From Orenia marismortui DSM 5156 (GTDB taxonomy: Bacteria > Bacillota > Halanaerobiia > Halobacteroidales > Halobacteroidaceae), in the NCBI RefSeq assembly GCF_000379025.1, contig NZ_KB900621.1, positions 53,928 to 117,927 on the forward strand: a stretch of 64,000 bases of DNA, given 5' to 3'. How positions within the stretch are numbered: the stretch's first letter is position 1; each line of letters starts with the position of its first letter. The translations under genes were made by a program, and so were the position numbers. This document shows positions 1 through 64,000 of this stretch, in pieces. The notes below the pieces were generated by a model that was not told where the DNA came from, searched no databases, and worked only from the letters and a program-made list of their open reading frames with translations.

Positions 1-183
1 TTTAATTTGGGAAACTGTACCACGCTTTAACTCGTTTCTAATTGTATTAGAAGCTCTACCTAGACGTTTTGCAATAGCATAAGGCGACATTCCTTCGGAA
101 TGTAACAATGCAATTTGACCACGCTCATAAGCATTTAGGTGTTTATTTTTTCGGGATTTTGGTGTATCATTTAAGTAGTCCAT
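1..183 (-). CDS. IS30-family transposase, N-terminal 61 codons (cut by window edge)
   Basis: The minus-strand frame opens with ATG at 183, has a good ribosome site (AGGAGGG) just upstream, and runs off the left edge without a stop. The peptide has a short basic leader and then a helix-turn-helix: YERGQIALLHSEGMSPYAIA followed by KRLGRASNTIRNELKRGT. This is the N-terminal layout of IS30-type transposases, which bind the element ends and cut and rejoin DNA with a C-terminal DDE domain that lies outside the window. Whether the copy is intact cannot be seen. Family assignment rests on this HTH pattern only. Confidence 0.8.
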   Translation of the reverse strand, partial: MDYLNDTPKSRKNKHLNAYERGQIALLHSEGMSPYAIAKRLGRASNTIRNELKRGTVSQIK

Positions 184-227
184 AGTGTGCACCCTCCTGT
201 AATTTTTTGTTTTGTGGTGATTCAATT

Positions 228-253
228 ATATTACAGTTTGGTCCACTATGGGC
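228..253. repeat. Candidate terminal end of the IS30-type element
   Basis: About 45 bp upstream of the transposase start is a stretch around TACAGTTTGGTCCACTATGG. It lies where the left terminal inverted repeat of an IS30 element would be, and beyond it the base composition becomes the AT-rich type seen before purB. The partner end is off the window, so the call is positional only. Confidence 0.35.
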
Positions 254-416
254 ATTTTTTTATTAGTTCAATTTAATTATACAATCAACCAAATTAATAA
301 TTTATTAAAATATCAACATAATATAATTAATATATAGAAGTTTTACTTTACTACACTAAAACAATAAAATAAACGAATATTAATAAATGTTGGAACAATA
401 AAAATTCGACTTATCG

Positions 417-445
417 TTGACATTTATTTTGTAATTTGCTATCAT
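417..445 (+). promoter_or_regulatory. Sigma-A promoter of purB-purA
   Basis: TTGACA (417-422), a 17-nt spacer and TATCAT (440-445) form a near-consensus promoter about 150 nt before purB. A CGAA (374-377) and a TTCG (405-408) lie upstream; the TTCG is 8 nt before the -35 box. The same arrangement recurs before purD and purB2 and may be a repressor site. The rest of the 240-596 gap is AT-rich with no aptamer or small gene that I can recognise. Confidence 0.75.
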
Positions 446-596
446 ATTAATGTTGGATAATAATTTCCTAACATTAGATTTTGGTTATTAATTATTGTTT
501 ATAAATAGTTATTAATTTAAATTTTATAAATTGTAGTTAGTAACTGAAGTTTTTAATGAAAGAGTGATAAAATTAATCGCTAGGAGGATCAAGTAA

Positions 597-1892
597 ATGA
601 TTACCCGTTATTCATTAGATAAGATGGAAAAAGTTTGGAGTGAAGAAAACAAGTTTGAAAAATGGTTAGAAATTGAGATTGCTGTCTGTGAAGCTTTAGC
701 AGAAGTAGGAGAGATTCCTAAAGCAGATGTGGAAAATATTAAGAAGAATGCTACCTTTGAGGTAGATAGGATTAAGGAGATAGAACAAGAGACTAGACAT
801 GATATTTTAGCTTTTTTGACAGCTGTAGCAGAGAGTTTAGGTGAAGAGTCTAAATATATACATATGGGACTAACTTCTTCAGATATTAAAGATACTGCTA
901 GGGCTCTACAGATGAAAGAATCTGTAGAATTAATTTTAAAAGATTTAGTTTTAGTTAAAGATGTTTTAGCAGAGCAAGCTAAGAAATATAAGATGAGGGT
1001 AATGATTGGTCGAACTCATGGAGTTCATGCTGAGCCTGTAACCTTAGGTTTGAAATTAGCTAACTGGTATTCTGAAATAAATAGAAATATAGAAAGAGCT
1101 AAGGAATTATTAACTAGAGTTAGTATTGGCAAAATTTCAGGTGCTGTAGGAACCTTTGCTAATATAAGTCCTAAAGTAGAAGAGATAGCTTGTGAAAAGT
1201 TAGGGATTAAAGCTGCAGCAATATCTTCTCAAATTTTACAAAGAGATAGGCATGCTGAATATTTAAGTGTTTTGGCAATTATAGCTAGTTCTTTAGATAA
1301 ATTTGCTACTGAGATTAGAAACTTACAACGAACAGACATCTTAGAAATTGAAGAAAGCTTTAAGAAAGGTCAAAAGGGTTCTTCGGCAATGCCTCATAAG
1401 AAGAATCCAATTGTTTGTGAAAGAATTTCTGGATTATCTAGAGTTGTAAAAGCTAATACTAATGTTGGTTTTGACAATGTTAATTTGTGGCATGAAAGAG
1501 ATTTAACTCATTCTTCACCAGAACGTGTAGTGCTACCAGATAGTAGTATTTTAATTGATTACATGTTAACTAAATTTGCTGATGTAGTTAAGAATCTAGC
1601 TGTACATGAAGATAATATGGAGGCAAATTTAGCCAAAACAAAAGGTCTTATCTTTTCGCAAAAAGTTATGTTATCTTTAGTAGATAAAGGTCTATTAAGA
1701 GATGATGCTTATGCTATTGTACAGCGTAATGCTCTTGAAGCTTGGAATAGTAAGAAGACTTTTAAAGAACTATTATTGGCTGATAGTGAATTAGTAAAAC
1801 ATATGAATAAGAAAGAAGTAGAAGATATCTTTGATTACAAGTATCATTTACAAAATATAGATGTTATTTATGATAGATTAGGATTAAGTTAA
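597..1892 (+). CDS. purB: Adenylosuccinate lyase (Bacillus-type)
   Basis: This enzyme cleaves fumarate from SAICAR and from adenylosuccinate, so it acts in both IMP and AMP synthesis in the cytosol. The 431-residue length matches the Bacillus-type enzyme. The superfamily signatures are present: TSSD near residue 93, the catalytic His in GRTHGVHAEP near 141, and the mobile signature loop GSSAMPHKKNP near 261 with the catalytic Ser. A strong AGGAGG precedes the ATG. It is followed after 48 nt by purA, its partner in AMP synthesis. A second, larger purB lies at 18387-19787, so the genome has two versions. The family call is secure; the division of labour between the copies is unknown. Confidence 0.96.
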   Translation: MITRYSLDKMEKVWSEENKFEKWLEIEIAVCEALAEVGEIPKADVENIKKNATFEVDRIKEIEQETRHDILAFLTAVAESLGEESKYIHMGLTSSDIKDTARALQMKESVELILKDLVLVKDVLAEQAKKYKMRVMIGRTHGVHAEPVTLGLKLANWYSEINRNIERAKELLTRVSIGKISGAVGTFANISPKVEEIACEKLGIKAAAISSQILQRDRHAEYLSVLAIIASSLDKFATEIRNLQRTDILEIEESFKKGQKGSSAMPHKKNPIVCERISGLSRVVKANTNVGFDNVNLWHERDLTHSSPERVVLPDSSILIDYMLTKFADVVKNLAVHEDNMEANLAKTKGLIFSQKVMLSLVDKGLLRDDAYAIVQRNALEAWNSKKTFKELLLADSELVKHMNKKEVEDIFDYKYHLQNIDVIYDRLGLS

Positions 1893-1940
1893 TATTATAC
1901 AATAAAAATTTATTATGTGATTGTATAGGGGGATTTATAA

Positions 1941-3230
<1,290 letters not shown>

Positions 3231-3238
3231 TAGTTTAG

Positions 3239-3267
3239 TTGACAATAATTAATATTTTAGGTAGTAT
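3239..3267 (+). promoter_or_regulatory. Promoter for the ZTP riboswitch transcript
   Basis: TTGACA (3239-3244), a 17-nt spacer and TAGTAT (3262-3267) lie just after the purA stop codon. A transcript starting near 3275 would enter the ZTP aptamer about 30 nt later. Confidence 0.6.
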
Positions 3268-3303
3268 AGAAGTATAAAGTATAATAAACAAAATAAAATA
3301 CAA

Positions 3304-3375
3304 GATTATATAACTGGTGGATTACATGGAATTAACCATGGGGAAGTATAATCTTTAGTTAAATCGCCCACCTGG
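3304..3375 (+). ncRNA. ZTP (pfl-motif) riboswitch aptamer
   Basis: The stretch fits the pfl/ZTP fold. P1 is GATTATA (3304-3310) with TATAATC (3347-3353). Inside it is ACTGGTGG, a CATGG/CCATG hairpin and the conserved GGGAAG. After a short linker comes CGCCCACCTGG. The known motif has a GGCGG/CCGCC pseudoknot; here it is GGTGG (3316-3320) with CCACC (3368-3372), a compensatory change that supports the structure. ZTP builds up when 10-formyl-THF is short, and pfl genes are classic targets, which fits pflB downstream. The 3' pseudoknot strand is shared with the terminator that follows, implying ligand-dependent antitermination. Confidence 0.85.
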
Positions 3376-3407
3376 ATAATAAATATTCATTATCCAGGTG
3401 GGTTTTT
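3367..3407 (+). terminator. Terminator of the ZTP riboswitch
   Basis: A 14-bp perfect stem (3367-3380 with 3389-3402, starting CCCACCTGG) has an 8-nt loop and ends in TTTTT. Its left arm contains the CCACC that would otherwise form the aptamer pseudoknot. The group II intron starts at the end of the T run. Confidence 0.9.
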
Positions 3408-5472
3408 GTGTGTGCCTCGTAGATTTAGTAAACAGTAGGTGAAAATCCTATCCATGCTGTTTTCGCCAGTACGGTGTGTGAAATCAACAGTAGCAGGGTG
3501 TCTACCGTGAGGTAGAATCTGAAGAGTTTGAGATGAGCAATCAGTCCGGAACAATATGTGAACCAGAGGTGGCATTTAGCTTTGGCGACCCGCCATAAAA
3601 ACGGGGAAGTCCAATGTTAGCTTGGGGCTCTGTACAAAGGAGAGACAGGTAGCGCTGGTAAATACGTGTAACTGGAAGTGCCCATGTTAGAAAACTAGGT
3701 GTGATTAGGGTCGGAATGATTGTAGGGTTTACGTAATTGACCGAGGGAATCTCTAATATAATTCTTTATAGAAATCTATAGAGATAAGTGATGGTATAAC
3801 TCCAACAGGAAAGCCAGAGTGATGATATATTAGAGTTCAGAAGATATCATAGTAGTGAGAAAAAAATCAACGAAAGTTGATTATAGCGAAGGATATCTAG
3901 GTTATTGAAGTTTAAGATTTGATTACTAATGATATCTTAATTTTGAGTGGTTTAAACACTAGTACTATAGTGGGTTCTAGTAGAATTACAAACAGGAAAT
4001 CATAACTGTAAAGTATGGATAACCTAGAGAACACCATAACCTAAGTAATGGTAAACTGAGAGGTGCGATTGGTGAGAGCTTAGAGACGTGCTCAGGAGTG
4101 CTATGAATATAGGGATTAAGATATTAAGGTGAGACAGGAAGAACTAGTAAGTAGTGAAGTTAGGATAGGTGTTAAAATTTCGAACTCTATATAGTTTGAA
4201 GGATAAAATCACAAAGAAATTTCACTTATATATTGCAGGACAAAAAGTACTGGATAATGGTGGCTGTGGTGGAGTTGATAATGTAAGCATAGAAGAGTTT
4301 AAAAATAATTACAAGATGAATATGCGAGAACTTCATAGACAGCTGATAGAGAATACTTACGAGCCATTACCAGTGTTACGGACGTACATTTCCAAAGGAA
4401 ATGGAGAAAAGAGACCACTAGGTATTCCAGTAATCAAAGATAGAATTGCTCAACAAGCAGTGAGGCAAGTACTAGAAATATACTTTGAGCGAGAATTTTG
4501 TGAATGTTCCTTTGGTTTCAGACCTAATAGGTCTGCTCACGATGCGATAGAAAAGATAGAGAAATATAAAGAACAAGGTTACTACTGGGTGGTAGACGCA
4601 GACATTAAATCTTATTTTGATACTATAGACCATGAGTTATTAATGGATTTTATAGCGGAATATATAAGTGATGGTTGGGTATTAGATATTATCAGGTCAT
4701 GGCTGACAATTGGAGTTATGACTGAAGAAGGTAGAGAAGAAACTAGAGAAGGGACACCTCAAGGAGGTGTCATCTCTCCTCTATTAGCTAATATCTATTT
4801 ACATTACTTTGATAAGAAAATGACTCGTCGAGGTTACAAAATAGTCCGCTTTGCTGACGACTTTGTAATCTTAACTAAAAATAAGCGCAAAGCAAAGAGA
4901 GCGTTAAAAGTTACCCGTAAAATTATAGAGGATGAATTGAAGTTGAAACTTCATCCTCGTAAGACGGTAGTAACTAACTTTTATGATGGATTTGAATTTC
5001 TAGGATTCAAATTTCACCATTCTGAATACAAGAGACCTAAAGATAAAGCAATAACAAAATTCAAAAACAAAGTAAGAAAGATTACTAGAAGAACTAGACC
5101 TTTTCCTGTAGAAGTAATAATTGCAAAATTAAATCCAGTTTTGAGAGGTTGGGGTAACTATTTCAAGATAGGAAATGTGAAGACTTTGTTTACGAGGTTG
5201 GATAAATGGATTAGAATGAGAATGCGTTCGTTTATCGAAAAGAAAAAGGCGATAATGTATCAAAATTATCGCTTTTCAAATAGTTATCTAAGAGATAAAG
5301 GACTTCAATCATTACTTACTGATGTGCTCTAATTAAGGGTAAAATATACATCTATGGTAACATAGAGTCGAAGACTTACTCTCTGATAAGGAGCACCAAT
5401 AACCGAAAGCTGTATACGGGAAAACCGTACGTACAGTTTGACAAGGGGTCCCAGCCGTGAGGCTGGTCCTAC
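3408..5472 (+). mobile_element. Group IIC (bacterial class C) intron inserted at the riboswitch terminator
   Basis: The element begins GTGTG immediately after a terminator stem and T run, the known target of group IIC introns. The 5' end could be 3408 or 3410 because the GT repeat is ambiguous. The RNA half shows typical GGTGAAAATCC-type domain I sequence. An intron-encoded reverse transcriptase follows. Domain V is a hairpin at about 5407-5439 with the AGC catalytic triad and a GAAA-type tetraloop. Domain VI (about 5445-5471) ends in AC. The flanking exons read TTTTT and TTTATTATG, so removing the intron restores the riboswitch terminator T run. At about 2065 bp it looks full length. Confidence 0.88.
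4169..5332 (+). CDS. ltrA: Group II intron reverse transcriptase/maturase
   Basis: The protein helps the intron fold and splice and copies it into new sites. It has the RT palm blocks: the SFGFRPNRSAHDA segment near residue 114, the DADIKSYFDTIDH block near 143, GTPQGGVISPLLANIYL near 195 and the catalytic FADD at about 228-231. After the RT domain comes the X/thumb maturase region (RGWGNYF near 327). No HNH endonuclease domain follows, as expected for class C. Translation probably starts at GTG; a weak TAGGATAG precedes it. The 387 residues look complete, with no frameshift. Confidence 0.93.
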   Translation: MLKFRTLYSLKDKITKKFHLYIAGQKVLDNGGCGGVDNVSIEEFKNNYKMNMRELHRQLIENTYEPLPVLRTYISKGNGEKRPLGIPVIKDRIAQQAVRQVLEIYFEREFCECSFGFRPNRSAHDAIEKIEKYKEQGYYWVVDADIKSYFDTIDHELLMDFIAEYISDGWVLDIIRSWLTIGVMTEEGREETREGTPQGGVISPLLANIYLHYFDKKMTRRGYKIVRFADDFVILTKNKRKAKRALKVTRKIIEDELKLKLHPRKTVVTNFYDGFEFLGFKFHHSEYKRPKDKAITKFKNKVRKITRRTRPFPVEVIIAKLNPVLRGWGNYFKIGNVKTLFTRLDKWIRMRMRSFIEKKKAIMYQNYRFSNSYLRDKGLQSLLTDVL

Positions 5473-5631
5473 TTTATTATGATATAAAGATTTTAATTTT
5501 TTTTAAAGATAATTAAGTTCAATTGAACATTGATAAATTAATAACAAAAAATATTGTTTAAATTATCATTTGAATCTGAATTGTTTGAAAATTTTATTTA
5601 TTCACTAAAAAATTAAATTAATTGACTATAA

Positions 5632-5660
5632 AAATAGCTTATGTTATTATTGAGACAAGT
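5632..5660 (+). promoter_or_regulatory. Upstream promoter candidate for pflB
   Basis: TTGACT (5632-5637), a 17-nt spacer and TATTAT (5655-5660) lie in the 463-nt gap between intron and pflB. An imperfect Fur-like half site, ATTATCA (5677-5683), lies just downstream. The surrounding gap is very AT-rich and holds no open frame that I can support. Confidence 0.5.
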
Positions 5661-5852
5661 TAAATAATTATCATTACTAAAAAGAATAGATATATATTTA
5701 ACAATGATAGATTTTAAACTTTAGTTAGTTAATTAAAAATTTCTATAATGTGATGTATTTAATAGTATACTAATTAAAGTAATGATAATATATATTCGAC
5801 TTGTATAGTTATATAATTTAATTAGCAGTTGAATGAGAAGAGTATGATATAT

Positions 5853-5906
5853 TTGAAGTTCTTATTCGATTATGCTATAATTTGTTTGTAACGATAATTA
5901 TTATCA
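5853..5906 (+). promoter_or_regulatory. pflB-proximal promoter with a Fur-type operator
   Basis: TTGAAG (5853-5858), a 17-nt spacer and TATAAT (5876-5881) make a good promoter. At 5892-5906 is CGATAATTATTATCA, a 7-1-7 inverted repeat that matches the TGATAATNATTATCA Fur core at 14 of 15 positions. It covers the region just after the expected transcription start, so a bound repressor would block initiation. This suggests metal control of pflB in addition to the ZTP leader. Confidence 0.6.
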
Positions 5907-5935
5907 TTTAATAAGAATATAAGGAGGAAACTCTA

Positions 5936-8152
5936 ATGAGTAAATTTAAGAGTGGTAAATGGCAAGATGAAGTTGATGTTAGGGACTTTGTTCAGAGAAA
6001 TTATCTTCCATATGAAGGTGATGATTCTTTTTTAGCAGGTCCAACTGAAAGAACTACAAAGATTTGGGAAAAGTGTTCTGAATTAATTTGGAAAGAAATC
6101 GAAAATGATGGGGTATTAGATGTAGATGCTAATACAGTAGCTGATATTAATGCTTATGATGCAGGATATATAGATGAAGATTTAGAGAAGATAGTTGGGT
6201 TACAAACTGATGCACCTTTAAAGAGAACCTTAAATGTTTATGGTGGAATCAGAATGGCTAATCAAGCAGCTGAAGCTTATGGTTATGAAGTAAGTGATAA
6301 GATTAAAGAGATCTTTACGACTTATAGAAAAACTCATAATGATGGTGTTTTTGATGTATATAATCCTGAATTAAGGGAGATTCGTCGTTCTGGTGTAATT
6401 ACTGGTTTACCAGATGCTTATGGCCGTGGAAGAATTATTGGTGATTATAGGCGTATAGCTTTATATGGTATTGATAAATTAATTGAAGATAAAGATCAAG
6501 ATAAGACTAACTTAACTGGTCCAATGACTGAAGAAGTTATTCGTTTACGAGAAGAAGTTAGTGATCAAATTAAAGCATTGAAGAAATTAAAAGGTTTAGG
6601 AGAAACTTATGGATTAGAATTAGGTCGTCCAGCTGAAAATGCTCATGAAGCAATTCAATGGACTTATATGGGATATTTAGCAGCTATTCAAGAGAATAAT
6701 GGTGCTGCAATGTCTTTAGGTAGAGTTTCTGAATTCTTCGATATCTATATTGAAAATGATATTAAAGAAGGTAAATTAACAGAGTCAGAAGCACAGGAAT
6801 TAGTTGATGATTTTGTAGTTAAATTAAGATTAGCTCGTCAATTAAGAACACCAGCTTATAATGAATTATTCAGTGGAGATCCACTTTGGGTAACATTAGT
6901 TGTTGGAGGTATGGGAATTGATGGTCGCCCATTAGTAACTAAGACAAGCTTCAGAATTTTAAATACATTATATAACTTAGGACCAGCACCAGAACCAAAC
7001 TTAACAGTTTTATGGTCTGAAAGATTACCAGAAGGATTTAAAAACTTCTGTGCTAAGGTTTCTAAAGATACAAGTTCAATCCAATATGAAAATGATTGTA
7101 TTATGAGACCTAACTTTGGTGATGACTATAGTATTGCATGTTGTGTATCTGCTATGGATTCAGGTAAGCATATTCAATACTTTGGTGCTAGATGTAACTT
7201 ACCTAAAACATTACTTTATGCGTTAAATGGTGGTAGAGATGAAAAGACTGGTGTACAAGTGGGGCCAGAATTTGCTGCTTATGATGGTGATGTTTTAGAA
7301 TTTGATAAAGTAATGGAACAATTTGATAGATTCTTAGATTGGTTAACTGAAAAGTATGTAGATGCTTTAAATATTATTCACTACATGCATGATAAGTATG
7401 CTTATGAAGCAGTACAAATGGCATTACATGATACAGAAGTAGGAAGAATTATGGGATTTGGTGTTGCTGGACTATCAATTATTGCTGACTCCTTAAGTGC
7501 TATTAAATATGCAACAGTTAAGCCAATTAGAAATGATGAAGGAATTATAGTTGATTTTGAAATCGAAGGAGACTTCCCTAAATATGGTAACGATGATGAT
7601 CGTGCTGATAAATTAGCTGTAGATGTTGTTAAGAGATTTATGACTAAATTAGAAAATCATAAATTGTATAGAAATGCTGAACATTCTATGTCTATTTTAA
7701 CAATTACTTCAAATGTAGTTTATGGTAAGAAGACTGGTGCTACTCCTGATGGACGTAAATTAGGAGAACCATTTGCTCCAGGTGCAAATCCAATGCATGG
7801 ACGTGATACTTCTGGTGCTATTGCATCATTAAACTCTGTTGCTAAAATACCATATGACTATTGTCAAGATGGTATTTCTAACACATTCTCTATTGTTCCT
7901 AAAGCTTTAGGTGCTGATGAGAATGAGCAGGTTAATAACTTAGTTTCCATTTTAGATGGATACTTTGATCAAGAAGCTCATCACTTGAATGTAAATGTAC
8001 TTCAAAGAGAAACATTATTAGATGCAGTAGAGCATCCAGAGAAATATCCACAATTAACAATTAGGGTTTCTGGATATGCAGTTAACTTCATTAGATTAAC
8101 TCCAGAGCAACAACAGGAAGTAATTGCTCGTACGTTCCATAAGAGTATGTAA
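5936..8152 (+). CDS. pflB: Pyruvate formate-lyase (formate acetyltransferase)
   Basis: PFL splits pyruvate and CoA into acetyl-CoA and formate without oxygen, using a glycyl radical. The 738-residue protein has the tandem catalytic cysteines in IACCVSAM (Cys402-Cys403). The C-terminal radical loop RVSGYAVNF has its glycine near 713, 25 residues before the end. These features separate true PFL from glycerol dehydratase-like relatives. A strong AAGGAGG precedes the ATG. Its activase gene follows after 260 nt. Formate from this enzyme can be converted to 10-formyl-THF and used by PurN and PurH, which gives meaning to the ZTP riboswitch upstream. Confidence 0.96.
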
Positions 8153-8170
8153 TTGAATAGATTTAATTAG

Positions 8171-8209
8171 GAAATTAGGGGATGAATTGTTCATCTCCTA
8201 ATTTCTTTT
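8171..8209 (+). terminator. Terminator after pflB
   Basis: GAAATTAGGGGATGAA pairs with TTCATCTCCTAATTTC around a 3-nt loop and is followed by a T-rich run. It separates pflB from pflA, so pflA may be partly or wholly on its own transcript. Confidence 0.8.
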
Positions 8210-8260
8210 ATATTATTTTTAGTTATAGATATTAAGATTTAAAGTTAAACTTAAGAATGA

Positions 8261-8359
8261 TAAAGCGATACTTCAAGTAACTAGTAAAAAGTGACGAGTA
8301 ACCAGTAAATAACTTAACTTCTCACCTGTTGCTAGTCACTCGTTACTGTCGTTTTATAC
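8261..8359. repeat. Heptad palindrome element, AGTAACN family
   Basis: Outer arms TAAAGCGA and TCGTTTTA bracket two blocks of degenerate heptads. The left arm reads AGTAACT, AGTAAAA, AGTGACG, AGTAACC, AGTAAAT. The right arm, read in reverse complement, is AGTAACG, AGTGACT, AGCAACA, GGTGAGA. The element fills the pflB-pflA gap. Its outer arms match those of the elements at 37338 and 60304, although their heptads differ. Confidence 0.75.
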
Positions 8360-8412
8360 TATGCTAAAAATTAGTCTCAAAGAATGATAATTATAAAAAT
8401 GGAGGGGTTAAT

Positions 8413-9147
8413 ATGACTAAAGGCTGGATTCATTCAGTTGAAAGTTTAGGAACTCAAGATGGGCCTGGGATTAGATATGTAATTTTTACACAAGGGTGTC
8501 CGTTAAGATGTAAGTATTGTCATAATCCTGATACTTGGTGTATGACTGATGGGCAAGAAATTGAAGTTGAAGATTTACTGGATAAAATTTTACGCTGTAA
8601 AAGTTATATTGATAAATCCAATGGTGGAGTAACAATTTCAGGTGGAGAGCCAACACTACAGGTTGAATTTTTATCTGAATTATTAAGAAGATGTCAAGAG
8701 GAAGGTATTCATACAGCTGTTGATACTTCAGGTTATGTTGATCAAGATAAATTTTTAGACTTAATGCCAGATATTGATTTAGTATTATTGGATATTAAAC
8801 ATATTAATGATGTAGAACATCAAGAATTAACAGGGGTTAGTAATGAAAAAATATTAAAGACTTTGAAATTGTTAGAAGATAATCAGAAAAATTTTTGGGT
8901 TAGACATGTTGTGGTTCCAGGAATAAATGATAGTATTAAATATATTGAAGAGTTATCAGATTTATTAGAAGAATTTAATTATTTAGAGAAAGTTGAGTTA
9001 ATTGCCTATCATGAATTAGGAGTTCATAAGTGGGAGACAATCGGCTTAGATTATGAGCTGGCAGATGTAGAACCACCAAAAGAAGAAGATATGAAGAAGT
9101 TTAGAGATATATTTATTAAAAAAGGTATTAATACAGTGATTAAGTAA
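8413..9147 (+). CDS. pflA: Pyruvate formate-lyase activating enzyme
   Basis: This radical-SAM enzyme places the glycyl radical on PflB. The iron-sulfur motif CPLRCKYCHNPDTW has cysteines at 29, 33 and 36, the usual CX3CX2C positions for PFL activases. The SAM-binding ISGGEPTLQ motif lies near residue 76. At 244 residues it is the short form without the extra ferredoxin domain of other glycyl-radical activases, which supports PFL as its partner. GGAGGGG precedes the ATG. It is separated from pflB by a terminator and a heptad palindrome. Confidence 0.95.
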   Translation: MTKGWIHSVESLGTQDGPGIRYVIFTQGCPLRCKYCHNPDTWCMTDGQEIEVEDLLDKILRCKSYIDKSNGGVTISGGEPTLQVEFLSELLRRCQEEGIHTAVDTSGYVDQDKFLDLMPDIDLVLLDIKHINDVEHQELTGVSNEKILKTLKLLEDNQKNFWVRHVVVPGINDSIKYIEELSDLLEEFNYLEKVELIAYHELGVHKWETIGLDYELADVEPPKEEDMKKFRDIFIKKGINTVIK

Positions 9148-9253
9148 AGGGATATCAATATTTTATTTCTTTAATCATAAAGATTTGTTTTGAATATTAA
9201 TCTCTAGTTGTTGTCATACTAATATAAAAACATATAAATTAGGAGTGGCAGTT

Positions 9254-10090
9254 ATGATAAAAAAGAGGTTAGTTTTACTAATTATAGCTCTAATGCTTAT
9301 GCAATTAATTGGGTGCAGCGGAGGTAATAAAAGTAGTAATCAAAGTCAAAACAAGAGTAATCAGCCACCAAGTTCATTAGTAGATATTAGTATGACTGCA
9401 GATAAGATAATTAATAAATTGGAAGAAGAATATAAGAAATTAGAAGAAAAGAAGAAAGAACCTAATAATGAAACTAGTAAAGATCAGTCTAAAGAAAAGA
9501 AGAAAAAAGATAAAAAGTCTAATCCAGAAGATAAATCAGAATCAGAAAGCCAAGAAAAAAAGCAACTAGATAATACCTGGAAAAAGATAAATGAAGAAAT
9601 TAAAAGTTTGCATCAAAGTTGGAATAGTTATGAAAGTAAAGAAGAGATGATTGAAGCAACACAAGTAAATATGATTGAAAAGGAATTAAATAGCTTAACA
9701 GAAATAGCAAGTGCTGAAAATATACTTGCATCTTTACTTAAAGCTAACCAATTTAACTTAACTATATCAGATTTATATGAGAATTATAATGGTAAAGCAA
9801 AAGGATATATAAATAAAATAGAGTCTTATGCTAAAGAAATAATCTATTTAAGCTATATGAATCAAAATAAAGAAAATAAAAATAAACAGTTAGAAGATTT
9901 ATCAAAAATTAAAGAATTGATTCCTCGACTAGAAGTTAAGTTTGAAGAAGATAAAAAAGCTAAAGAAAAAGTTAAGGAGTTAAAGAATGCAGTAAATGAT
10001 TTAGAACAATCTGTTCAAGAAGATATTAAGGAAGTAGTTAAAGTTAAGGGAGAAATGGTTGCTAAGAAGGTTAAGGAATTGAAAAAGTAA
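9254..10090 (+). CDS. Lysine/glutamate-rich lipoprotein, function unknown
   Basis: The start at 9254 (ATG) is preferred over the upstream GTG at 9245, because the latter lies inside the AGGAGTGG ribosome site. The protein begins MIKKRLVLLIIALMLMQLIG and then has a lipobox Cys near residue 21, so it should be lipid-anchored on the outer face of the membrane. The rest is highly charged, with Lys/Glu/Ser/Asn-rich low-complexity sequence (about 60-105) and long helical, probably coiled-coil stretches. I recognise no enzymatic domain. It is monocistronic between pflA and a strong terminator. Confidence 0.75.
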   Translation: MIKKRLVLLIIALMLMQLIGCSGGNKSSNQSQNKSNQPPSSLVDISMTADKIINKLEEEYKKLEEKKKEPNNETSKDQSKEKKKKDKKSNPEDKSESESQEKKQLDNTWKKINEEIKSLHQSWNSYESKEEMIEATQVNMIEKELNSLTEIASAENILASLLKANQFNLTISDLYENYNGKAKGYINKIESYAKEIIYLSYMNQNKENKNKQLEDLSKIKELIPRLEVKFEEDKKAKEKVKELKNAVNDLEQSVQEDIKEVVKVKGEMVAKKVKELKK

Positions 10091-10102
10091 TTTAACTACA
10101 AA

Positions 10103-10144
10103 AAAAGAGCAGATCAGAGTAATTACTCTGATCTGCTCTTTTTT
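10103..10144 (+). terminator. Terminator after the lipoprotein gene
   Basis: A perfect palindrome of about 40 nt centred on GTAATTAC has AAAAGAGC and GCTCTTTT ends and would work on both strands. Confidence 0.9.
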
Positions 10145-10310
10145 ATGTGATTTTTTATAGTAGAAGATTATAGAACAAGGATTTTTTTAGGTAGAGTAGA
10201 ATATAATTAAACGTGTCTATTTATAGAACAATAGTATTTTTATGGAATTTGGGTTAAGGCAGTGAGAAGAGATTTATTTAATTATTTTTAATTTTATCAT
10301 TTAATGATAA

Positions 10311-11669
<1,359 letters not shown>

Positions 11670-11689
11670 TAAGATAAATATACTAATTA

Positions 11690-11720
11690 AACAGCTCAGA
11701 AATGGGCTGTCTAATTTTTT
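11690..11720 (+). terminator. Weak terminator after gdhA
   Basis: AACAGCTC and GGGCTGT form a short imperfect stem followed by TTTTTT. It is less convincing than the other terminators here. Confidence 0.5.
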
Positions 11721-11859
11721 AACTGATATAATTGATAAAATTTTGTAAATAAAGGAGGTAAATATTATCTATCATAGAATGATATAATAATATGTAATAA
11801 TTTATACAATTAATATATTTATTGATTTTATATTCTATATTGTAGAAGGAGATGTAATA

Positions 11860-13089
11860 ATGATTAATAGAGTTCAATTTAATAAAAAAGTTATGGTATT
11901 AGTAGTTATAATGATCTTATTATTTAGTCAGTTGGGAGATGCCCAAAAAACAAACAATAATCAAAAATTAGTTTATCCATATCATAGAGTATTAACTAGT
12001 GGTTTGCTAACAGGATATCAGAAATTGATTAGTCCTTCTAATCAAGCAAGTTGTCCAATGTATCCTACAGATTCAGGGTATGCTAAAGAAGCTTTTAAAA
12101 GATACAATCCAGCAATAGCATTGCTAAAGACTTCGGATAGATTATTACGTTGTGGTAATGATGTAGGGAACTATAATACTGTAAATTTAAATGGAATGAC
12201 TAGATATGCTGATCCTGTAGATTATAGCTCTACTGAGGAGAAAATTATATTAAGCTATAATTATAAAGATGAATTTAATATGGATAGAGTTAAGAATTAT
12301 GATAATATAAATGCTGATTTACTATATCAATTTGCTAAAAAGTTAGAGGTTGATAAAAAATATGAGAGAGCACTGATTGAATATGAAAGGTTATTATCAT
12401 ATTATCCTGAGAGTATTTATAGAGCAAATACTTTAAAATCAATCTTTAACATCTTATATAAGCAAGAGAAGTACATAGAAGCAATCTCTTTAGGTAAAAG
12501 AATTTTAAGTTCTAAAGATAAAAAATTAGTTAATATCACAGAATTTGATTTTTTTATTGGAGCTGCTTATTTTAGAATTGCTAATTTTAGATTGGCTAGA
12601 GATTATTTTAATCAAGTTGAAGTAAAAGACAAAGGTATTCTAAGGGATAAGGCTTATTTGTTAGACGGTTTATCTTTTGCCCAAGAAGAGAAATGGGAAG
12701 AAGCAAAATTAAAATTTGAGAAAATTAACTCTACTTCTAAGTTATATAAAGTTGCTCAGAAGTCAGTTGCTTTAGCTTCAGAAGGAAGGTATTTGAAATA
12801 TAAGAATCCTAAAATAGCTGGAGTCTTAGGGATTGTTCCAGGACTAGGATATTTATATAGTGGATATAAAAGTACTGCATTATCTTCTTTATTGGTTAAT
12901 AGTTTATTTATGCTAAGTACTAAACAAGCTTTTGATAATGATAATGAATCTTTAGGTACCTTAGTTGGAATTTTTGGAGTTAGTTTTTATGCTGGTAATA
13001 TATATGGTTCTATAGAAACAGCTAAAAGAACTAATAAGAAGATAAAAAAAGATCATTTATTAAAGTTTAAATTTTATTTTGGCTATTAA
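11860..13089 (+). CDS. YidD-like / TPR / membrane-domain fusion protein
   Basis: This is a composite envelope protein of unknown role. An N-terminal signal or anchor helix (about 10-25) is followed by a segment resembling YidD: LTGYQKLISP, then SCPMYPTDSGYAKEAF and a closing LLRC. YidD aids membrane-protein insertion; its second cysteine (PTCS) is Asp here. Residues about 140-300 look like TPR/Sel1-type helical repeats (YERALIEYERLLSYYPES). The C-terminus has a glycine-rich hydrophobic hairpin, GVLGIVPGLGYLYSGYKSTA, as in small TM2/DUF5683-type membrane domains. It heads a run of three envelope genes. Confidence 0.6.
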   Translation: MINRVQFNKKVMVLVVIMILLFSQLGDAQKTNNNQKLVYPYHRVLTSGLLTGYQKLISPSNQASCPMYPTDSGYAKEAFKRYNPAIALLKTSDRLLRCGNDVGNYNTVNLNGMTRYADPVDYSSTEEKIILSYNYKDEFNMDRVKNYDNINADLLYQFAKKLEVDKKYERALIEYERLLSYYPESIYRANTLKSIFNILYKQEKYIEAISLGKRILSSKDKKLVNITEFDFFIGAAYFRIANFRLARDYFNQVEVKDKGILRDKAYLLDGLSFAQEEKWEEAKLKFEKINSTSKLYKVAQKSVALASEGRYLKYKNPKIAGVLGIVPGLGYLYSGYKSTALSSLLVNSLFMLSTKQAFDNDNESLGTLVGIFGVSFYAGNIYGSIETAKRTNKKIKKDHLLKFKFYFGY

Positions 13090-13144
13090 ATGTTAATAAT
13101 CAATTCTTTATCTTAATATAGAAATTAATTTTGGGGGGATTCCA

Positions 13145-13675
13145 ATGTTAAGAACAAACAAATTATTTTCAAAAGCTATGATTTTTACATTAATTTTAAC
13201 TTTTTCAGTAGTATTTATGATGCCGCAAGGTGTTTTGGCAGCAGAAAAAATTAGATTAAGTTCAGGAACACCTGTATTATTGCAATTAAATGATACATTA
13301 ACTGCAGATACTGTGAATATGGGAGATGAAGTTGCTCTTACTGTAGTTCAAGATGTAGTTGTAGATGGTAAAGTTGTAATTAAGGCTGGTAGTACTGCTT
13401 TTGCTACAATTACTGCGGCTGAAGATAACGGTTTTTTAGGTAAAGCAGGTAAGATGGGATTAAAAGTTAATTCTGTAACTACAGTAGATGGAACTAGTGT
13501 AGCTTTATCTGGAACTAGATTTATTCAAGGTGAAGATAAATCTACAATGTCAGTTGTAGTTGGAGTATTCATTTGTGCACCATTTTTACTAATGAAAGGT
13601 GAAGAGGCTGTTATTCCAGCTAATACTACAATTCAATCTAGAATTAGTGGAACCTATACTATAACTGTAAAGTAG
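13145..13675 (+). CDS. Exported beta-rich protein, unknown function
   Basis: A classical signal peptide ends near residue 32 (GVLAAEK). The mature 140 residues are rich in Val, Thr and Gly. Short beta-type segments suit an exported beta-barrel or sandwich: a phrase like SGTPVLLQLNDTLTADTVN, then VDGKVVIKAGSTAFATI. A hydrophobic stretch (VVVGVFICAPFLLM, about 138-151) may be a membrane contact. I do not recognise a named domain. GGGGGG precedes the ATG, and the gene follows the YidD/TPR fusion by 55 nt, so both are probably in one operon. Confidence 0.65.
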   Translation: MLRTNKLFSKAMIFTLILTFSVVFMMPQGVLAAEKIRLSSGTPVLLQLNDTLTADTVNMGDEVALTVVQDVVVDGKVVIKAGSTAFATITAAEDNGFLGKAGKMGLKVNSVTTVDGTSVALSGTRFIQGEDKSTMSVVVGVFICAPFLLMKGEEAVIPANTTIQSRISGTYTITVK

Positions 13676-13703
13676 ATATTTAAAGTGATAGAGAATTGAT
13701 TTA

Positions 13704-13745
13704 AAAAGCCCACCTCTGAACAATTTCAGATTGTGGGTTTTTATA
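13704..13745 (+). terminator. Terminator after the exported protein gene
   Basis: AAAAGCCCAC with GTGGGTTTTT and an inner CTGAA/TTCAG stem form a standard terminator. Confidence 0.75.
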
Positions 13746-13781
13746 TTAATTATTATTAAATTTTAATTTGAGGAGCTTCTT

Positions 13782-14312
13782 ATGTTTAGAAAATTTATTA
13801 AAATTAGCTTAATTTTATTTTTGCTTTTAATACTTTTTAATATAATGGTTCTTGCTTATGATAATTTTATTGAAGAATATCAACTTAATAATTTATATGG
13901 ATATAAATTATTAAAAGATGAACAATATGAAGAAGCTATAGAGTTCTTTTTAAAATCTACCAAGTTGAATCCAGATTATGCTGTAGCTTATAATAATTTA
14001 GGATCTAGTTATTATAGGTTAAAAAAATATGAACAAGCTATTGATGAATTTAAGAAAGCTATAGATTTAGAAAAGAATTATACTAAAGCTTATATTAATT
14101 TAGCATCCTGTTATTTTTGGAAAGGCAAATATTTTTCTGCTTATCGTTATTATTTAAAAGGAAAAAAGATAGATGAAGATTATGTAGAAAAGAGATTAGA
14201 TTTGGAAGAGGCTAAAGCTAAAGTAGAAGAAAAGATGAAAAACAATCCTGATGATAAAAAGCTAAAAGAGATATATAATAAGTTATTAGAGTACGAAAAT
14301 AATAATAATTAA
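13782..14312 (+). CDS. Membrane-anchored TPR protein
   Basis: One N-terminal hydrophobic helix (about 8-26) probably anchors or exports the protein. Three consecutive tetratricopeptide repeats follow (about 40-140); YAVAYNNLGSSYYRLKKYEQ is a textbook TPR helix pair. The C-terminal 40 residues are charged and helical. TPR proteins act as scaffolds, so no reaction can be assigned. AGGAG lies 9 nt before the ATG. A terminator precedes it, but its neighbours are also envelope/TPR genes. Confidence 0.75.
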   Translation: MFRKFIKISLILFLLLILFNIMVLAYDNFIEEYQLNNLYGYKLLKDEQYEEAIEFFLKSTKLNPDYAVAYNNLGSSYYRLKKYEQAIDEFKKAIDLEKNYTKAYINLASCYFWKGKYFSAYRYYLKGKKIDEDYVEKRLDLEEAKAKVEEKMKNNPDDKKLKEIYNKLLEYENNNN

Positions 14313-14368
14313 GTTAACCACAGGGTGAATTTTATTTCTTAGTTTTACTTTAATCTTCGTATTATATA

Positions 14369-14397
14369 TTGACTAGAGAACTTTAATTTGTTATTAT
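14369..14397 (+). promoter_or_regulatory. Promoter of the purD-K-E leader
   Basis: TTGACT (14369-14374), a 17-nt spacer and TATTAT (14392-14397) lie about 23 nt before the guanine aptamer. TTCG (14356-14359) lies 9 nt upstream of the -35 box and TGAA (14326-14329) a further 26 nt upstream. The same spacing is seen before purB2. Confidence 0.7.
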
Positions 14398-14419
14398 ATG
14401 ACTGTAACAGTCGAATATA

Positions 14420-14488
14420 CCTCATATAATAGTGAGAATAAGGCTCACAAGTTTCTACCGGGTAGCCGTAAACTACCTGCCTATGAGG
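14420..14488 (+). ncRNA. Guanine-class purine riboswitch aptamer (first of a tandem pair)
   Basis: P1 is CCTCATA/TATGAGG, P2 GTGAG/CTCAC and P3 CGGGTAG/CTACCTG. Loops L2 (AATAAGG) and L3 (CCGTAAA) keep the GG/CC kissing pair. J2/3 reads AAGTTTCTAC, keeping both ligand-contacting uridines. J3/1 is CC: the ligand-pairing C74 is present, which indicates guanine or hypoxanthine. The preceding base, normally A73, is C (14480). The L2 GATATGG consensus is also altered. These changes could tune affinity or specificity. Confidence 0.85.
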
Positions 14489-14489
14489 G

Positions 14490-14716
14490 AAGTGTACCTA
14501 GGGTTCCGTACTAAAGAGCAATTGAAAATGTATAATTGAGAATTGATAATTTAGATATAATACCTTTAAATTTTTTAAGGCTTTAATTATCAATTGTTAA
14601 TTAGCAATTGTTTTTAAGTTGTCTGGTCCAAGCGGTACAGGTATTAATGTTTAATAGCTATACACTTAGCTGATTATATATTACACCGAAGGGATAAAAG
14701 CCCAGGCGGGGAGGTT
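14490..14716 (+). ncRNA. PRPP riboswitch (ykkC subtype) aptamer with an enlarged hairpin
   Basis: After the guanine aptamer come the conserved ykkC-family strings: GTGTACCTAGGGTTCCG (14492-14508), CTGGTCCAAGCGGTACAG (14623-14640) and ACACCGAAGGGATAAAAGCC (14683-14702), then CAGGCGGGGAGG. TGTAC pairs with GTACA to close the core. This layout, with purine-gene context and a guanine aptamer directly upstream, matches known tandem guanine-PRPP riboswitches. In those, PRPP favours expression and guanine opposes it. The peripheral hairpin between the first two strings is replaced by a heptad palindrome of about 90 nt. Confidence 0.85.
14519..14610. repeat. Heptad palindrome, AATTGAY family, inside the PRPP aptamer
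   Basis: The left arm reads AATTGAA, AATGTAT, AATTGAG, AATTGAT, AATTTAG. The right arm in reverse complement reads AATTGCT, AATTAAC, AATTGAT, AATTAAA. The arms pair around a CCTTTAAATTTTTTAAGG centre. The result is a long hairpin at the position of the aptamer's peripheral stem-loop. Confidence 0.8.
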
Positions 14717-14756
14717 CTACTCTGAGTTTAGTAGAAGTTCCCCTGCCTGGGTTTTT
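14698..14756 (+). terminator. Terminator of the tandem guanine-PRPP riboswitch
   Basis: CCCAGGCGGGGAGGTTCTACT pairs with AGTAGAAGTTCCCC and TGCCTGGG around an 8-nt loop and ends in TTTTT. Its left arm overlaps the 3' strand of the PRPP aptamer (AAAAGCCCAGGCGGGGAGG), so PRPP binding should prevent it from forming. Confidence 0.92.
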
Positions 14757-14829
14757 GTATTTAAATAAAGAATATGAAAGAATATTAATTTCATCGGGCA
14801 TAGTAAAATTATGAAAATGGAGGGGTTAG

Positions 14830-16095
14830 ATGAAAGTTTTAGTTATAGGAAATGGTGGCCGTGAGCATGCTTTAGTATGGAAGTTAAAACAAAGTAACAG
14901 AGTAGAGAAGATATTTGTTGCTCCGGGAAATGCTGGAACGAAAAATTTAGCTGAAAATATAGATATAGAGGCAAGTGATATTAATAAATTAATTGATTTT
15001 GTTAAAAAGGAAAAAATTGATCTAACAGTTGTTGGCCCAGAAGCTCCTTTAGTAACAGGAATAGTGGATGCCTTTGAAGCAGAGGGGTTGAAAATATTTG
15101 GACCTAATAAAGCTGCTGCTCAATTAGAAGGTAGTAAAGTTTTTTCTAAAAATTTCATGAAAAAATATAGTATACCTACAGCAAAGTATGAGACATTTAC
15201 AAATGTAGATAATGCAATTAGCTATATAAAAGAAGAAGGAGCACCTATTGTAGTTAAAGCTGAAGGGTTGGCAGCAGGTAAAGGAGTAATTGTAGCTCAA
15301 ACAGTAGATGAAGCTATTGCAGCTGTAGAGGAGATTATGGTCAATGAGAAGTTTGGCGAGGCTGGAGAGAGAATTGTAATTGAAGAATTCTTAGCTGGAG
15401 AAGAAGCAACGGTTTTAGCTTTTACTGATGGAAATACTATTGTTCCAATGATTCCTTCTCAAGATCATAAGCCTGCTTATGATGGAGATCAAGGACCTAA
15501 CACTGGAGGGATGGGAGCTTATGCACCAGCACCAATAGCTACAGAAAATTTAATGTCAAAGGTTTATCAGGAGATCTTAGTACCAACCATTGAAGGCCTA
15601 AAGGAAGAAGGTATTATTTTCAAAGGAGTTCTTTATAGTGGATTGATGGTTGTAGATGGAAAAGCGAAGGTGATTGAATATAATGTTCGTTTCGGTGATC
15701 CAGAAGCAGAGGTGGTATTACCTTTATTAAAAAATGATTTAGTAGATGTTATAGAAGCAACAATAGAAGATAGATTAGATCAAGTTGATATAGAATGGCT
15801 TGAAAAAACAGCAGTATGTGTAATTATGGCTTCAGGGGGATATCCAGTTAGATATGAGAAGGGAAAAGAGATTTCTGGTATAGAGGAAGCTGAATCTGAA
15901 GATATAGTAGTATTTCAAGCGGGTACTGCTTTAAAAGATGATAAGTTAGTAACAGCAGGAGGAAGGGTTTTAGGAGTAACTGCTTTAGGTAATGATTATC
16001 AAGATACTATCGATAAGGCTTATGAAGGGGTTAAGCAAATAGACTTTGCTGCTGCACATTATAGAACAGATATTGGAGCTAAAGCGGTTAAATAG
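14830..16095 (+). CDS. purD: Phosphoribosylamine-glycine ligase (GAR synthetase)
   Basis: PurD joins glycine to phosphoribosylamine with ATP, step two of IMP synthesis. The N-terminus (VLVIGNGGREHALVWKL) is the family signature. An ATP-grasp domain follows (IVVKAEGLAAGKGV near 140; GPNTGGMGAYAP near 225; the metal-binding EYNVRFGDPEAEVV near 282). At 421 residues it is full length and not fused to PurM or PurN as in eukaryotes. GGAGGGG precedes the ATG. It is the first gene behind the tandem riboswitch, so its transcription should respond to guanine and PRPP. Confidence 0.97.
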   Translation: MKVLVIGNGGREHALVWKLKQSNRVEKIFVAPGNAGTKNLAENIDIEASDINKLIDFVKKEKIDLTVVGPEAPLVTGIVDAFEAEGLKIFGPNKAAAQLEGSKVFSKNFMKKYSIPTAKYETFTNVDNAISYIKEEGAPIVVKAEGLAAGKGVIVAQTVDEAIAAVEEIMVNEKFGEAGERIVIEEFLAGEEATVLAFTDGNTIVPMIPSQDHKPAYDGDQGPNTGGMGAYAPAPIATENLMSKVYQEILVPTIEGLKEEGIIFKGVLYSGLMVVDGKAKVIEYNVRFGDPEAEVVLPLLKNDLVDVIEATIEDRLDQVDIEWLEKTAVCVIMASGGYPVRYEKGKEISGIEEAESEDIVVFQAGTALKDDKLVTAGGRVLGVTALGNDYQDTIDKAYEGVKQIDFAAAHYRTDIGAKAVK

Positions 16096-16187
16096 TAGTG
16101 ACGAGTGAAGAGTAACGAGTTTTTGATAGTTAGTTATTGCTATTAAATCTTTTACTGCTTACCTGTCACTGCTTACTCGTTACTATA
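16093..16187. repeat. Heptad palindrome element, AGTAACN family
   Basis: It begins at the purD stop codon. The left arm is built on AGTGACG, AGTGAAG and AGTAACG. The right arm (CTGTCACTGCTTACTCGTTACT) reads in reverse as AGTAACG, AGTAAGC, AGTGACA. The core is AT-rich. It fills the purD-purK gap and ends just before the purK ribosome site. Confidence 0.75.
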
Positions 16188-16206
16188 CAAAAAGTGAGGT
16201 GTTAAA

Positions 16207-17364
16207 GTGTTTGAAGATCCAACTAAGCAGAAAATTGGAATTGTCGGTGGTGGACAGCTGGGAAAAATGATGATATTAGAAGCTAAGAAGATGAATTTTT
16301 ATGTTAGTATTTTAGATCCTACACCTAACTGTCCAGCCCATAGTATAGCTGACGATCATATTGTGGCTGATTTTGATAATGAACAAGCCATTAGAGAGTT
16401 AGCAGATAAATCTGATGTTTTAACTTATGAATTTGAGCATATAGGTGTAGAAGCACTAAAGAAACTTGAAGAAGAAGGGTGTAAAATATATCCTACTGTT
16501 AAAAGCTTAGAGATAATTCAGAATAAATATCATCAAAAAAAATTATTAGCTCAAAATAATATCCCAATTCCAGATTTTATATCGGTTTCAAATATAGATG
16601 ATATTAAAAGTGCAGGAAAAGAGTTTTCTTATCCAATGATGTTAAAAAGCTGTACTGGTGGCTATGATGGTAAGGGTAATGCTGTAATTAACAATTTAGA
16701 TGAGATAAAGTCGGCTTATGAGAGCTTAGGGGCAGGAGAGTTTGAGTTGATGGTAGAAAGATTTGTACCTTTTAGTAAAGAGATATCTATTTTAGCTTGT
16801 CGAGGAATTGATGGAGAAATTGCGGTTTATCCTGTGGCTGAGAATGAGCATCAAGATAGTATTTTAATCGAAACAAAAGTTCCAGCTGAGATTTCGGAAA
16901 GCTTGAAAGAAGATGCTGTTAGATTAGCCTATCAGGTAATGGAAGTCTTTGAAGGTGTCGGTATTTTCTGTATTGAGATGTTTGTAACGGAAGATGAAAA
17001 ATTATTAATTAATGAAATAGCACCAAGACCTCATAACTCTGGACATTATTCTATTGAGGGGTGTATTACTTCTCAGTTTGAGCAACATATTAGGGTGATT
17101 ACTGGACTGCCTTTGGGATCAACAAGCTTATTAAGGCCAATAGTAATGAGAAATATTTTAGGAGAAGGTGAACAAGGAAAGGCTATAGTATACGGAATAA
17201 AAGAAGCCTTTAAAGAGTCTGATCTTAAAGTTCATATTTATGGTAAGGAGATATCTAAGCCTCAAAGGAAGATGGGGCATTTAACGGTAACAGCAGATAG
17301 AATAGAAGATGCTCTTGAGAAGGCTTTACAAGCAAGTAAGATAATTAAAATTAATGGAGAATAA
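16207..17364 (+). CDS. purK: N5-carboxyaminoimidazole ribonucleotide synthase
   Basis: PurK uses ATP and bicarbonate to carboxylate AIR to N5-CAIR. The N-terminus KIGIVGGGQLGKMMILEAKK is the family's dinucleotide-fold-like opening. An ATP-grasp domain follows, with KSCTGGYDGKGNAVI near 147 and the metal site INEIAPRPHNSGHYS near 263. It starts with GTG, with GTGAGGTG in good position. The 385 residues are normal length. It works with PurE, whose gene follows. The flanking gaps on both sides are heptad palindromes. Confidence 0.96.
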   Translation: MFEDPTKQKIGIVGGGQLGKMMILEAKKMNFYVSILDPTPNCPAHSIADDHIVADFDNEQAIRELADKSDVLTYEFEHIGVEALKKLEEEGCKIYPTVKSLEIIQNKYHQKKLLAQNNIPIPDFISVSNIDDIKSAGKEFSYPMMLKSCTGGYDGKGNAVINNLDEIKSAYESLGAGEFELMVERFVPFSKEISILACRGIDGEIAVYPVAENEHQDSILIETKVPAEISESLKEDAVRLAYQVMEVFEGVGIFCIEMFVTEDEKLLINEIAPRPHNSGHYSIEGCITSQFEQHIRVITGLPLGSTSLLRPIVMRNILGEGEQGKAIVYGIKEAFKESDLKVHIYGKEISKPQRKMGHLTVTADRIEDALEKALQASKIIKINGE

Positions 17365-17377
17365 AGTAGTAGAATAT

Positions 17378-17455
17378 ATAGTTGACAATGTATAATGTAG
17401 TATTATGATTTTAAGTACCTTCAAATAATCTAATTATCAATTATACATTTTGAAT
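17378..17455. repeat. Heptad palindrome element, AATTGAY family
   Basis: The left arm reads GACAATG, TATAATG, TAGTATT. The right arm in reverse complement reads AATTCAA, AATGTAT, AATTGAT, AATTAGA. The right end lies only about 15 nt before the purE ribosome site, so the hairpin may influence purE translation. Confidence 0.65.
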
Positions 17456-17485
17456 TCTAAATTTGAACAGGGAGGAATTAAGTTT

Positions 17486-18007
17486 ATGAAAGCACTTGTG
17501 GGTATTATTATGGGAAGTGACTCTGATTTACCAGTAATGAAAGATGCAGCAAAGATTTTAGATGAATTTGGAGTACCTTATGAGATTACAGTTGTATCGG
17601 CTCATCGTACTCCACATCGTTTATATGATTATGCAGAAAATGCAGAGGAGAAAGGTTTAGAGGTCATTATTGCTGGGGCAGGAGGAGCAGCTCATTTACC
17701 AGGGATGGTTGCTTCTATTACTAGTCTTCCTGTAATAGGAGTTCCAGTCAAAACCTCAAAGCTGAGTGGTGTTGATTCATTATATTCAATTGTTCAAATG
17801 CCTGGAGGCGTTCCAGTAGCTACTGTAGCAATTAATGGTGCTAAAAATGCAGGCTTATTAGCTGTTCAAATCTTAGGAGCAGTAGATAAAGAGCTAAGAA
17901 CTAAATACAAAACATATAAGAATGATATGAGAGAGATGGTTGAAGGTGTAGCAGAGAGGTTAGAGAGATTAGGTGCTGAAAAGTATCTAGAAGAGCAGGA
18001 GAAATAA
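17486..18007 (+). CDS. purE: N5-carboxyaminoimidazole ribonucleotide mutase
   Basis: PurE shifts the carboxyl group of N5-CAIR to give CAIR. The catalytic signature is [16 protein letters not shown], and [13 protein letters not shown] follows near residue 43 with the active-site His. Presence of purK next door supports class I (mutase) chemistry. I start at the ATG at 17486, after GGGAGGA. An upstream TTG at 17450 would add 12 residues encoded partly by the heptad repeat and the ribosome site, and is unlikely. The resulting 173 residues is close to the usual length. Confidence 0.95.
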
Positions 18008-18052
18008 AATGAATATTCTATATAAAACAAAAAGTAATGTTCGTTTTATCCG

Positions 18053-18081
18053 TTGATATAATCTGTAAAACATGATATTAT
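18053..18081 (+). promoter_or_regulatory. Promoter of the purB2-C-F-M-N-H operon
   Basis: TTGATA (18053-18058), a 17-nt spacer and TATTAT (18076-18081) lie 34 nt before the aptamer. TTCG (18040-18043) lies 9 nt before the -35 box, within AATGTTCGTTTTAT, and TGAA (18010-18013) lies 26 nt further upstream. Confidence 0.7.
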
Positions 18082-18114
18082 AAAATTGTAAAGAGGTTAA
18101 AAACGAATATTATT

Positions 18115-18187
18115 GCTCGGTATATCTGTAGGGATATGGCCTACACGTTTCTACCAAACGGCCTTAAACTGTTTGACTACTTGAGGA
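18115..18187 (+). ncRNA. Guanine riboswitch aptamer before purB2
   Basis: P1 is CTCGGTA with TACTTGAG (one bulge). P2 is TGTAGG/CCTACA, closed by the consensus loop GATATGG. J2/3 is CGTTTCTACC. P3 is CAAACGG/CTGTTTG with loop CCTTAAA. J3/1 is AC, so C74 is present and the canonical A73 is kept; the ligand is guanine or hypoxanthine. The strand after P1 (GAGAGTGACTTAGGGGATTC) resembles the start of the PRPP aptamer before purD, perhaps a vestige. Confidence 0.92.
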
Positions 18188-18209
18188 GAGTGACTTAGGG
18201 GATTCTAGA

Positions 18210-18259
18210 CCTAATTAAGCCTTCTAAATGTAGTCAAAGAAGGTTTAATTAGGTTTTTT
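18210..18259 (+). terminator. Terminator of the purB2 guanine riboswitch
   Basis: CCTAATTAAGCCTTCT pairs with AGAAGGTTTAATTAGG around a 12-nt loop and ends in TTTTTT. Guanine binding is expected to favour this hairpin. Confidence 0.9.
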
Positions 18260-18386
18260 GATTTAGAATATTATTTTTTAAATAGTTAAATATGTGTTAT
18301 ACATTGTAGTTATATAACTTTAATAAATTAGTTATTATAATATCTTGTTAATATAAAATTGAGTTCAATATATAAGGAGGAATAAG

Positions 18387-19787
18387 ATGATAAGTCGTAG
18401 TGTGTTTGATAATATAAGTCCGTTAGATCATCGTTATTCATTGCGAAAAGAGGAGTTTGAAAGTTATGGTCAATATCTATCGGAAAAGGCCAAGGTAAGA
18501 TATCAAGCAGCAGTTGAGGTTGCCTTAGTTAAAGCTTTAGCTAAAGGAGATGTTTGTTCTCAAGAGGTAGCTGATGAAGTAGAGAAAGCTACTGGTAAGT
18601 TAAATGTAGAAGAGGTTTATAATGAAGAGAAGAAGACTAGACATAATATTCGTGCTCTAGTTAATTGTATCCAGAAAAGAGTCAGTGAAGAGGCTAAGCC
18701 TTATGTTCATTTTACTACTACCTCATTTGATATTGTAGATACAGCTAATGCGGTAAGATATAAAGAAGCAACAGAGGGTTTGATCTTACCAATTTTAAAA
18801 GACTTACTAAAAATATTAATGGAAATTGCTTTACGAGAAAAGGATACAGTACAAGTAGGGAGAACCCACGGTCAGCATGCAGTACCAATTACTTTTGGCT
18901 TTGCTGTTGCTGAGTATGTAAGTAGACTAGGAAATAGAATCCAAGCTATTAAGTTAGCTGGAAATAATTTGCGTGGGAAGATAGCAGGAGCTGTTGGAGC
19001 TTATAACGCAAGTCATCTTTTCTTTGATGATCCAGAAAAATTTGAAGATGATGTATTAAAAGAACTGAACTTAGAAGCTGCTACTCATTCTACCCAAATT
19101 GTGGAGCCGGAGTATATGACAGATTTTGTTCACTCATTAGTTTCTTGTTTCAGTGTATTAGCTAGCTTTAGTGATGATATGAGACATCTACAACGTTCGG
19201 AAATTGGTGAGGTTGGTGAATATTTTGCTAAAGATCAAGTTGGTTCTTCGACAATGCCTCATAAACGAAACCCTATTAATTATGAAAATGTAAAAAGTAT
19301 GTGGAAAGAGTTTATGCCTCGCATGGTAACTCAGTATCAAGATCAATTATCAGAGCATCAACGTGACTTAACTAATTCAGCTTCAAGTAGATTTATTCCT
19401 GAGATTATTGTAGGTTTATTATCTTCAGCTAATCGTTTGATTAGGGTATGTAGTAAACTAGTTGTAGATCATAAGAATATTGAGAAGAATTTTGATATGA
19501 ATAAAGAGATGATTGTAGCTGAGCCGCTTTATATTTTATTAGCGTCATATGGTCATCCTGACGCGCATGAAGCAGTAAGAAGATTAACTTTAGAAGCACA
19601 AGAAAATAATAGTACTTTAAGAGAGCTAATTAAAGATAAAGATGAGCTAAAGCCATATTGGGATAGACTAACTAAGAAGCAGATAGAATTACTAACTAGA
19701 CCAGAAAAATATACAGGTATTGCAGCTGAGAAGACAGAGAAGGTAGTTGAATATTGGTCGAAGGTTTTAAATGTTGATTTGGACTAA
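18387..19787 (+). CDS. purB: Second adenylosuccinate lyase, longer subfamily
   Basis: This is a paralogue of the gene at 597-1892, with the same reaction expected. It is longer (466 residues) and has a different N-terminus (NISPLDHRYSLRKEEF), like the larger PurB branch. Catalytic parts are intact: TTSFD near 112, GRTHGQHAVP near 154 and the mobile loop GSSTMPHKRNP near 287. It leads the purB2-C-F-M-N-H operon behind a guanine riboswitch, so it is probably the de novo pathway copy. The purB-purA copy probably serves AMP synthesis. The division of roles is inferred. Confidence 0.93.
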   Translation: MISRSVFDNISPLDHRYSLRKEEFESYGQYLSEKAKVRYQAAVEVALVKALAKGDVCSQEVADEVEKATGKLNVEEVYNEEKKTRHNIRALVNCIQKRVSEEAKPYVHFTTTSFDIVDTANAVRYKEATEGLILPILKDLLKILMEIALREKDTVQVGRTHGQHAVPITFGFAVAEYVSRLGNRIQAIKLAGNNLRGKIAGAVGAYNASHLFFDDPEKFEDDVLKELNLEAATHSTQIVEPEYMTDFVHSLVSCFSVLASFSDDMRHLQRSEIGEVGEYFAKDQVGSSTMPHKRNPINYENVKSMWKEFMPRMVTQYQDQLSEHQRDLTNSASSRFIPEIIVGLLSSANRLIRVCSKLVVDHKNIEKNFDMNKEMIVAEPLYILLASYGHPDAHEAVRRLTLEAQENNSTLRELIKDKDELKPYWDRLTKKQIELLTRPEKYTGIAAEKTEKVVEYWSKVLNVDLD

Positions 19788-19817
19788 TTATAAATATTTT
19801 TAGGGGGGACTTATATT

Positions 19818-20534
19818 ATGGAAAAGTTAGCTATGATTTATGAAGGTAAAGCTAAGAAGATATATACAACTGAAGATGATACTAAAGTAATAGTTGAATA
19901 TAAAGATGATGCGACAGCTTTTAATGGTGAGAAGAAAGGGCAAATCAGTGAAAAGGGTAAATTGAATGCTAAGATTTCTACTATATTTTTTGAATTATTA
20001 GAGGATAAAGGGATTCCAACCCACTTAGTAGAACAGCTTAATGATACAGATGTTTTAACTAAGAAATTAGATATTATTTTAGTAGAAGTAGTTATGAGAA
20101 ATATTGCTGCTGGAAGCTTGGCGAAAAGATTAGGATTAGAAGAAGGAAGCAAGTTAAAGCAGCCAGTACTTGAGTTCTATTATAAAGATGATGAATTGGG
20201 CGATCCAATGATTAATGAGTATCACATTTATGCAGAAGAATTGGCTACAAAAGAAGAGTTAGATACAATTAAAGACTTAGCTTTTAAAATTAATGAAATA
20301 TTAGCAGAATTTTTAGCCGATAAGGGCATAGATTTAGTTGATTTTAAATTAGAGTTCGGTAAAGGTACAGATGGAAAGATTTATTTAGGGGATGAGATCT
20401 CACCTGATACTTGTCGATTTTGGGATAGTAAAACTAAAAAGAAATTAGATAAGGATCGTTTTCGTAGAGATTTAGGAGAGGTAGAAGGAGCTTATCAAGA
20501 AATTTTAAGAAGACTTAAAGACAGTAACGGGTAA
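19818..20534 (+). CDS. purC: SAICAR synthetase
   Basis: PurC couples aspartate to CAIR with ATP. Recognisable blocks are [13 protein letters not shown] at the N-terminus, [18 protein letters not shown] near 92, [10 protein letters not shown] near 174 and [13 protein letters not shown] near 191. Its 238 residues are standard for the stand-alone bacterial enzyme. AGGGGGG precedes the ATG. The last codons, AGT AAC GGG TAA, belong to an AGTAACN heptad element that begins inside the gene, so the C-terminal Ser-Asn-Gly and the stop are repeat-derived. Confidence 0.97.
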
Positions 20535-20630
20535 TGATTAGTAGGTGATGAGTAAGCAGTAATGAAGTTTGATAATAATTATTAAATTTTTTCAATTAAT
20601 TACTTGTCACTAGTTACTACTTGCTGAACT
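20519..20630. repeat. Heptad palindrome element, AGTAACN family, overlapping the purC end
   Basis: The left arm has AGTAACG, GGTAATG, ATTAGTA, GGTGATG, AGTAAGC, AGTAATG. The right arm is ACTTGTCACTAGTTACTACTT, the reverse of AGTAACT/AGTGACA units. It spans the purC-purF gap and contributes the purC stop codon. Confidence 0.75.
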
Positions 20631-20647
20631 TAAAAGGAGATGAAAAG

Positions 20648-22078
20648 ATGGTAAGAGAATATCCACTCCAAGAAAGAATTAAACTAGATAAGATGGAAGA
20701 AGAGTGTGGAGTTTTTGGAGTTTACTCTTCTACTAAAAAATATAATGTAGCCAACTTAACTTATTTAGGACTCCATGCTTTACAGCATAGGGGGCAGGAA
20801 AGTGCAGGAATTTGTGTGAATAATGACGGTCAATTTAATTTACACAAAGGAATGGGATTAGTAACTAATGTATTTGATGAAGATAAATTAAAGAGTTTAG
20901 ATGGTAAGATAGGGATTGGTCATGTTCGCTATTCTACAACAGGGTCAAGCTTATTAGCTAATGCTCAACCAATTTTGACTAACTCTATTAAAGGTGATTT
21001 GGCTATAGCTCATAATGGTAACCTCATTAATGGTGCTGAAATGAGATTGAATCTTGAACGGCAAGGATCAATTTTTCATTCAACTCTTGATACCGAAGTT
21101 TTAGCTCATTTAGTGGCACGTTCTTTTAAGGATAATATTATAGAAGCTTTTACTCATAGCTTACAGCAGATCAAGGGTGCTTTCAGCATAGTAGCTATGA
21201 CTAAAGATAGTTTAATAGCTGCTAGAGATCCCCATGGTTTTAGGCCTTTATCCCTAGGGAAATTAGGGGATAGTTATATTGTTGCTTCAGAAAGTTGTGC
21301 TTTAGATATTATTGGTGCTACATTAATTAGAGAAATTGAGCCTGGTGAGATGTTAATTATTAATGAAGAAGGAATTAAGAGCTCTTATTATAGTGAACGT
21401 AAGCCTTATAATTTCTGTATTTTTGAGTTTATTTACTTTGCTCGTCCCGATAGTGTAATAGGTGGGCAGAATGTTCATCTGGCTCGTCAAGAATTAGGAA
21501 GACAATTAGCTAGAGAGATGGATGTTGAGGCTGATATGGTAGTTCCCGTGCCTAGCTCGGGAATTTCAGCAGCTTTAGGTTTTGCACAAGAATCAGGACT
21601 ACCATATCAAAAAGGAATATTGAGAAATAGATATGTAGGAAGAACCTTTATTCAACCTACACAAGAAATTAGAGATTTAAAGGTAAGGATTAAGCTTAAT
21701 CCTATTAGAGATATAATTAAGGGTAAGAAAATAGTTTTAATTGATGACTCTATCGTAAGAGGGACCACAAGTAAAAGAATTATTAGAATGGTGAGAGAAG
21801 CAGGTGCTAAAGAGGTACATTTGGCTATATCTTCACCACCTGTAATTGATTCTTGTTATTATGGTTTAGATACATCAAGAAGGAAAGAATTGATAGCTAC
21901 ACAAAAGAGTGTAGAGGAGATTGCTGATTATATTGGTGCCGATTCTTTAACTTATTTAAGTAAAGAGGGGTTATTAGATTCTATTCAAGCTAATGGTTAT
22001 GGTTTCTGTACAGCTTGTTTTGATGGAAACTATCCTATTGGAAAAGGTACAGATAAATTAGCTATAGAGAATAGATAA
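20648..22078 (+). CDS. purF: Amidophosphoribosyltransferase, class II
   Basis: PurF makes phosphoribosylamine from PRPP and glutamine, the first committed step. After a propeptide of about 19 residues, the processed N-terminal nucleophile is the Cys of EEECGVFGVYSS. The PRPP loop VLIDDSIVRGTTS is present. The four cysteines expected to bind a 4Fe-4S cluster in the B. subtilis type are visible: one in NFCIFEF, one in IDSCYYG and two in GFCTACFDG. The ATG at 20648 is chosen because AAAGGAG precedes it; an earlier in-frame start at 20621 lies in the heptad repeat. Processing and oxygen sensitivity are inferred from the family. Confidence 0.96.
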   Translation: MVREYPLQERIKLDKMEEECGVFGVYSSTKKYNVANLTYLGLHALQHRGQESAGICVNNDGQFNLHKGMGLVTNVFDEDKLKSLDGKIGIGHVRYSTTGSSLLANAQPILTNSIKGDLAIAHNGNLINGAEMRLNLERQGSIFHSTLDTEVLAHLVARSFKDNIIEAFTHSLQQIKGAFSIVAMTKDSLIAARDPHGFRPLSLGKLGDSYIVASESCALDIIGATLIREIEPGEMLIINEEGIKSSYYSERKPYNFCIFEFIYFARPDSVIGGQNVHLARQELGRQLAREMDVEADMVVPVPSSGISAALGFAQESGLPYQKGILRNRYVGRTFIQPTQEIRDLKVRIKLNPIRDIIKGKKIVLIDDSIVRGTTSKRIIRMVREAGAKEVHLAISSPPVIDSCYYGLDTSRRKELIATQKSVEEIADYIGADSLTYLSKEGLLDSIQANGYGFCTACFDGNYPIGKGTDKLAIENR

Positions 22079-22082
22079 GGGC

Positions 22083-22245
22083 AGTGAATAGTAACGGGTG
22101 AAAAGTGAATAGTAAAGAGTTTAAGATATTATCCCCTTTGCTTTAGATAAAGAGATGGTGTAGGGGAGAGTTTGAGCTTTTAAAACATCACAACGCCCCA
22201 AACCTCTCTTAATCTTAAGAGGGAAGCGAAAATAAGTTTGTATAT
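22083..22245. repeat. Mixed non-coding repeat in the purF-purM gap
   Basis: The first 35 nt are AGTAACN-type heptads (AGTGAAT, AGTAACG, GGTGAAA, AGTGAAT, AGTAAAG) without a matching right arm. GC-richer sequence follows, with a CCTCTCTTAATCTTAAGAGG hairpin near 22200. This 190-nt gap has no open frame and may be a degenerate element. Confidence 0.55.
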
Positions 22246-22277
22246 AGATTTTATATTATAAAAGGTGGGTGAATAAG

Positions 22278-23315
22278 ATGGGGTTATCTTATAAAGATGC
22301 TGGAGTAGATATAGAGGCTGGAGAGTCTGCAGTAAGTAAGATGGGCAAGCATGTTAAGGCTACCTTTGGTCCAGAAGTATTAACTGATTTAGGTGGGTTT
22401 GGTGGTATGTTTGCACCAAATTTAAGTGGTTATGAGGAGCCTGTATTGGTATCAGGAACTGATGGTGTCGGTACTAAACTAAAGTTAGCATTTATGATGG
22501 ATAAGCATGATAGTATAGGAATAGATTTGGTAGCAATGTGTGTTAATGATATTTTAGCTCAAGGTGCTAAACCATTATTTTTCTTAGATTATTTAGCTAC
22601 TGGTAAATTAAATCCTGATAAAGTTGAAGCTATTGTTAAGGGAATTGCCGAAGGATGTAAGCAGTCAGGTGCCGCTCTAATCGGTGGAGAGACTGCTGAA
22701 ATGCCAGATTTTTATAGTGAAGGCGAGTATGATGCAGGTGGTTTTGTAGTTGGAATCGTTGATAAGTCTAAGGTTATTACAGGAGAAAATATTAAAACTG
22801 GAGATAAAGTGATTGGCTTGGCTTCTAATGGTATTCATAGTAATGGTTATTCTCTAGTCCGGAAACTATTTTTTGATCTAGAAGATTTTGATGTTGAGAG
22901 TAAGTTAGAAGGTTTGGAGAGTACTTTAGGTGAAGAATTATTAACACCTACTAGGATTTATGTGAAGCCTGTTTTAGAGTTAATCAATAAATATCAAGTT
23001 AAAGGTATTGCTCATATTACTGGTGGGGGATTAATCGAGAATATCCCTAGAGTTTTACCTGATAATACTAAAGTTGTCTTAGATAAAGATAGCTGGGATG
23101 TACCAGAAATATTTAATATTATGCAGAAGTTAGGAAAGATAGAAGAGAATGAGATGTGCCGTACCTTTAATATGGGAATTGGGATGGTCTTAATAGTACC
23201 AGCTAAAGAAGCAGATGCTGTAATTAAAGAGGCTAATCATTTAGGTGAGAAAGCCTATTTAATTGGTGAGGTTCAAGAAGGAGATCAAAAAGTTGAATTT
23301 ACAATTGACAATTGA
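22278..23315 (+). CDS. purM: Phosphoribosylformylglycinamidine cyclo-ligase (AIR synthetase)
   Basis: PurM closes the imidazole ring of FGAM with ATP. The N-terminus LSYKDAGVDIEAGESAV, the GTDGVGTKLKLAF block near 60 and the ALIGGETAEMPDFY block near 134 are all family signatures. I use the ATG at 22278; the GTG at 22269 lies within the AAAGGTGGGTG ribosome site. That gives 345 residues, normal for the family. The final residues Thr-Ile-Asp-Asn and the stop are encoded by the first AATTGAC heptads of the downstream palindrome. Confidence 0.97.
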   Translation: MGLSYKDAGVDIEAGESAVSKMGKHVKATFGPEVLTDLGGFGGMFAPNLSGYEEPVLVSGTDGVGTKLKLAFMMDKHDSIGIDLVAMCVNDILAQGAKPLFFLDYLATGKLNPDKVEAIVKGIAEGCKQSGAALIGGETAEMPDFYSEGEYDAGGFVVGIVDKSKVITGENIKTGDKVIGLASNGIHSNGYSLVRKLFFDLEDFDVESKLEGLESTLGEELLTPTRIYVKPVLELINKYQVKGIAHITGGGLIENIPRVLPDNTKVVLDKDSWDVPEIFNIMQKLGKIEENEMCRTFNMGIGMVLIVPAKEADAVIKEANHLGEKAYLIGEVQEGDQKVEFTIDN

Positions 23316-23395
23316 TAATTGACAATTAAGTTCATTTGTTTTAAGAACTTAGGGGTTTAATTGTACATTGTACACTGTAAATTGCTAATTTAGAG
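23292..23395. repeat. Heptad palindrome element, AATTGAY family, overlapping the purM end
   Basis: The left arm reads AATTGAC, AATTGAT, AATTGAC, AATTAAG. The right arm in reverse complement reads AATTAGC, AATTTAC, AGTGTAC, AATGTAC. The centre is a TTAAGAACTTA-type inverted sequence. It lies across the purM stop codon and the purM-purN gap. Confidence 0.75.
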
Positions 23396-23410
23396 TGTGA
23401 GGTGGAATAG

Positions 23411-24019
23411 ATGTTAAAGATTGGAGTATTAGCTTCTGGACGGGGAAGTAATTTGCAGTCGATTATTGATAGTATAGAAGTAGGAGAATTGAAGGCTGAG
23501 ATTAAAGTAGTTATTAGTGATAAAGAAGGAGCCAAGGCCTTGCTTAGAGCAGATAAGTGTGATATTGCTAATAAGTACATTAATCCTAAAGCTTATGAAA
23601 ATAAATCAGATTTTGAGCAGGCAATGATAGATCTTTTAGAAGAGAATAAAGTAGATTTAGTAGTAATGGCTGGCTTTATGAGAATATTGAGCCCATATTT
23701 TGTAAAGCATTATCGAAATAGAGTAATGAATATTCATCCATCTTTATTACCATCATTTACAGGATTACATGCTCAAAAGCAAGCTTTAGATTATGGAGTG
23801 AAGGTAGCTGGGTGTACTGTTCATTTTGCTGATGAAGGGATGGATACAGGTCCAATTATATTGCAAGCAACAGTTCCGGTTATGGATGATGATACAGAAG
23901 AGACTTTATCCAAAAGAATTTTAGAAGAAGAGCATAGAATTTATCCTAAAGCAATTAAGTTATTTAGTGAAGGCAGAATAGAAGTTAAGGATGGGAAGGT
24001 TCTAATAATTAATAATTAA
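23411..24019 (+). CDS. purN: Phosphoribosylglycinamide formyltransferase
   Basis: PurN formylates GAR with 10-formyl-THF. The N-terminus KIGVLASGRGSNLQSIID is the family opening. The folate-site block VMNIHPSLLPSFTGLHAQKQALDYGVK-type segment near 100 includes the catalytic His, and the conserved Asp lies in FADEGMDTGPII near 139. It has 202 residues, a typical size. It depends on 10-formyl-THF, the cofactor sensed indirectly by the ZTP riboswitch at 3304. The C-terminal Ile-Ile-Asn-Asn and the stop are encoded by a TAATAAT heptad array. Confidence 0.97.
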   Translation: MLKIGVLASGRGSNLQSIIDSIEVGELKAEIKVVISDKEGAKALLRADKCDIANKYINPKAYENKSDFEQAMIDLLEENKVDLVVMAGFMRILSPYFVKHYRNRVMNIHPSLLPSFTGLHAQKQALDYGVKVAGCTVHFADEGMDTGPIILQATVPVMDDDTEETLSKRILEEEHRIYPKAIKLFSEGRIEVKDGKVLIINN

Positions 24020-24256
24020 TAATTAATAATTAATAATTAATAATTGAGAATTGAGAATTGAGAATTGAGAATTGAGAATTGAGAATTGAGAATTGAGAAG
24101 ATAGGAAAAATTAGACTGGATATTTTTCCATCATGGAGAGTTCAAAGAATTTTTAGGGCAATAATTATTTTAGCTCAGTAAAGGATTAAACAGATAGAGT
24201 ATAGAAGTAAATGTTTAGCATTATAAAATTGTATATTATCAATTGTCAATTAATAT
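24003..24256. repeat. Exact heptad tandem array with a distant inverted arm
   Basis: From 24003 there are nearly six copies of a TAATAAT-type heptad, then eight perfect copies of ATTGAGA ending near 24098. About 125 nt of unrelated sequence follows. Near 24225-24256 a short arm reads in reverse complement as AATTGAC, AATTGAT, AATATAC. The near-perfect copies suggest recent slippage expansion. The array starts within purN. Confidence 0.85.
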
Positions 24257-24274
24257 AAGGGGGAGTGGGAATTA

Positions 24275-25843
24275 ATGGCTAAGATTCGTCAAGCATTGTT
24301 AAGTGTTTCTAACAAAGAGGGTATTGTTGAGTTTGCTAAAGGATTAAATAAGTTAGGTGTAACTTTAATTTCTACTGGTGGAACTGCTAGGAAGTTGAAA
24401 GAAGAGGGTTTACCTGTAGTAGGAATTAGTGAGGTGACTAATTTTCCAGAAATGATGGATGGTAGAGTTAAGACCTTACATCCAGCGGTACATGGTGGTA
24501 TTTTAGCAGTTAGAGATAATGATGAGCATATGAAACAGATTAAAGCTGAAGGTATTAAGCCAATTGATTTAATTGTATGTAACTTATATCCTTTTGCTGA
24601 GACTATTGCTAAGGGAGATGTTACTTTAGAGGAAGCTATAGAGAATATCGATATTGGCGGCCCAACTATGATTCGTTCTGCTGCTAAGAACTACAATGAT
24701 GTAGCAGTAGTTGTTGATCCAAGAGATTATAGTGGTATTTTAGAAGAGTTAGAGGCAAACGATGCTTCTTTAGCTGTTAATAAGAAGATGGAGTTATCTT
24801 ATAAGGCTTTTCATCATACAGCACAATATGATCATTTAATCCAAGATTATTTAGCTAAACAGTTAAAAAGTGATGATTCTTTGCCAGAGGCTATGCTTGA
24901 TCGATATGAAAAGATTTCTGATTTAAGATATGGAGAGAACCCTCACCAAAAAGCTGCTTTTTATAAAGAAAAAGAGATTACTGAACCTTCAATTACTACT
25001 GCTAAGCAGTATCATGGTAAAGAATTATCTTTTAATAATATTAATGATACTAATGGAGCTTTAGAGTTAGTAAAGGAGTTTAGTGATAAGCCTGCTGTAG
25101 CAGTAATTAAGCATGCTAACCCTTGTGGTATGGGAGTTGGAGAGACCTTATTAGAAGCTTATGAAAAAGGTTATGCTGGAGATCCATTGTCTGCTTATGG
25201 TAGTATTGTTGCACTTAATCGTAAGGTAACAGAAGATGTAGCTAAAGAGATTACAGGCGAAGGGAAATTTGTCGAGGTTGTAATTGCTCCTTCCTATACT
25301 GAAGATGCATTAAAAATTCTTAAAGCAAGATGGAAGAATTTAAGAATTTTAGAGACAGGAGACCTATTTATCAATCGTGAGAATCCTGGTTACGATATGA
25401 AGAAGGTAACTGGTGGAATGCTAGTTCAAGATAGAGATGTAGTTGAAACTACTGAAGATGAGTTAGAAGTAGTAACTGAGGTTAAGCCAACAGAAGAGCA
25501 GTTGAAGGACTTATTATTTGCTTGGAAGGTAGTTAAACATGTTAAATCTAATGCTATTGTAATGGCAAAGGATGAGATGGTAGTAGGTGTAGGTGCTGGT
25601 CAAATGAGCCGTGTTGACTCCATGATTATCGCTGGACGTAAAGCTGATGGACGCCAAGAGGGTGGAGTAGTAGCCTCAGATGCTTTCTTCCCATTCCCAG
25701 ATGCTATCGAAGAAGCTGCTAAGAAGGGAATCAAAGCTGTAATTCAACCAGGTGGTTCTATCAGAGATGAAAAAGTAATCGAAGCTTGTAATCAGCATGG
25801 AATTGCGATGGTATTTACAGGTAGAAGACATTTTAAACATTAG
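24275..25843 (+). CDS. purH: Bifunctional AICAR transformylase/IMP cyclohydrolase
   Basis: PurH adds the last formyl group from 10-formyl-THF and closes the ring to IMP. The N-terminal MGS-like cyclohydrolase domain (about 1-200) contains ALLSVSNKEGIVEFAKGL and the STGGTARKL phosphate site. The transformylase domain follows, with the Lys-His pair in VIKHANPCGMGVGE near 275. GRKADGRQEGGVVASDAFFPF lies near 455. Its 522 residues are complete. It closes the operon; GGGGGAG lies 7 nt before the ATG. Confidence 0.97.
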   Translation: MAKIRQALLSVSNKEGIVEFAKGLNKLGVTLISTGGTARKLKEEGLPVVGISEVTNFPEMMDGRVKTLHPAVHGGILAVRDNDEHMKQIKAEGIKPIDLIVCNLYPFAETIAKGDVTLEEAIENIDIGGPTMIRSAAKNYNDVAVVVDPRDYSGILEELEANDASLAVNKKMELSYKAFHHTAQYDHLIQDYLAKQLKSDDSLPEAMLDRYEKISDLRYGENPHQKAAFYKEKEITEPSITTAKQYHGKELSFNNINDTNGALELVKEFSDKPAVAVIKHANPCGMGVGETLLEAYEKGYAGDPLSAYGSIVALNRKVTEDVAKEITGEGKFVEVVIAPSYTEDALKILKARWKNLRILETGDLFINRENPGYDMKKVTGGMLVQDRDVVETTEDELEVVTEVKPTEEQLKDLLFAWKVVKHVKSNAIVMAKDEMVVGVGAGQMSRVDSMIIAGRKADGRQEGGVVASDAFFPFPDAIEEAAKKGIKAVIQPGGSIRDEKVIEACNQHGIAMVFTGRRHFKH

Positions 25844-26044
25844 AATATAGTCAGATTAGAGATGAAAAAGATCTTTTTGATTGTACTAAAGAATATGCTA
25901 AGTTAAGTTAATATAAAGTTTTGCTAAAGATATTTTAATGAATTTTGTTATTTAGTCCTATGAAATTAACCTATGCCCTGAAAACACAAAGATTGATAGG
26001 AGAAAAGTAATTTATCACTCAATTTTATTAGACTATACTATAAG

Positions 26045-26075
26045 AAAGGACTCGGGAATCCCCGAGTCCTTTTAA
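26045..26075. terminator. Bidirectional terminator between purH and the microprotein gene
   Basis: AAAGGACTCGGG and CCCGAGTCCTTT form a perfect 12-bp stem with a 4-nt loop and T runs on both strands. A near-identical copy lies at 33308-33336. Confidence 0.92.
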
Positions 26076-26156
26076 TTATTTTCCGTTGTCATTATCATTA
26101 TTTCTTCTATTCATTAAGAATAGAGCGGTTGCAAAATAAGTGTAATTCGCATTCAT
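26076..26156 (-). CDS. 26-residue microprotein under Fur-type control, function unknown
   Basis: A short frame reads from ATG at 26156 to TAA at 26076. It has a perfect ribosome site (AAGGAGGT), its own consensus promoter with a Fur box, and its own terminator, all the parts of a real gene. The peptide starts MNANYTYFATALFLM, hydrophobic enough for a short membrane-contacting helix. It ends RRNNDNDNGK, a hydrophilic Asn/Asp tail that might bind cations. I recognise no family. A decayed copy of its 3' end and terminator lies near 33308-33372, showing the unit has been duplicated. Confidence 0.7.
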   Translation of the reverse strand: MNANYTYFATALFLMNRRNNDNDNGK

Positions 26157-26194
26157 TGTTATTACCTCCTTATAAACTTATAATCTTATAGTAA

Positions 26195-26240
26195 TGATTA
26201 TTATTATCAATATTATAATCTTTTTTACTGTTTATGTCAA
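26195..26240 (-). promoter_or_regulatory. Consensus promoter with Fur box for the microprotein
   Basis: On the minus strand TTGACA (26240-26235), a 17-nt spacer and TATAAT (26217-26212) form a perfect promoter. Directly after the -10 box, at 26209-26195, is a 7-1-7 site that reads TGATTATTATTATCA on the plus strand, one mismatch from TGATAATNATTATCA. A bound Fur-family repressor would cover the start point. Confidence 0.8.
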
Positions 26241-26309
26241 GTTAAATATTGGATTTATTGTTAAGTTATTGTTCTAATCAGATTGTTAATTATTTCATTG
26301 ATAGATTGA

Positions 26310-26341
26310 AAAAGGCTATCAGTTAACTGATAGCCTTTTAT
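26310..26341. terminator. Bidirectional terminator of the CBM21 gene
   Basis: A perfect 30-nt palindrome with AAAAGGCTATCAG on one side and CTGATAGCCTTTT on the other lies 40 nt past the stop of the minus-strand CBM21 gene. Confidence 0.85.
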
Positions 26342-26380
26342 ATTTAAAATATATTAATTTATATTGAAGGATATTTTTTA

Positions 26381-27193
26381 TTATATTTTATAATTTGCAC
26401 CAAAATTATTATCATAGTAGTGGATTCCGTTAACTTTATAATCTATATAATACTTAACTTTTGTATCGTTTGGAATATTATTAATTATAAACTTCCAATT
26501 TTCTATATTATTATCATAACTTATATTATAATTGGCTGATACCGTATTGCTTGTTTGCCAATTATCTAGCGTATACACTATTCTAATATCTTTAGAATAA
26601 TCAAGATTTTTTAAAGCTACACTTCCAACTATTGTATTGTTCTCTCTGCGTACCTTATCTAAAATAACTCTACTTCTTTTAAGCAATATAGGAATGTTAT
26701 TAACACCTGGAACATTTGTGTTTTTAATTAAATAATTCTGTTGATGATTATTATCCCAATATACTTGTCCATTACTTTCATATTTAATAGCAAATTGACA
26801 ATCACAATTAAAGTAAGGGTAATAATCTCTAGTGATTTTAGGGGTTTCAAAGTGCCAGATATGGTTACCATCAGGTGCTACTCCCATATATTTAGCATCG
26901 ACATCTTTCCAAATAGAATTACCATAAATATCATAGGTATAATGTATCGTTACTTTAGTAGGAAAGCTATTGTTTTTAACTCCAATATAACCTGAAATAT
27001 TATAAGTCTTTGAAATTCCCTGCTCAGAAAGAAGATTAATCTTTGCATAATAGAAATCAATTGGATTTGAATCTTCCTCTATCTTTGCATCTTTCCCATT
27101 CCCGACCTTTACTTCTTGTGCATTAACAATATTGACAGCCAACATCAAAACCAAAACCAACATTAAAGCAATAGAACTTCTAGTTTTAAACAT
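26381..27193 (-). CDS. Secreted protein with two CBM21-type starch-binding domains
   Basis: A signal peptide ends at NIVNAQE near residue 26. Two homologous domains follow. The first (about 45-160) has the spaced Trp/Tyr/Asn pattern of family-21 carbohydrate-binding modules: W-K-D-V-D-A, DGNHIWHFETP and FAIKYESNGQVYWDNNHQQNY. The second (about 172-270) has WQTSNTVSANY, ENWKFIINNIP and VNGIHYYDNNFGANY. Such modules bind starch or glycogen. No catalytic domain is attached, so it may tether alpha-glucan for other secreted enzymes. The maltodextrin importer and GH13 enzyme elsewhere in the window support alpha-glucan use. AGGAGG precedes the ATG. Confidence 0.72.
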   Translation of the reverse strand: MFKTRSSIALMLVLVLMLAVNIVNAQEVKVGNGKDAKIEEDSNPIDFYYAKINLLSEQGISKTYNISGYIGVKNNSFPTKVTIHYTYDIYGNSIWKDVDAKYMGVAPDGNHIWHFETPKITRDYYPYFNCDCQFAIKYESNGQVYWDNNHQQNYLIKNTNVPGVNNIPILLKRSRVILDKVRRENNTIVGSVALKNLDYSKDIRIVYTLDNWQTSNTVSANYNISYDNNIENWKFIINNIPNDTKVKYYIDYKVNGIHYYDNNFGANYKI

Positions 27194-27339
27194 TGAATAA
27201 AACCTCCTTATAGTCTTATGTATATATTATACAGTATAATACTTTATCTGTAAATAACAATTGGAATATTAAGCAATATAATTTATTTGTGTTATTATTT
27301 AACAATAAAATCAAGTGCTTAGAAGAAATAACAAGGTAA

Positions 27340-28889
27340 CTTAGTGTAAAATAAGTGTAGGTAAATTTAATCAAAAAATTAGAAAAAGGACTCCTCTTTT
27401 GATAAAGTGTTAAGTACCTAATCAAAACACATCAAGGAGGAGTCCCTATGGATACAATTATACAGCAGTTTGGAGAAAAAATTAAGGATAATTCAGAAGA
27501 ATTTTTAAAAAATATTCTATTGAGTGATAAAGAAGATATTTCAGACTTTATAAATACTCTAAGAAAAGACTTTGATGAATTAGGTAAAGAGTTGTGTAAG
27601 TATATTATAGAAGTAATAGATGAAGTAATTAAGGAAAGTCCTGAGCGTAAAAAGAATTGGAAGATAGTAAGAAAAAAGAAGAGAAAATTGATAACAGAGT
27701 TTGGTGAAGTTGAATTTGAGAGAAGGTATTATAAATCTAAGTTCAATAAAGAGTATGAACATTTAGCAGATAAAAAATTAGGTATAGATAAGTATCAAAG
27801 GATAGATACTGGCTTAGAAGCAAAGATAGTAGATTTATCAATTGATAAATCTTACGCCAAAGTAGGAGAGGAAGTAGTGAATAATTTAACTATAACAGGT
27901 CAAACAGTTATGAATAAAATAAGAAAATTAGGTAAAATAGAAAACGATAAATTAAGTAATCCGAAAGCAAAAAGAAAGATTGATTATTTATATATAGAAG
28001 CTGATGAAGACCATGTTTCTTTGCAAAACGGGAAGAATGCTGTACCAAGATTAGTTTATGTTCATGAAGGAATTATTAAAGAAAATGGTAGAAATAAGTT
28101 AAAGAACAGTTATTCCTTTTCAGGTATGTATAACAAGTCGGAAGACTTGTGGCTAGAAATTATGGACTATATAGAGGATAATTACGACTTTGATAGCATA
28201 AAGCAGATTTATATTGCAGGAGATGGGGCACTTTGGATTAAAGAGGGTTTAAAGTGGTTGCCTAAAAGTAAGCAGATACTAGATAGATATCATTTAAATA
28301 AGTATGTTTTAAAGGCTACAGGACATGCCCAAAAGCTTAGATTTGATCTTTGGCAAGGAATAAATAATTTAGATAAAGTACAGATAAAAGAGATATTTAG
28401 TGAATTGATATCTCAAGCTGAAAAGGAATCTAAGAAGAAAGCGATAAGACAAAGTAGAAGCTATATTTATAATAACTGGGCTGGAATAGTAAACTATTAT
28501 AAAGATGAAAATGCTATTGGTTGTAGTGCTGAAGGTCATGTTAGTCATATATTATCAGATAGATTAAGTTCAAGACCAATGGGTTGGTCTGAAGTAGGAG
28601 TAGATCAGATGGCAAGATTAAGGTCTTTTAAATTTAATGGAGGAACAGAATACGAATTAAAAGAAATTATTCTAGAGAAAGCAAGAAAAGAGCAAAAAGA
28701 AGAAAAAATAGTGGAAATAGAATCAAAAGTAGTGAAAAATAATTTGAAAAAGAAATTTGCTGAACCAAGCAATAATATCCCAAGTATAAATAAAGGAGTA
28801 AGAACTAGACTGTTTAAAGCAGTAAAGTCATTGCTTTAATTATCAAAAGAGGAGTTTTAAACTTTTACCTACAGAAACTTGACACTATC
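27340..28889 (+). mobile_element. ISLre2-family insertion sequence, complete
   Basis: The 1550-bp element is flanked by 9-bp direct repeats ACAAGGTAA (27331-27339 and 28890-28898). Its ends are imperfect inverted repeats sharing TAGTGT and TGTAGGTAAA, with a further inner CTCCTCTTTTGAT repeat. One transposase gene fills it. The intact target duplication and open frame suggest recent, possibly active transposition. It landed just upstream of azlC and may have displaced or supplied promoter sequence. Confidence 0.92.
27448..28839 (+). CDS. ISLre2-family transposase (UPF0236)
   Basis: The 463-residue protein catalyses movement of its own IS. It has the family's N-terminal helical region with KKNWKIVRKKKRKLITEFGE, then ERRYYKSKF. 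The middle block YIEADEDHVSLQNG contains candidate catalytic acidic residues, and IYIAGDGALWIKEGLKWLP provides another conserved Asp. The CSAEGHVSHILSDRLSSRP block near 360 is also typical. AAGGAGGAG precedes the ATG. No frameshift is seen. Confidence 0.92.
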   Translation: MDTIIQQFGEKIKDNSEEFLKNILLSDKEDISDFINTLRKDFDELGKELCKYIIEVIDEVIKESPERKKNWKIVRKKKRKLITEFGEVEFERRYYKSKFNKEYEHLADKKLGIDKYQRIDTGLEAKIVDLSIDKSYAKVGEEVVNNLTITGQTVMNKIRKLGKIENDKLSNPKAKRKIDYLYIEADEDHVSLQNGKNAVPRLVYVHEGIIKENGRNKLKNSYSFSGMYNKSEDLWLEIMDYIEDNYDFDSIKQIYIAGDGALWIKEGLKWLPKSKQILDRYHLNKYVLKATGHAQKLRFDLWQGINNLDKVQIKEIFSELISQAEKESKKKAIRQSRSYIYNNWAGIVNYYKDENAIGCSAEGHVSHILSDRLSSRPMGWSEVGVDQMARLRSFKFNGGTEYELKEIILEKARKEQKEEKIVEIESKVVKNNLKKKFAEPSNNIPSINKGVRTRLFKAVKSLL

Positions 28890-28962
28890 ACAAGGTAATT
28901 AAAGTTGGAATAAATAATAATAATGTTATATAATGTAAAGATATTCAATGAGGGGGTAGAAG

Positions 28963-29682
28963 ATGGAGCAAGGTATTTATTTAGATAATAGGCAAGAATT
29001 TAAGGATGGAATTAGAGCTGGAATACCAGTCTTTATGGGGTATTTCCCAATTTCATTTACTTTTGGATTAATTGCTAAAGCAACAGGATTATCTGCTTTT
29101 TTAGCGGTCTTTATGTCATTGACAAATTTTACTGGTGCCACCCAATTTATTGGAGTTAATATGTTAGCCCAAGGAATTGGGATTGGAAATATAGTCTTAA
29201 CCACCTTTATGATTAATGCCAGATATTTATTGATGTCTTTTTGTTTTGCTGATAAATTAAAAGGTAGGCTATCTAATAAAGAGAAACCTTTCTTAGCTTT
29301 TGGGATTACCGATGAAGTTTTTGTTATCTCTATGACTAAAGAAAAGTTAGGAACATCATATACCTTTGGTGCACAAATTATTTTCTATAGTGGTTGGGTT
29401 GTTGGAACTTTAATGGGGGTGTTATTAGCAGATATATTACCAGCCTCTATTATAAGTAGTATTGGAATTGCAATTTATATTATGTTTTTAGGATTATTGA
29501 TTTCCGCTATTATTAAGTCGCTAAAGGTAGCAATAGTGTCTGTATTAGCAATGGTTATCAGTTCAACTATTTATTGGATTCCAAATTTGAATAATCTTAT
29601 TGGGAATTGGAGAATAATTATTACTATTATTATAGCATCATTATTAGGTGCAATCTTTTTACCAGTGGGTGAAGAGAGATGA
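28963..29682 (+). CDS. azlC: AzlC-type branched-chain amino acid exporter, large subunit
   Basis: AzlC works with AzlD to move branched-chain amino acids or analogues out of the cell. The 239-residue protein starts with FKDGIRAGIPVFMGYFPISF, the family opening. It has about six to seven hydrophobic helices, with FTGATQFIGVNML near 60. GAGGGGG precedes the ATG. The stop overlaps azlD by 4 bp (ATGA), showing translational coupling. The ISLre2 insertion ends 64 nt before the start; a TTGGAA and TATAAT pair lies in the remaining gap. A fragment of a second copy lies at 33371-33680. Confidence 0.93.
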   Translation: MEQGIYLDNRQEFKDGIRAGIPVFMGYFPISFTFGLIAKATGLSAFLAVFMSLTNFTGATQFIGVNMLAQGIGIGNIVLTTFMINARYLLMSFCFADKLKGRLSNKEKPFLAFGITDEVFVISMTKEKLGTSYTFGAQIIFYSGWVVGTLMGVLLADILPASIISSIGIAIYIMFLGLLISAIIKSLKVAIVSVLAMVISSTIYWIPNLNNLIGNWRIIITIIIASLLGAIFLPVGEER

Positions 29683-29984
29683 CTAATAAAGCACTGTTAA
29701 TGATTATACTTACTGGATTAGTAACTTATTTATCTAGGCTTGTTCCAGTGTTAGTATATAAAGGCAAAGAGCCATCAAGATTTATTCGTTCTTTTCTAGA
29801 ATATATTCCATATTCAGCCTTGGGAGCATTATTATTTCCTGAGATATTATATTCTACTCCATCTATTTTTACAGCTTTATTAGGTGGGATATTTGCTAGT
29901 ATTTTAATTCTTAAGCAGCAGAATATGATTGTTGTGGTTGCTGGTACAATCTTCTTAGTTTATATTTTAAATTTTTATATTTAA
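29679..29984 (+). CDS. azlD: AzlD-type branched-chain amino acid exporter, small subunit
   Basis: A 101-residue membrane protein with three to four hydrophobic helices. The family motif VTYLSRLVPVLVYKGKEPSR lies near residue 13, followed by FLEYIPYSALGALLFPEILY. It forms the exporter with AzlC, whose stop codon it overlaps. The C-terminal 60 residues are closely matched by the truncated copy at about 33515-33680. Confidence 0.92.
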   Translation: MTNKALLMIILTGLVTYLSRLVPVLVYKGKEPSRFIRSFLEYIPYSALGALLFPEILYSTPSIFTALLGGIFASILILKQQNMIVVVAGTIFLVYILNFYI

Positions 29985-30056
29985 GTAGGTGGCTAATCAA
30001 GTTATAATTTTATAGTTGGACTTATTAAATAAAATGATATTAGAAGGGAGATTATA

Positions 30057-30398
30057 ATGGCATTAAATGAATTAATGAGAAAAAGAGTAGGGAAGATATT
30101 GGGAGAGTATTGTGATAATCGTATTCCAGTCCATGTGAGAGATCAGATTAAATTGGGCTATGGAATCAGGGGGAATAATGTAACATTATTTGAAGAAAGA
30201 CCATCCTTCAAGAGTGATGAATGGGTAAAAATGAAGATTGCTCAATTTAGATATAATCCTGAGGATAATAAATGGTCTTTGTATTGGTGGAGACATACTG
30301 GTAGATGGTATAAATATGAGGAGATAGAAGCTAATTCTGATTTTCAAGTTTTGCTAGATGAAGTTGAAGAAGATCCGATCTGCATATTTTGGGGATAA
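30057..30398 (+). CDS. DUF3024-family protein
   Basis: A cytosolic 113-residue protein that I assign to DUF3024 from the ordered pattern GNNVTLFEERP, then a basic/aromatic run KIAQFRYNPEDNKWSLYWWR and WYKYEEI. The function of the family is unknown. The many Trp and Tyr residues suggest a compact beta fold. GAAGGGAG lies 8 nt before the ATG. It stands alone between azlD and a bidirectional terminator. Confidence 0.78.
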   Translation: MALNELMRKRVGKILGEYCDNRIPVHVRDQIKLGYGIRGNNVTLFEERPSFKSDEWVKMKIAQFRYNPEDNKWSLYWWRHTGRWYKYEEIEANSDFQVLLDEVEEDPICIFWG

Positions 30399-30435
30399 GA
30401 AAAGAAGACTCTTTAAAGAGTCTTCTTTTCTTATC
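30394..30435. terminator. Bidirectional terminator between DUF3024 and lysA
   Basis: A perfect 42-nt palindrome (GATAAGAAAAGAAGACTC and its complement) serves the convergent genes. It contains the DUF3024 stop codon. Confidence 0.92.
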
Positions 30436-30447
30436 GGTAATTTAAAT

Positions 30448-31686
30448 TTATATATCTAATGTTGCAAAGTAATCAGCTGGTGTTTCTGCTCGACGAATTA
30501 GTTGTGTTGAACTATCTTCTTTTAATAAGACTTCAGCAGAGCGCAGCTTTCCATTATAGTTGTATCCCATTGCAAAACCATGGGCACCAGTATCATGGAT
30601 TACTACTAAATCACCTTTATCCACTTTTGGTAGCATACGATCTATTGCAAATTTATCATTATTCTCACATAATCCACCAGTTACATCATATTTATGATTA
30701 TGAGGCTGATTCTCTTTACCCATTACTGTAATATGGTGATAAGCACCATACATAGCAGGACGCATTAAGTTTGCTGCACAAGCGTCTAATCCAATATAAT
30801 CTTTGTGGATATTCTTTTCATGAATAGCAGTAGTAACAAGATGACCATAAGGACCTAACATAAATCTACCTAATTCAGTATAGATAGCTACATCATCCAT
30901 TCCTGCTGGAACAAGTATCTCTTCATAGGCTTTACGCACTCCTTCGCCAATAGCCATAATATCAGCTGCTTCTTCATCAGGATGATAAGGGATGCCAACC
31001 CCACCAGATAGATTAATAAATGAGATATGAGCACCAGTTTCTTTGCTTAATTCAACAGCAGTTTCGAATAGAATTTTAGCAAGAGCAGGATAGTATTCAT
31101 TAGCAACTGTATTACTTGCTAAAAATGCATGAATACCAAAGTGTTTAGCTCCTTTTTCTTGTAGAGTATTAAACCCTTCTACTAATTGTTCATAAGTAAA
31201 TCCATATTTGGCTTCTGCAGGGTTGTCCATAATATCATTATCGCTATCAAAGTTATTTCCTGGATTGAAACGACAACTAATTATTTCTGGAATACCTGCA
31301 ACTTCTTCTAGAAATTCAATATGAGTGATATCATCAAGATTTATAATAGCATTTAATTGACTGGCTAATTCAAAATCCTCTTTAGGTGTAACATTTGATG
31401 AGAACATAATATCCTCACCATTAAAGCCAACCTTTTCAGACATCATAAGCTCAGTTAATGAAGAACAGTCTACTCCACACCCTTCTTCTTGTAGTATCTT
31501 TAAAATTGTAGGGTTAGGTGTAGCTTTTACAGCAAAATACTCTTTAAATCCTTCATTCCAAGCAAAAGCTTCATTAAGTTTACGTGCATTTTCTCTAATA
31601 CCTTGTTCATCATATAAATGAAAAGGAGTAGGGTGTTTTTGGGTTATTTCTTTTAATTGTTCTAAATTTACAAATGGTTTTTTCAT
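30448..31686 (-). CDS. lysA: Diaminopimelate decarboxylase-type PLP enzyme
   Basis: A fold-III PLP decarboxylase expected to make lysine from meso-diaminopimelate. The PLP lysine is in EYFAVKATPNP near residue 45. The glycine loop is NLSGGVGIPYHP near 225. TELGRFMLGPYG and GGLCENNDKFA provide substrate and dimer-interface residues. The usual LysA phrases HIGSQ and CESGD are replaced (HAFLASN, CENNDKF), typical of a clostridial branch annotated as LysA, so substrate is moderately certain. I prefer ATG 31686, because ATG 31698 is crowded against GAAGGGA. The 5' end overlaps or abuts the upstream regulator, so they are coupled. Confidence 0.82.
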   Translation of the reverse strand: MKKPFVNLEQLKEITQKHPTPFHLYDEQGIRENARKLNEAFAWNEGFKEYFAVKATPNPTILKILQEEGCGVDCSSLTELMMSEKVGFNGEDIMFSSNVTPKEDFELASQLNAIINLDDITHIEFLEEVAGIPEIISCRFNPGNNFDSDNDIMDNPAEAKYGFTYEQLVEGFNTLQEKGAKHFGIHAFLASNTVANEYYPALAKILFETAVELSKETGAHISFINLSGGVGIPYHPDEEAADIMAIGEGVRKAYEEILVPAGMDDVAIYTELGRFMLGPYGHLVTTAIHEKNIHKDYIGLDACAANLMRPAMYGAYHHITVMGKENQPHNHKYDVTGGLCENNDKFAIDRMLPKVDKGDLVVIHDTGAHGFAMGYNYNGKLRSAEVLLKEDSSTQLIRRAETPADYFATLDI

Positions 31687-31687
31687 C

Positions 31688-32389
31688 TTATTTTTCATTC
31701 CCTTCAGTTAATGTTATAAGTTTAATTTCATTTTTTAATGATTCTTTGAATAAATTTACTAGGTTCTGTTTTCTTGAATATAAACAGGTAGAGTTAGATT
31801 TATTTGAAATTTCTCCTGTCAGCACCTTAGTTGAATCAACAATAAGTCTTATTTGAGATTCTTCTCTTTTTGCAGTATAAACTATTGCATCAGGAAGGCT
31901 AAATGGGCCTTCGGTTATTAACACAACTTTAAGTTTTTTTGACAGTGCATCTTTTAGATAAGGAAGTATTGTTTTCATTAGCTCGTTAGATGTCGATATA
32001 TAGATACGTTCTTCAGCCTCATTTAGCATATTTTTGATTTTGTTTAAGATATTTCTTTTTCCTTTTATAGTGATATACCCCTTGTTCTCTTCCTGGCGCT
32101 TAGGCATATTTTTTATTAATTTGACTTTGACTTCTTCCATCTGCCTAATTTTATTATTACAGAACTCATTAATAGGTACAGGGGTATATTTCTTTGCTTT
32201 CTCTTCAATTAGATAAGCAGCCCCCTTTTCAACTAGACTGGCTAGGTTGGTATATACATTGGAACGTGAGATTCCTGTCTCTTTAGCCACCTCATAGCCT
32301 GTCATAGCACCATTGATAGCTAATGTTATATAGATAGTTGCTTCTTGCCTTGTAAGATTAAAATATGTAAGTAATTTTTGTATATCCAT
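31688..32389 (-). CDS. TrmB-family transcriptional regulator
   Basis: The N-terminal 70 residues form a TrmB winged helix: LTRQEATIYITLAINGAMTG, then YEVAKETGISRSNVYTNLAS. A coiled linker (about 75-105) and a phospholipase-D-like effector domain (about 108-230, ERIYISTSNELMKTILP) complete the usual layout. TrmB proteins often respond to sugars or other small metabolites. It is co-transcribed with lysA and directly coupled to it, so it may control lysA or its own operon. The effector cannot be told from sequence. AGGAGG precedes the ATG. Confidence 0.85.
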   Translation of the reverse strand: MDIQKLLTYFNLTRQEATIYITLAINGAMTGYEVAKETGISRSNVYTNLASLVEKGAAYLIEEKAKKYTPVPINEFCNNKIRQMEEVKVKLIKNMPKRQEENKGYITIKGKRNILNKIKNMLNEAEERIYISTSNELMKTILPYLKDALSKKLKVVLITEGPFSLPDAIVYTAKREESQIRLIVDSTKVLTGEISNKSNSTCLYSRKQNLVNLFKESLKNEIKLITLTEGNEK

Positions 32390-32611
32390 TAAAAAACCTC
32401 CTAACTACTAAATCAGATAGCAATTATATTTTAGTGGTTCTTTATAAGAACACTATATAATATTTGTTGAATTATGTCAATATAAATTTCTTTTAGAAGA
32501 TATTAGATAGAGTTAGTTTTGAGGCGGTATGATTTTGAATAAATTAATTTCCCTTTGATATAAGGCTTCTTACTAGATATACTAAAGATAAGATATTAAG
32601 GAGGGAATCTA

Positions 32612-32806
32612 ATGAATGGAAAGAATCGCAAAGATATTAAAGCAGGACTAAAGGTTTCAATTGTACTAAAGAAAGATCAACGTTCAGGTAAACTAACAGA
32701 GGGTATCGTCAAAGATATTCTGACTAACTCTGCTACTCATCCCCATGGAATCAAGGTACGCCTTGAAAATGGTAAAGTTGGTAGAGTACAAGTTATTCAT
32801 AAGTAG
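32612..32806 (+). CDS. ywbE: YwbE-family protein
   Basis: A 64-residue basic protein that closely fits YwbE/DUF2196: NGKNRKDIKAGLKVSIVLKK, then GIVKDILTNSATHPHGIKVR and a closing GKVGRVQVI. This is an SH3-like small beta-barrel, often next to information-processing genes, but its function is not established. GGAGGGA lies 9 nt before the ATG. It stands alone in a fairly AT-rich region. Confidence 0.9.
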   Translation: MNGKNRKDIKAGLKVSIVLKKDQRSGKLTEGIVKDILTNSATHPHGIKVRLENGKVGRVQVIHK

Positions 32807-33016
32807 AAATTTTTGAATTATTAGTAATTTCGATAAGATAAAATCTAATATTTAAACTTATTAAAGAAGTATAATATAAAATATTATACTTCTTTTTTAT
32901 CTTTAGATTATTAAATGCTTAAGAAAAATAAAAATAAATTTAGCAAATAAAGGTCTTTTACAAATTTTGACTAATATAATATATATATAGTTAAACAAAT
33001 ACAAGGGGGTACTAAT

Positions 33017-33277
33017 ATGGAAATATTGAAAGTAGCATCAACATCAAGCCCTAATAAAGTTGCAGGTGCACTTGCTGGTGTTTTAAGAGATAGTAGTCGA
33101 GTTGAGTTACAGGCTATTGGAGCAGGTGCTGTAAATCAAGGAGTTAAAGCTATTGCAATTGCTAGAGGATATATGGCTCCCAGTGGAATCGACCTTATTT
33201 GTATACCAGCTTTTATAGATCTTAAAATTGATGGAGTAGAAAGAACAGCTATTAAGTTAATTATAGAGCATAAGTGA
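33017..33277 (+). CDS. spoVS: Stage V sporulation protein S
   Basis: The 86-residue protein is a near-complete match to the SpoVS pattern: MEILKVASTSSPNKVAGALA, then VELQAIGAGAVNQ, KAIAIARGYMAPSG and LICIPAFIDL. SpoVS acts in septation and coat assembly during sporulation in Bacillus. It also exists in non-sporulating relatives as an Alba-like nucleic-acid-binding protein. Its presence fits a spore-forming lineage but does not prove sporulation. AGGGGG precedes the ATG. The TTGACT and TATATA boxes near 32969-32990 may be its promoter. Confidence 0.93.
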   Translation: MEILKVASTSSPNKVAGALAGVLRDSSRVELQAIGAGAVNQGVKAIAIARGYMAPSGIDLICIPAFIDLKIDGVERTAIKLIIEHK

Positions 33278-33307
33278 GTTATAAACTAATAATAATTATA
33301 TATTAGT

Positions 33308-33372
33308 AAAGGACTCGGGAAATCCCGAGTCCTTTTAGTTTACTTTTTATTGTCATTATCATTATTTTTTTA
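33308..33372 (-). pseudogene. Relic of the microprotein gene and its terminator
   Basis: The AAAGGACTCGGG/CCCGAGTCCTTT hairpin (33308-33335) matches the one at 26045-26072. Directly beyond it the minus strand encodes the same tail, Asn-Asn-Asp-Asn-Asp-Asn-Lys-Lys-stop (compare Asn-Asn-Asp-Asn-Asp-Asn-Gly-Lys-stop). An in-frame stop lies just before it and the 5' part is absent. The hairpin still serves as the spoVS terminator. Confidence 0.7.
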
Positions 33373-33680
33373 TCCATACTATTATCAACTCGTTAAAGAT
33401 AGCGGTAGTAGCAGGGTTAGCAATGTTTATTAGCTCGATTATTTATTGGATCCCAGCTTTAAATGGTTTTATTGGAAATTGGAGAATAATCATTATTATC
33501 ATTTTTGCCTCTCTAATGGGAGCACTCTTATTTCCTAAGATATTATATTCAACAGAGTCGATTTTAACAGCGATTTTAGGAGGGTTTTTTGCTAGTATTT
33601 TGATTATAAAGAAGCAGAATATGATTATTACAGTAGGTGGTGCTATCTTATTAGTCTATATTTTAAATTCCTATATTTAA
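33371..33680 (+). pseudogene. Deleted azlC-azlD copy (C-termini fused)
   Basis: The first 150 bp match the 3' part of azlC (about 29505-29655). The next 170 bp match the 3' part of azlD (about 29825-29984). The join falls where azlC encodes LGAIFLP and azlD encodes LGALLFP, a microhomology that could have driven the deletion. The open frame 33423-33680 would give an 85-residue hydrophobic chimera. There is no ribosome site or start comparable to azlC, so I treat it as a relic. Confidence 0.82.
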
Positions 33681-33782
33681 GTAATTGAATAATTATAGAA
33701 AGTAAAGGTCTTTCTCGATTTTTGTAAAAATCTATTATTACCCTTTTCCTTCAAGTCTTACAGACTTTTCGTGATTAATCCG

Positions 33783-33846
33783 CCACAGGTTTTAACCTGT
33801 GGTGGTACCATGGATTCTGCATAGGCTACGGGTTAAAACCCGTAGC
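33783..33846. repeat. Pair of REP-like palindromes
   Basis: CCACAGGTTTTAACCTGTGG (33783-33802) and a 22-nt palindrome around GCTACGGGTTAAAACCCG (33825-33846) share the RGGTTWWAACCY core and are 22 nt apart, like a BIME. The rest of the gap 33681-34101 is AT-rich and without an open frame. No RAYT-type transposase is in view. Confidence 0.6.
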
Positions 33847-34101
33847 TAGATAATAATTTAAACTTATTATTATTTGTAATCACAAAGTTCGTTGTTGAAC
33901 CAAAGTAAATATTAATTTTTAGGGTCAATCATATTTTAGGGGTTAGTCTTTTTAAATATTATTTTAATAATATAGACTGAGACTTTACTTAATTTAATCT
34001 TTACTTTTTCACTGTTATCATTGACAGATGGGATGCTATCTATTACAATATAATTAGTTAAATAAATTAACTATATTTCAAAAGGAGTTTTAATTAAAGT
34101 T

Positions 34102-34533
34102 ATGGATAAAGGAAATAAAATATTAAAAGTAACAGAAGGCTTAGCAACTATACTAATGAAATTTAAACAAAATGAGTTCAAAGGAACAAAGGGTGGAGAT
34201 CTTTCTTTAAAGTTTTTTGAGTATATCAATGTGATAGATAAGCTCAAAAATCCCACATATACTGAATTGGCTGAAGCATTAAATCTAAGTAAACCAGCAG
34301 TAACAGCTATTGTTAATAAGTTAATATCTCAAGATATTGTATATAAGAGTCGATCAGTTGAAGATAGACGTGTTTATTTTATTCACCTCACTGAAGAAGG
34401 AAAGAAGATTGCTGGGGCATATCAGCAGGGTTATCTAAACTTTGTTGATCATGTAATGAATTCCCTTAGTGAAGATGAGGTAGATAATTTTATTGAACTT
34501 TCTGAGAAGATTATTTTAGGAGGAAGTAGATAG
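34102..34533 (+). CDS. MarR-family transcriptional regulator
   Basis: A 143-residue winged-helix protein. The DNA-recognition region is TYTELAEALNLSKPAVTAIV (about 52-71), then the wing motif SVEDRRVYFIHLTEEGKK. MarR proteins are dimers that often repress neighbouring genes and release DNA on binding an aromatic or oxidised ligand. It precedes two flavodoxin-fold redox genes and an aldo/keto reductase on the same strand, so it may control them. AAAGGAG lies upstream, though rather far (13 nt) from the ATG. Confidence 0.88.
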   Translation: MDKGNKILKVTEGLATILMKFKQNEFKGTKGGDLSLKFFEYINVIDKLKNPTYTELAEALNLSKPAVTAIVNKLISQDIVYKSRSVEDRRVYFIHLTEEGKKIAGAYQQGYLNFVDHVMNSLSEDEVDNFIELSEKIILGGSR

Positions 34534-34674
34534 GTTGAAGTATTTGTATTTAAAATATATAGGTTACATAAGTTTAACTTATATATTTTTAATTATAAAG
34601 TTAGTTAAGTTAATTAACTAAATACAAGGTGATAAAACTAGAAGAAATAATTTATCTTGGAGGAGAGATAGATA

Positions 34675-35355
34675 ATGAAGATAGCTATTGTAAATGGAAG
34701 TACTAGAAAAGATGGTGTAACAGCAAAGATATTGGGGAAAATTTCTGTGATTTTAACTCAAAAAAATGACTTAGAGGTCAATTATTATGATTTAATTGAT
34801 TATCAGATTGAGTATTGTACTGGATGTAGAGTTTGCTATAGGACTGGTAAATGCTCTATAATCTCTGATGAGATTGAGAAATTAGCAGATAAAATTAAAA
34901 GAGCTGATGGGATTATTATGGGGAGTTCAACCTTTGGTAGTTATGTAACAGGGCGGTTAAAATCTTTTTGGGATCGGGGTCACTTTATTGTAGAACAATC
35001 ACTTTATAATAAGTATGGTTTTTCAGTTGCTACATATGAAATAGCTGAGGGGAATAAAGCACTAAGTTCAGTTAAGAAATTTTTCCTTGTTTCTGGTGCA
35101 ATAAGAGGAGGGAGTATTTTAAAGAGAGTAAAATTTAATGAAGCCCCCTTTACTAATCAAAAATTTATTTTAAAATTAGAAAAGAAGATAGAAAAATTTT
35201 ATCAGATAGCTAAAAGAAGAAAAAGAAGGAGTCTTTTTGAGTTTCTTTTTACAAAGGTAATATTAATACCGTTGATTTGGAAGCCTAGATTTTTAAAAAG
35301 AAGAGATGAATACAAAGGTGTATTAGAAATCTGGAAGAATAAAGGAATAATTTAA
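34675..35355 (+). CDS. NADPH-dependent FMN reductase-like flavoprotein
   Basis: A flavodoxin-fold protein of 226 residues. The FMN phosphate loop is NGSTRKDGVTAKI near residue 8. CTGCRVCYRTGKC (about 49-61) carries a compact cysteine cluster as in iron-sulfur flavoproteins. GSSTFGSYVTGRLKSFWDRG near 82 is the flavin loop. The C-terminal 50 residues are strongly basic and hydrophobic and may touch the membrane. It lies 18 nt before the EFR1 gene, so the two probably form a redox pair. The substrate is unknown. Confidence 0.82.
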   Translation: MKIAIVNGSTRKDGVTAKILGKISVILTQKNDLEVNYYDLIDYQIEYCTGCRVCYRTGKCSIISDEIEKLADKIKRADGIIMGSSTFGSYVTGRLKSFWDRGHFIVEQSLYNKYGFSVATYEIAEGNKALSSVKKFFLVSGAIRGGSILKRVKFNEAPFTNQKFILKLEKKIEKFYQIAKRRKRRSLFEFLFTKVILIPLIWKPRFLKRRDEYKGVLEIWKNKGII

Positions 35356-35373
35356 AATTAGGAGGAGGATAAG

Positions 35374-36156
35374 ATGAAAAAGAGTATATTCTATTTTTCA
35401 GCTACTGGAAATTCCTTGGCTGTTAGTAAAGCGATAGCAAAGAAATTAGAAAATTGTGAGCTTATATCAATCACAGAGGTAGTTAAAAACGAGAGCTATG
35501 ATATTGATAGTGAGATAGTTGGTATAATATTTCCTGTATATTGTTTAGACGCTCCCAAGATAGTAAGAGAGTTTATAAAAAAACTAAGTTTTAATAGTAA
35601 GCCATATATATTCTCTATTGCAACTAATAACAAGGAGCCTGGTTGTACTCTTGCTACTATTGATAAGCTACTAAAAGAGAAAGACCAGAACCTAGATTTG
35701 GGATATACCCTTGTTATGCCAGGTAATTCAGTAGTAATTCAAGATAATACAAATCCTAGAGAGGAACAAATATTAAGACTTAATAATTCTAAAATAATTA
35801 TAGATGAAATGGTAAGAGATATTCAAGAAAAGAAAAGTGGGATTATTGAGGGGGATTTTTCTTTAAAGCATAGCATTAAAGGATTAATTTATAAAGTAGC
35901 TGTTTATAAAATTTATAAACCTCAGAATCATTTTTGGACGACAGAAGGGTGCACAATGTGTGGTATCTGTAAGAAGGTATGTCCAACAGAGAACATTACT
36001 TTAAAAGAGCAAGGAGTAGAATGGGGTACTAATTGCGAGGCATGCTTAGCATGTTTTCATTGGTGTCCACAAAGTGCTATAAATTTAGGAAGTAATACTC
36101 TTAATAAGAGTAGGTATCATCATCCAGCGGTTAGTTTAGCTGAAATAATTAAATAA
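35374..36156 (+). CDS. EFR1-type flavodoxin-ferredoxin fusion
   Basis: The N-terminal 150 residues are a flavodoxin-like domain (FYFSATGNSLAVSKAIA near 6). The C-terminal part holds two 4Fe-4S motifs: CTMCGICKKVCP near 191 and CEACLACFHWCP near 215. This is the EFR1 architecture, a predicted electron carrier in anaerobes. The second cluster has the form CX2CX2CX3CP, complete. It follows the flavoprotein gene by 18 nt and precedes an aldo/keto reductase by 24 nt, suggesting one operon. GGAGGAGG precedes the ATG. Confidence 0.88.
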   Translation: MKKSIFYFSATGNSLAVSKAIAKKLENCELISITEVVKNESYDIDSEIVGIIFPVYCLDAPKIVREFIKKLSFNSKPYIFSIATNNKEPGCTLATIDKLLKEKDQNLDLGYTLVMPGNSVVIQDNTNPREEQILRLNNSKIIIDEMVRDIQEKKSGIIEGDFSLKHSIKGLIYKVAVYKIYKPQNHFWTTEGCTMCGICKKVCPTENITLKEQGVEWGTNCEACLACFHWCPQSAINLGSNTLNKSRYHHPAVSLAEIIK

Positions 36157-36180
36157 AATTATTGAAAGGGGTTTGAAAAG

Positions 36181-37164
36181 ATGAAAAAAAGAAGATTAGG
36201 AAAAAATGGTCCGCAGGTCTCAGCAATTGGATTAGGTTGTATGGGGATGAGCGAATTTTATGGAAAAAGTACTTATGAAGACTCTCGTAATACTATTTTA
36301 ACAGCACTTGAATCTGGAGTTGATTTTTTGGATACTGCTGATATGTATGGTAATGGACATAATGAAGAATTAATAGGTAAGATTTTAAAGGAATGGAGTG
36401 GTGAAGCTTTTGTAGCTACTAAATTTGGAATTGTAAGAAAACCTGGAGCATATGAGCGTACAATCAATGGTAAAGCAGAATATGTCAAGCAAGCTGCTGA
36501 GGCTAGTCTAAAGAGATTAGGGCGTGAGGTGATTGATTTATATTACCTACACAGAATGGATAATGATACTCCTATTGAAGAGACTATTGGTGCAATGGCA
36601 GATTTAGTTAAGGAAGGTAAAGTAAGATATATTGGTATTTCAGAATCTTCATCGGATACTATTAGGCGTGCTCATAGTGTTCATCCGTTAACTGCTGTGC
36701 AATCAGAGTATTCAATGGCAACAAGGCATATTGAAAAAGAGATACTACCCACTTTAAGAGAATTAGGTATAGGTTTTGTTGGATATAGTCCATTAAGTCG
36801 GGGATTGCTAACTGGAAAGTTAAATCAAGATGTATTGAAGCAAGAAGGAGATTTTAGAAGACTGTTACCTCGTTTGCAAGGTGAAAATTTTGAACATAAT
36901 AAGAAAGTTGTAAGAAAGCTGATAAATATAGCAACACGAAAAGAAATTATGCCAGCACAGCTCTCATTGGCATGGGTTCTATCAAGAGGTGAAGATATTA
37001 TACCTATTCTTGGTACAAAACGAGTTAAATACTTAATAGAAAACATAAAAGCAGTTGATGTTGAATTTAGTGCTGAAGAATTAGAAGAGATTGCAACTAT
37101 TTTATCTGATGGTATTAAAGGTGAGCGTTATACAGAATCGGGAATGTTAGGGGTAGAGGAGTAA
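36181..37164 (+). CDS. Aldo/keto reductase
   Basis: A TIM-barrel NADPH-dependent reductase of carbonyl compounds. The start [20 protein letters not shown] is the family opening. The catalytic tetrad is visible: Asp and Tyr in [18 protein letters not shown] (about 50-57), Lys in EAFVATKFG near 80 and His in DLYYLHRMD near 123. [14 protein letters not shown] near 279 binds NADPH phosphate. Its 327 residues are typical of the AKR13-like group. It ends the redox operon. The physiological substrate is not known. Confidence 0.93.
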
Positions 37165-37229
37165 ATTTGTTTTATTATAGCAACTAAAAATAGAATTATA
37201 TCACTAAAAATAAGCTAGGAGGAATAAAT

Positions 37230-37552
37230 ATGTTTAATGAATTTAAATTAAAGGTGAAGTGTTGATATTAGTTACAGCTATTAAAGTTTATAGGTGTGAG
37301 AATTTAGAATAAAATTCAAATGTAAGGTTATAGAAAGATAAAGCGACAGTTTCGGAGTTAGGCGTTAGGAGCTAGGACATAGAAAGATATTACTAACTCC
37401 TATGACCTATCACCTAGCACCTAAAAGTGTCGCTTTATACCCATTAAGTTTCACTTTAGATTCATTTGATCTGGCTTCAGGAGACTGGATTTAAAGATGT
37501 AGATGTAATTTGGAAATATTATAATTATGCCGTTTATGGTGGAATTAGATAG
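37230..37552 (+). pseudogene. Remnants of a class I SAM-dependent methyltransferase
   Basis: A well-spaced AGGAGG and ATG at 37230 begin a peptide MFNEFKLKVKC that stops at 37265. At 37463-37552 another frame encodes WLQETGFKDVDVIWKYYNYA and VYGGIR-stop, which is the C-terminal strand-helix end of a class I methyltransferase. Everything between is missing; a 101-bp heptad palindrome (37338-37438) sits there instead. The two ends therefore look like the borders of a roughly 0.6-kb gene whose core was deleted. Confidence 0.65.
37338..37438. repeat. Heptad palindrome element, NNNTAGG family
   Basis: Perfect 11-bp outer arms, ATAAAGCGACA and TGTCGCTTTAT, enclose heptads. The left arm reads GAGTTAG, GCGTTAG, GAGCTAG, GACATAG. 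The right arm in reverse complement reads TTTTAGG, TGCTAGG, TGATAGG, TCATAGG. A nearly identical copy lies at 60304-60404. It occupies the gap of the deleted methyltransferase gene. Confidence 0.85.
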
Positions 37553-37566
37553 TTGCTAGCATTTAA

Positions 37567-38448
37567 TTAGCTAAGCATTAATTCCATAAACTTCTTACTT
37601 GCAATAGAAAAGGGAATATTCTTATTAGTTACAACTGCCAACTTTCGCTTTGGCAGTTCTTCTTTTATATCTAATTGAAATAATTCTTTATTAGTTTTAT
37701 CAATACAATAATCAGGAACAAAGGAGATTCCCAGTCCTATCTTTGCCATTTCAATCAAAAGGTCAATGCTTCCTAACTCTACCTCTGGAGTAATCTCAAC
37801 TTCAAATTTATCCATTAATTCATCAAAAAATCTTCTAGTAGTTGTCTTCTTTTCTAACATTAGAATAGGATAATCAGCTAAGTCTTTAAGTTCAATGTCT
37901 TGTCCTTTAAGCTGTTTGAAATCATATCCGCTGATAAAGATATCTTTAAAAGTGAAAATCTCAGTAACCTCCATAAAATCTGTAATCTTATTATTAGGGA
38001 GATTAGTAATTATTAAATCAACAGCCCCTTGTTTTAATAGTTCTACACAAGTGCTAGAGGTTCTATTAGTAATTTGAATATGAATTTGAGGATAAAGTTG
38101 ATGAAATCTCTGTAAATAAGGTAATAAAAAATCTTTAGAAATAGTATCATTAGCACCGATATGTATTTCTCCCTTTTCAAAAGAATTAATCTCTTGGATA
38201 TTTCGCTCACCATTTTTAATTAAGTTAAGAGCAGGTTCAATATGCTTTAATAAAATCTCACCTTCTTTACTAAGGCTGACCTTTTTTGTACTTCTGATGA
38301 ATAAAGATGTACTCAATTCTTTCTCTAAAGATTTAATACTTTGGCTGACAGCAGATTGGGATATGAATAGTTCATCAGCAGCCTTTGAAAAACTAAGATG
38401 TTTTGCTACATAATAAAACACTTTATATAATTCATAGTTAATCTTCAT
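37567..38448 (-). CDS. LysR-family transcriptional regulator
   Basis: The N-terminal helix-turn-helix is LSFSKAADELFISQSAVSQS (about 18-37), with the typical LEKELSTSLFIRSTKKVSLS wing. A two-lobed periplasmic-binding-type effector domain (about 90-290) follows. At 293 residues it is full length. LysR proteins usually control a divergent neighbour; upstream of it lie only repeats and purL, so the target is unclear. AGAGGTG lies 7-13 nt before the ATG. Confidence 0.92.
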   Translation of the reverse strand: MKINYELYKVFYYVAKHLSFSKAADELFISQSAVSQSIKSLEKELSTSLFIRSTKKVSLSKEGEILLKHIEPALNLIKNGERNIQEINSFEKGEIHIGANDTISKDFLLPYLQRFHQLYPQIHIQITNRTSSTCVELLKQGAVDLIITNLPNNKITDFMEVTEIFTFKDIFISGYDFKQLKGQDIELKDLADYPILMLEKKTTTRRFFDELMDKFEVEITPEVELGSIDLLIEMAKIGLGISFVPDYCIDKTNKELFQLDIKEELPKRKLAVVTNKNIPFSIASKKFMELMLS

Positions 38449-38519
38449 TTATAAGCACCTCTAATTAATATTATTAGAATTATTAATTTTACTACTTAAT
38501 TATAACAGGTTATAATGAT

Positions 38520-38546
38520 AATGTACAATTGATAATTTACAATTAA
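38520..38546. repeat. Single-armed AATTGAY heptad remnant
   Basis: GTACAATTGATAATTTACAA contains AATTGAT, AATTTAC and AATTAAA in register. I see no matching right arm nearby. Confidence 0.5.
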
Positions 38547-38562
38547 AAACAAAAAGAAAGCT

Positions 38563-38793
38563 TAACCACGAAGGTACACGAATCTTCACGAATTAAAGAA
38601 CATTAAAAACTTAAATTCAAAAGGATTTATTAGCATAGAGTTACACAGACTAGAATATAAAAATTAAATAAATTAAGATTTTAAATCGGATTTTAATCAG
38701 AGTTTAATCTGTGTCAAAAAAGATTTTGATTTATATCTTTTATAAAATATTTTAATGGTTTTATTCGTGTGTATTCGTGACTATTCGTGGTTC
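38563..38793. repeat. Nested palindrome with 10-nt CACGAAT repeats before purL
   Basis: The left arm has CACGAAGGTA, CACGAATCTT, CACGAATTAA. The right arm has ATTCGTGTGT, ATTCGTGACT, ATTCGTGGTT, the same unit inverted with 10-nt spacing. An inner pair ACACAGA (38643-38649) and TCTGTGT (38708-38714) nests inside. The whole gap 38449-38833 holds only repeats and AT-rich DNA; no riboswitch is seen before purL. Confidence 0.75.
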
Positions 38794-38833
38794 CAAAAGG
38801 TTTTGAACTTAAAATATAAAGGGAGGCTCCATC

Positions 38834-41800
38834 ATGCCACAAATCAGAAGAGTCTATGTCGAGAAGAAAGAAGGGTATAATGTAGAAGCTAAGCAATTAT
38901 TAGCTGATTTTAAGGAGAGCTTACAGCTAGAGAATTTAGAGGATGTTAGAATCGTCAATAGATATGATATCTCTAAGATATCAGAAGAAGCTTATCAGCA
39001 AGCCTGTAACACAATCTTATCAGAGCCAACAGTAGATAATTTAGCAGAAGAAGAATTAGAGTTATCTGAATCAGAAACTACTTTTGGAGTAGAGTATTTA
39101 CCAGGACAATATGACCAGAGAGCAGATTCAGCAGAGCAGTGTATACAGATATTAAATAACGATGAAAAGCCGATTGTTAGAGCGGCAAGATTAATTGTCT
39201 TAAAGGGAGATTTAACAGCAGAAGAGGTAGAGAAGATTAAAGAGTATTATATCAACCCTGTAGATTCAAGAGAGGCAGATTTAGCAAAGCCAGAAACTCT
39301 AGAGATGAAATATGAAGTGCCAACAGAAGTAGAGACTATTGAAGGGTTTATTGAAGCCGATGAAGCAGGTATAGAGGATTTATTAGTAGAATTAGGACTA
39401 GCTATGAGTAAAGAGGATTTACTTCATACTCAGAACTACTTTAGAGATACAGAGAAGAGAAATCCTACAATTACAGAGATAAGATTATTAGATACCTATT
39501 GGTCTGACCACTGTCGCCATACAACCTTCTTAACTAAGATAGAAGGTGTAGAGATAGAAGAGGGAAAATATACTAAGCCAATTGCTGAGGCTTATGCAGA
39601 GTATTTGGCAGGAAGAGAAAGAGTATATCAAGGTAAAGATAAAGATATCTGTTTGATGGATATTGCCTTAATGGGGATGAAAGAGCTAAGAAAAGATGGT
39701 AAGCTAGAAGACTTAGAGATATCTGAGGAGGTTAATGCAGCTAGTATTATAGTTCCTGTAGATGTAGATGGAGAAGAAGAGGAATGGTTAGTAATGTTCA
39801 AAAATGAAACCCATAACCATCCTACAGAGATTGAGCCTTTTGGTGGAGCAGCAACCTGCTTAGGTGGAGCTATTCGTGATCCATTATCAGGTCGTTCTTA
39901 TGTTTATCAAGCTATGAGAATTACAGGAAGTGGAGATCCAAGAACTTCAATAGAAGATACAATCCCAGGTAAATTACCACAAAAGAAGATAGCTCAAGAA
40001 GCATCTCATGGTTATAGCTCTTATGGAAATCAGATCGGATTAGCGACAGGGATGGTACAGGAGATTTATGATGAAAGATATCTAGCTAAGCATATGGAGA
40101 TAGGTGCAGTAGTGGCAGCAGCGCCTAAAGAGAATGTAGTTAGAGGAAGTGCAGAGCCAGGAGATATCATTATCTTGTTAGGTGGACAGACTGGTCGTGA
40201 TGGTTGTGGTGGTGCAACAGGTTCATCAAAAGCCCATACAGAAGAATCAATTGAAGAGTGCGGAGCAGAAGTACAGAAAGGTAACCCACCTACAGAAAGA
40301 AAGATACAGAGATTATTTAGAAATCCTAAGGTAAGTAAGATGATTAAGGTCTGCAATGACTTTGGTGCTGGTGGAGTATCAGTAGCAATCGGTGAACTAG
40401 CAGATGCTTTAGAGATTAATCTAGATGCTGTACCTAAAAAATATGCAGGATTAGATGGAACTGAATTAGCTATCTCTGAATCTCAAGAACGGATGGCTGT
40501 AGTAGTAGATCAAGAGAATGTAGAGGAATTTATCGAGTTATCAGAGACAGAGAACTTAGAAGCAACAGTTGTAGCAGAGGTCAAAGGTCATAGAAGATTA
40601 ATCATGAACTGGCAAGGTAAGGATATAGTCAATATCAGTAGAGACTTCTTAGATACTAATGGTGCTACTCAAAGCACTAAAGTAGTAGTTAAGAATCCTC
40701 AAGAGGAAGAAAACTACTTTGAAACAGCAGCTAAAACTAGATTAACAGCAGATAAAGGTTTAAAATCAAAATGGCTAGATAATCTATCAGATATCAATGT
40801 ATGTAGCCAAAAGGGATTGGTAGAGAAGTTCGATAGCTCAATTGGAGCAGGAACTGTCTTAATGCCCTTTGGAGGAAAGTATCAATTAACACCTACTCAA
40901 AGTATGGTAGCGAAGATTCCTATGTTAAAGGGTGATACAAGTACAGGAACTATTATGAGCCACGGTTATAATTCAAAATTATCGACTTGGAGTCCTTTCC
41001 ATGGAGCATTATATGCAGTAATTGAATCGGTGGCAAAGGTAGTAGCTACAGGTGGAAGCTATGATAAGATAAGATTTACCTTCCAAGAGTACTTTGAAAG
41101 ATTAAATAATGATTATGCTAAATGGGGTAAACCTTTTAGTGCATTATTAGGTGCTTATCATGCACAGAAGAGATTTGCTTTGCCAGCTATTGGTGGTAAG
41201 GATAGTATGTCAGGAAGCTTTAATGATATTGATGTACCACCTACCTTAGTATCTTTTGCAGTAGATACAGTAGATGTTAACAATGTTATCTCACCAGAGT
41301 TTAAAAATGCTGATAGTAAGGTAGTTTATATACCAGTAGCCAAAGATGAAGCTGAAATGCCTGATTTTGATAAATTAATAGAAGCATATAATACAATAAC
41401 AAATTTAATTAAAGAAGATAAAATCTTAGCAGCCCAAGCGATAACCTTAGGTGGTATTGCAGAAGCGGTAACGAAGATGAGCTTTGGTAATAAGATAGGT
41501 GTTACTTTCCAAGATAAAATTAAAGAAGATAAACTATTTAGTCCAGATTATGGAGCAATTATCTTAGAAGTAAAAGCGGGAGGAGATTTAGCAGAGTTAT
41601 TTGGAAAAGTAGAGTATGAAGTTTTAGGAGTAACAAGTGTAGAAGAAACTATCAAAGTTAATGGTCTAGATTTAGCTATTGATGAAGCTATAACTGCTTG
41701 GGAAGCTCCTTTAGAGAAGGTATATCGAACTAAAACAGAAGAAGAGACTAAAGATTATGAATTTACGCCATACAATGCTAAAGAGGTTTATAAACCGAAG

Positions 41801-42613
41801 GTTAAGGTAGCTAAGCCTAAGGTATTAATCCCGGTCTTCCCAGGAACAAACTGTGAGTATGATACAGCAAAACAATTTGAACAAGCAGGAGCAGAGGTAG
41901 AGACCTTAGTATTTAAGAACTTAAAGCCTCAGCAGATAGAAGAGTCAATAGATGCTATGGCAGAAGCAATCAATAGTTCTCAAATAGTATCATTAGTAGG
42001 AGGCTTTAGTGCTGGAGATGAGCCTGAAGGTTCAGGTAAATTTATAGCAACAGTCTTTAGAAATCCTAAGATTAAAGAAGCAGTCATGAATCTATTAAAT
42101 AATAGAGATGGATTAATGCTAGGGATCTGTAATGGTTTCCAAGCTTTAATTAAGCTAGGATTAGTGCCTTATGGAGAGATACGAGAATTGATAGAAGAGG
42201 CACCGACACTGACTTATAATACAATCGGTCGCCATGTATCCTGTATGACTAATACCAAAATAGTATCAAATAAATCACCATGGTTTGCTAATGTAGAGGT
42301 AGGAGATACACACTCAATTCCTGTATCCCATGGGGAAGGACGCTTTGTAGCAAGTAAAGAGGTTGTAAAAGAGTTATTTGCTAATGGACAGGTAGCTACC
42401 CAATATGTAGATTTTGCTGGTAAGCCAAGCTCAGATATAGCCTTCAACCCTAACGGTTCAGTTTATGCCATTGAAGGTATTACCAGCCCTGATGGTCGTG
42501 TTCTAGGTAAGATGGGACACTCAGAACGGATCGGTACTAATGTATCGAAGAATATAATTGCTAAGAAAGATCAGATGTTATTTAAAGCAGGAGTAGAGTA
42601 TTTTAAAAAGTAA
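38834..42613 (+). CDS. purL: Phosphoribosylformylglycinamidine synthase, large fused type
   Basis: This 1259-residue enzyme converts FGAR to FGAM using glutamine and ATP. It is the large single-chain form, so separate purQ and purS are not needed. Domain order: N-terminal PurS-like region (1-150), linker with YWSDHCRHTTF near 217, two AIR-synthase-like halves (KNETHNHPTEIEPFGGAATC near 324; ALPAIGGKDSMSGSF near 783) and a C-terminal glutaminase. The glutaminase has PVFPGTNCEYDTA and the nucleophile Cys in LGICNGFQALIKLG. It lies 13 kb from the other pur genes and has no visible riboswitch. GGGAGG precedes the ATG. Confidence 0.97.
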   Translation: MPQIRRVYVEKKEGYNVEAKQLLADFKESLQLENLEDVRIVNRYDISKISEEAYQQACNTILSEPTVDNLAEEELELSESETTFGVEYLPGQYDQRADSAEQCIQILNNDEKPIVRAARLIVLKGDLTAEEVEKIKEYYINPVDSREADLAKPETLEMKYEVPTEVETIEGFIEADEAGIEDLLVELGLAMSKEDLLHTQNYFRDTEKRNPTITEIRLLDTYWSDHCRHTTFLTKIEGVEIEEGKYTKPIAEAYAEYLAGRERVYQGKDKDICLMDIALMGMKELRKDGKLEDLEISEEVNAASIIVPVDVDGEEEEWLVMFKNETHNHPTEIEPFGGAATCLGGAIRDPLSGRSYVYQAMRITGSGDPRTSIEDTIPGKLPQKKIAQEASHGYSSYGNQIGLATGMVQEIYDERYLAKHMEIGAVVAAAPKENVVRGSAEPGDIIILLGGQTGRDGCGGATGSSKAHTEESIEECGAEVQKGNPPTERKIQRLFRNPKVSKMIKVCNDFGAGGVSVAIGELADALEINLDAVPKKYAGLDGTELAISESQERMAVVVDQENVEEFIELSETENLEATVVAEVKGHRRLIMNWQGKDIVNISRDFLDTNGATQSTKVVVKNPQEEENYFETAAKTRLTADKGLKSKWLDNLSDINVCSQKGLVEKFDSSIGAGTVLMPFGGKYQLTPTQSMVAKIPMLKGDTSTGTIMSHGYNSKLSTWSPFHGALYAVIESVAKVVATGGSYDKIRFTFQEYFERLNNDYAKWGKPFSALLGAYHAQKRFALPAIGGKDSMSGSFNDIDVPPTLVSFAVDTVDVNNVISPEFKNADSKVVYIPVAKDEAEMPDFDKLIEAYNTITNLIKEDKILAAQAITLGGIAEAVTKMSFGNKIGVTFQDKIKEDKLFSPDYGAIILEVKAGGDLAELFGKVEYEVLGVTSVEETIKVNGLDLAIDEAITAWEAPLEKVYRTKTEEETKDYEFTPYNAKEVYKPKVKVAKPKVLIPVFPGTNCEYDTAKQFEQAGAEVETLVFKNLKPQQIEESIDAMAEAINSSQIVSLVGGFSAGDEPEGSGKFIATVFRNPKIKEAVMNLLNNRDGLMLGICNGFQALIKLGLVPYGEIRELIEEAPTLTYNTIGRHVSCMTNTKIVSNKSPWFANVEVGDTHSIPVSHGEGRFVASKEVVKELFANGQVATQYVDFAGKPSSDIAFNPNGSVYAIEGITSPDGRVLGKMGHSERIGTNVSKNIIAKKDQMLFKAGVEYFKK

Positions 42614-42625
42614 ATAGTGAAATTG

Positions 42626-42660
42626 AAAGAGACTGCGAATTAATTCGCAGTCTCTTTTTG
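42626..42660 (+). terminator. Terminator after purL
   Basis: AAAGAGACTGCGAATT and its complement form a perfect stem followed by TTTTTG. Confidence 0.92.
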
Positions 42661-42758
42661 TTTAAGGAAAATAGAAAGATCATCTTCCAAAAAGTACATA
42701 TAACAAATAAACATTTATAATTATATATTGATTATAAGGTAGTTGTTTTATCTAGGAG

Positions 42759-44021
42759 GTGGTTGAAATAAATAAATTAAAGATTAACCTTTCATTAAGT
42801 GGTGGAGGAGTTAAGGGGATAGCACATGTAGGTGGAATTAAGGCTTTAGAGGATAAGCAGATTCAAATATCAGGAATTGCAGGGACTTCAGCAGGGGCAA
42901 TTATAGCTACACTTTATGGTGCTGGTTATAGTTGTAGTGAGTTAAAAGAGATTTTATTTGAAGAGAAATTTGCGAGATTCAAAGATAGATTTTCCTTAAG
43001 TCGGTTAGTAAAAAAATTTGGTTTATATAAGGGAGATAATTTTTTTAGATGGATTAAAGAAAAATTAGAAGTAAAAGGAATTAGAAACTTTAGGGACTTT
43101 AATAAAGACGTAATAGTAGTGGCTTCAAATGTTAGTAATAAAAGAAGTGAGATCTTCTCTAGGCAGAAAACCCCCTATGTTTCTGTAGCTAAAGCAGTAA
43201 GAATGTCTATGAGTATACCTGTGTTTTATATGCCTTATAAATACCTATCTAGTTTATATGTTGATGGAGGAGTAATGAATAATCTTCCTTTAAAAGTATT
43301 TAATAAATCAAAATTGCCTAATTTAGGTTTTGTTTTATATCAGGATGAGAAAAAAACAGATAGTATCAATGGTTTTATTGATTACTTATCTGCGCTAGTA
43401 GAAATGATAATGACATTAAATGAGCGCCATCAAATTGAACTATCTCGATCACATCTTATATCTATTCCTACAGGTGATATTAAAGCAATAGACTTCTCTT
43501 TATCTAGAAAAGAGAAGGAATGGCTATATCAGTCAGGATATACTAATGTAGAAAAGAGTTTGTTAACCTTTAAGGATAGAAGATTAAGAAAAAGTATATT
43601 TAAATTTCAAGATTTGAATAATATAAAATCTACTCCTACTGAATTAAGAGAATTTGCTAGTGAAATGGTTGATTATATTATAGAGAAAGTAGATGTTGAT
43701 TCTTTTGATACTATTGTAACTTCAAGTAATGATGATCACTATTTGTTTTCCTATTTTGTTGCTTCAAAAATGAATAAAAAGTTTACTACTATTAATCCAT
43801 ATCGAAATAATCTAGATTATAATTATAGTTATATTAATAAAGAAGAAAGGGTTATTATTCTTAATTTTAAGCATAAAAATAAAGAATTATTGGAGATAAT
43901 AAAAAAGGTAGAAGAAGAAGGTATAGAAATTATAGATTCCTTCTCATTTATCAATGATAAAAAAAATAAATGTGAATTATGTAATTGTCTTAATGCTCAT
44001 TATTCTTATTATATAATTTAA
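42759..44021 (+). CDS. Patatin-like phospholipase
   Basis: A predicted lipid acyl hydrolase. The oxyanion hole is SGGGVKGIAHVGGI near residue 14, the nucleophile Ser is in GTSAGAIIATLYG near 43 and the catalytic Asp in VDGGVMNNLPLKVF near 172. A C-terminal extension of about 150 residues has no domain I recognise and ends with a Cys-rich CELCNCLNAHYSYY. The GTG at 42759 overlaps the AGGAGG ribosome site, which is not workable. An in-frame ATA at 42768, 8 nt after AGGAGG, would give MNKLKINLSLSGGG. The true start is therefore uncertain and possibly non-canonical. Confidence 0.85.
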   Translation: MVEINKLKINLSLSGGGVKGIAHVGGIKALEDKQIQISGIAGTSAGAIIATLYGAGYSCSELKEILFEEKFARFKDRFSLSRLVKKFGLYKGDNFFRWIKEKLEVKGIRNFRDFNKDVIVVASNVSNKRSEIFSRQKTPYVSVAKAVRMSMSIPVFYMPYKYLSSLYVDGGVMNNLPLKVFNKSKLPNLGFVLYQDEKKTDSINGFIDYLSALVEMIMTLNERHQIELSRSHLISIPTGDIKAIDFSLSRKEKEWLYQSGYTNVEKSLLTFKDRRLRKSIFKFQDLNNIKSTPTELREFASEMVDYIIEKVDVDSFDTIVTSSNDDHYLFSYFVASKMNKKFTTINPYRNNLDYNYSYINKEERVIILNFKHKNKELLEIIKKVEEEGIEIIDSFSFINDKKNKCELCNCLNAHYSYYII

Positions 44022-44033
44022 AAAACACTTAAA

Positions 44034-44091
44034 TGATAATCGTTATTATTTCTGCTAAGGTCTTGACATCTGGATAGAAAATAAATATAAT
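44034..44091 (+). promoter_or_regulatory. Consensus promoter and Fur-type box of the rubrerythrin gene
   Basis: TTGACA (44063-44068), a 17-nt spacer and TATAAT (44086-44091) are a perfect promoter. TGATAATCGTTATTA (44034-44048) matches the 7-1-7 Fur core at 13 of 15 positions and lies upstream of -35. A second AATAATTATT palindrome lies near 44099-44108, just after the start point. Fur or PerR control is inferred. Confidence 0.7.
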
Positions 44092-44149
44092 TAACTTAAC
44101 AATAATTATTACTAATAAGAAATCATACATATCAAGGGGGAGTTTTAAT

Positions 44150-44569
44150 ATGGAATTTGTTGTTGAGAATAAGTTAGGAAGTACTAAAGGGACAGAGTTG
44201 GAAAAAGTGGTAGACGGACAATTTAAAGGAGAAACTCAAGAAACAGGTCTATATTTAGCTATGGCAAGACAGGCTCAAAGAGAAGGGTATCCAGAGATAG
44301 CAGAAGTATTAAAAAGAATTGCGATTGAAGAGGCTGAACATGCAGCTAGATTTGCTGAATTAAATGCTAAAATTTCTGCTTCTACTAAAGAGAATATCGA
44401 AAAGATGTTACAAGGAGAGCAAGGAGCTAATAAAATGAAGAATAAAGCTGCTGTAACTGCAGCAGAAGAAAATTTAGCTGCAGCTAATGATGTCTTTAAT
44501 GAGTCTGCTAAAGATGAAGCTAGACATGCTGCTATGTTAAAGGGTATGTTAGATAGATATTTTGGATAA
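44150..44569 (+). CDS. Rubrerythrin-family diiron protein lacking rubredoxin
   Basis: A 139-residue four-helix bundle expected to reduce hydrogen peroxide in the cytosol. Metal ligands fall in [10 protein letters not shown] (about 27-36), the EEAEHA motif near 60-65 and the DEARHA motif near 122-127. The usual C-terminal rubredoxin domain is absent, so electrons must come from a separate carrier. It is monocistronic with a perfect promoter and a Fur/PerR-type box, a pattern of oxidative or metal stress control. GGGGGAG precedes the ATG. Confidence 0.88.
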
Positions 44570-44590
44570 TTAAATGAAGATTATAATATT

Positions 44591-44626
44591 AAAAAGATGG
44601 CTCTATACTATAGAGCCATCTTTTTT
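44591..44626 (+). terminator. Terminator after rubrerythrin
   Basis: AAAAAGATGGCTCTATA pairs with TATAGAGCCATCTTTTTT. Confidence 0.92.
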
Positions 44627-44954
44627 GATTTTTAGAAAGAAACAAATAGTTAAAAATTATCTAACTATTAATAGTTAGATGGGTAAAAAAATTTATAAAA
44701 TAAATCCTTTTGTAATATTTACCAATTAATTTTAATATAAATATATAGTGCCTTGATTTGTTAATTTCATTATATAAATTTAAACAGATAATTTATATAA
44801 TGGAGCTTAGAAAAAATTATTTCAAAAAAAAGAAAGTTAAGCAGGAATATCATTAACAATGTAGAAATAATAAATTAAGTTATAGTTAAATTTATATTTT
44901 TTAAAATCTATAGATATTATTTCAGATTAAGTTATATAATTGGAATAATATGTC

Positions 44955-44983
44955 TTGACACTATATATAGTTATAGTTATAAT
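44955..44983 (+). promoter_or_regulatory. Consensus promoter of the malE-F-G leader
   Basis: TTGACA (44955-44960), a 17-nt spacer and TATAAT (44978-44983) form a perfect promoter nearly 400 nt before malE. The preceding 44627-44954 is AT-rich and without a gene. Confidence 0.85.
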
Positions 44984-44994
44984 TATATATAATG

Positions 44995-45290
44995 AAATTA
45001 TTAAAATTTAAGGGCAAGATTGTATAAGTCTACAAGCACCCCGGCAATGATTGTTAGATGCAATTATTGGTGGGATTTATTTATATAAGCATATAATTTT
45101 AAAGAGAATAAATAATTAATACAATAGTATATAATTTAAAAAGAATATTAGATAATTCTAAAATTATAAGATAATAACCCCAATAAGTTAAGGAATATTC
45201 TGATATTAGAGGAATAAACCAGATCTTCACCTGGTAAATTTTTCTAATGATGTATTTTTTGATTTATTGGGTTTTATTATAGATTTATAG
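44995..45290 (+). promoter_or_regulatory. Structured leader RNA before malE, candidate cis-regulator of unassigned class
   Basis: Two structured parts are visible. The first is a GC-richer block near 45010-45075: CAAGCACCCCGGCAATGATTG then, after TTAGATG, CAATTATTGGTGGG, which forms a 9-bp stem plus a CCC/GGG outer closure. The second, at 45179-45271, is a long rod closed by CCCAATAA/TTATTGGG, with inner ATTAGA/TTCTAAT and ACCAG/CTGGT stems, followed by TTTT. The rod acts as a terminator. I could not fit this to a known riboswitch, T-box or ribozyme class. Confidence 0.5.
45179..45276 (+). terminator. Long-stem terminator in the malE leader
   Basis: Outer stem CCCAATAA (45179-45186) with TTATTGGG (45264-45271), then a T-rich run. 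An inner ACCAG/CTGGT hairpin makes the rod continuous. It lies 110 nt before malE on the sense strand and would attenuate the operon. Confidence 0.7.
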
Positions 45291-45384
45291 TAAAACAAAC
45301 TCTAATCTTAATATAGTTAATTATTGTTTGTTTTTTCAAAATTCAATTTAAAATAAAAAATGAAATCTAGGAGGGAAAATTAGA

Positions 45385-46608
45385 ATGAAAAAGAGATTAT
45401 TAGTATTAACACTTGTTATGGCACTTGCTATAGGAGTAATTACTCCAGCTGCAGTTGCTGCAAAAGAATTAAAAGTATGGGTAAGTACTGGACCTGAAAC
45501 AGAATGGATGAATAGGGTTGCTAAGATTTATGAAGAGAAGACAGGTATTAAAATTAAGGTTGAAAGTGTTGCTGAACTTGACCAAGCTCAAAGATTATCA
45601 CTAGATGGACCATCTGGAAAAGGTGCTGATATAGTAGGATGGCCTCATGATAAATTAGGTAGATCTGTAATTCAAGGATTATTAGAACCAATTGAAAGTT
45701 ATTTTCCAAAAGGTTATTTTAAAGAAAATTACTTAGAAAATGCTATTGATGCATTGACTTATGAAGGTAAAATCTATGGATTACCTTATGCATATCAAAG
45801 TGTGGCTTTAGTTTATAATAAAGATCTAATGCCAAAACCAGCTAAAAACTTTGAAGATTTTATAGCTCAAGCTAAAGAAATAACTGATCCAAGTAAGAAT
45901 CAATATGGCTTCTTATTCAGACCAGATGACTTTTACTTTACTGCTGGTTTCTTCTTAGGATATGGAGCTTATATCTTTGGAGAAAATCCTGATGGAACAG
46001 TTGATGTTACTGATGTTGGTTTAGGTAATGAAGGTGCTATTAAAGCAGCTAAATTCTTAAAAAGATTTAGAGATGAAGGCTTAGTACCAAAAGGTATTGA
46101 TGGTAATACTCTAAAAGGATTGTTCTCAGAAGGTAAGGTTGGAGCTATTATTACAGGAGACTGGGATCTAAAAGATTTTGAAGAAGCTGGAGTGAATTAT
46201 GGTGTTGCTCCATTGCCAAAATTACCAAATGGGAAATATCCAAAAACTTTCGTAACTGCAAAAGGTTTTTATATGAGTAAGTTTTCTAAAGATAAAGAAG
46301 CTGCAGCAGATTTTCTTAAATTCATAACTAATGCTAAAATGAGTATGGATCACTATAAAGAAGCTAATATTTTTGTTCCTCATAAAGAGGTTGCTTCTAG
46401 TGAAAGAATTATGAATGATAGAGATCTTCTACCATTTATTATTCAAGCTAGACGTGGAGTACCAATGCCAAATGTACCTGAAATGATGAGTGTTTGGTCT
46501 CCTGCTAACAATGCTATGGTTTTTGTTTTAGATGGAAAAGCAGAGGCAGAAATGATAATGCCAATGACTGTTGATATGATAGTAGAAGGTATTATGCAAA
46601 TGAGATAA
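45385..46608 (+). CDS. malE: Maltose/maltodextrin ABC transporter substrate-binding protein
   Basis: The protein captures malto-oligosaccharides outside the membrane and delivers them to MalFG. A signal peptide ends at AVAAKE near residue 26; there is no lipobox Cys, which is unusual for a Gram-positive binding protein and fits a diderm such as Halanaerobiales. MalE-type signatures are ELKVWVSTGPETEWMN, GLPYAYQSVALVYNKDLMP near 131 and AIITGDWDLKDFEEAGVNYG near 251. It has 407 residues. GGAGGGA precedes the ATG. Together with the CBM21 and GH13 genes it points to alpha-glucan use. No malK is in the window. Confidence 0.9.
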   Translation: MKKRLLVLTLVMALAIGVITPAAVAAKELKVWVSTGPETEWMNRVAKIYEEKTGIKIKVESVAELDQAQRLSLDGPSGKGADIVGWPHDKLGRSVIQGLLEPIESYFPKGYFKENYLENAIDALTYEGKIYGLPYAYQSVALVYNKDLMPKPAKNFEDFIAQAKEITDPSKNQYGFLFRPDDFYFTAGFFLGYGAYIFGENPDGTVDVTDVGLGNEGAIKAAKFLKRFRDEGLVPKGIDGNTLKGLFSEGKVGAIITGDWDLKDFEEAGVNYGVAPLPKLPNGKYPKTFVTAKGFYMSKFSKDKEAAADFLKFITNAKMSMDHYKEANIFVPHKEVASSERIMNDRDLLPFIIQARRGVPMPNVPEMMSVWSPANNAMVFVLDGKAEAEMIMPMTVDMIVEGIMQMR

Positions 46609-46633
46609 ATTAAATAATTGAATATCTTTTAAG

Positions 46634-46661
46634 CTAGCCTTACATGACCATGTAAGGCTAG
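46634..46661 (+). promoter_or_regulatory. Intercistronic hairpin between malE and malF
   Basis: CTAGCCTTACATG pairs with CATGTAAGGCTAG and has no T run. Such hairpins often protect the 3' end of binding-protein mRNA and allow higher malE than malF output. Confidence 0.65.
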
Positions 46662-46695
46662 TATTTATAAATAAAAAATTTAAGGAGGTTTTTCT

Positions 46696-48000
46696 GTGAA
46701 GGCACAAACTAGTATTAATACAGGGCCAAATAGTAATAAAGCTAGAAATAGTGCTATATTGTCTACCTTTATTATGGGAGCAGGTCAGATATATAATGGA
46801 CAATACATAAAAGGAGCTTTATTTCTTCTTTATTATCTTGCATTTTGGCTGCAATCACCAGCTTATTTTATGAAAAATATTAAAGGTTTAATTACTTTAG
46901 GAACAACACCTGGAAAAGACCACTCATTATTTATACTAATCTATGGTATTGTATCTGCAGTTTTATTATTAGTGGTTATAGGTATTCATATCTTTAATAT
47001 TATTGATGCTTATAGAAATGGTAAAATTTTAGATAATGGTGAAGAGGTTCCTAGTTTTAGAGAGTCTCTTAAGAATTTTTGGGAAATAGGATTTCCATAT
47101 GCTGCAATGAGTCCAGGGATGATTTTCTTATTTATTGCTACTATATTCCCATTAATCTTTACAGTATCATTAGCTTTTACTAATTATGATTTATATCATT
47201 CTCCTCCAGGAAACTTAGTTGATTGGGTTGGGATAGGTAACTTTAAAAGTATTTTAACATTAGCTAGTTGGAGAAGAACTTTTGTTGGTGTATTTACATG
47301 GACAGTTATTTGGGCTATTACCAATACTTTTCTAATTTTTGGTTTAGGACTATTTTTAGCTGTTGTATTAAATCACAAATCAATAAAAGGAAGAAATATA
47401 TTAAGAACAATTTTGATGGTTCCTTATGCAATTCCAGCATTTATTTCTACTTTGATTTGGAGAGGGCTATTAAATTACAACTTTGGTCAAGTTAATAAGA
47501 TATTAGCTTCTATGGGTCTTGGGAAAGTTCCCTGGCTACAAGATGCTATGTGGGCGAAGGTTGCAGTGATTTTGGTTAATTTATGGTTATCCTTCCCATT
47601 TGCTATGGCTTTATGTTCAGGAGTAATTCAAAGTATTTCTGATACTTTATATGAGGCTGCTGAGGTAGATGGTGCTACTCCATGGCAGAAGTTTACAAGA
47701 ATAACATTACCATTGGTATTAAGACAAATTGCTCCACTGATGATTATGCAATTTGCTTTCCATTTTAACAATATGGGAATTATATACCTGTTAAATGATG
47801 GTAATCCAGCTGTCTTTGGTAATCAAGGTGGTGCTGGAGGAACAGATATCTTGATTTCTTGGGTTTATAAGTTAACAATGGATAAATTAAAATATAATTA
47901 TGCTGCTGCTATTTCTATTATAATATTCTTCATAGTAGCTGGATTTAGTGTTTACCAATTTAGAAGAACAAATTCCTTTAAAGAAGAGGAGTTGATGTAA
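46696..48000 (+). CDS. malF: Maltose/maltodextrin ABC transporter permease MalF, with N-terminal extension
   Basis: An inner-membrane permease with the ABC EAA loop EAAEVDGATPWQKFTRITLP near 316, which contacts the ATPase. The core has six helices. An N-terminal extension of about 110 residues holds two or three more hydrophobic helices and begins with a TM2-like turn, GAGQIYNGQYIKGALFLL (about 31-48). GTG is the start, 8 nt after AAGGAGG. It is followed two nucleotides later by malG. The cognate ATPase must be encoded elsewhere. Confidence 0.9.
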   Translation: MKAQTSINTGPNSNKARNSAILSTFIMGAGQIYNGQYIKGALFLLYYLAFWLQSPAYFMKNIKGLITLGTTPGKDHSLFILIYGIVSAVLLLVVIGIHIFNIIDAYRNGKILDNGEEVPSFRESLKNFWEIGFPYAAMSPGMIFLFIATIFPLIFTVSLAFTNYDLYHSPPGNLVDWVGIGNFKSILTLASWRRTFVGVFTWTVIWAITNTFLIFGLGLFLAVVLNHKSIKGRNILRTILMVPYAIPAFISTLIWRGLLNYNFGQVNKILASMGLGKVPWLQDAMWAKVAVILVNLWLSFPFAMALCSGVIQSISDTLYEAAEVDGATPWQKFTRITLPLVLRQIAPLMIMQFAFHFNNMGIIYLLNDGNPAVFGNQGGAGGTDILISWVYKLTMDKLKYNYAAAISIIIFFIVAGFSVYQFRRTNSFKEEELM

Positions 48001-48002
48001 TA

Positions 48003-48854
48003 ATGTTGTCAGTGAGCAAGAAAACTCAGCAGAAAATGGGGTTATTTTTCTGTTATGCGGTTATATTTGTAGCTATCATAGCGGTTATTTATCCAACAGT
48101 GTGGATAATTGGATCAGCTCTTAACCCAGCTAATAGTTTATACAGTTCTAGAATTATTCCTGAAAATGCAAGTTTAAAGAACTTTAAAGAATTATTGACT
48201 AGTGAACAATATAAATTTAAATATTGGTATTGGAATAGTATTAAGATTGGTGCACTTAATTCATTCTTTTCAGTAATTTTAACAGCACTTACAGCTTATA
48301 TTTTCTCTAAGACTAGATTTTGGGGAAGAAAGTATGGATTAATGACCTTCCTAATCATACAGATGTTTCCTGGGATGATGTCAATGGTAGCAATTTATGT
48401 ATTGTTGAATATGTTTGGTCTATTAGACACACATACAGGGATACTAATTGTATATCTTGGGGGAGCTGTACCATTTTCTACATGGATGATTAAAGGATAT
48501 TTTGATACAATTCCTTCAAGCCTTGTAGAAGCTGCTACAATTGATGGTGCTAGCCGTTTTAGAATCTTTTGGCAGATAATGTTGCCGTTAGCTAAGCCTA
48601 TGTTAGCTGTAGTAGCAATGCTTAACTTTATCAATCCTTTTAATGACTTCTTATTAGCTCAACTTATTTTGAGAAGTCCAGAAAAACAGACTTTGGCAGT
48701 AGGATTATACCAAATGATTAGTGCTCAGTTTTCTAATGACTGGACATTATTCTCTGCTGGTGCTGTATTAGCTGCTGTACCAATTATGATCTTTGTTCTT
48801 TCCATGCAGAAGTATTTTGTTGGTGGACTTTCTGCTGGAGCTACAAAAGGGTAG
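48003..48854 (+). CDS. malG: Maltose/maltodextrin ABC transporter permease MalG
   Basis: This is the partner permease of MalF, 283 residues with six predicted helices. The EAA loop is VEAATIDGASRFRIFWQIML (about 177-196), followed by PLAKPMLAV. The C-terminus KYFVGGLSAGATKG is the conserved MalG tail that reaches into the MalK dimer. It follows malF with a 2-nt gap (TAA TA ATG), so translation is coupled. A terminator closes the operon. Confidence 0.93.
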   Translation: MLSVSKKTQQKMGLFFCYAVIFVAIIAVIYPTVWIIGSALNPANSLYSSRIIPENASLKNFKELLTSEQYKFKYWYWNSIKIGALNSFFSVILTALTAYIFSKTRFWGRKYGLMTFLIIQMFPGMMSMVAIYVLLNMFGLLDTHTGILIVYLGGAVPFSTWMIKGYFDTIPSSLVEAATIDGASRFRIFWQIMLPLAKPMLAVVAMLNFINPFNDFLLAQLILRSPEKQTLAVGLYQMISAQFSNDWTLFSAGAVLAAVPIMIFVLSMQKYFVGGLSAGATKG

Positions 48855-48865
48855 AAACAAAAATA

Positions 48866-48900
48866 AAAACATCTGGCATATGCCAGATGTTTTTATTTTT
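48866..48900 (+). terminator. Terminator of malE-F-G
   Basis: AAAAACATCTGGCATATG with its complement and TTTTTATTTTT. Confidence 0.92.
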
Positions 48901-49057
48901 ATACTTTTGAGAAGAAATATTTATATTAATTTATATTGATATTAAGAATTTCTTTAATCTAATTTATTAATATTGTTATAACATTACTAATAAATACTTA
49001 GTTAACTAGAATAATTATACTAAAGGTAGGAAATAATAAATATTTTATAAAAAGTTA

Positions 49058-49086
49058 TTGACATTCTATTTGTTTTATTATATTAT
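49058..49086 (+). promoter_or_regulatory. Promoter of the tRNA cluster
   Basis: TTGACA (49058-49063), a 17-nt spacer and TATTAT (49081-49086) end 16 nt before the first tRNA. Confidence 0.8.
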
Positions 49087-49102
49087 TTATAAATGTGAGT
49101 GA

Positions 49103-49178
49103 GGGCCATTAGCTCAGTTGGTAGAGCATCTGACTTTTAATCAGGGTGTCGGAGGTTCAAATCCTCCATGGCTCACCA
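49103..49178 (+). tRNA. tRNA-Lys (UUU)
   Basis: A 76-nt cloverleaf. The acceptor is GGGCCAT/ATGGCTC, the anticodon stem-loop is CTGAC-TTTTAAT-CAG with anticodon TTT, the T arm has GGTTCAAATCC, and CCA is encoded. Confidence 0.96.
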
Positions 49179-49185
49179 TTTTAAA

Positions 49186-49259
49186 TCAATTAACAATGTA
49201 TAATTAATAATTGATAATTAAAGGTCTTCTAATTATAGATTTTAAATTATTAATTATAA
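49186..49259. repeat. Heptad palindrome, AATTGAY family, between tRNA-Lys and tRNA-Glu
   Basis: The left arm reads AATTAAC, AATGTAT, AATTAAT, AATTGAT, AATTAAA. The right arm in reverse complement reads AATTTAT, AATTAAT, AATTTAA, AATCTAT, AATTAGA, around an AGGTCTTC-type centre. Confidence 0.75.
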
Positions 49260-49270
49260 ATTAATCCTAT

Positions 49271-49346
49271 GCCCCCATCGTCTAGTGGCCTAGGATAACG
49301 GGTTTTCATCCCGTCGACAGGGGTTCGAATCCCCTTGGGGGTACCA
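49271..49346 (+). tRNA. tRNA-Glu (UUC)
   Basis: A 76-nt cloverleaf with acceptor GCCCCCA/TGGGGGT, anticodon stem CGGG/CCCG around TTTTCAT (anticodon TTC), T loop GTTCGAATCC and encoded CCA. Confidence 0.96.
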
Positions 49347-49458
49347 AAATACTTTAAGATTTCACGAAGGGTTTTTGTTTTGAAAAACCTGAAGGGGTAC
49401 CAAAATAATTTATAATTACACGTAGTGCTTTAGATTTGTAAAACACGGAGGGGTACCA
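49337..49458. repeat. Two 56-bp tandem units carrying the tRNA-Glu 3' end
   Basis: GGGGTACCA recurs at the tRNA end, then exactly 56 and 112 bp later. The first two are followed by AAAATA and diverged but alignable sequence (TTTCACGAAGG versus TTACACGTAGT). The 3' terminus of tRNA-Glu has thus been copied twice downstream, as would happen by slippage or repeated recombination at the tRNA end. Confidence 0.7.
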
Positions 49459-49463
49459 TTAAT

Positions 49464-49557
49464 TAGCTACTAGCTACTAGCTTCTAGCTATTAGTCACTA
49501 GCTTAAAACCTTTTTAAGGTCTAAGCCAGTAGCCAAAAGCTGGCAGCCAACAGCTAA
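49464..49557. repeat. Heptad palindrome, TAGCTAY family
   Basis: The left arm reads TAGCTAC, TAGCTAC, TAGCTTC, TAGCTAT, TAGTCAC, TAGCTTA. The centre is AAACCTTTTTAAGGTC. The right arm in reverse complement reads TAGCTGT, TGGCTGC, CAGCTTT, TGGCTAC, TGGCTTA. It fills the gap before tRNA-Val. Confidence 0.85.
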
Positions 49558-49562
49558 AACAA

Positions 49563-49638
49563 GGGCGAATAGCTCAGTTGGGAGAGCACCTGCCTTACAA
49601 GCAGGGGGTCACAGGTTCAAGTCCTGTTTCGCCCACCA
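49563..49638 (+). tRNA. tRNA-Val (UAC)
   Basis: A 76-nt cloverleaf with acceptor GGGCGAA/TTCGCCC, anticodon stem CTGC around CTTACAA (anticodon TAC), GTTCAAGTCC T loop and encoded CCA. Confidence 0.96.
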
Positions 49639-49707
49639 AAAATTTCTGATTTTAATACGCAATGAAATTTTTAGTATTAGGCCATCGAGGCCGTCACACC
49701 ATTTATT

Positions 49708-49777
49708 TAGCCATTAGCTTTTAGCAAAATCTTAAAAGATTTAGCCAGAGGTCAACAGCTAGAAGCCAAAAGCTAAC
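49708..49777. repeat. Heptad palindrome, TAGCTAY family, second copy
   Basis: The left arm is TAGCCAT, TAGCTTT, TAGCAAA around an ATCTTAAAAGAT centre. The right arm in reverse complement is TAGCTTT, TGGCTTC, TAGCTGT, TGACCTC, TGGCTAA. It lies between tRNA-Val and tRNA-Asp. Confidence 0.75.
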
Positions 49778-49782
49778 AATAC

Positions 49783-49860
49783 GGGGATGTGGTGGAGTTG
49801 GTTTACCACGCCGGCCTGTCACGCCGGAGGTCGCGAGTTCGAGTCTCGTCATCCTCGCCA
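49783..49860 (+). tRNA. tRNA-Asp (GUC)
   Basis: A 78-nt cloverleaf with acceptor GGGGATG/CATCCTC, anticodon stem CCGGC/GCCGG around CTGTCAC (anticodon GTC), T loop GTTCGAGTC and encoded CCA. Confidence 0.95.
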
Positions 49861-49891
49861 TTTTATTTTTTGAGAACTAATTTATAAATTT

Positions 49892-49967
49892 GGCGAAATA
49901 GCTCAGTCGGTAGAGCAGAGGATTGAAAATCCTCGTGTCCCCGGTTCAAGTCCGGGTTTTGCCACCA
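49892..49967 (+). tRNA. tRNA-Phe (GAA)
   Basis: A 76-nt cloverleaf with acceptor GGCGAAA/TTTTGCC, anticodon stem GAGGA/TCCTC around TTGAAAA (anticodon GAA), T loop GTTCAAGTCC and encoded CCA. Confidence 0.96.
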
Positions 49968-50026
49968 TTTTAAATTAAACTATACTATAAAATGATACTT
50001 ATATAATACATATAAATTTAACGATT

Positions 50027-50057
50027 AAGTTGCTCAAGAAAAGAGTAACTTTTTTTG
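50027..50057 (+). terminator. Terminator of the tRNA cluster
   Basis: AAGTTGCTC pairs with GAGTAACTT and is followed by TTTTTT. Confidence 0.75.
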
Positions 50058-50167
50058 ATTTTAATATATAAATTTAGTATTTTTTAGTCTTTTTGATAGA
50101 TTATTTTTTTATTAATCAAGAACATGGATAATCTAATAATGTAAATTACTAAGGGGATGATATTAAG

Positions 50168-50770
50168 ATGCATGGGTATTATGGATGTGTCAATACAGGT
50201 TGGCTAGAACTAGTTACAGGAGTTATGTTTTCTGGAAAGAGTAGCGAGTTAATTAGAAGAATAGAAAGAGCTGTTATTGCTAAACAAGAGGTATTAGTCT
50301 TTAAACCAAGCATAGATAATAGGTATAGTGATACCGAAATAGCAACACATAATGGGATTACTATAAAAGCTCAGATTGTTGATAATATTAGTCAGATTAG
50401 AAGAATAATAAAAGAGGAGAGTCAGCAAAAGGAGATAGATGTAGTAGCTATTGATGAAGGACAATTCTTTTCAAATGATATTATTTCATTAGCAGATGAA
50501 TTGGCTGAAGATGGTTATCGGGTTATTATAGCTGGACTAGATACTGATTTTGCTGGAAGGGGTTTTGGGCCTATTCCAGAATTAATGGCAAGAGCAGAAT
50601 ATGTTAGCAAATTACATGCAGTTTGTGTTAAATGCTCTAATCCAGCTACTAGAAATCAAAGGTTAATTGACGGAAAACCGGCAAGTATTAATGATCCAAT
50701 TGTAGTAGTAGGTGCTGATGAGAAGTATGAGCCTCGTTGTCGTGCTTGCCACCAATTAAAGAAAGGTTAG
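50168..50770 (+). CDS. tdk: Thymidine kinase
   Basis: Salvage enzyme that phosphorylates thymidine with ATP. The P-loop is GVMFSGKSSELIRR near 18. The catalytic Glu and magnesium site are in VVAIDEGQFF near 91. AGLDTDFAGRGFGPIPELM near 121 is the nucleoside-binding lasso. The C-terminal zinc cysteines (CVKC near 151, CRAC near 191) are complete. It has 200 residues. AAGGGGATG lies 9 nt before the ATG. The gene ends tail to tail with the peptidase gene, overlapping it by 4 bp. Confidence 0.95.
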   Translation: MHGYYGCVNTGWLELVTGVMFSGKSSELIRRIERAVIAKQEVLVFKPSIDNRYSDTEIATHNGITIKAQIVDNISQIRRIIKEESQQKEIDVVAIDEGQFFSNDIISLADELAEDGYRVIIAGLDTDFAGRGFGPIPELMARAEYVSKLHAVCVKCSNPATRNQRLIDGKPASINDPIVVVGADEKYEPRCRACHQLKKG

Positions 50771-51684
50771 CCTAGATTAACTGCTTGAATGGCTTTTACA
50801 ATTGCTCTTCCCATCACATCACTAGCGGCAGTAGCCAGTAAGTTAATATCGATATTTTTATGCCCAGTGCTCATAGCAAAGATAGTATCTCCATCTAACA
50901 TAGTATGGACAGGATTAATATGCTTTGCATAACCATTATGAGCTACTTGGGCTATTTTTGTAGCTTCTGCTTTACTTAGTTTGGCATTAGTTGCAATAAC
51001 TCCAATAGTTGTATTCTTTCCAAAGCCTTTAATTTTTTTCTTTTTCATTGCTTGATAAGTGTTAATGAATCTACCCTCATCATCTTGGCAACCAGCAATT
51101 ATATCTCCTTTATGATTATAAATATCACCAAAAGCATTTAGTCCAACAATAGCTCCGATATAGATATCATTATTCAATTTGAGGCTGGAACTTCCTAATC
51201 CGCTAGGAGTAGCATGTTTTTGTCCTAATAGCTTTCCTACAGTACATCCCATTCCAACGCCTACTTTTCCAAGACGTTTTTCATTAGAGGAGGCAGCTTT
51301 TACAGCATGATACCCCATCTTGAAATTTGGTCTAATTGTAGGATCACCTACCCCTAAATCAAAGAGAACAGCAGTTGGAATTATGGGTACCTTTGTAACT
51401 CCGACATCAAATCCAATATTAGCTTCTTCTAAAGCAGACATTGCCCCATCAGCAGCTGCTAAACCAAAAGCACTACCACCTGATAATAAGATGGCATTTA
51501 CTTTTTCAATCATATTAATCGGGTTTAATAAATCTGTTTCTCTAGTTCCTGGAGCAGAACCTCTTACATCTACTCCAGCTACTGCTCCTTCTTCTGCTAA
51601 TATTATTGTACATCCAGTCATTCCATCCTTGTTATGTGCATGGCCAACTTTAATTCCTGGAATATCAGTAATATAATCTTTCAT
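50767..51684 (-). CDS. P1-family (DmpA/S58-like) peptidase
   Basis: An N-terminal-nucleophile-type hydrolase of the DmpA/endo-type 6-aminohexanoate oligomer hydrolase family. The protein begins ITDIPGIKVGHAHNKDGMTG, with the family's VDVRGSAPGTRETDLL near 39 and LLSGGSAFGLAAADG near 66. VGVGMGCTVGKLLG lies near 141. DmpA-type proteins self-cleave before a Ser; the equivalent here is not certain. The substrate is unknown; D-aminopeptidase activity is possible. AGGAGG precedes the ATG. It is followed after 79 nt, in the upstream direction, by lgt on the same strand. Confidence 0.88.
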   Translation of the reverse strand: MKDYITDIPGIKVGHAHNKDGMTGCTIILAEEGAVAGVDVRGSAPGTRETDLLNPINMIEKVNAILLSGGSAFGLAAADGAMSALEEANIGFDVGVTKVPIIPTAVLFDLGVGDPTIRPNFKMGYHAVKAASSNEKRLGKVGVGMGCTVGKLLGQKHATPSGLGSSSLKLNNDIYIGAIVGLNAFGDIYNHKGDIIAGCQDDEGRFINTYQAMKKKKIKGFGKNTTIGVIATNAKLSKAEATKIAQVAHNGYAKHINPVHTMLDGDTIFAMSTGHKNIDINLLATAASDVMGRAIVKAIQAVNLG

Positions 51685-51763
51685 GCTAACCTCCTTATAT
51701 ATGTATATGAGTAGAAGCGTATAAGAAAAATATAATATTATCTAAATGATGAATTTACTTTCT

Positions 51764-52546
51764 TTATTTTAACTTACGTTTATAATAACTTACACCAATA
51801 GAAGTTATTATAATAAGAATACTAATAACTTGTGCTATGCGAAGTGGTCCTAACATTAAGCTATCTGTTCTCATGCCTTCGATAAAAAATCTTCCTAGGG
51901 AGTATAGGCTTATATAAGTTAAAAATACTTCTCCTTTTTTTAGAAAGCTCTGTTTCTTCCAATAGAAGAACAAAAATAAGAATATAGTTAAGTTCCAAAT
52001 AGATTCATACAAGAAAGTAGGATGATAATAAATACCGTTTATATTCATCTGTTCTATGATCCAAGTAGGTAAGTGTAAACCTTCCAAAAATGATTTACTT
52101 ACTGGGCCACCATGAGCTTCTTGATTCATAAAGTTTCCCCAGCGTCCAATAGCCTGTCCTAAGATAAGACTAGGAGCTGTGACATCTGCTAATGTCCAGA
52201 AATTAACTTTATTTTTCTTGGTAAAAATTATAGCAGCTATAATTGATCCAATTAAAGCTCCGTGTATTGCTATACCTCCATGCCAAATAGCAATTATCTT
52301 ATCAGGGTTATATCTATAATAATCCCATTCAAAAATGACATAATAAATACGTGCACATACAATAGCAAAGGGTATAGCTAAAATTACTAAATCAAGAACA
52401 AGGTCAGGGTTCATTTTTCTTCTTTCGGCTTCTTTGCTTGCCAAAATAAGTCCAAATAATACTGCTGAAGCCATAATAATTCCATACCAATAAACTTTTA
52501 ATGGACCTAAGCTAAATGCAATAGGATCTAAAAAGCTTGAATTCAT
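51764..52546 (-). CDS. lgt: Prolipoprotein diacylglyceryl transferase
   Basis: An integral membrane enzyme that attaches diacylglycerol to the lipobox Cys of prolipoproteins, such as the one at 9254. The family signature is [17 protein letters not shown] near residue 135, preceded by [13 protein letters not shown] near 88. [13 protein letters not shown] near 177 and [16 protein letters not shown] near 220 are also diagnostic. Seven hydrophobic helices are apparent in 260 residues. AGGAGG lies 7 nt before the ATG. Confidence 0.96.
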
Positions 52547-52726
52547 GATTATTTTCCTCCTTTGATTTGACCATGATTAACTTTAAGATTATAATAAAAT
52601 TAAATGATAGTCAAGTTGCAATATACACTAATTTCCATTTTGGAACTGATTTATATTATTACATAAGAATCATTTATATTAATATGATTTATAAAAAGAA
52701 TAATTAGAGGAAGGAAGGGATTGATT

Positions 52727-53350
52727 ATGAAAAATATAACGACTCCAACCACTACTATAGAAAGGTTGCCACTGTATTATAGATATTTAGAAAAGGTCAA
52801 TAGTGAGGGGATAGAAGTTATATCTTCTAAACAGTTGGGCGATGGTTTGGGAATACCATCAACTCAAGTTAGAAAAGATTTATCTTATTATGGTGAGTTT
52901 GGCAGAAGAGGGGTAGGCTATGAGGTAGATGTGCTAATGAAAAATTTAAAAAAAATACTGGGGCTAAATAATAATTGGGAGATTGTTCTTGTAGGAGCAG
53001 GTAATTTGGGTCAGGCTCTAGTTAATTATGGAGGCTTTAAAAAGTTAGGATTAAATATAAATTATGTTTTAGATATTGCACCAGATGAAATTGAAGGTAA
53101 TTTAGATGAGATTGAGATATATCCAATGGAGAAATTAAACGAAGTGATAAAAGATAACAATATAAAAATAGCTATTATTGCTGTGCCAGCAGAGGGAGCA
53201 CAAGAAGTTGCTAATAAATTGATTGAGTCTGGTGTTGAAGCAATTTGGAATTTTGCACCTACTCATTTAAAGCTTCCTGAAGATATAAAGGTTAGAGATG
53301 AAGATTTATCAATTGGGCTGATTAGTTTATCTTATTATTTGTCAAATTAG
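52727..53350 (+). CDS. rex: Redox-sensing repressor Rex
   Basis: Rex senses the NADH/NAD ratio and represses fermentation and hydrogenase genes. The N-terminal winged helix includes RLPLYYRYLEKVNSEGIEVI, then GIPSTQVRKDLSYYGEFGRRG. The Rossmann NADH site is VLVGAGNLGQALVNY near 88. The C-terminal domain-swap helix ends SIGLISLSYYL. ATG at 52727 is chosen because it is 7 nt after GGAAGGGA; a TTG two codons earlier is possible. No clear Rex operator was found before pflB. Confidence 0.95.
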   Translation: MKNITTPTTTIERLPLYYRYLEKVNSEGIEVISSKQLGDGLGIPSTQVRKDLSYYGEFGRRGVGYEVDVLMKNLKKILGLNNNWEIVLVGAGNLGQALVNYGGFKKLGLNINYVLDIAPDEIEGNLDEIEIYPMEKLNEVIKDNNIKIAIIAVPAEGAQEVANKLIESGVEAIWNFAPTHLKLPEDIKVRDEDLSIGLISLSYYLSN

Positions 53351-53393
53351 ATATATAGTCATCAAAGGTTAGAATGAAATCTAAATCTATATT

Positions 53394-53480
53394 TATAGAA
53401 AGAGATTAAGAGATTTTAGTAACCAGTAAGTAATTTAACTTGTTAGCTGTTACTTGTCACTTGTTGCTGTCTTTTTATAG
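53394..53480. repeat. Heptad palindrome element, AGTAACN family
   Basis: Outer sequences TATAGAAAGAGA and TCTTTTTATA flank AGTAACC, AGTAAGT on the left and, in reverse complement on the right, AGCAACA, AGTGACA, AGTAACA. The remaining part of the rex-MCP gap holds a terminator and AT-rich DNA. Confidence 0.7.
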
Positions 53481-53564
53481 TCATTAAATTTCTTTTTAGT
53501 TTTGGATAATTATATAGTTTTATTTTTAAAATTTTGATAAAAAAGAAAAAATTATAGTAATATC

Positions 53565-53604
53565 AAAAACTAGAGATATGAATTCATATCTCTAGTTTTT
53601 TTAA
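53565..53604. terminator. Terminator downstream of rex
   Basis: A perfect 36-nt palindrome centred on GAATTC, with AAAAACTAGAGA and TCTCTAGTTTTTTT ends. Confidence 0.85.
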
Positions 53605-53712
53605 AATTATTTGGAAATTAAGAAGGTATATACAAGTAAATATAGAAATTTAATAACATGTTATTGAATTATTAAAAATCTACTATTATAAAAAATTATT
53701 CTAAAGAATGGG

Positions 53713-55389
53713 GTGATTCAACTGTTTAATAAATCTGGGGCTAAAAGTAAGAAGCATTTTAAGGGAAATACAATCTTTAATAAATTATTATCAATTTTAT
53801 TAGGGATAACTCTTATAATTACTATTCTAATAGGTTCTTTTTCCTACTTTAATTTTAAAGGATCCTTATTAGACACATCTAAAAAGCAATTAATGATGAT
53901 TGCTAGATCAACGGCTTCTAATATGCATAGAATTGTTGAAAACTCAATGAGAAATAAGAGGGCAGATCAAATTAAGCCAGCTATGATTTTATTTATGAAT
54001 ATGACTGATTTAACAGAAACGTTGACCAATATTACCCGTGAAGTATTTGAACCATTAAATTTAAAGGGAAATATATTTGTTCTTGATAAAGATGGAAAGG
54101 TTTTGATGCATAGTCGTTCAGATAATAAGGTTGAAAGTTATGCTGATAATGAATTCTTTAAAGTTATTTCTGAAGATAAGAGAAATAAGATCACTTATGA
54201 TACAGAGGATCAAAGTAAAGGCTTAGCTAGGGTATCAACTAGTGACTATGTTGAAAGAAGTGAAAATGGTATTGAATATACAGCAGCATATGCTAAAATA
54301 GCTTCTTTAGACTGGACAGTTGTTGTAGATGCAGAAACAGAAGATATTGTAGCTGCTGCTCATAAGGTTAGAAATATTGTTGTTCTATTAGGGATTATTG
54401 CTATATTAGTTGTTGGTTTGATTGCTGCTTGGTTAGCAAAGAGATTATCTAATCCACTTAAGAAGACTGTTGAAGGTATGAAGAAAATGGCTAAGGGTGA
54501 TTTTACAGCCACTTTAGATATTGATCGCAAAGATGAATTAGGTATGTTAGCAACTAGTTTCAATAAGATGAGTGAACAACAATCTAAGATGATTAATGAT
54601 ATCAAGGGCATTATAGATAGTTTAAATTCTTCTAGTAGTGAGTTAACAGTAACTTTAGATGATTTTACCCATGATGTAAACTCTACTTTGGATCAGGTTA
54701 ATAAAATATCCGCTTCTACTCAACAGGTATCAGCAAGTAGTGAACAAGTAGGTTCAATGGCAGAACAGACTAAGGATATTGTTGGTGATGGTAACAAAGC
54801 AATTAAACTTGTTGTAGAACAGATGGCTAAGATAAAGCAGACAGTAGAGAATTCAGTTGAGGTAATTGGCAATCTAGATAAGAAATCATTGCAAATTGGT
54901 GAAATTGTAGAATTAATTACTTCAATTTCTGAGCAGACTAATTTATTAGCATTAAATGCTGCTATTGAGGCGGCTAGAGCAGGCGAGGCAGGAAAAGGAT
55001 TTGCTGTTGTAGCAGATGAAATTAGAGATTTAGCAAGTCAATCTGCCAGGGCAGCAGATAAGATACAGGGCTTAATTGGTGAAACTCAGGATGAATCTGA
55101 TAAGGCAGTGGAAGCGATTCAAAAAGGAACCGAAGAAGTAGAAAATGGTGAAAAGGTTATTAGTAGAGCTGGTAAGGCTTTTGAAGGTATTAAAGAGGCA
55201 ACAAATGAAACAGCAATACAGATGGATGAAACTACTAGAGCTACTCAAGAATTAGCTGCTAGCGCTGGGGAAGTAGTTAAGGTGGTGGGTGATTTAGAAG
55301 AGATTTCAAGGGCAATTTCAAATACATCTACTGATTTAGATAATAAAGCTGAAAAATTAGAAAATATGATTTCACAATTTAAGGTTTAA
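53713..55389 (+). CDS. Methyl-accepting chemotaxis protein with Cache sensor
   Basis: A membrane receptor that feeds CheA/CheW. A first helix (about 24-44) is followed by an extracellular Cache-type sensor (about 45-215) and a second helix (about 220-241). A HAMP domain (about 242-295, [20 protein letters not shown]) follows, then a long signalling coiled coil. The hairpin tip [20 protein letters not shown] is perfectly kept near residue 410. Ligand is unknown. GTG at 53713 overlaps the GGGGTGA ribosome site; CTG at 53722 is a plausible alternative start ([10 protein letters not shown]). It is convergent with cheR. Confidence 0.93.
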
Positions 55390-55428
55390 AAAATGAGAAA
55401 TTGGGGGAACCCAATTTCTCATTTTTTT
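55390..55428. terminator. Bidirectional terminator between MCP and cheR
   Basis: AAATGAGAAATTGGG pairs with CCCAATTTCTCATTT around GGAA, with a T run on each side. Confidence 0.9.
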
Positions 55429-56200
55429 ACTGTTTCTTTTGATAAAATGAATTATATACTTTGTTTAAATTGAATTGATCTGGTTTAAGAAGGTATTCTG
55501 TATTACCCAAAAACAAGATACCGTCATTTACCAGAGAATTACTTAGTTTGGTTGTTAATTGATCCTTTACTTCTTTTGTAAAGTAGATAAATACATTTCT
55601 ACATAGGATAAGATCTAAGTTATTATCATATCTGTCTTTTAATAGATCAAGTCTACTAAATTGAACTCTACTCATAATTTTAGAATCTAGTTGATAATGG
55701 TCATCTTTTTTAGTAAAATACTTATTAAGAATCTCTTTTGGTACTTTTTTTAGGGCATTATCTTTATATTTTCCAGCTTTCGCTTCTGCTAATATACTAG
55801 GATCAATGTCTGTCGCTTTAATTTGATACCTGTTTGCTTTGATACCTAATTCATTAAGAATAATAGCTAAAGTATAAGCCTCACAACCATTAGATGCTGC
55901 AGCGCTCCAAATCTTAATCTTATTCTTCTTATTAAATAATTCTGGGAAAATTTTATTTTGTAAATATTCATAGTTTTTTGGATTCCGGAAAAATTCAGAT
56001 GTATTAATTGTCATATGCTCTAAAAAGGCTTCTTGAAAATCTGAATTACTACCAAGTTTATTCAAGCAACTTTTATAATCTTTTATATTGTGTTTTTTCA
56101 TTAAATTATTAATTCGCCTTTTAACTCGGTTTTCTTTATAGCTATTAAGGTCTAATTTGATTTTATTTGATGCTTTATCTAAAAATTCAGGGAATTTCAT
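55427..56200 (-). CDS. cheR: Chemotaxis protein methyltransferase CheR
   Basis: CheR methylates glutamates of chemoreceptors with SAM. The N-terminal helical domain (about 1-75) includes HMTINTSEFFRNPKNYEYL, the family block. The SAM-binding motif is IWSAAASNGCEAYTLAIIL near 98; the usual Gly-Cys-Ser-Xaa-Gly reads Ala-Ala-Ser-Asn-Gly here, a mild variation. DLILCRNVFIYF near 191 is intact. It has 257 residues and is an orphan opposite a receptor gene. AGGAGG precedes the ATG. Confidence 0.93.
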   Translation of the reverse strand: MKFPEFLDKASNKIKLDLNSYKENRVKRRINNLMKKHNIKDYKSCLNKLGSNSDFQEAFLEHMTINTSEFFRNPKNYEYLQNKIFPELFNKKNKIKIWSAAASNGCEAYTLAIILNELGIKANRYQIKATDIDPSILAEAKAGKYKDNALKKVPKEILNKYFTKKDDHYQLDSKIMSRVQFSRLDLLKDRYDNNLDLILCRNVFIYFTKEVKDQLTTKLSNSLVNDGILFLGNTEYLLKPDQFNLNKVYNSFYQKKQ

Positions 56201-56370
56201 TATTAACCTCCTTGGTAATATTTGTCACAACAGATATAATATTATGTTTATTTTGTTTTATTTATTTAATATACTTGATATATTAATAGTTTCCTTTTGA
56301 ATTCTTTAAATCCTTTTTTTAATAGAGAAATAATCAAAATTGTTATTTTAATTTATATATATTAAAGGAG

Positions 56371-57174
56371 ATGATTGTAATTAGTTTAGAAGTATGTACT
56401 TTAGCCAGTGGTAGCTCTGGTAATGCTATCTATATAGGCTCTAAAAATAATAAAATATTAGTTGATGCTGGGTTAAGTGGAAAGAGGATTAATAATAAAT
56501 TGAAGGAAATTAATTTAAATGTGAATGAGTTAGATGCAATCTTAATCACTCATGAACATAATGACCATATTCAAGGAGCAGGAGTTCTGTCTAGAAGATG
56601 TGATTTGCCTATTTATGCAAGCAAAGGCACTTGGGAAGAAGCTGAGTCTAAGTTAGGAAACATAGCTGATAAGAATAAATTTATTATTGATACTAATGGT
56701 TTTGATATTGGCGACTGTTATATTAATCCTTTTAATATCTCTCATGATGCGAAGGAACCTGTTGGTTATGCTATTACTTCAGAAAAAGCTAAAGTAGCTA
56801 TAGCTACTGATATGGGTGAGATTACCCAAGAAGTAAAATCTCAAATTATTGATTCTGATTTAGTTGTATTAGAATCAAACCATGATTTAGAAATGCTAAA
56901 GATAGGTCCTTACCCTTGGTCACTTAAGAAGAGAGTGATGGGGGTTAAAGGTCATTTATCAAATGATGATGCAGGGGCTGCAGTAGTGGAATTAGCTCAA
57001 AATGCTGTTTCTCGTATATTATTAGCTCATTTAAGCAAAGATAATAATGTGCCTGAATTGGCTTATCTGACTATCAAAAATATGCTTGTTGATGCAGGTA
57101 TTAAGTTAGACAAAGATATAAAGCTAGGTTTTGCTTTACAAGATAAGGTTAGCCCTCTCTATCAAGTTGGCTAA
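56371..57174 (+). CDS. walJ: WalJ/YycJ-type metallo-beta-lactamase-fold hydrolase
   Basis: A cytosolic MBL-fold phosphodiesterase or nuclease linked to cell division and DNA replication coordination. Family opening: LEVCTLASGSSGNAIYIGS. The metal motif is ITHEHNDHIQGAGVL near 59, and a conserved His is in ISHDAKEPVGYAI near 129. The ATG at 56371 directly abuts the ribosome site AAAGGAG. Homologues usually begin Met-Ser-Leu, which would put the start at ATT 56380, 9 nt after GGAG. An AUU start is therefore possible. It is followed by htrA and rlmH, the classic wal-locus order, but walRK are not in the window. Confidence 0.9.
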   Translation: MIVISLEVCTLASGSSGNAIYIGSKNNKILVDAGLSGKRINNKLKEINLNVNELDAILITHEHNDHIQGAGVLSRRCDLPIYASKGTWEEAESKLGNIADKNKFIIDTNGFDIGDCYINPFNISHDAKEPVGYAITSEKAKVAIATDMGEITQEVKSQIIDSDLVVLESNHDLEMLKIGPYPWSLKKRVMGVKGHLSNDDAGAAVVELAQNAVSRILLAHLSKDNNVPELAYLTIKNMLVDAGIKLDKDIKLGFALQDKVSPLYQVG

Positions 57175-57191
57175 ATTAAAAAGAGGTGAAA

Positions 57192-58382
57192 ATGATGGAA
57201 TTATTCTCTCAAAATGATTATTATGAGCATAAATCTACTATTAAATCCTATATTATTATTGCAATAATGGGTATATTATTGGGTGTAAGCTTAATTTATT
57301 TTTTTTCTCAACAGACAACTGCTAGTATGGAAAAGGAAAAAGAACTAGGAGAAGTAATTCAAAATTCTAATTTAAAAGATAAGGAAGAAACAAATCAAGA
57401 TCTACCTAAGCAACAAGAAGTAATTTCTAAAGAGGGGAATTTGAATGTAATTGACGTGGTAAAGAAAGTTGGACCTGGAATAGTAAAAATAAAAACTGTG
57501 AGAGAACGGATAATTTATGATTTTTTTGCCCGTAAAACTGAACAGCAGGTTGAAGGAGAAGGTTCAGGAGTTATTCTTAATCAAGAAGGGTATATCATTA
57601 CTAATAATCACGTAGTTGAAGGTGCTAATAAGATTAAAGTAATTCTTCCCAAAAATGATCAAGAATATTTGGGAGAAGTAATAGGTCGTGATCCTGTAAC
57701 AGATTTAGCAGTAGTGAAGATAGAGACAAATAAGGATATTTTACCTAGAGTAAATTTTGGAGATTCTAGTAACTTAGAAGTTGGGGAATTAGCCATTGCT
57801 ATTGGTAATCCCTATGGCTTTTCTAATACTGTAACAACTGGAGTGATTAGTGCTTTAGGTAGAGACCTGCCTATACAAGAAGGTGTAGAGTTAACTAATA
57901 TGATTCAAACTGATGCTGCTATTAACCCAGGAAATAGTGGTGGTGCATTATTAAATAGTCAGGGTAAAGTTGTAGGAATTAATACTGCTATTATTAGACA
58001 AGCTCAAGGATTAGGCTTTGCTATCCCAATAAATACTGCTAAAGATATAGCTAATAAATTAATTAAGAATGGTAAGATTATTAGGCCTTGGATTGGAATC
58101 TATGGTGGTGATATAACTCCTGATATAGCTAAAGAGTATGGTCTTGATTATGAATATGGGGTATATATTGCTAGAGTTATAGAAAATAGTCCTGCTGATA
58201 AAGCAGGTTTAGAGCAAGGTGATATAATCACCCTAATAGAAGAACAGCAAGTTGAAGGAATGGATAGATTAAAAGATATTTTGAAAAGTTATGATATAAA
58301 TGATAAGATTACTTTATTAGTTCATCGAGAAAATAAAACTTTTAACCTTAGATTGAGATTAGAAGAACGACCAATAGAATAG
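57192..58382 (+). CDS. htrA: HtrA/DegP-type S1C serine protease with PDZ domain
   Basis: A membrane-anchored quality-control protease facing outside the cytoplasm. One N-terminal helix (about 19-39) anchors it. The trypsin-like domain has the catalytic His in TNNHVVEG near 140, Asp in DPVTDLAVVKI near 171 and Ser in NPGNSGGALLNS near 249. One PDZ domain (about 300-390) ends the protein, with ENSPADKAGLEQGDII. AAGAGGTG precedes two adjacent ATG codons (57192, 57195), and either could be used. It lies 11 nt after walJ, so the two are co-transcribed. Confidence 0.95.
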   Translation: MMELFSQNDYYEHKSTIKSYIIIAIMGILLGVSLIYFFSQQTTASMEKEKELGEVIQNSNLKDKEETNQDLPKQQEVISKEGNLNVIDVVKKVGPGIVKIKTVRERIIYDFFARKTEQQVEGEGSGVILNQEGYIITNNHVVEGANKIKVILPKNDQEYLGEVIGRDPVTDLAVVKIETNKDILPRVNFGDSSNLEVGELAIAIGNPYGFSNTVTTGVISALGRDLPIQEGVELTNMIQTDAAINPGNSGGALLNSQGKVVGINTAIIRQAQGLGFAIPINTAKDIANKLIKNGKIIRPWIGIYGGDITPDIAKEYGLDYEYGVYIARVIENSPADKAGLEQGDIITLIEEQQVEGMDRLKDILKSYDINDKITLLVHRENKTFNLRLRLEERPIE

Positions 58383-58388
58383 AAAATA

Positions 58389-58420
58389 AAAGGACTAGCT
58401 TTAAGCTAGTCTTTTATTAA
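58389..58420 (+). terminator. Hairpin/terminator between htrA and rlmH
   Basis: AAAAGGACTAGCTT pairs with AAGCTAGTCTTTTA. The short T run suggests only partial termination. Confidence 0.7.
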
Positions 58421-58439
58421 GTTTTAAGGGGTGATGAAG

Positions 58440-58919
58440 GTGAATATTAAGGTGATTTCAGTAGGAAAGATTAAAGAAAATTATATTAATCAAGGCATTA
58501 ATGAGTTTGTTAAGAGATTACAAAGACATGTAAATTTAGAGATTATAGAGGTTAAAGATGAACGGATATCAGGTAATTTGAGTTCCTCTGAGATGAATCA
58601 GGTTAAAGAAGAAGAGGCAGATAAAATTTTGGATAAGATAGATAATAGGTCTTATACCATAGCTTTAGATCCTCAAGGTAAGCCTATGACTTCAGAAGGA
58701 TTAGCAAAATCTATTAGTAATTTACAGGTTCAAGGCTATAGTAGTATCGAATTTATTATTGGTGGGGCATTAGGATTACATCAAAAAATAAGAGATACAG
58801 CAGATTATGTTTTGAGTTTTTCTCATATGACCTTTACTCATCAGATGATTAGATTAATATTATTAGAACAGGTTTATCGTGCTTTTAAGATTATGAAGAA
58901 TGAACCTTATCATTTGTAG
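58440..58919 (+). CDS. rlmH: 23S rRNA pseudouridine-1915 N3-methyltransferase
   Basis: RlmH is a SPOUT-class enzyme that methylates pseudouridine 1915 in helix 69 of 23S rRNA on assembled ribosomes. The N-terminus NIKVISVGKIKENYINQGIN and the C-terminal knot IEFIIGGALGLHQKI near 108, then SFSHMTFTHQMIRLILLEQVYRA-type sequence, are diagnostic. The GTG at 58440 gives exactly the canonical 159 residues and lies about 8 nt after AAGGGG; GTG 58431 and ATG 58434 are too close to that site. Confidence 0.96.
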   Translation: MNIKVISVGKIKENYINQGINEFVKRLQRHVNLEIIEVKDERISGNLSSSEMNQVKEEEADKILDKIDNRSYTIALDPQGKPMTSEGLAKSISNLQVQGYSSIEFIIGGALGLHQKIRDTADYVLSFSHMTFTHQMIRLILLEQVYRAFKIMKNEPYHL

Positions 58920-59017
58920 GAAGGGTAGATTTATATAATCGATTGCAGGATAATATTTCTTTACAAAGAATAATTATTAATAGTACATAAGTATATATAA
59001 TTTTAGGAGGTAAGATA

Positions 59018-59527
59018 ATGTTAGCAGAGAGATTATTAGAAGAATTGAATGAACAGCTAAGGTATGAATATGAATCAGCTCATTATTATTTAGCAATAGC
59101 AGCTTATTTTAAAGCTGAAGATCTAGAAGGTTTTGCTCATTTCTTTGAAATTCAAGCAGAAGAAGAGCGTTTTCATGCTCAAAAGTTTGCTAATTTTATT
59201 GATGAGATGGGGGAGAGAGTTGTTATAAAAGCTCTTGGAGAGCCAAGAAATGAATTTGATTCTATTGCTGATGCAATTGAGTATGCTTTACACCATGAGG
59301 AAAGTGTTACTAGACGAATCTATAAATTAATGGATATTGCTCAAGAAGAGAGCTGTTATCCAGCTATTAGTATGTTACAATGGTTTGTTGATGAGCAAGT
59401 TGAAGAGGAAGCAACAATGGATGGATTATTGAAGAAGGTAGAGAGAATTGGTGAGAATGGAAATGGAATTTATATGTTAGATAGTGAATTAGCTCAAAGA
59501 ACTTTTACTCCTCCTGCTGGAGAGTAA
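59018..59527 (+). CDS. ftn: Ferritin
   Basis: A 169-residue four-helix ferritin that oxidises and stores iron. The ferroxidase ligands appear in LRYEYESAHYYLAIAAYF (about 14-31) and AEEERFHAQKF (about 47-57). A third block EEEATMDGLLKKV near 130 completes the pattern. There is no haem-binding Met of bacterioferritins at the usual place, so the non-haem type is likely. AGGAGG precedes the ATG. An AATAATTATT palindrome near 58970-58979 could be a metal-regulator site, but this is weak. Confidence 0.93.
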   Translation: MLAERLLEELNEQLRYEYESAHYYLAIAAYFKAEDLEGFAHFFEIQAEEERFHAQKFANFIDEMGERVVIKALGEPRNEFDSIADAIEYALHHEESVTRRIYKLMDIAQEESCYPAISMLQWFVDEQVEEEATMDGLLKKVERIGENGNGIYMLDSELAQRTFTPPAGE

Positions 59528-59535
59528 CTAGATAG

Positions 59536-59571
59536 GAAGAACCTTCATTTTATATGGGGGTTCTTTTTATT
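59536..59571 (+). terminator. Terminator after ferritin
   Basis: GAAGAACC pairs with GGTTCTTTTT around a loose loop. Confidence 0.65.
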
Positions 59572-59582
59572 TGATTATTTTC

Positions 59583-59611
59583 TTGACAGCTACTATACCG
59601 AACGGTATAAT
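59583..59611 (+). promoter_or_regulatory. tetR promoter with operator in its spacer
   Basis: TTGACA (59583-59588), a 17-nt spacer and TATAAT (59606-59611) form a consensus promoter. The palindrome TATACCGAACGGTATA (59594-59609) lies in the spacer and enters the -10 box, ideal for autorepression by the TetR protein encoded next. Confidence 0.88.
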
Positions 59612-59652
59612 AAGTTTAAGGTTAATTAATGTTTTAGGAGGTGAAATATGGT

Positions 59653-60219
59653 ATGAATAATCGTTCTAAAATCATAGAAGTAGCCCTTAAACTTTTTGCT
59701 ATACGTGGTTATGATGGGGTTGGTGTAAAGGAGATAGCTGAATGTGCAGGTGTTACTAAGCCTACTCTTTATCATTATTTTGGTAATAAAAAGGGACTTT
59801 TAGAGATAGTTTTGGAAGAAAAATTTTCTCGATTAAATACTTTAGTTGAAGAAGCATTAGTTTATAATCATGATTTACCTTTGACTTTAAATAAGATAGC
59901 AGCTGCTTATTTTAATTTTGCAAAAGAAAAAGATACATTTTATAGGATGCAATTGGCGATGAGTTTTGCACCACCTGAAAGTGAAGCCAGTAAAGTAGTT
60001 AGCAAATATATTAAAGAACAGTATGAAATGCTAGAAGGTCTATTTATTAAAGCAAGTGAAGATCATGGTAATATGAAGGGAAGACATAAAGCTTATGCTG
60101 CTACTTTCTTAGGAATGATTAATACATATATTACTTTATTTTTAACAGGGGAATTAGAGTTAGAAGAGCAGTTAACCTATCAGGCAGTTCATCAATTTAT
60201 GCATGGGATTTATTCTTAA
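59653..60219 (+). CDS. TetR-family transcriptional regulator
   Basis: The N-terminal DNA-binding domain has IIEVALKLFAIRGYDGVGVK, then EIAECAGVTKPTLYHYFGNK, the textbook TetR helix-turn-helix. The remaining helical domain (about 70-188) binds an unknown ligand. I start at ATG 59653, 11 nt after AGGAGG; the GTG at 59641 lies within that site. Matching palindromes (TATACCGANCGGTATA-type) occur in its own promoter and in the promoter just downstream, so it probably represses itself and the GH13 gene. Confidence 0.9.
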   Translation: MNNRSKIIEVALKLFAIRGYDGVGVKEIAECAGVTKPTLYHYFGNKKGLLEIVLEEKFSRLNTLVEEALVYNHDLPLTLNKIAAAYFNFAKEKDTFYRMQLAMSFAPPESEASKVVSKYIKEQYEMLEGLFIKASEDHGNMKGRHKAYAATFLGMINTYITLFLTGELELEEQLTYQAVHQFMHGIYS

Positions 60220-60230
60220 TGATTATTTTT

Positions 60231-60258
60231 TTGAGTTTTTTATACCGATCGGTATATT
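60231..60258 (+). promoter_or_regulatory. Second TetR-operator promoter, upstream of the GH13 gene
   Basis: TTGAGT (60231-60236), a 16-nt spacer and TATATT (60253-60258) overlap the perfect palindrome TATACCGATCGGTATA (60241-60256). It differs from the tetR operator only at the centre. Confidence 0.75.
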
Positions 60259-60303
60259 AATGTTAAATTTTAAGATGAAATTTAACAATGGTGTTATAGA
60301 TAG

Positions 60304-60404
60304 ATAAAGCGATAGTTTTGGAGTTAGGCGTTAGGAGCTAGGACATAGAAAGATCTTACTAACTCCTATGACCTATCACCTAGCACCTAAAAGTGTCTCT
60401 TTAT
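60304..60404. repeat. Heptad palindrome element, NNNTAGG family, second copy
   Basis: It is nearly identical to 37338-37438, with matches continuing into the flanks (ATTAAGTTT on the right, GTTATAGA on the left). It lies in the 5' untranslated region between the operator promoter and the GH13 gene. The 23-kb separation and shared arms show duplication by mobility. Confidence 0.85.
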
Positions 60405-60485
60405 ACCTATTAAGTTTTATTTTAAAGTTGTTTATCTATATAAATATTGATTAAATGACTTAAAAATTATAAGGAGGAATTAATT

Positions 60486-61853
60486 ATGAAAAGCTGGGCT
60501 AATGATTCTGTTTTTTATCACATTTATCCCTTGGGTCTATGTGGAGCTCCTAAGGAGAATGATTTTTCTTTACCTGTAAACTATAGATTAGATAAGTTAT
60601 ATGATTGGGTTGAACACTTAAAGGATTTAGGAATAAATGCTATGTATTTAGGACCTGTATTTGAGTCAAATAGTCATGGTTATGATACTAAAGATTATTA
60701 TCAAGTTGACCGAAGATTAGGTGATAATCAAAGCTTAGCAAAGTTAATAGCTTATTTGCAAGATAATGGAATCAGAGTAATCTTAGATGGTGTTTTTAAT
60801 CATGTAGGTAGAGAGTTTTGGGCTTTTAAGGATGTCTTAGAAAAACAGCAAGATTCAAAGTATTGTAATTGGTTTGCTGGTTTAGATTTTAACTATCAAA
60901 GTCCTTATGGTGATCCTTTTACTTATGAGGCTTGGGAAGGGCACTATAATTTAGTTAAATTAAATCTCAAGAATAAAGATGTTAAAGAATACCTTTTTAA
61001 TGCAGTTAAAGAATGGATTAATCAGTTTAATATCGATGGCTTGAGATTAGATGCAGCAGACTGTCTAGATAAGAATTTCATAGTTGAATTAGGAGAGTTA
61101 TGTAGAGGGATTAGAAGTGACTTTTGGATATTAGGGGAAGTAATTCATGGTGATTATAGAAAGTGGGCTGGAGCAGCTATGATGGATTCTATAACTAATT
61201 ATGAATGTTATAAAGGCTTATATTCAAGCCATAATGATAAAAATTACTTTGAAATTGCTTATTCTCTTAAGCGCCAATTCGGAGAAGAAGGAATATATAA
61301 GCATTTACCACTATATAATTTTGTAGATAATCATGATGTAAATAGAATTAGCACTACTCTTGATAATCCTGCCTACTTGTACCCATTACATATTCTCTTA
61401 TTTATGATGCCAGGAGTTCCTGCGATTTATTATGGAAGTGAATGGGGAATAGATGGTAAAAAGGTAGATGGTAAGGATGATCCGCTCAGACCAGAATTAA
61501 AGATTAGTAAAGTAGCTGAGACTAGTCTACATCGAGATTTAGTAAATGTTATTAAGTCTCTTGCCGATATAAGAAAAAGCTTTGAATCTTTACGTTATGG
61601 TAGCTATAGTGAAATTTTTGTGGATCATCAGCAATTTTCCTTTTTAAGAGAGTATGAAGGTGAAAAGTTATTAGTAGTAGTTAATTCTTCAGATAAAGCT
61701 TTAGATCTTAATTTAGATATTGATTTAGTAGGTGAATATAAATTAAAGGATTTATTAAATGGTGGAGAGGAATTTCTTATAAATAATAATAAAGCTAAAA
61801 TAAAAAATATTCCACCTTATTTTGGAAGAATTATGAAGTTAGAAAAACAATAA
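60486..61853 (+). CDS. GH13 alpha-amylase-family enzyme (cyclomaltodextrinase/neopullulanase-like)
   Basis: A cytosolic alpha-glucan hydrolase; there is no signal peptide. The (beta/alpha)8 signatures are present: region I DGVFNH (101-106), nucleophile Asp189 in GLRLDAAD, acid/base Glu218 in LGEVIHG and the third Asp284 in VDNHD. At 455 residues with a short C-terminal beta domain, it lacks the N-terminal CBM34 domain of many cyclomaltodextrinases. It would suit degradation of imported maltodextrins. A TetR-operator promoter and a heptad palindrome precede it. AAGGAGG lies 9 nt before the ATG. Confidence 0.88.
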   Translation: MKSWANDSVFYHIYPLGLCGAPKENDFSLPVNYRLDKLYDWVEHLKDLGINAMYLGPVFESNSHGYDTKDYYQVDRRLGDNQSLAKLIAYLQDNGIRVILDGVFNHVGREFWAFKDVLEKQQDSKYCNWFAGLDFNYQSPYGDPFTYEAWEGHYNLVKLNLKNKDVKEYLFNAVKEWINQFNIDGLRLDAADCLDKNFIVELGELCRGIRSDFWILGEVIHGDYRKWAGAAMMDSITNYECYKGLYSSHNDKNYFEIAYSLKRQFGEEGIYKHLPLYNFVDNHDVNRISTTLDNPAYLYPLHILLFMMPGVPAIYYGSEWGIDGKKVDGKDDPLRPELKISKVAETSLHRDLVNVIKSLADIRKSFESLRYGSYSEIFVDHQQFSFLREYEGEKLLVVVNSSDKALDLNLDIDLVGEYKLKDLLNGGEEFLINNNKAKIKNIPPYFGRIMKLEKQ

Positions 61854-61859
61854 ATCATA

Positions 61860-61897
61860 AAAACTCTTTGTTTAAAATTAAACAAAGAGTTTTTTAA
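61860..61897 (+). terminator. Terminator after the GH13 gene
   Basis: AAAACTCTTTGTTTAA pairs with TTAAACAAAGAGTTTT, followed by TTAATTT. Confidence 0.9.
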
Positions 61898-62068
61898 TTT
61901 TAAGATTATAAAATTAATGTTTTTTAGCTAAATAAATTTAACTGACTAGTCAAGAATGTTATTTCTTGGTGAACTTATTTTATAAAAATCACTTTGAGCT
62001 ATTCTATAGAATATGATATAGATAGGTATCTTTGTTATATTCCTTAAGATAATAAAGGAGGTGATAGT

Positions 62069-62671
62069 ATGATTTATAGGGTAAGACCTGGAGATACTCT
62101 TTATGAAATTGCTCAGCGTTTTAGGACTACTGTTCAGAATTTAGTAGAGTTAAATGATATTGAGAATCCTGATTTAGTAGAAGTTGGTCAAGTATTAGTT
62201 GTACCTGGAGCTGAAGAGGATTTAGAAGAAAGAGAAGAGATTAGAGAAGGTGAAAGAAGAGTAGAGTATAGAACTAAGAATTTTGATTATATAGTAGTTA
62301 ATGGATTGTTAATTGTAATGTTTACTGATCAAGACAGCTATGAGGCTGGAGAATATGTTAAGGTTAATTTAGTAAAAACTAATATCACTAACACTCCAAT
62401 TAAGTTAAGTTATAAGTCAGGTCAAAGGATTGAGTTAGTAGCTTATAATAGAGGTCAGAGAATATGGAGCTGGTCAGCGGATCAGATGTTTACTCAGGCT
62501 ACTAAGGTAATTACTTTAGAACCTGGAGAGTCTTTAGTTTATAAAGAAATTTGGGATCAAGAGAGTGATCGTGGTGTAGATATTGATCAAGGAGTATATC
62601 GGATTCAAGGTTGGAATGTAGCTAAAGAGGTTAGTGACTATAGACTTGATGTGTTTATTGCAATTGAATAA
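62069..62671 (+). CDS. LysM plus BsuPI-domain protein
   Basis: The first 47 residues are one LysM module (YRVRPGDTLYEIAQRFRTTV, then ending GQVLVVPG), a peptidoglycan- or spore-coat-binding unit. An acidic linker (about 48-68) follows. Residues about 80-198 resemble BsuPI, the intracellular proteinase inhibitor fold: YKSGQRIELVAYNRGQRIWS and ITLEPGESLVYKEIWDQ, then QGVYRIQGW. There is no signal peptide, so a spore-coat or cytosolic location is possible. AAAGGAGGTGAT precedes the ATG, a very strong site. Confidence 0.82.
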   Translation: MIYRVRPGDTLYEIAQRFRTTVQNLVELNDIENPDLVEVGQVLVVPGAEEDLEEREEIREGERRVEYRTKNFDYIVVNGLLIVMFTDQDSYEAGEYVKVNLVKTNITNTPIKLSYKSGQRIELVAYNRGQRIWSWSADQMFTQATKVITLEPGESLVYKEIWDQESDRGVDIDQGVYRIQGWNVAKEVSDYRLDVFIAIE

Positions 62672-62686
62672 TAAGTAGTAAAAATT

Positions 62687-62720
62687 AAAAGGGCAGATTA
62701 TAAATTCTGCCCTTATTTTA
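62687..62720. terminator. Bidirectional terminator between the LysM and YbjQ genes
   Basis: AAAAGGGCAGAAT-type arms pair around a TATAA loop; the right arm overlaps the 3' end of the YbjQ gene. Confidence 0.8.
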
Positions 62721-63036
62721 GTTTAATAGCAGTACCATAAACTAAGACTTCTGCTGCTCCAGACATTACTTGTGAGGTTGCAAACCTAACATTGATAATA
62801 GCATCTGCATCTAAACTAGTTGCTTCTTTTCTCATTCTAGCCATAGCTTCATCTCTAGCTTCATTAATCATCTTGGTATAGCCCTTTACTTCACCACCAA
62901 CAAGTTTTTTTAATCCCGCTCCAATATCACTTCCAATATGGCGAGCTCTAATTGTATTTCCTTTGACTAATCCTAGAGTACTTACTGTCTCTTTACCAGC
63001 AATATAATCAGTAGTAGTTATAATTATTTTAATCAT
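62713..63036 (-). CDS. YbjQ/UPF0145 family protein
   Basis: A 107-residue protein matching the YbjQ pattern: an N-terminal strand, then GLVKGNTIRARHIGSDIGAG near 22, a helix with RDEAMARMRKEATSLDADAI and a closing VRFATSQVMSGAAEVLVYGTA. Members form pentameric beta barrels; their role is not established, though heavy-metal binding has been suggested for the family. GGAGATG overlaps the start context on the minus strand. The gap between this gene and phr (63037-63330) is AT-rich with nothing further recognised. Confidence 0.88.
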   Translation of the reverse strand: MIKIIITTTDYIAGKETVSTLGLVKGNTIRARHIGSDIGAGLKKLVGGEVKGYTKMINEARDEAMARMRKEATSLDADAIINVRFATSQVMSGAAEVLVYGTAIKLK

Positions 63037-63330
63037 CTCCTTAGCTTTTATGATCTATTTACTAATTACTTTGTTTAAAGGTTGAATTTTTTATTAGATA
63101 TGGACTAGATTAAGCTCAAACAATAGTTTTGATTTTTAGTACTAATTATAATATTACCTATAAGAGTAAAGATAATTCAGATTATATTAAGGTGTATTAG
63201 TTAGATAGAAAATTATTAAAGGATTTATTTATATTTTAGCGTAAATAATTAATAGTAATAGTTATTAATTGTTCAACTTTAGATAGAGCTAATATTTATC
63301 TGTTATTTTAAGATATTAAGGAGTGATTAG

Positions 63331-64000
63331 ATGATTCAAAAGACTAGAATAAAAGCTTTAAATAATAATAAAGTTCAAGTTGGAGACTATGTTCTATATT
63401 GGATGCAAGCTTCTCACCGAACAGAGTACAATCATGCTCTAGAATTGGCTATTGAAAAAGCCAATTCTCTTGACCAAACTTTATTAGTTTATTTTGGGAT
63501 TACTGATCGATTTCCTGAAGCAAATGCTCGCCATTATTATTTTATGCTTGAAGGATTACAAGAGGTTAAAGATAGTTTATATAAACGTGGTATTAACTTT
63601 ATTATTAGATATGAAAGTCCAGAAGTTGGAGTACAAAAATTGGCTAAGAAAGCATCTATGATAGTAGTTGATAGAGGTTATTTAAATATTGAGAGAAGGT
63701 GGAGGAAAGTAGTAGCTGAAAATATAGATTGTCCATTAATACAGGTTGAAAGCAATCTAATTGTTCCAATAGAAGAAGCATCAAATAAAGAAGAGTATGC
63801 TGCTTATACTATTAGAAAGAAGATAAATAAACAATTAGATAAATATTTAGTACCATTAAAAGAAAGAGAATTAAGAAGGTCTTCTTTAGATATTGAATTA
63901 CCTGTGTTAGATATTTCTAATTTAGATAAAGTTATTAAGAAGTTAGATGTTGATATCAATGTTAATAAAGTAGATGAATTTGTAGGAGGAACCTTAGAAG
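63331..64000 (+). CDS. phr: Class II deoxyribodipyrimidine photolyase, N-terminal part (cut by window edge)
   Basis: A light-driven repair enzyme for cyclobutane pyrimidine dimers. The visible 223 residues cover the antenna domain. The opening VQVGDYVLYWMQASHRTEYN and NHALELAIEKAN is typical of class II (archaeal/eukaryote-like) enzymes; VYFGITDRFPEANARHYYFM follows. The catalytic FAD-binding half lies beyond the right edge, so completeness cannot be judged. AAGGAGTG lies 7 nt before the ATG. A light-repair gene in an anaerobe suggests exposed shallow or saline habitats; that is an inference. Confidence 0.9.
   Translation, partial: MIQKTRIKALNNNKVQVGDYVLYWMQASHRTEYNHALELAIEKANSLDQTLLVYFGITDRFPEANARHYYFMLEGLQEVKDSLYKRGINFIIRYESPEVGVQKLAKKASMIVVDRGYLNIERRWRKVVAENIDCPLIQVESNLIVPIEEASNKEEYAAYTIRKKINKQLDKYLVPLKERELRRSSLDIELPVLDISNLDKVIKKLDVDINVNKVDEFVGGTLE

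Follow-up and report, generated by a model that had tools for sequence, protein, structure and literature searches.

A guanine-PRPP tandem riboswitch in Orenia marismortui with a peripheral stem predicted to be lengthened by a dispersed heptad palindrome

Results

Organization of the purD leader

In the present study, we analyzed a 64,000-nt stretch of the genome of Orenia marismortui DSM 5156 (3.46 Mb; the same genus as genome G002, Orenia metallireducens). This whole stretch is hereafter called the window, and positions refer to its forward strand unless otherwise stated. The region of interest is the leader of purD (14830-16095, forward strand; Pfam GARS_N, GARS_A, and GARS_C), which is followed by purK (from 16207; PurK_C) and purE (from 17450; AIRC). 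A consensus scan placed a promoter-like TTGACT-17-TATTAT upstream of the leader (14369-14397, forward strand; 10/12 matches, a consensus match only). The leader comprises, in this order, a guanine aptamer, strings conserved in PRPP (ykkC subtype 2b) aptamers, and a single terminator. The guanine aptamer core (14420-14488, forward strand) is covered by a match to Rfam RF00167 at 14402-14503, with a score of 83.6 bits (E = 1.4e-13) against a gathering score of 37. An intrinsic terminator, a hairpin plus U-run that represents the putative expression platform, was predicted by folding at about 14694-14758 on the same strand, and the region from 14489 to 14760 folded with z = -7.5. MicroRNA matches near the terminator were dismissed as chance hairpin matches.

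The P1 stem of the guanine aptamer ends at 14488 and that of the PRPP aptamer starts at 14494, which leaves 5 nt between them (14489-14493); P1 stems are separated by 5-7 nt in described guanine-PRPP tandems (Sherlock et al., 2018; PMC5912903). Together with the one shared terminator and the purine genes purD-purK-purE downstream, this spacing agrees with a tandem guanine-PRPP riboswitch, and the corresponding proposal of a first-pass annotation of this DNA was thus borne out. Elsewhere in the window, another purine riboswitch, which has a terminator of its own and lacks a PRPP aptamer, is located at 18098-18260 before purB (18387). A ZMP/ZTP riboswitch (3300-3384) comes after purA and precedes a group II intron and its reverse transcriptase (4169-5477).

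Parts of the PRPP aptamer

The 5' conserved string of the PRPP aptamer, GTGTACCTAGGGTTCCG (14492-14508, forward strand), contains the 5' strands of P0, P1, and P1a and is retained with small changes in orthologues, and its 3' counterpart, CTGGTCCAAGCGGTACA (14623-14639, forward strand), contains the 3' strands of P1a and P1, with GGTCCRAGCGRTRCA being present in 27 of 41 relatives. P1 is formed by GTACC (14494-14498) and GGTAC (14634-14638), and the pairs GTACC/GGTAC, GTATC/GATAC, and GCACC/GGTGC, as read by eye, suggest compensatory changes among orthologues. The 18-nt P1/P1a 5' segment was identical in all five leaders of the genus Orenia that were compared. The P2 hairpin was assigned by folding to 14640-14687 (forward strand; B-C distance of 58 nt vs. 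19-36 nt in relatives); it is much longer in the window genome than in relatives and is not composed of heptads. A further conserved string, ACACCGAAGGGATAAAAGCCCAGGCGGGGAGG (14683-14714), matches orthologues and overlaps P3, GGGATAAAAGCCC (14691-14703, forward strand), of which GCCC is common to P3 and the terminator; a weak match to RF00442 spans 14636-14710. The 3' string of P3, GCCCAGGCGGGGAGG, is identical to those of orthologues. In the numbering of the crystallized sequence, G96 is the guanosine that confers specificity for PRPP rather than ppGpp.

The Rfam check that had been suggested for this leader gave the purine match described above, whereas a search of Rfam 15 found no PRPP match; therefore, the identity of the PRPP aptamer rests on the shared strings and on the ykkC relation. 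Guanidine-I (RF00442), a member of the ykkC family, was used as a stand-in model and scored 17 bits in the window leader vs. 48-54 bits in orthologues with a short P1b, to be read against a gathering score of 63 that was set for guanidine-I. The low score is the expected effect of a long insertion in a loop. The strings around P1, P1a, and P3 match orthologues on both sides of this insertion.

A heptad palindrome in P1b

The insertion lies between GGGTTCCG and CTGGTCC and consists of 114 nt (14509-14622, forward strand). The first-pass annotation had described a palindrome of AATTGAY heptads between TTCCG and CTGGTCC; the palindrome is indeed at this place, but its length had been given as about 90 nt. 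The fold, the heptad arrays, and the copies of the insert in the genome all bear on its assignment, and the extended stem pairs from about 14510 to 14619. Based on the sequence and a tandem repeat call, the left arm (14519-14549, forward strand) reads AATTGAA-AATGTAT-AATTGAG-AATTGAT, and the right arm (14583-14612, forward strand), its inverted counterpart, reads TTAATTATC-AATTGTT-AATTAGC-AATTG.

Folded alone, the insert formed one hairpin of -25.9 kcal/mol (z = -4.3), as had been anticipated, and no pairing between the insert and the aptamer was found in the fold of the full leader. With the insert in place, P1 was still predicted with a pair probability of 0.96; since this value varied erratically among orthologues (0.00 to 0.97) whether their P1b was short or long, it carries little weight. 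In the crystal structure of the PRPP aptamer, P1, P1a, P1b, and P2 are stacked coaxially alongside P3, and much of the pocket is made by P3 (Knappenberger et al., 2018; PMC6031431). The insert site is taken to be the end of P1b in the naming of that structure, an assignment made from the conserved strings. P1b is peripheral, and its length varies from 9 to 131 nt across relatives; the palindrome is thus predicted to lengthen it and not to replace a core stem, contrary to the earlier view of a replaced aptamer stem.

The dispersed heptad family

The heptads of the insert had been likened to those scattered elsewhere, which was confirmed. With at most one mismatch allowed, AATTGAYAATTGAY occurred 8 times in the window vs. 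0.39 expected and 106 times in the genome vs. 41 for the reversed pattern, and a BLAST comparison of the whole insert with the genome gave about 70 matches. The elements are palindromic: two arms, each several heptads long, enclose a spacer of about 20 to 170 nt. The P1b insert, composed of inverted arms of 7-nt units in the spelling of its own genome, belongs to this family. Seven was the most common array period in 5 of 7 sampled genomes of the salt-loving family Halobacteroidaceae; it was tied with another period in one of the remaining two, and the smallest sample contained no arrays at the threshold used. On a broader scale, a three-heptad AAYTRTN pattern was detected in 35 of 299 genomes of the phylum, with a patchy distribution over unrelated families and more than 100 copies in some genomes.

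Spacers between tRNA genes are another setting of these elements. Eight of the 38 exact three-heptad loci in the genome are in tRNA-tRNA spacers, which account for 0.13% of its length, and 20 of the 35 tRNA-gene spacers that were read (at least 60 nt) matched the heptad at 18 of 21 positions or better, while several others of these 35 were palindromes in a second spelling, TAGCTAC/GGCTACT; these counts are not independent because certain clusters duplicate others. Among tRNA-gene spacers of about 92-127 nt in the window genome, the majority are heptad palindromes, with AATTGAT and TAGCTAC/GGCTACT as at least two spellings (e.g., 49176-49270 in the window; loci L245-L258), and another repeat of about 56 nt (CACGAAGGG...AAAACCCGAAGGGGTACC) also occurs in tRNA spacers (49338-49458 in the window; L257). 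The tRNA-gene spacers of related genera likewise hold heptad palindromes, and the P1b of purD and the tRNA spacers of Natroniella acetigena share one heptad spelling.

P1b in orthologous leaders

Heptad palindromes fill the P1b of purD leaders in six genomes of the family: 114 nt in the window genome and 114 and 126 nt in two further genomes of Orenia, 105 nt in Halonatronum saccharophilum, 115 nt in Natroniella sulfidigena, and 131 nt in N. acetigena. Short P1b stems were found in genome G005 (12 nt) and Halanaerobacter jeridensis (about 9 nt). The P1b of Acetohalobium arabaticum is also short. In the order's other family, P1b measured 11-24 nt, and in more distant families it measured 14-117 nt and was of non-heptad sequence. 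Based on this variation in lengths and contents, P1b may be regarded as a stem of free length, with heptads as one filling among others. The short hairpin for which a check of orthologous leaders had been proposed is present in Halanaerobacter and G005, and heptad palindromes are located there in Orenia, Halonatronum, and Natroniella. The annotation had also named a long unrelated hairpin, inherited by descent in orthologues, as an observation that would speak against an invading repeat; long hairpins do exist, but they are also built of heptads, in different spellings. Since two other genera and a paralogous xpt leader have heptad palindromes in the same position, the invasion is neither recent nor unique.

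Spellings differ among genomes: AATTGAY in the window genome, ACTGTAA in G001 and O. metallireducens, AATATTG/AATAATG in N. acetigena, and AGTTGAT in Halonatronum. The inserts matched the repeats of the genome that carries them better than the repeats of other genomes (permutation p = 0.003, six genomes), with the qualification that G001 and O. metallireducens were thinly sampled and that their inserts were not best on their own genome in raw likelihood. Junctions are alike across genera, with CTTT after ..AACTG in O. metallireducens and the two Natroniella species and a left end near CARTG/CAATTG. An inner motif shared by the inserts, AAGGTTTTAA, was rejected as proof of common descent, being common to many elements in these genomes.

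An RpoB tree had the topology (Natroniella),((G005, Halanaerobacter),(Halonatronum,(Orenia))), and most of its nodes were well supported; it was preferred for dating the gain to a PurD tree, which was unresolved at depth. The genomes with a short P1b are nested in the RpoB tree, and one gain plus one loss consequently ties with two gains. This tie leaves room for P1b as an insertion hot spot at which the palindromes of Natroniella, Halonatronum, and Orenia arrived separately from their own repeat stocks, as the spelling of every insert after its genome would also suggest. The similarity of junctions in several genera argues against separate arrivals, and homogenization, observed between purD and xpt as described below, would equally explain the spelling; we regard independent insertions as possible but rather doubtful. 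The similar right junctions lead us to lean toward one gain, and a single ancestral origin of the insert is inferred.

Exchange of the insert between purD and xpt leaders

In the window genome, another guanine-PRPP tandem precedes an xpt-like gene, which was recognized by eye from its first residues, and G001 likewise has such a tandem. In the quartet of purD and xpt leaders from these two genomes, the flanks (guanine aptamer, P2, and terminator segments) contained 29 informative sites that grouped leaders by gene and 1 that grouped them by genome, whereas the P1b segment contained 0 and 16, respectively (Fisher p = 1.7e-11). Within the window genome, the purD and xpt leaders were 90% identical in the insert vs. 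71% in the guanine aptamer, 81% in P2, and 55% in the terminator. Since the flanks group by gene and the insert groups by genome, these alignments indicate that gene conversion or an equivalent process has exchanged the insert between the two riboswitches, conversion being the presumed molecular route. Two fresh, near-identical insertions are disfavored because the same base would have been hit twice, and conversion limited to P1/P1b explains the pattern.

Decayed PRPP strings accompanied by a retained guanine aptamer and palindrome were observed in a further G001 leader upstream of xpt and in the xpt leader of O. metallireducens, with GGGTTCCG altered to AAAGACAG; such leaders lie at 9950-10600 of locus L080 (minus strand) and at 8950-9600 of locus L120 (preceding xpt in O. 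metallireducens). As they keep the palindrome, carrying it says nothing about function. Two palindrome-bearing leaders with a decayed core, and the decrease in the ykkC model score to 17 bits with the long insert, might be taken to mean that the insert disables the PRPP aptamer and leaves a plain guanine OFF-switch. We consider this quite improbable for purD, the PRPP strings of which have been kept on either side of the insert across genera, as would not be expected of a dead aptamer, and in which P1 pairing is predicted to be intact and a low score is expected from the long loop insertion.

The xpt insert differs from the purD insert by 11 substitutions and 9 indel positions, with a net gain of 7 nt. 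It has a folding energy of -26.7 kcal/mol vs. a mean of -19.5 kcal/mol after an equal number of random changes, and 4% of the randomized sequences were as stable. This stability was not read as selection because conversion itself may preserve pairing and because the insert pairs no better than elsewhere when windows are matched: the same repeats in and outside of the riboswitch showed no better pairing in the riboswitch (p = 0.98 and 0.60). A first signal of better pairing (p = 0.002-0.015) was rejected since unequal windows had included the native base of P1b and riboswitch copies had been left in the comparison set. The palindrome may alternatively have been recruited and selected, for example to bind a protein or RNA or to tune the speed of folding, and its retention across the family, its stability despite turnover, and the presence of similar palindromes in the majority of long tRNA spacers, which are likewise transcribed and structured, are in keeping with such a role. 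The matched windows speak against it, as do its absence from two genomes of the family (G005 and Halanaerobacter) and a primary sequence that is not conserved beyond the repeat, and we find recruitment unlikely.

Discussion

The purD leader of O. marismortui is, in our view, probably a guanine-PRPP tandem riboswitch with a P1b lengthened by a heptad palindrome that is tolerated, old in the family, and rewritten within each genome. Its architecture and the position of the insert are as described above, the insert is present across the family, and the insert has been homogenized within a genome. Tolerance rather than selection fits because the elements fold by themselves and their pairing is no better in the riboswitch than at other sites, and the insert is presumably neutral. 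From the conservation of the strings around the insert, we infer that the riboswitch is undamaged, and that ligand binding and switching would proceed as in other guanine-PRPP tandems, in which guanine favors the terminator and PRPP overrides it; an IMPLY-type response to the two ligands would be expected of such a tandem. With P1b directed away from the ligand pocket and free in length, a self-folding palindrome could be accommodated there as an elongated, stacked stem.

The insert probably predates the split of Orenia, Halonatronum, Natroniella, and Halanaerobacter, and its sequence has since been rewritten inside each genome, presumably through gene conversion or through template switching to other copies of the repeat. 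This copying between repeats would hold the insert in the heptad spelling of its own genome, and the exchange between purD and xpt is a case in which it was seen directly. A broader proposal, which we offer tentatively and consider rather speculative, is that heptad palindromes constitute an RNA-compatible repeat system that prefers structured non-coding transcripts, namely, tRNA-gene spacers and the side stem of a riboswitch, and that is kept at one spelling per genome by a copying process sweeping dispersed sites, including two riboswitches at once.

The leaders compared here form a natural set in which the side stem of one riboswitch ranges from 9 to 131 nt and is in part built from a dispersed repeat, so that native sequences may serve to test how well a structured RNA tolerates insertion. 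Furthermore, with their flanks grouping by gene and their insert grouping by genome, two riboswitches become a marker for the rewriting of dispersed heptad repeats.

Rickettsia palindromic elements are palindromes that insert into genes and stay there; they are known mainly from protein genes and are not known to form heptad arrays. They resemble the Orenia insert as lasting palindromes, while the latter is made of heptad arrays in an RNA leader. Heptamer direct repeats have been described as TAACTGA in Beggiatoaceae, cyanobacteria, and Bacteroidetes (PMC4679880) and as GGGAATC in Xanthomonas and GGGGATT in Nostoc (PMC4692102). Similar to the units in Orenia, these seven-base units occupy many intergenic places, and related genomes differ in detail; in contrast, those in Orenia form inverted arms with a spacer, have genome-specific spellings, and occur in tRNA spacers and a riboswitch. 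How dispersed heptad repeats are rewritten is a question that those reports leave open (PMC4692102; PMC4679880).

The pneumococcal trp operon offers a parallel for a dispersed repeat that has become part of a bacterial riboswitch leader: a BOX element is situated between two T-box riboswitches in a leader that apparently still works (PMC3049150). The BOX element thus lies between two riboswitches, whereas the repeat in Orenia is inside the side stem of one aptamer and is found in orthologous leaders across genera. A repeat inside an aptamer stem is not described in the relevant portions of the nearest published cases that were found (PMC4692102; PMC4679880; PMC3049150).

As in the tandems reported by Sherlock et al. 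(2018; PMC5912903), the guanine aptamer of Orenia is directly upstream of a ykkC subtype 2b aptamer, with one terminator and a purine-synthesis gene downstream; the Orenia leader differs from them in that a 114-nt palindrome belonging to a repeat dispersed in the genome makes up P1b and P2 is also lengthened, and the main text of that report, its alignments aside, makes no mention of repeat inserts of such a kind. The P1/P1a/P1b/P2/P3/P0 plan of the crystallized PRPP aptamer (Knappenberger et al., 2018; PMC6031431) is likewise shared, as mapped here by conserved strings, with the difference that P1b in Orenia is long and repeat-derived. The guanine-PRPP tandem itself is already known, and a long, repeat-derived P1b is a new variation on it.
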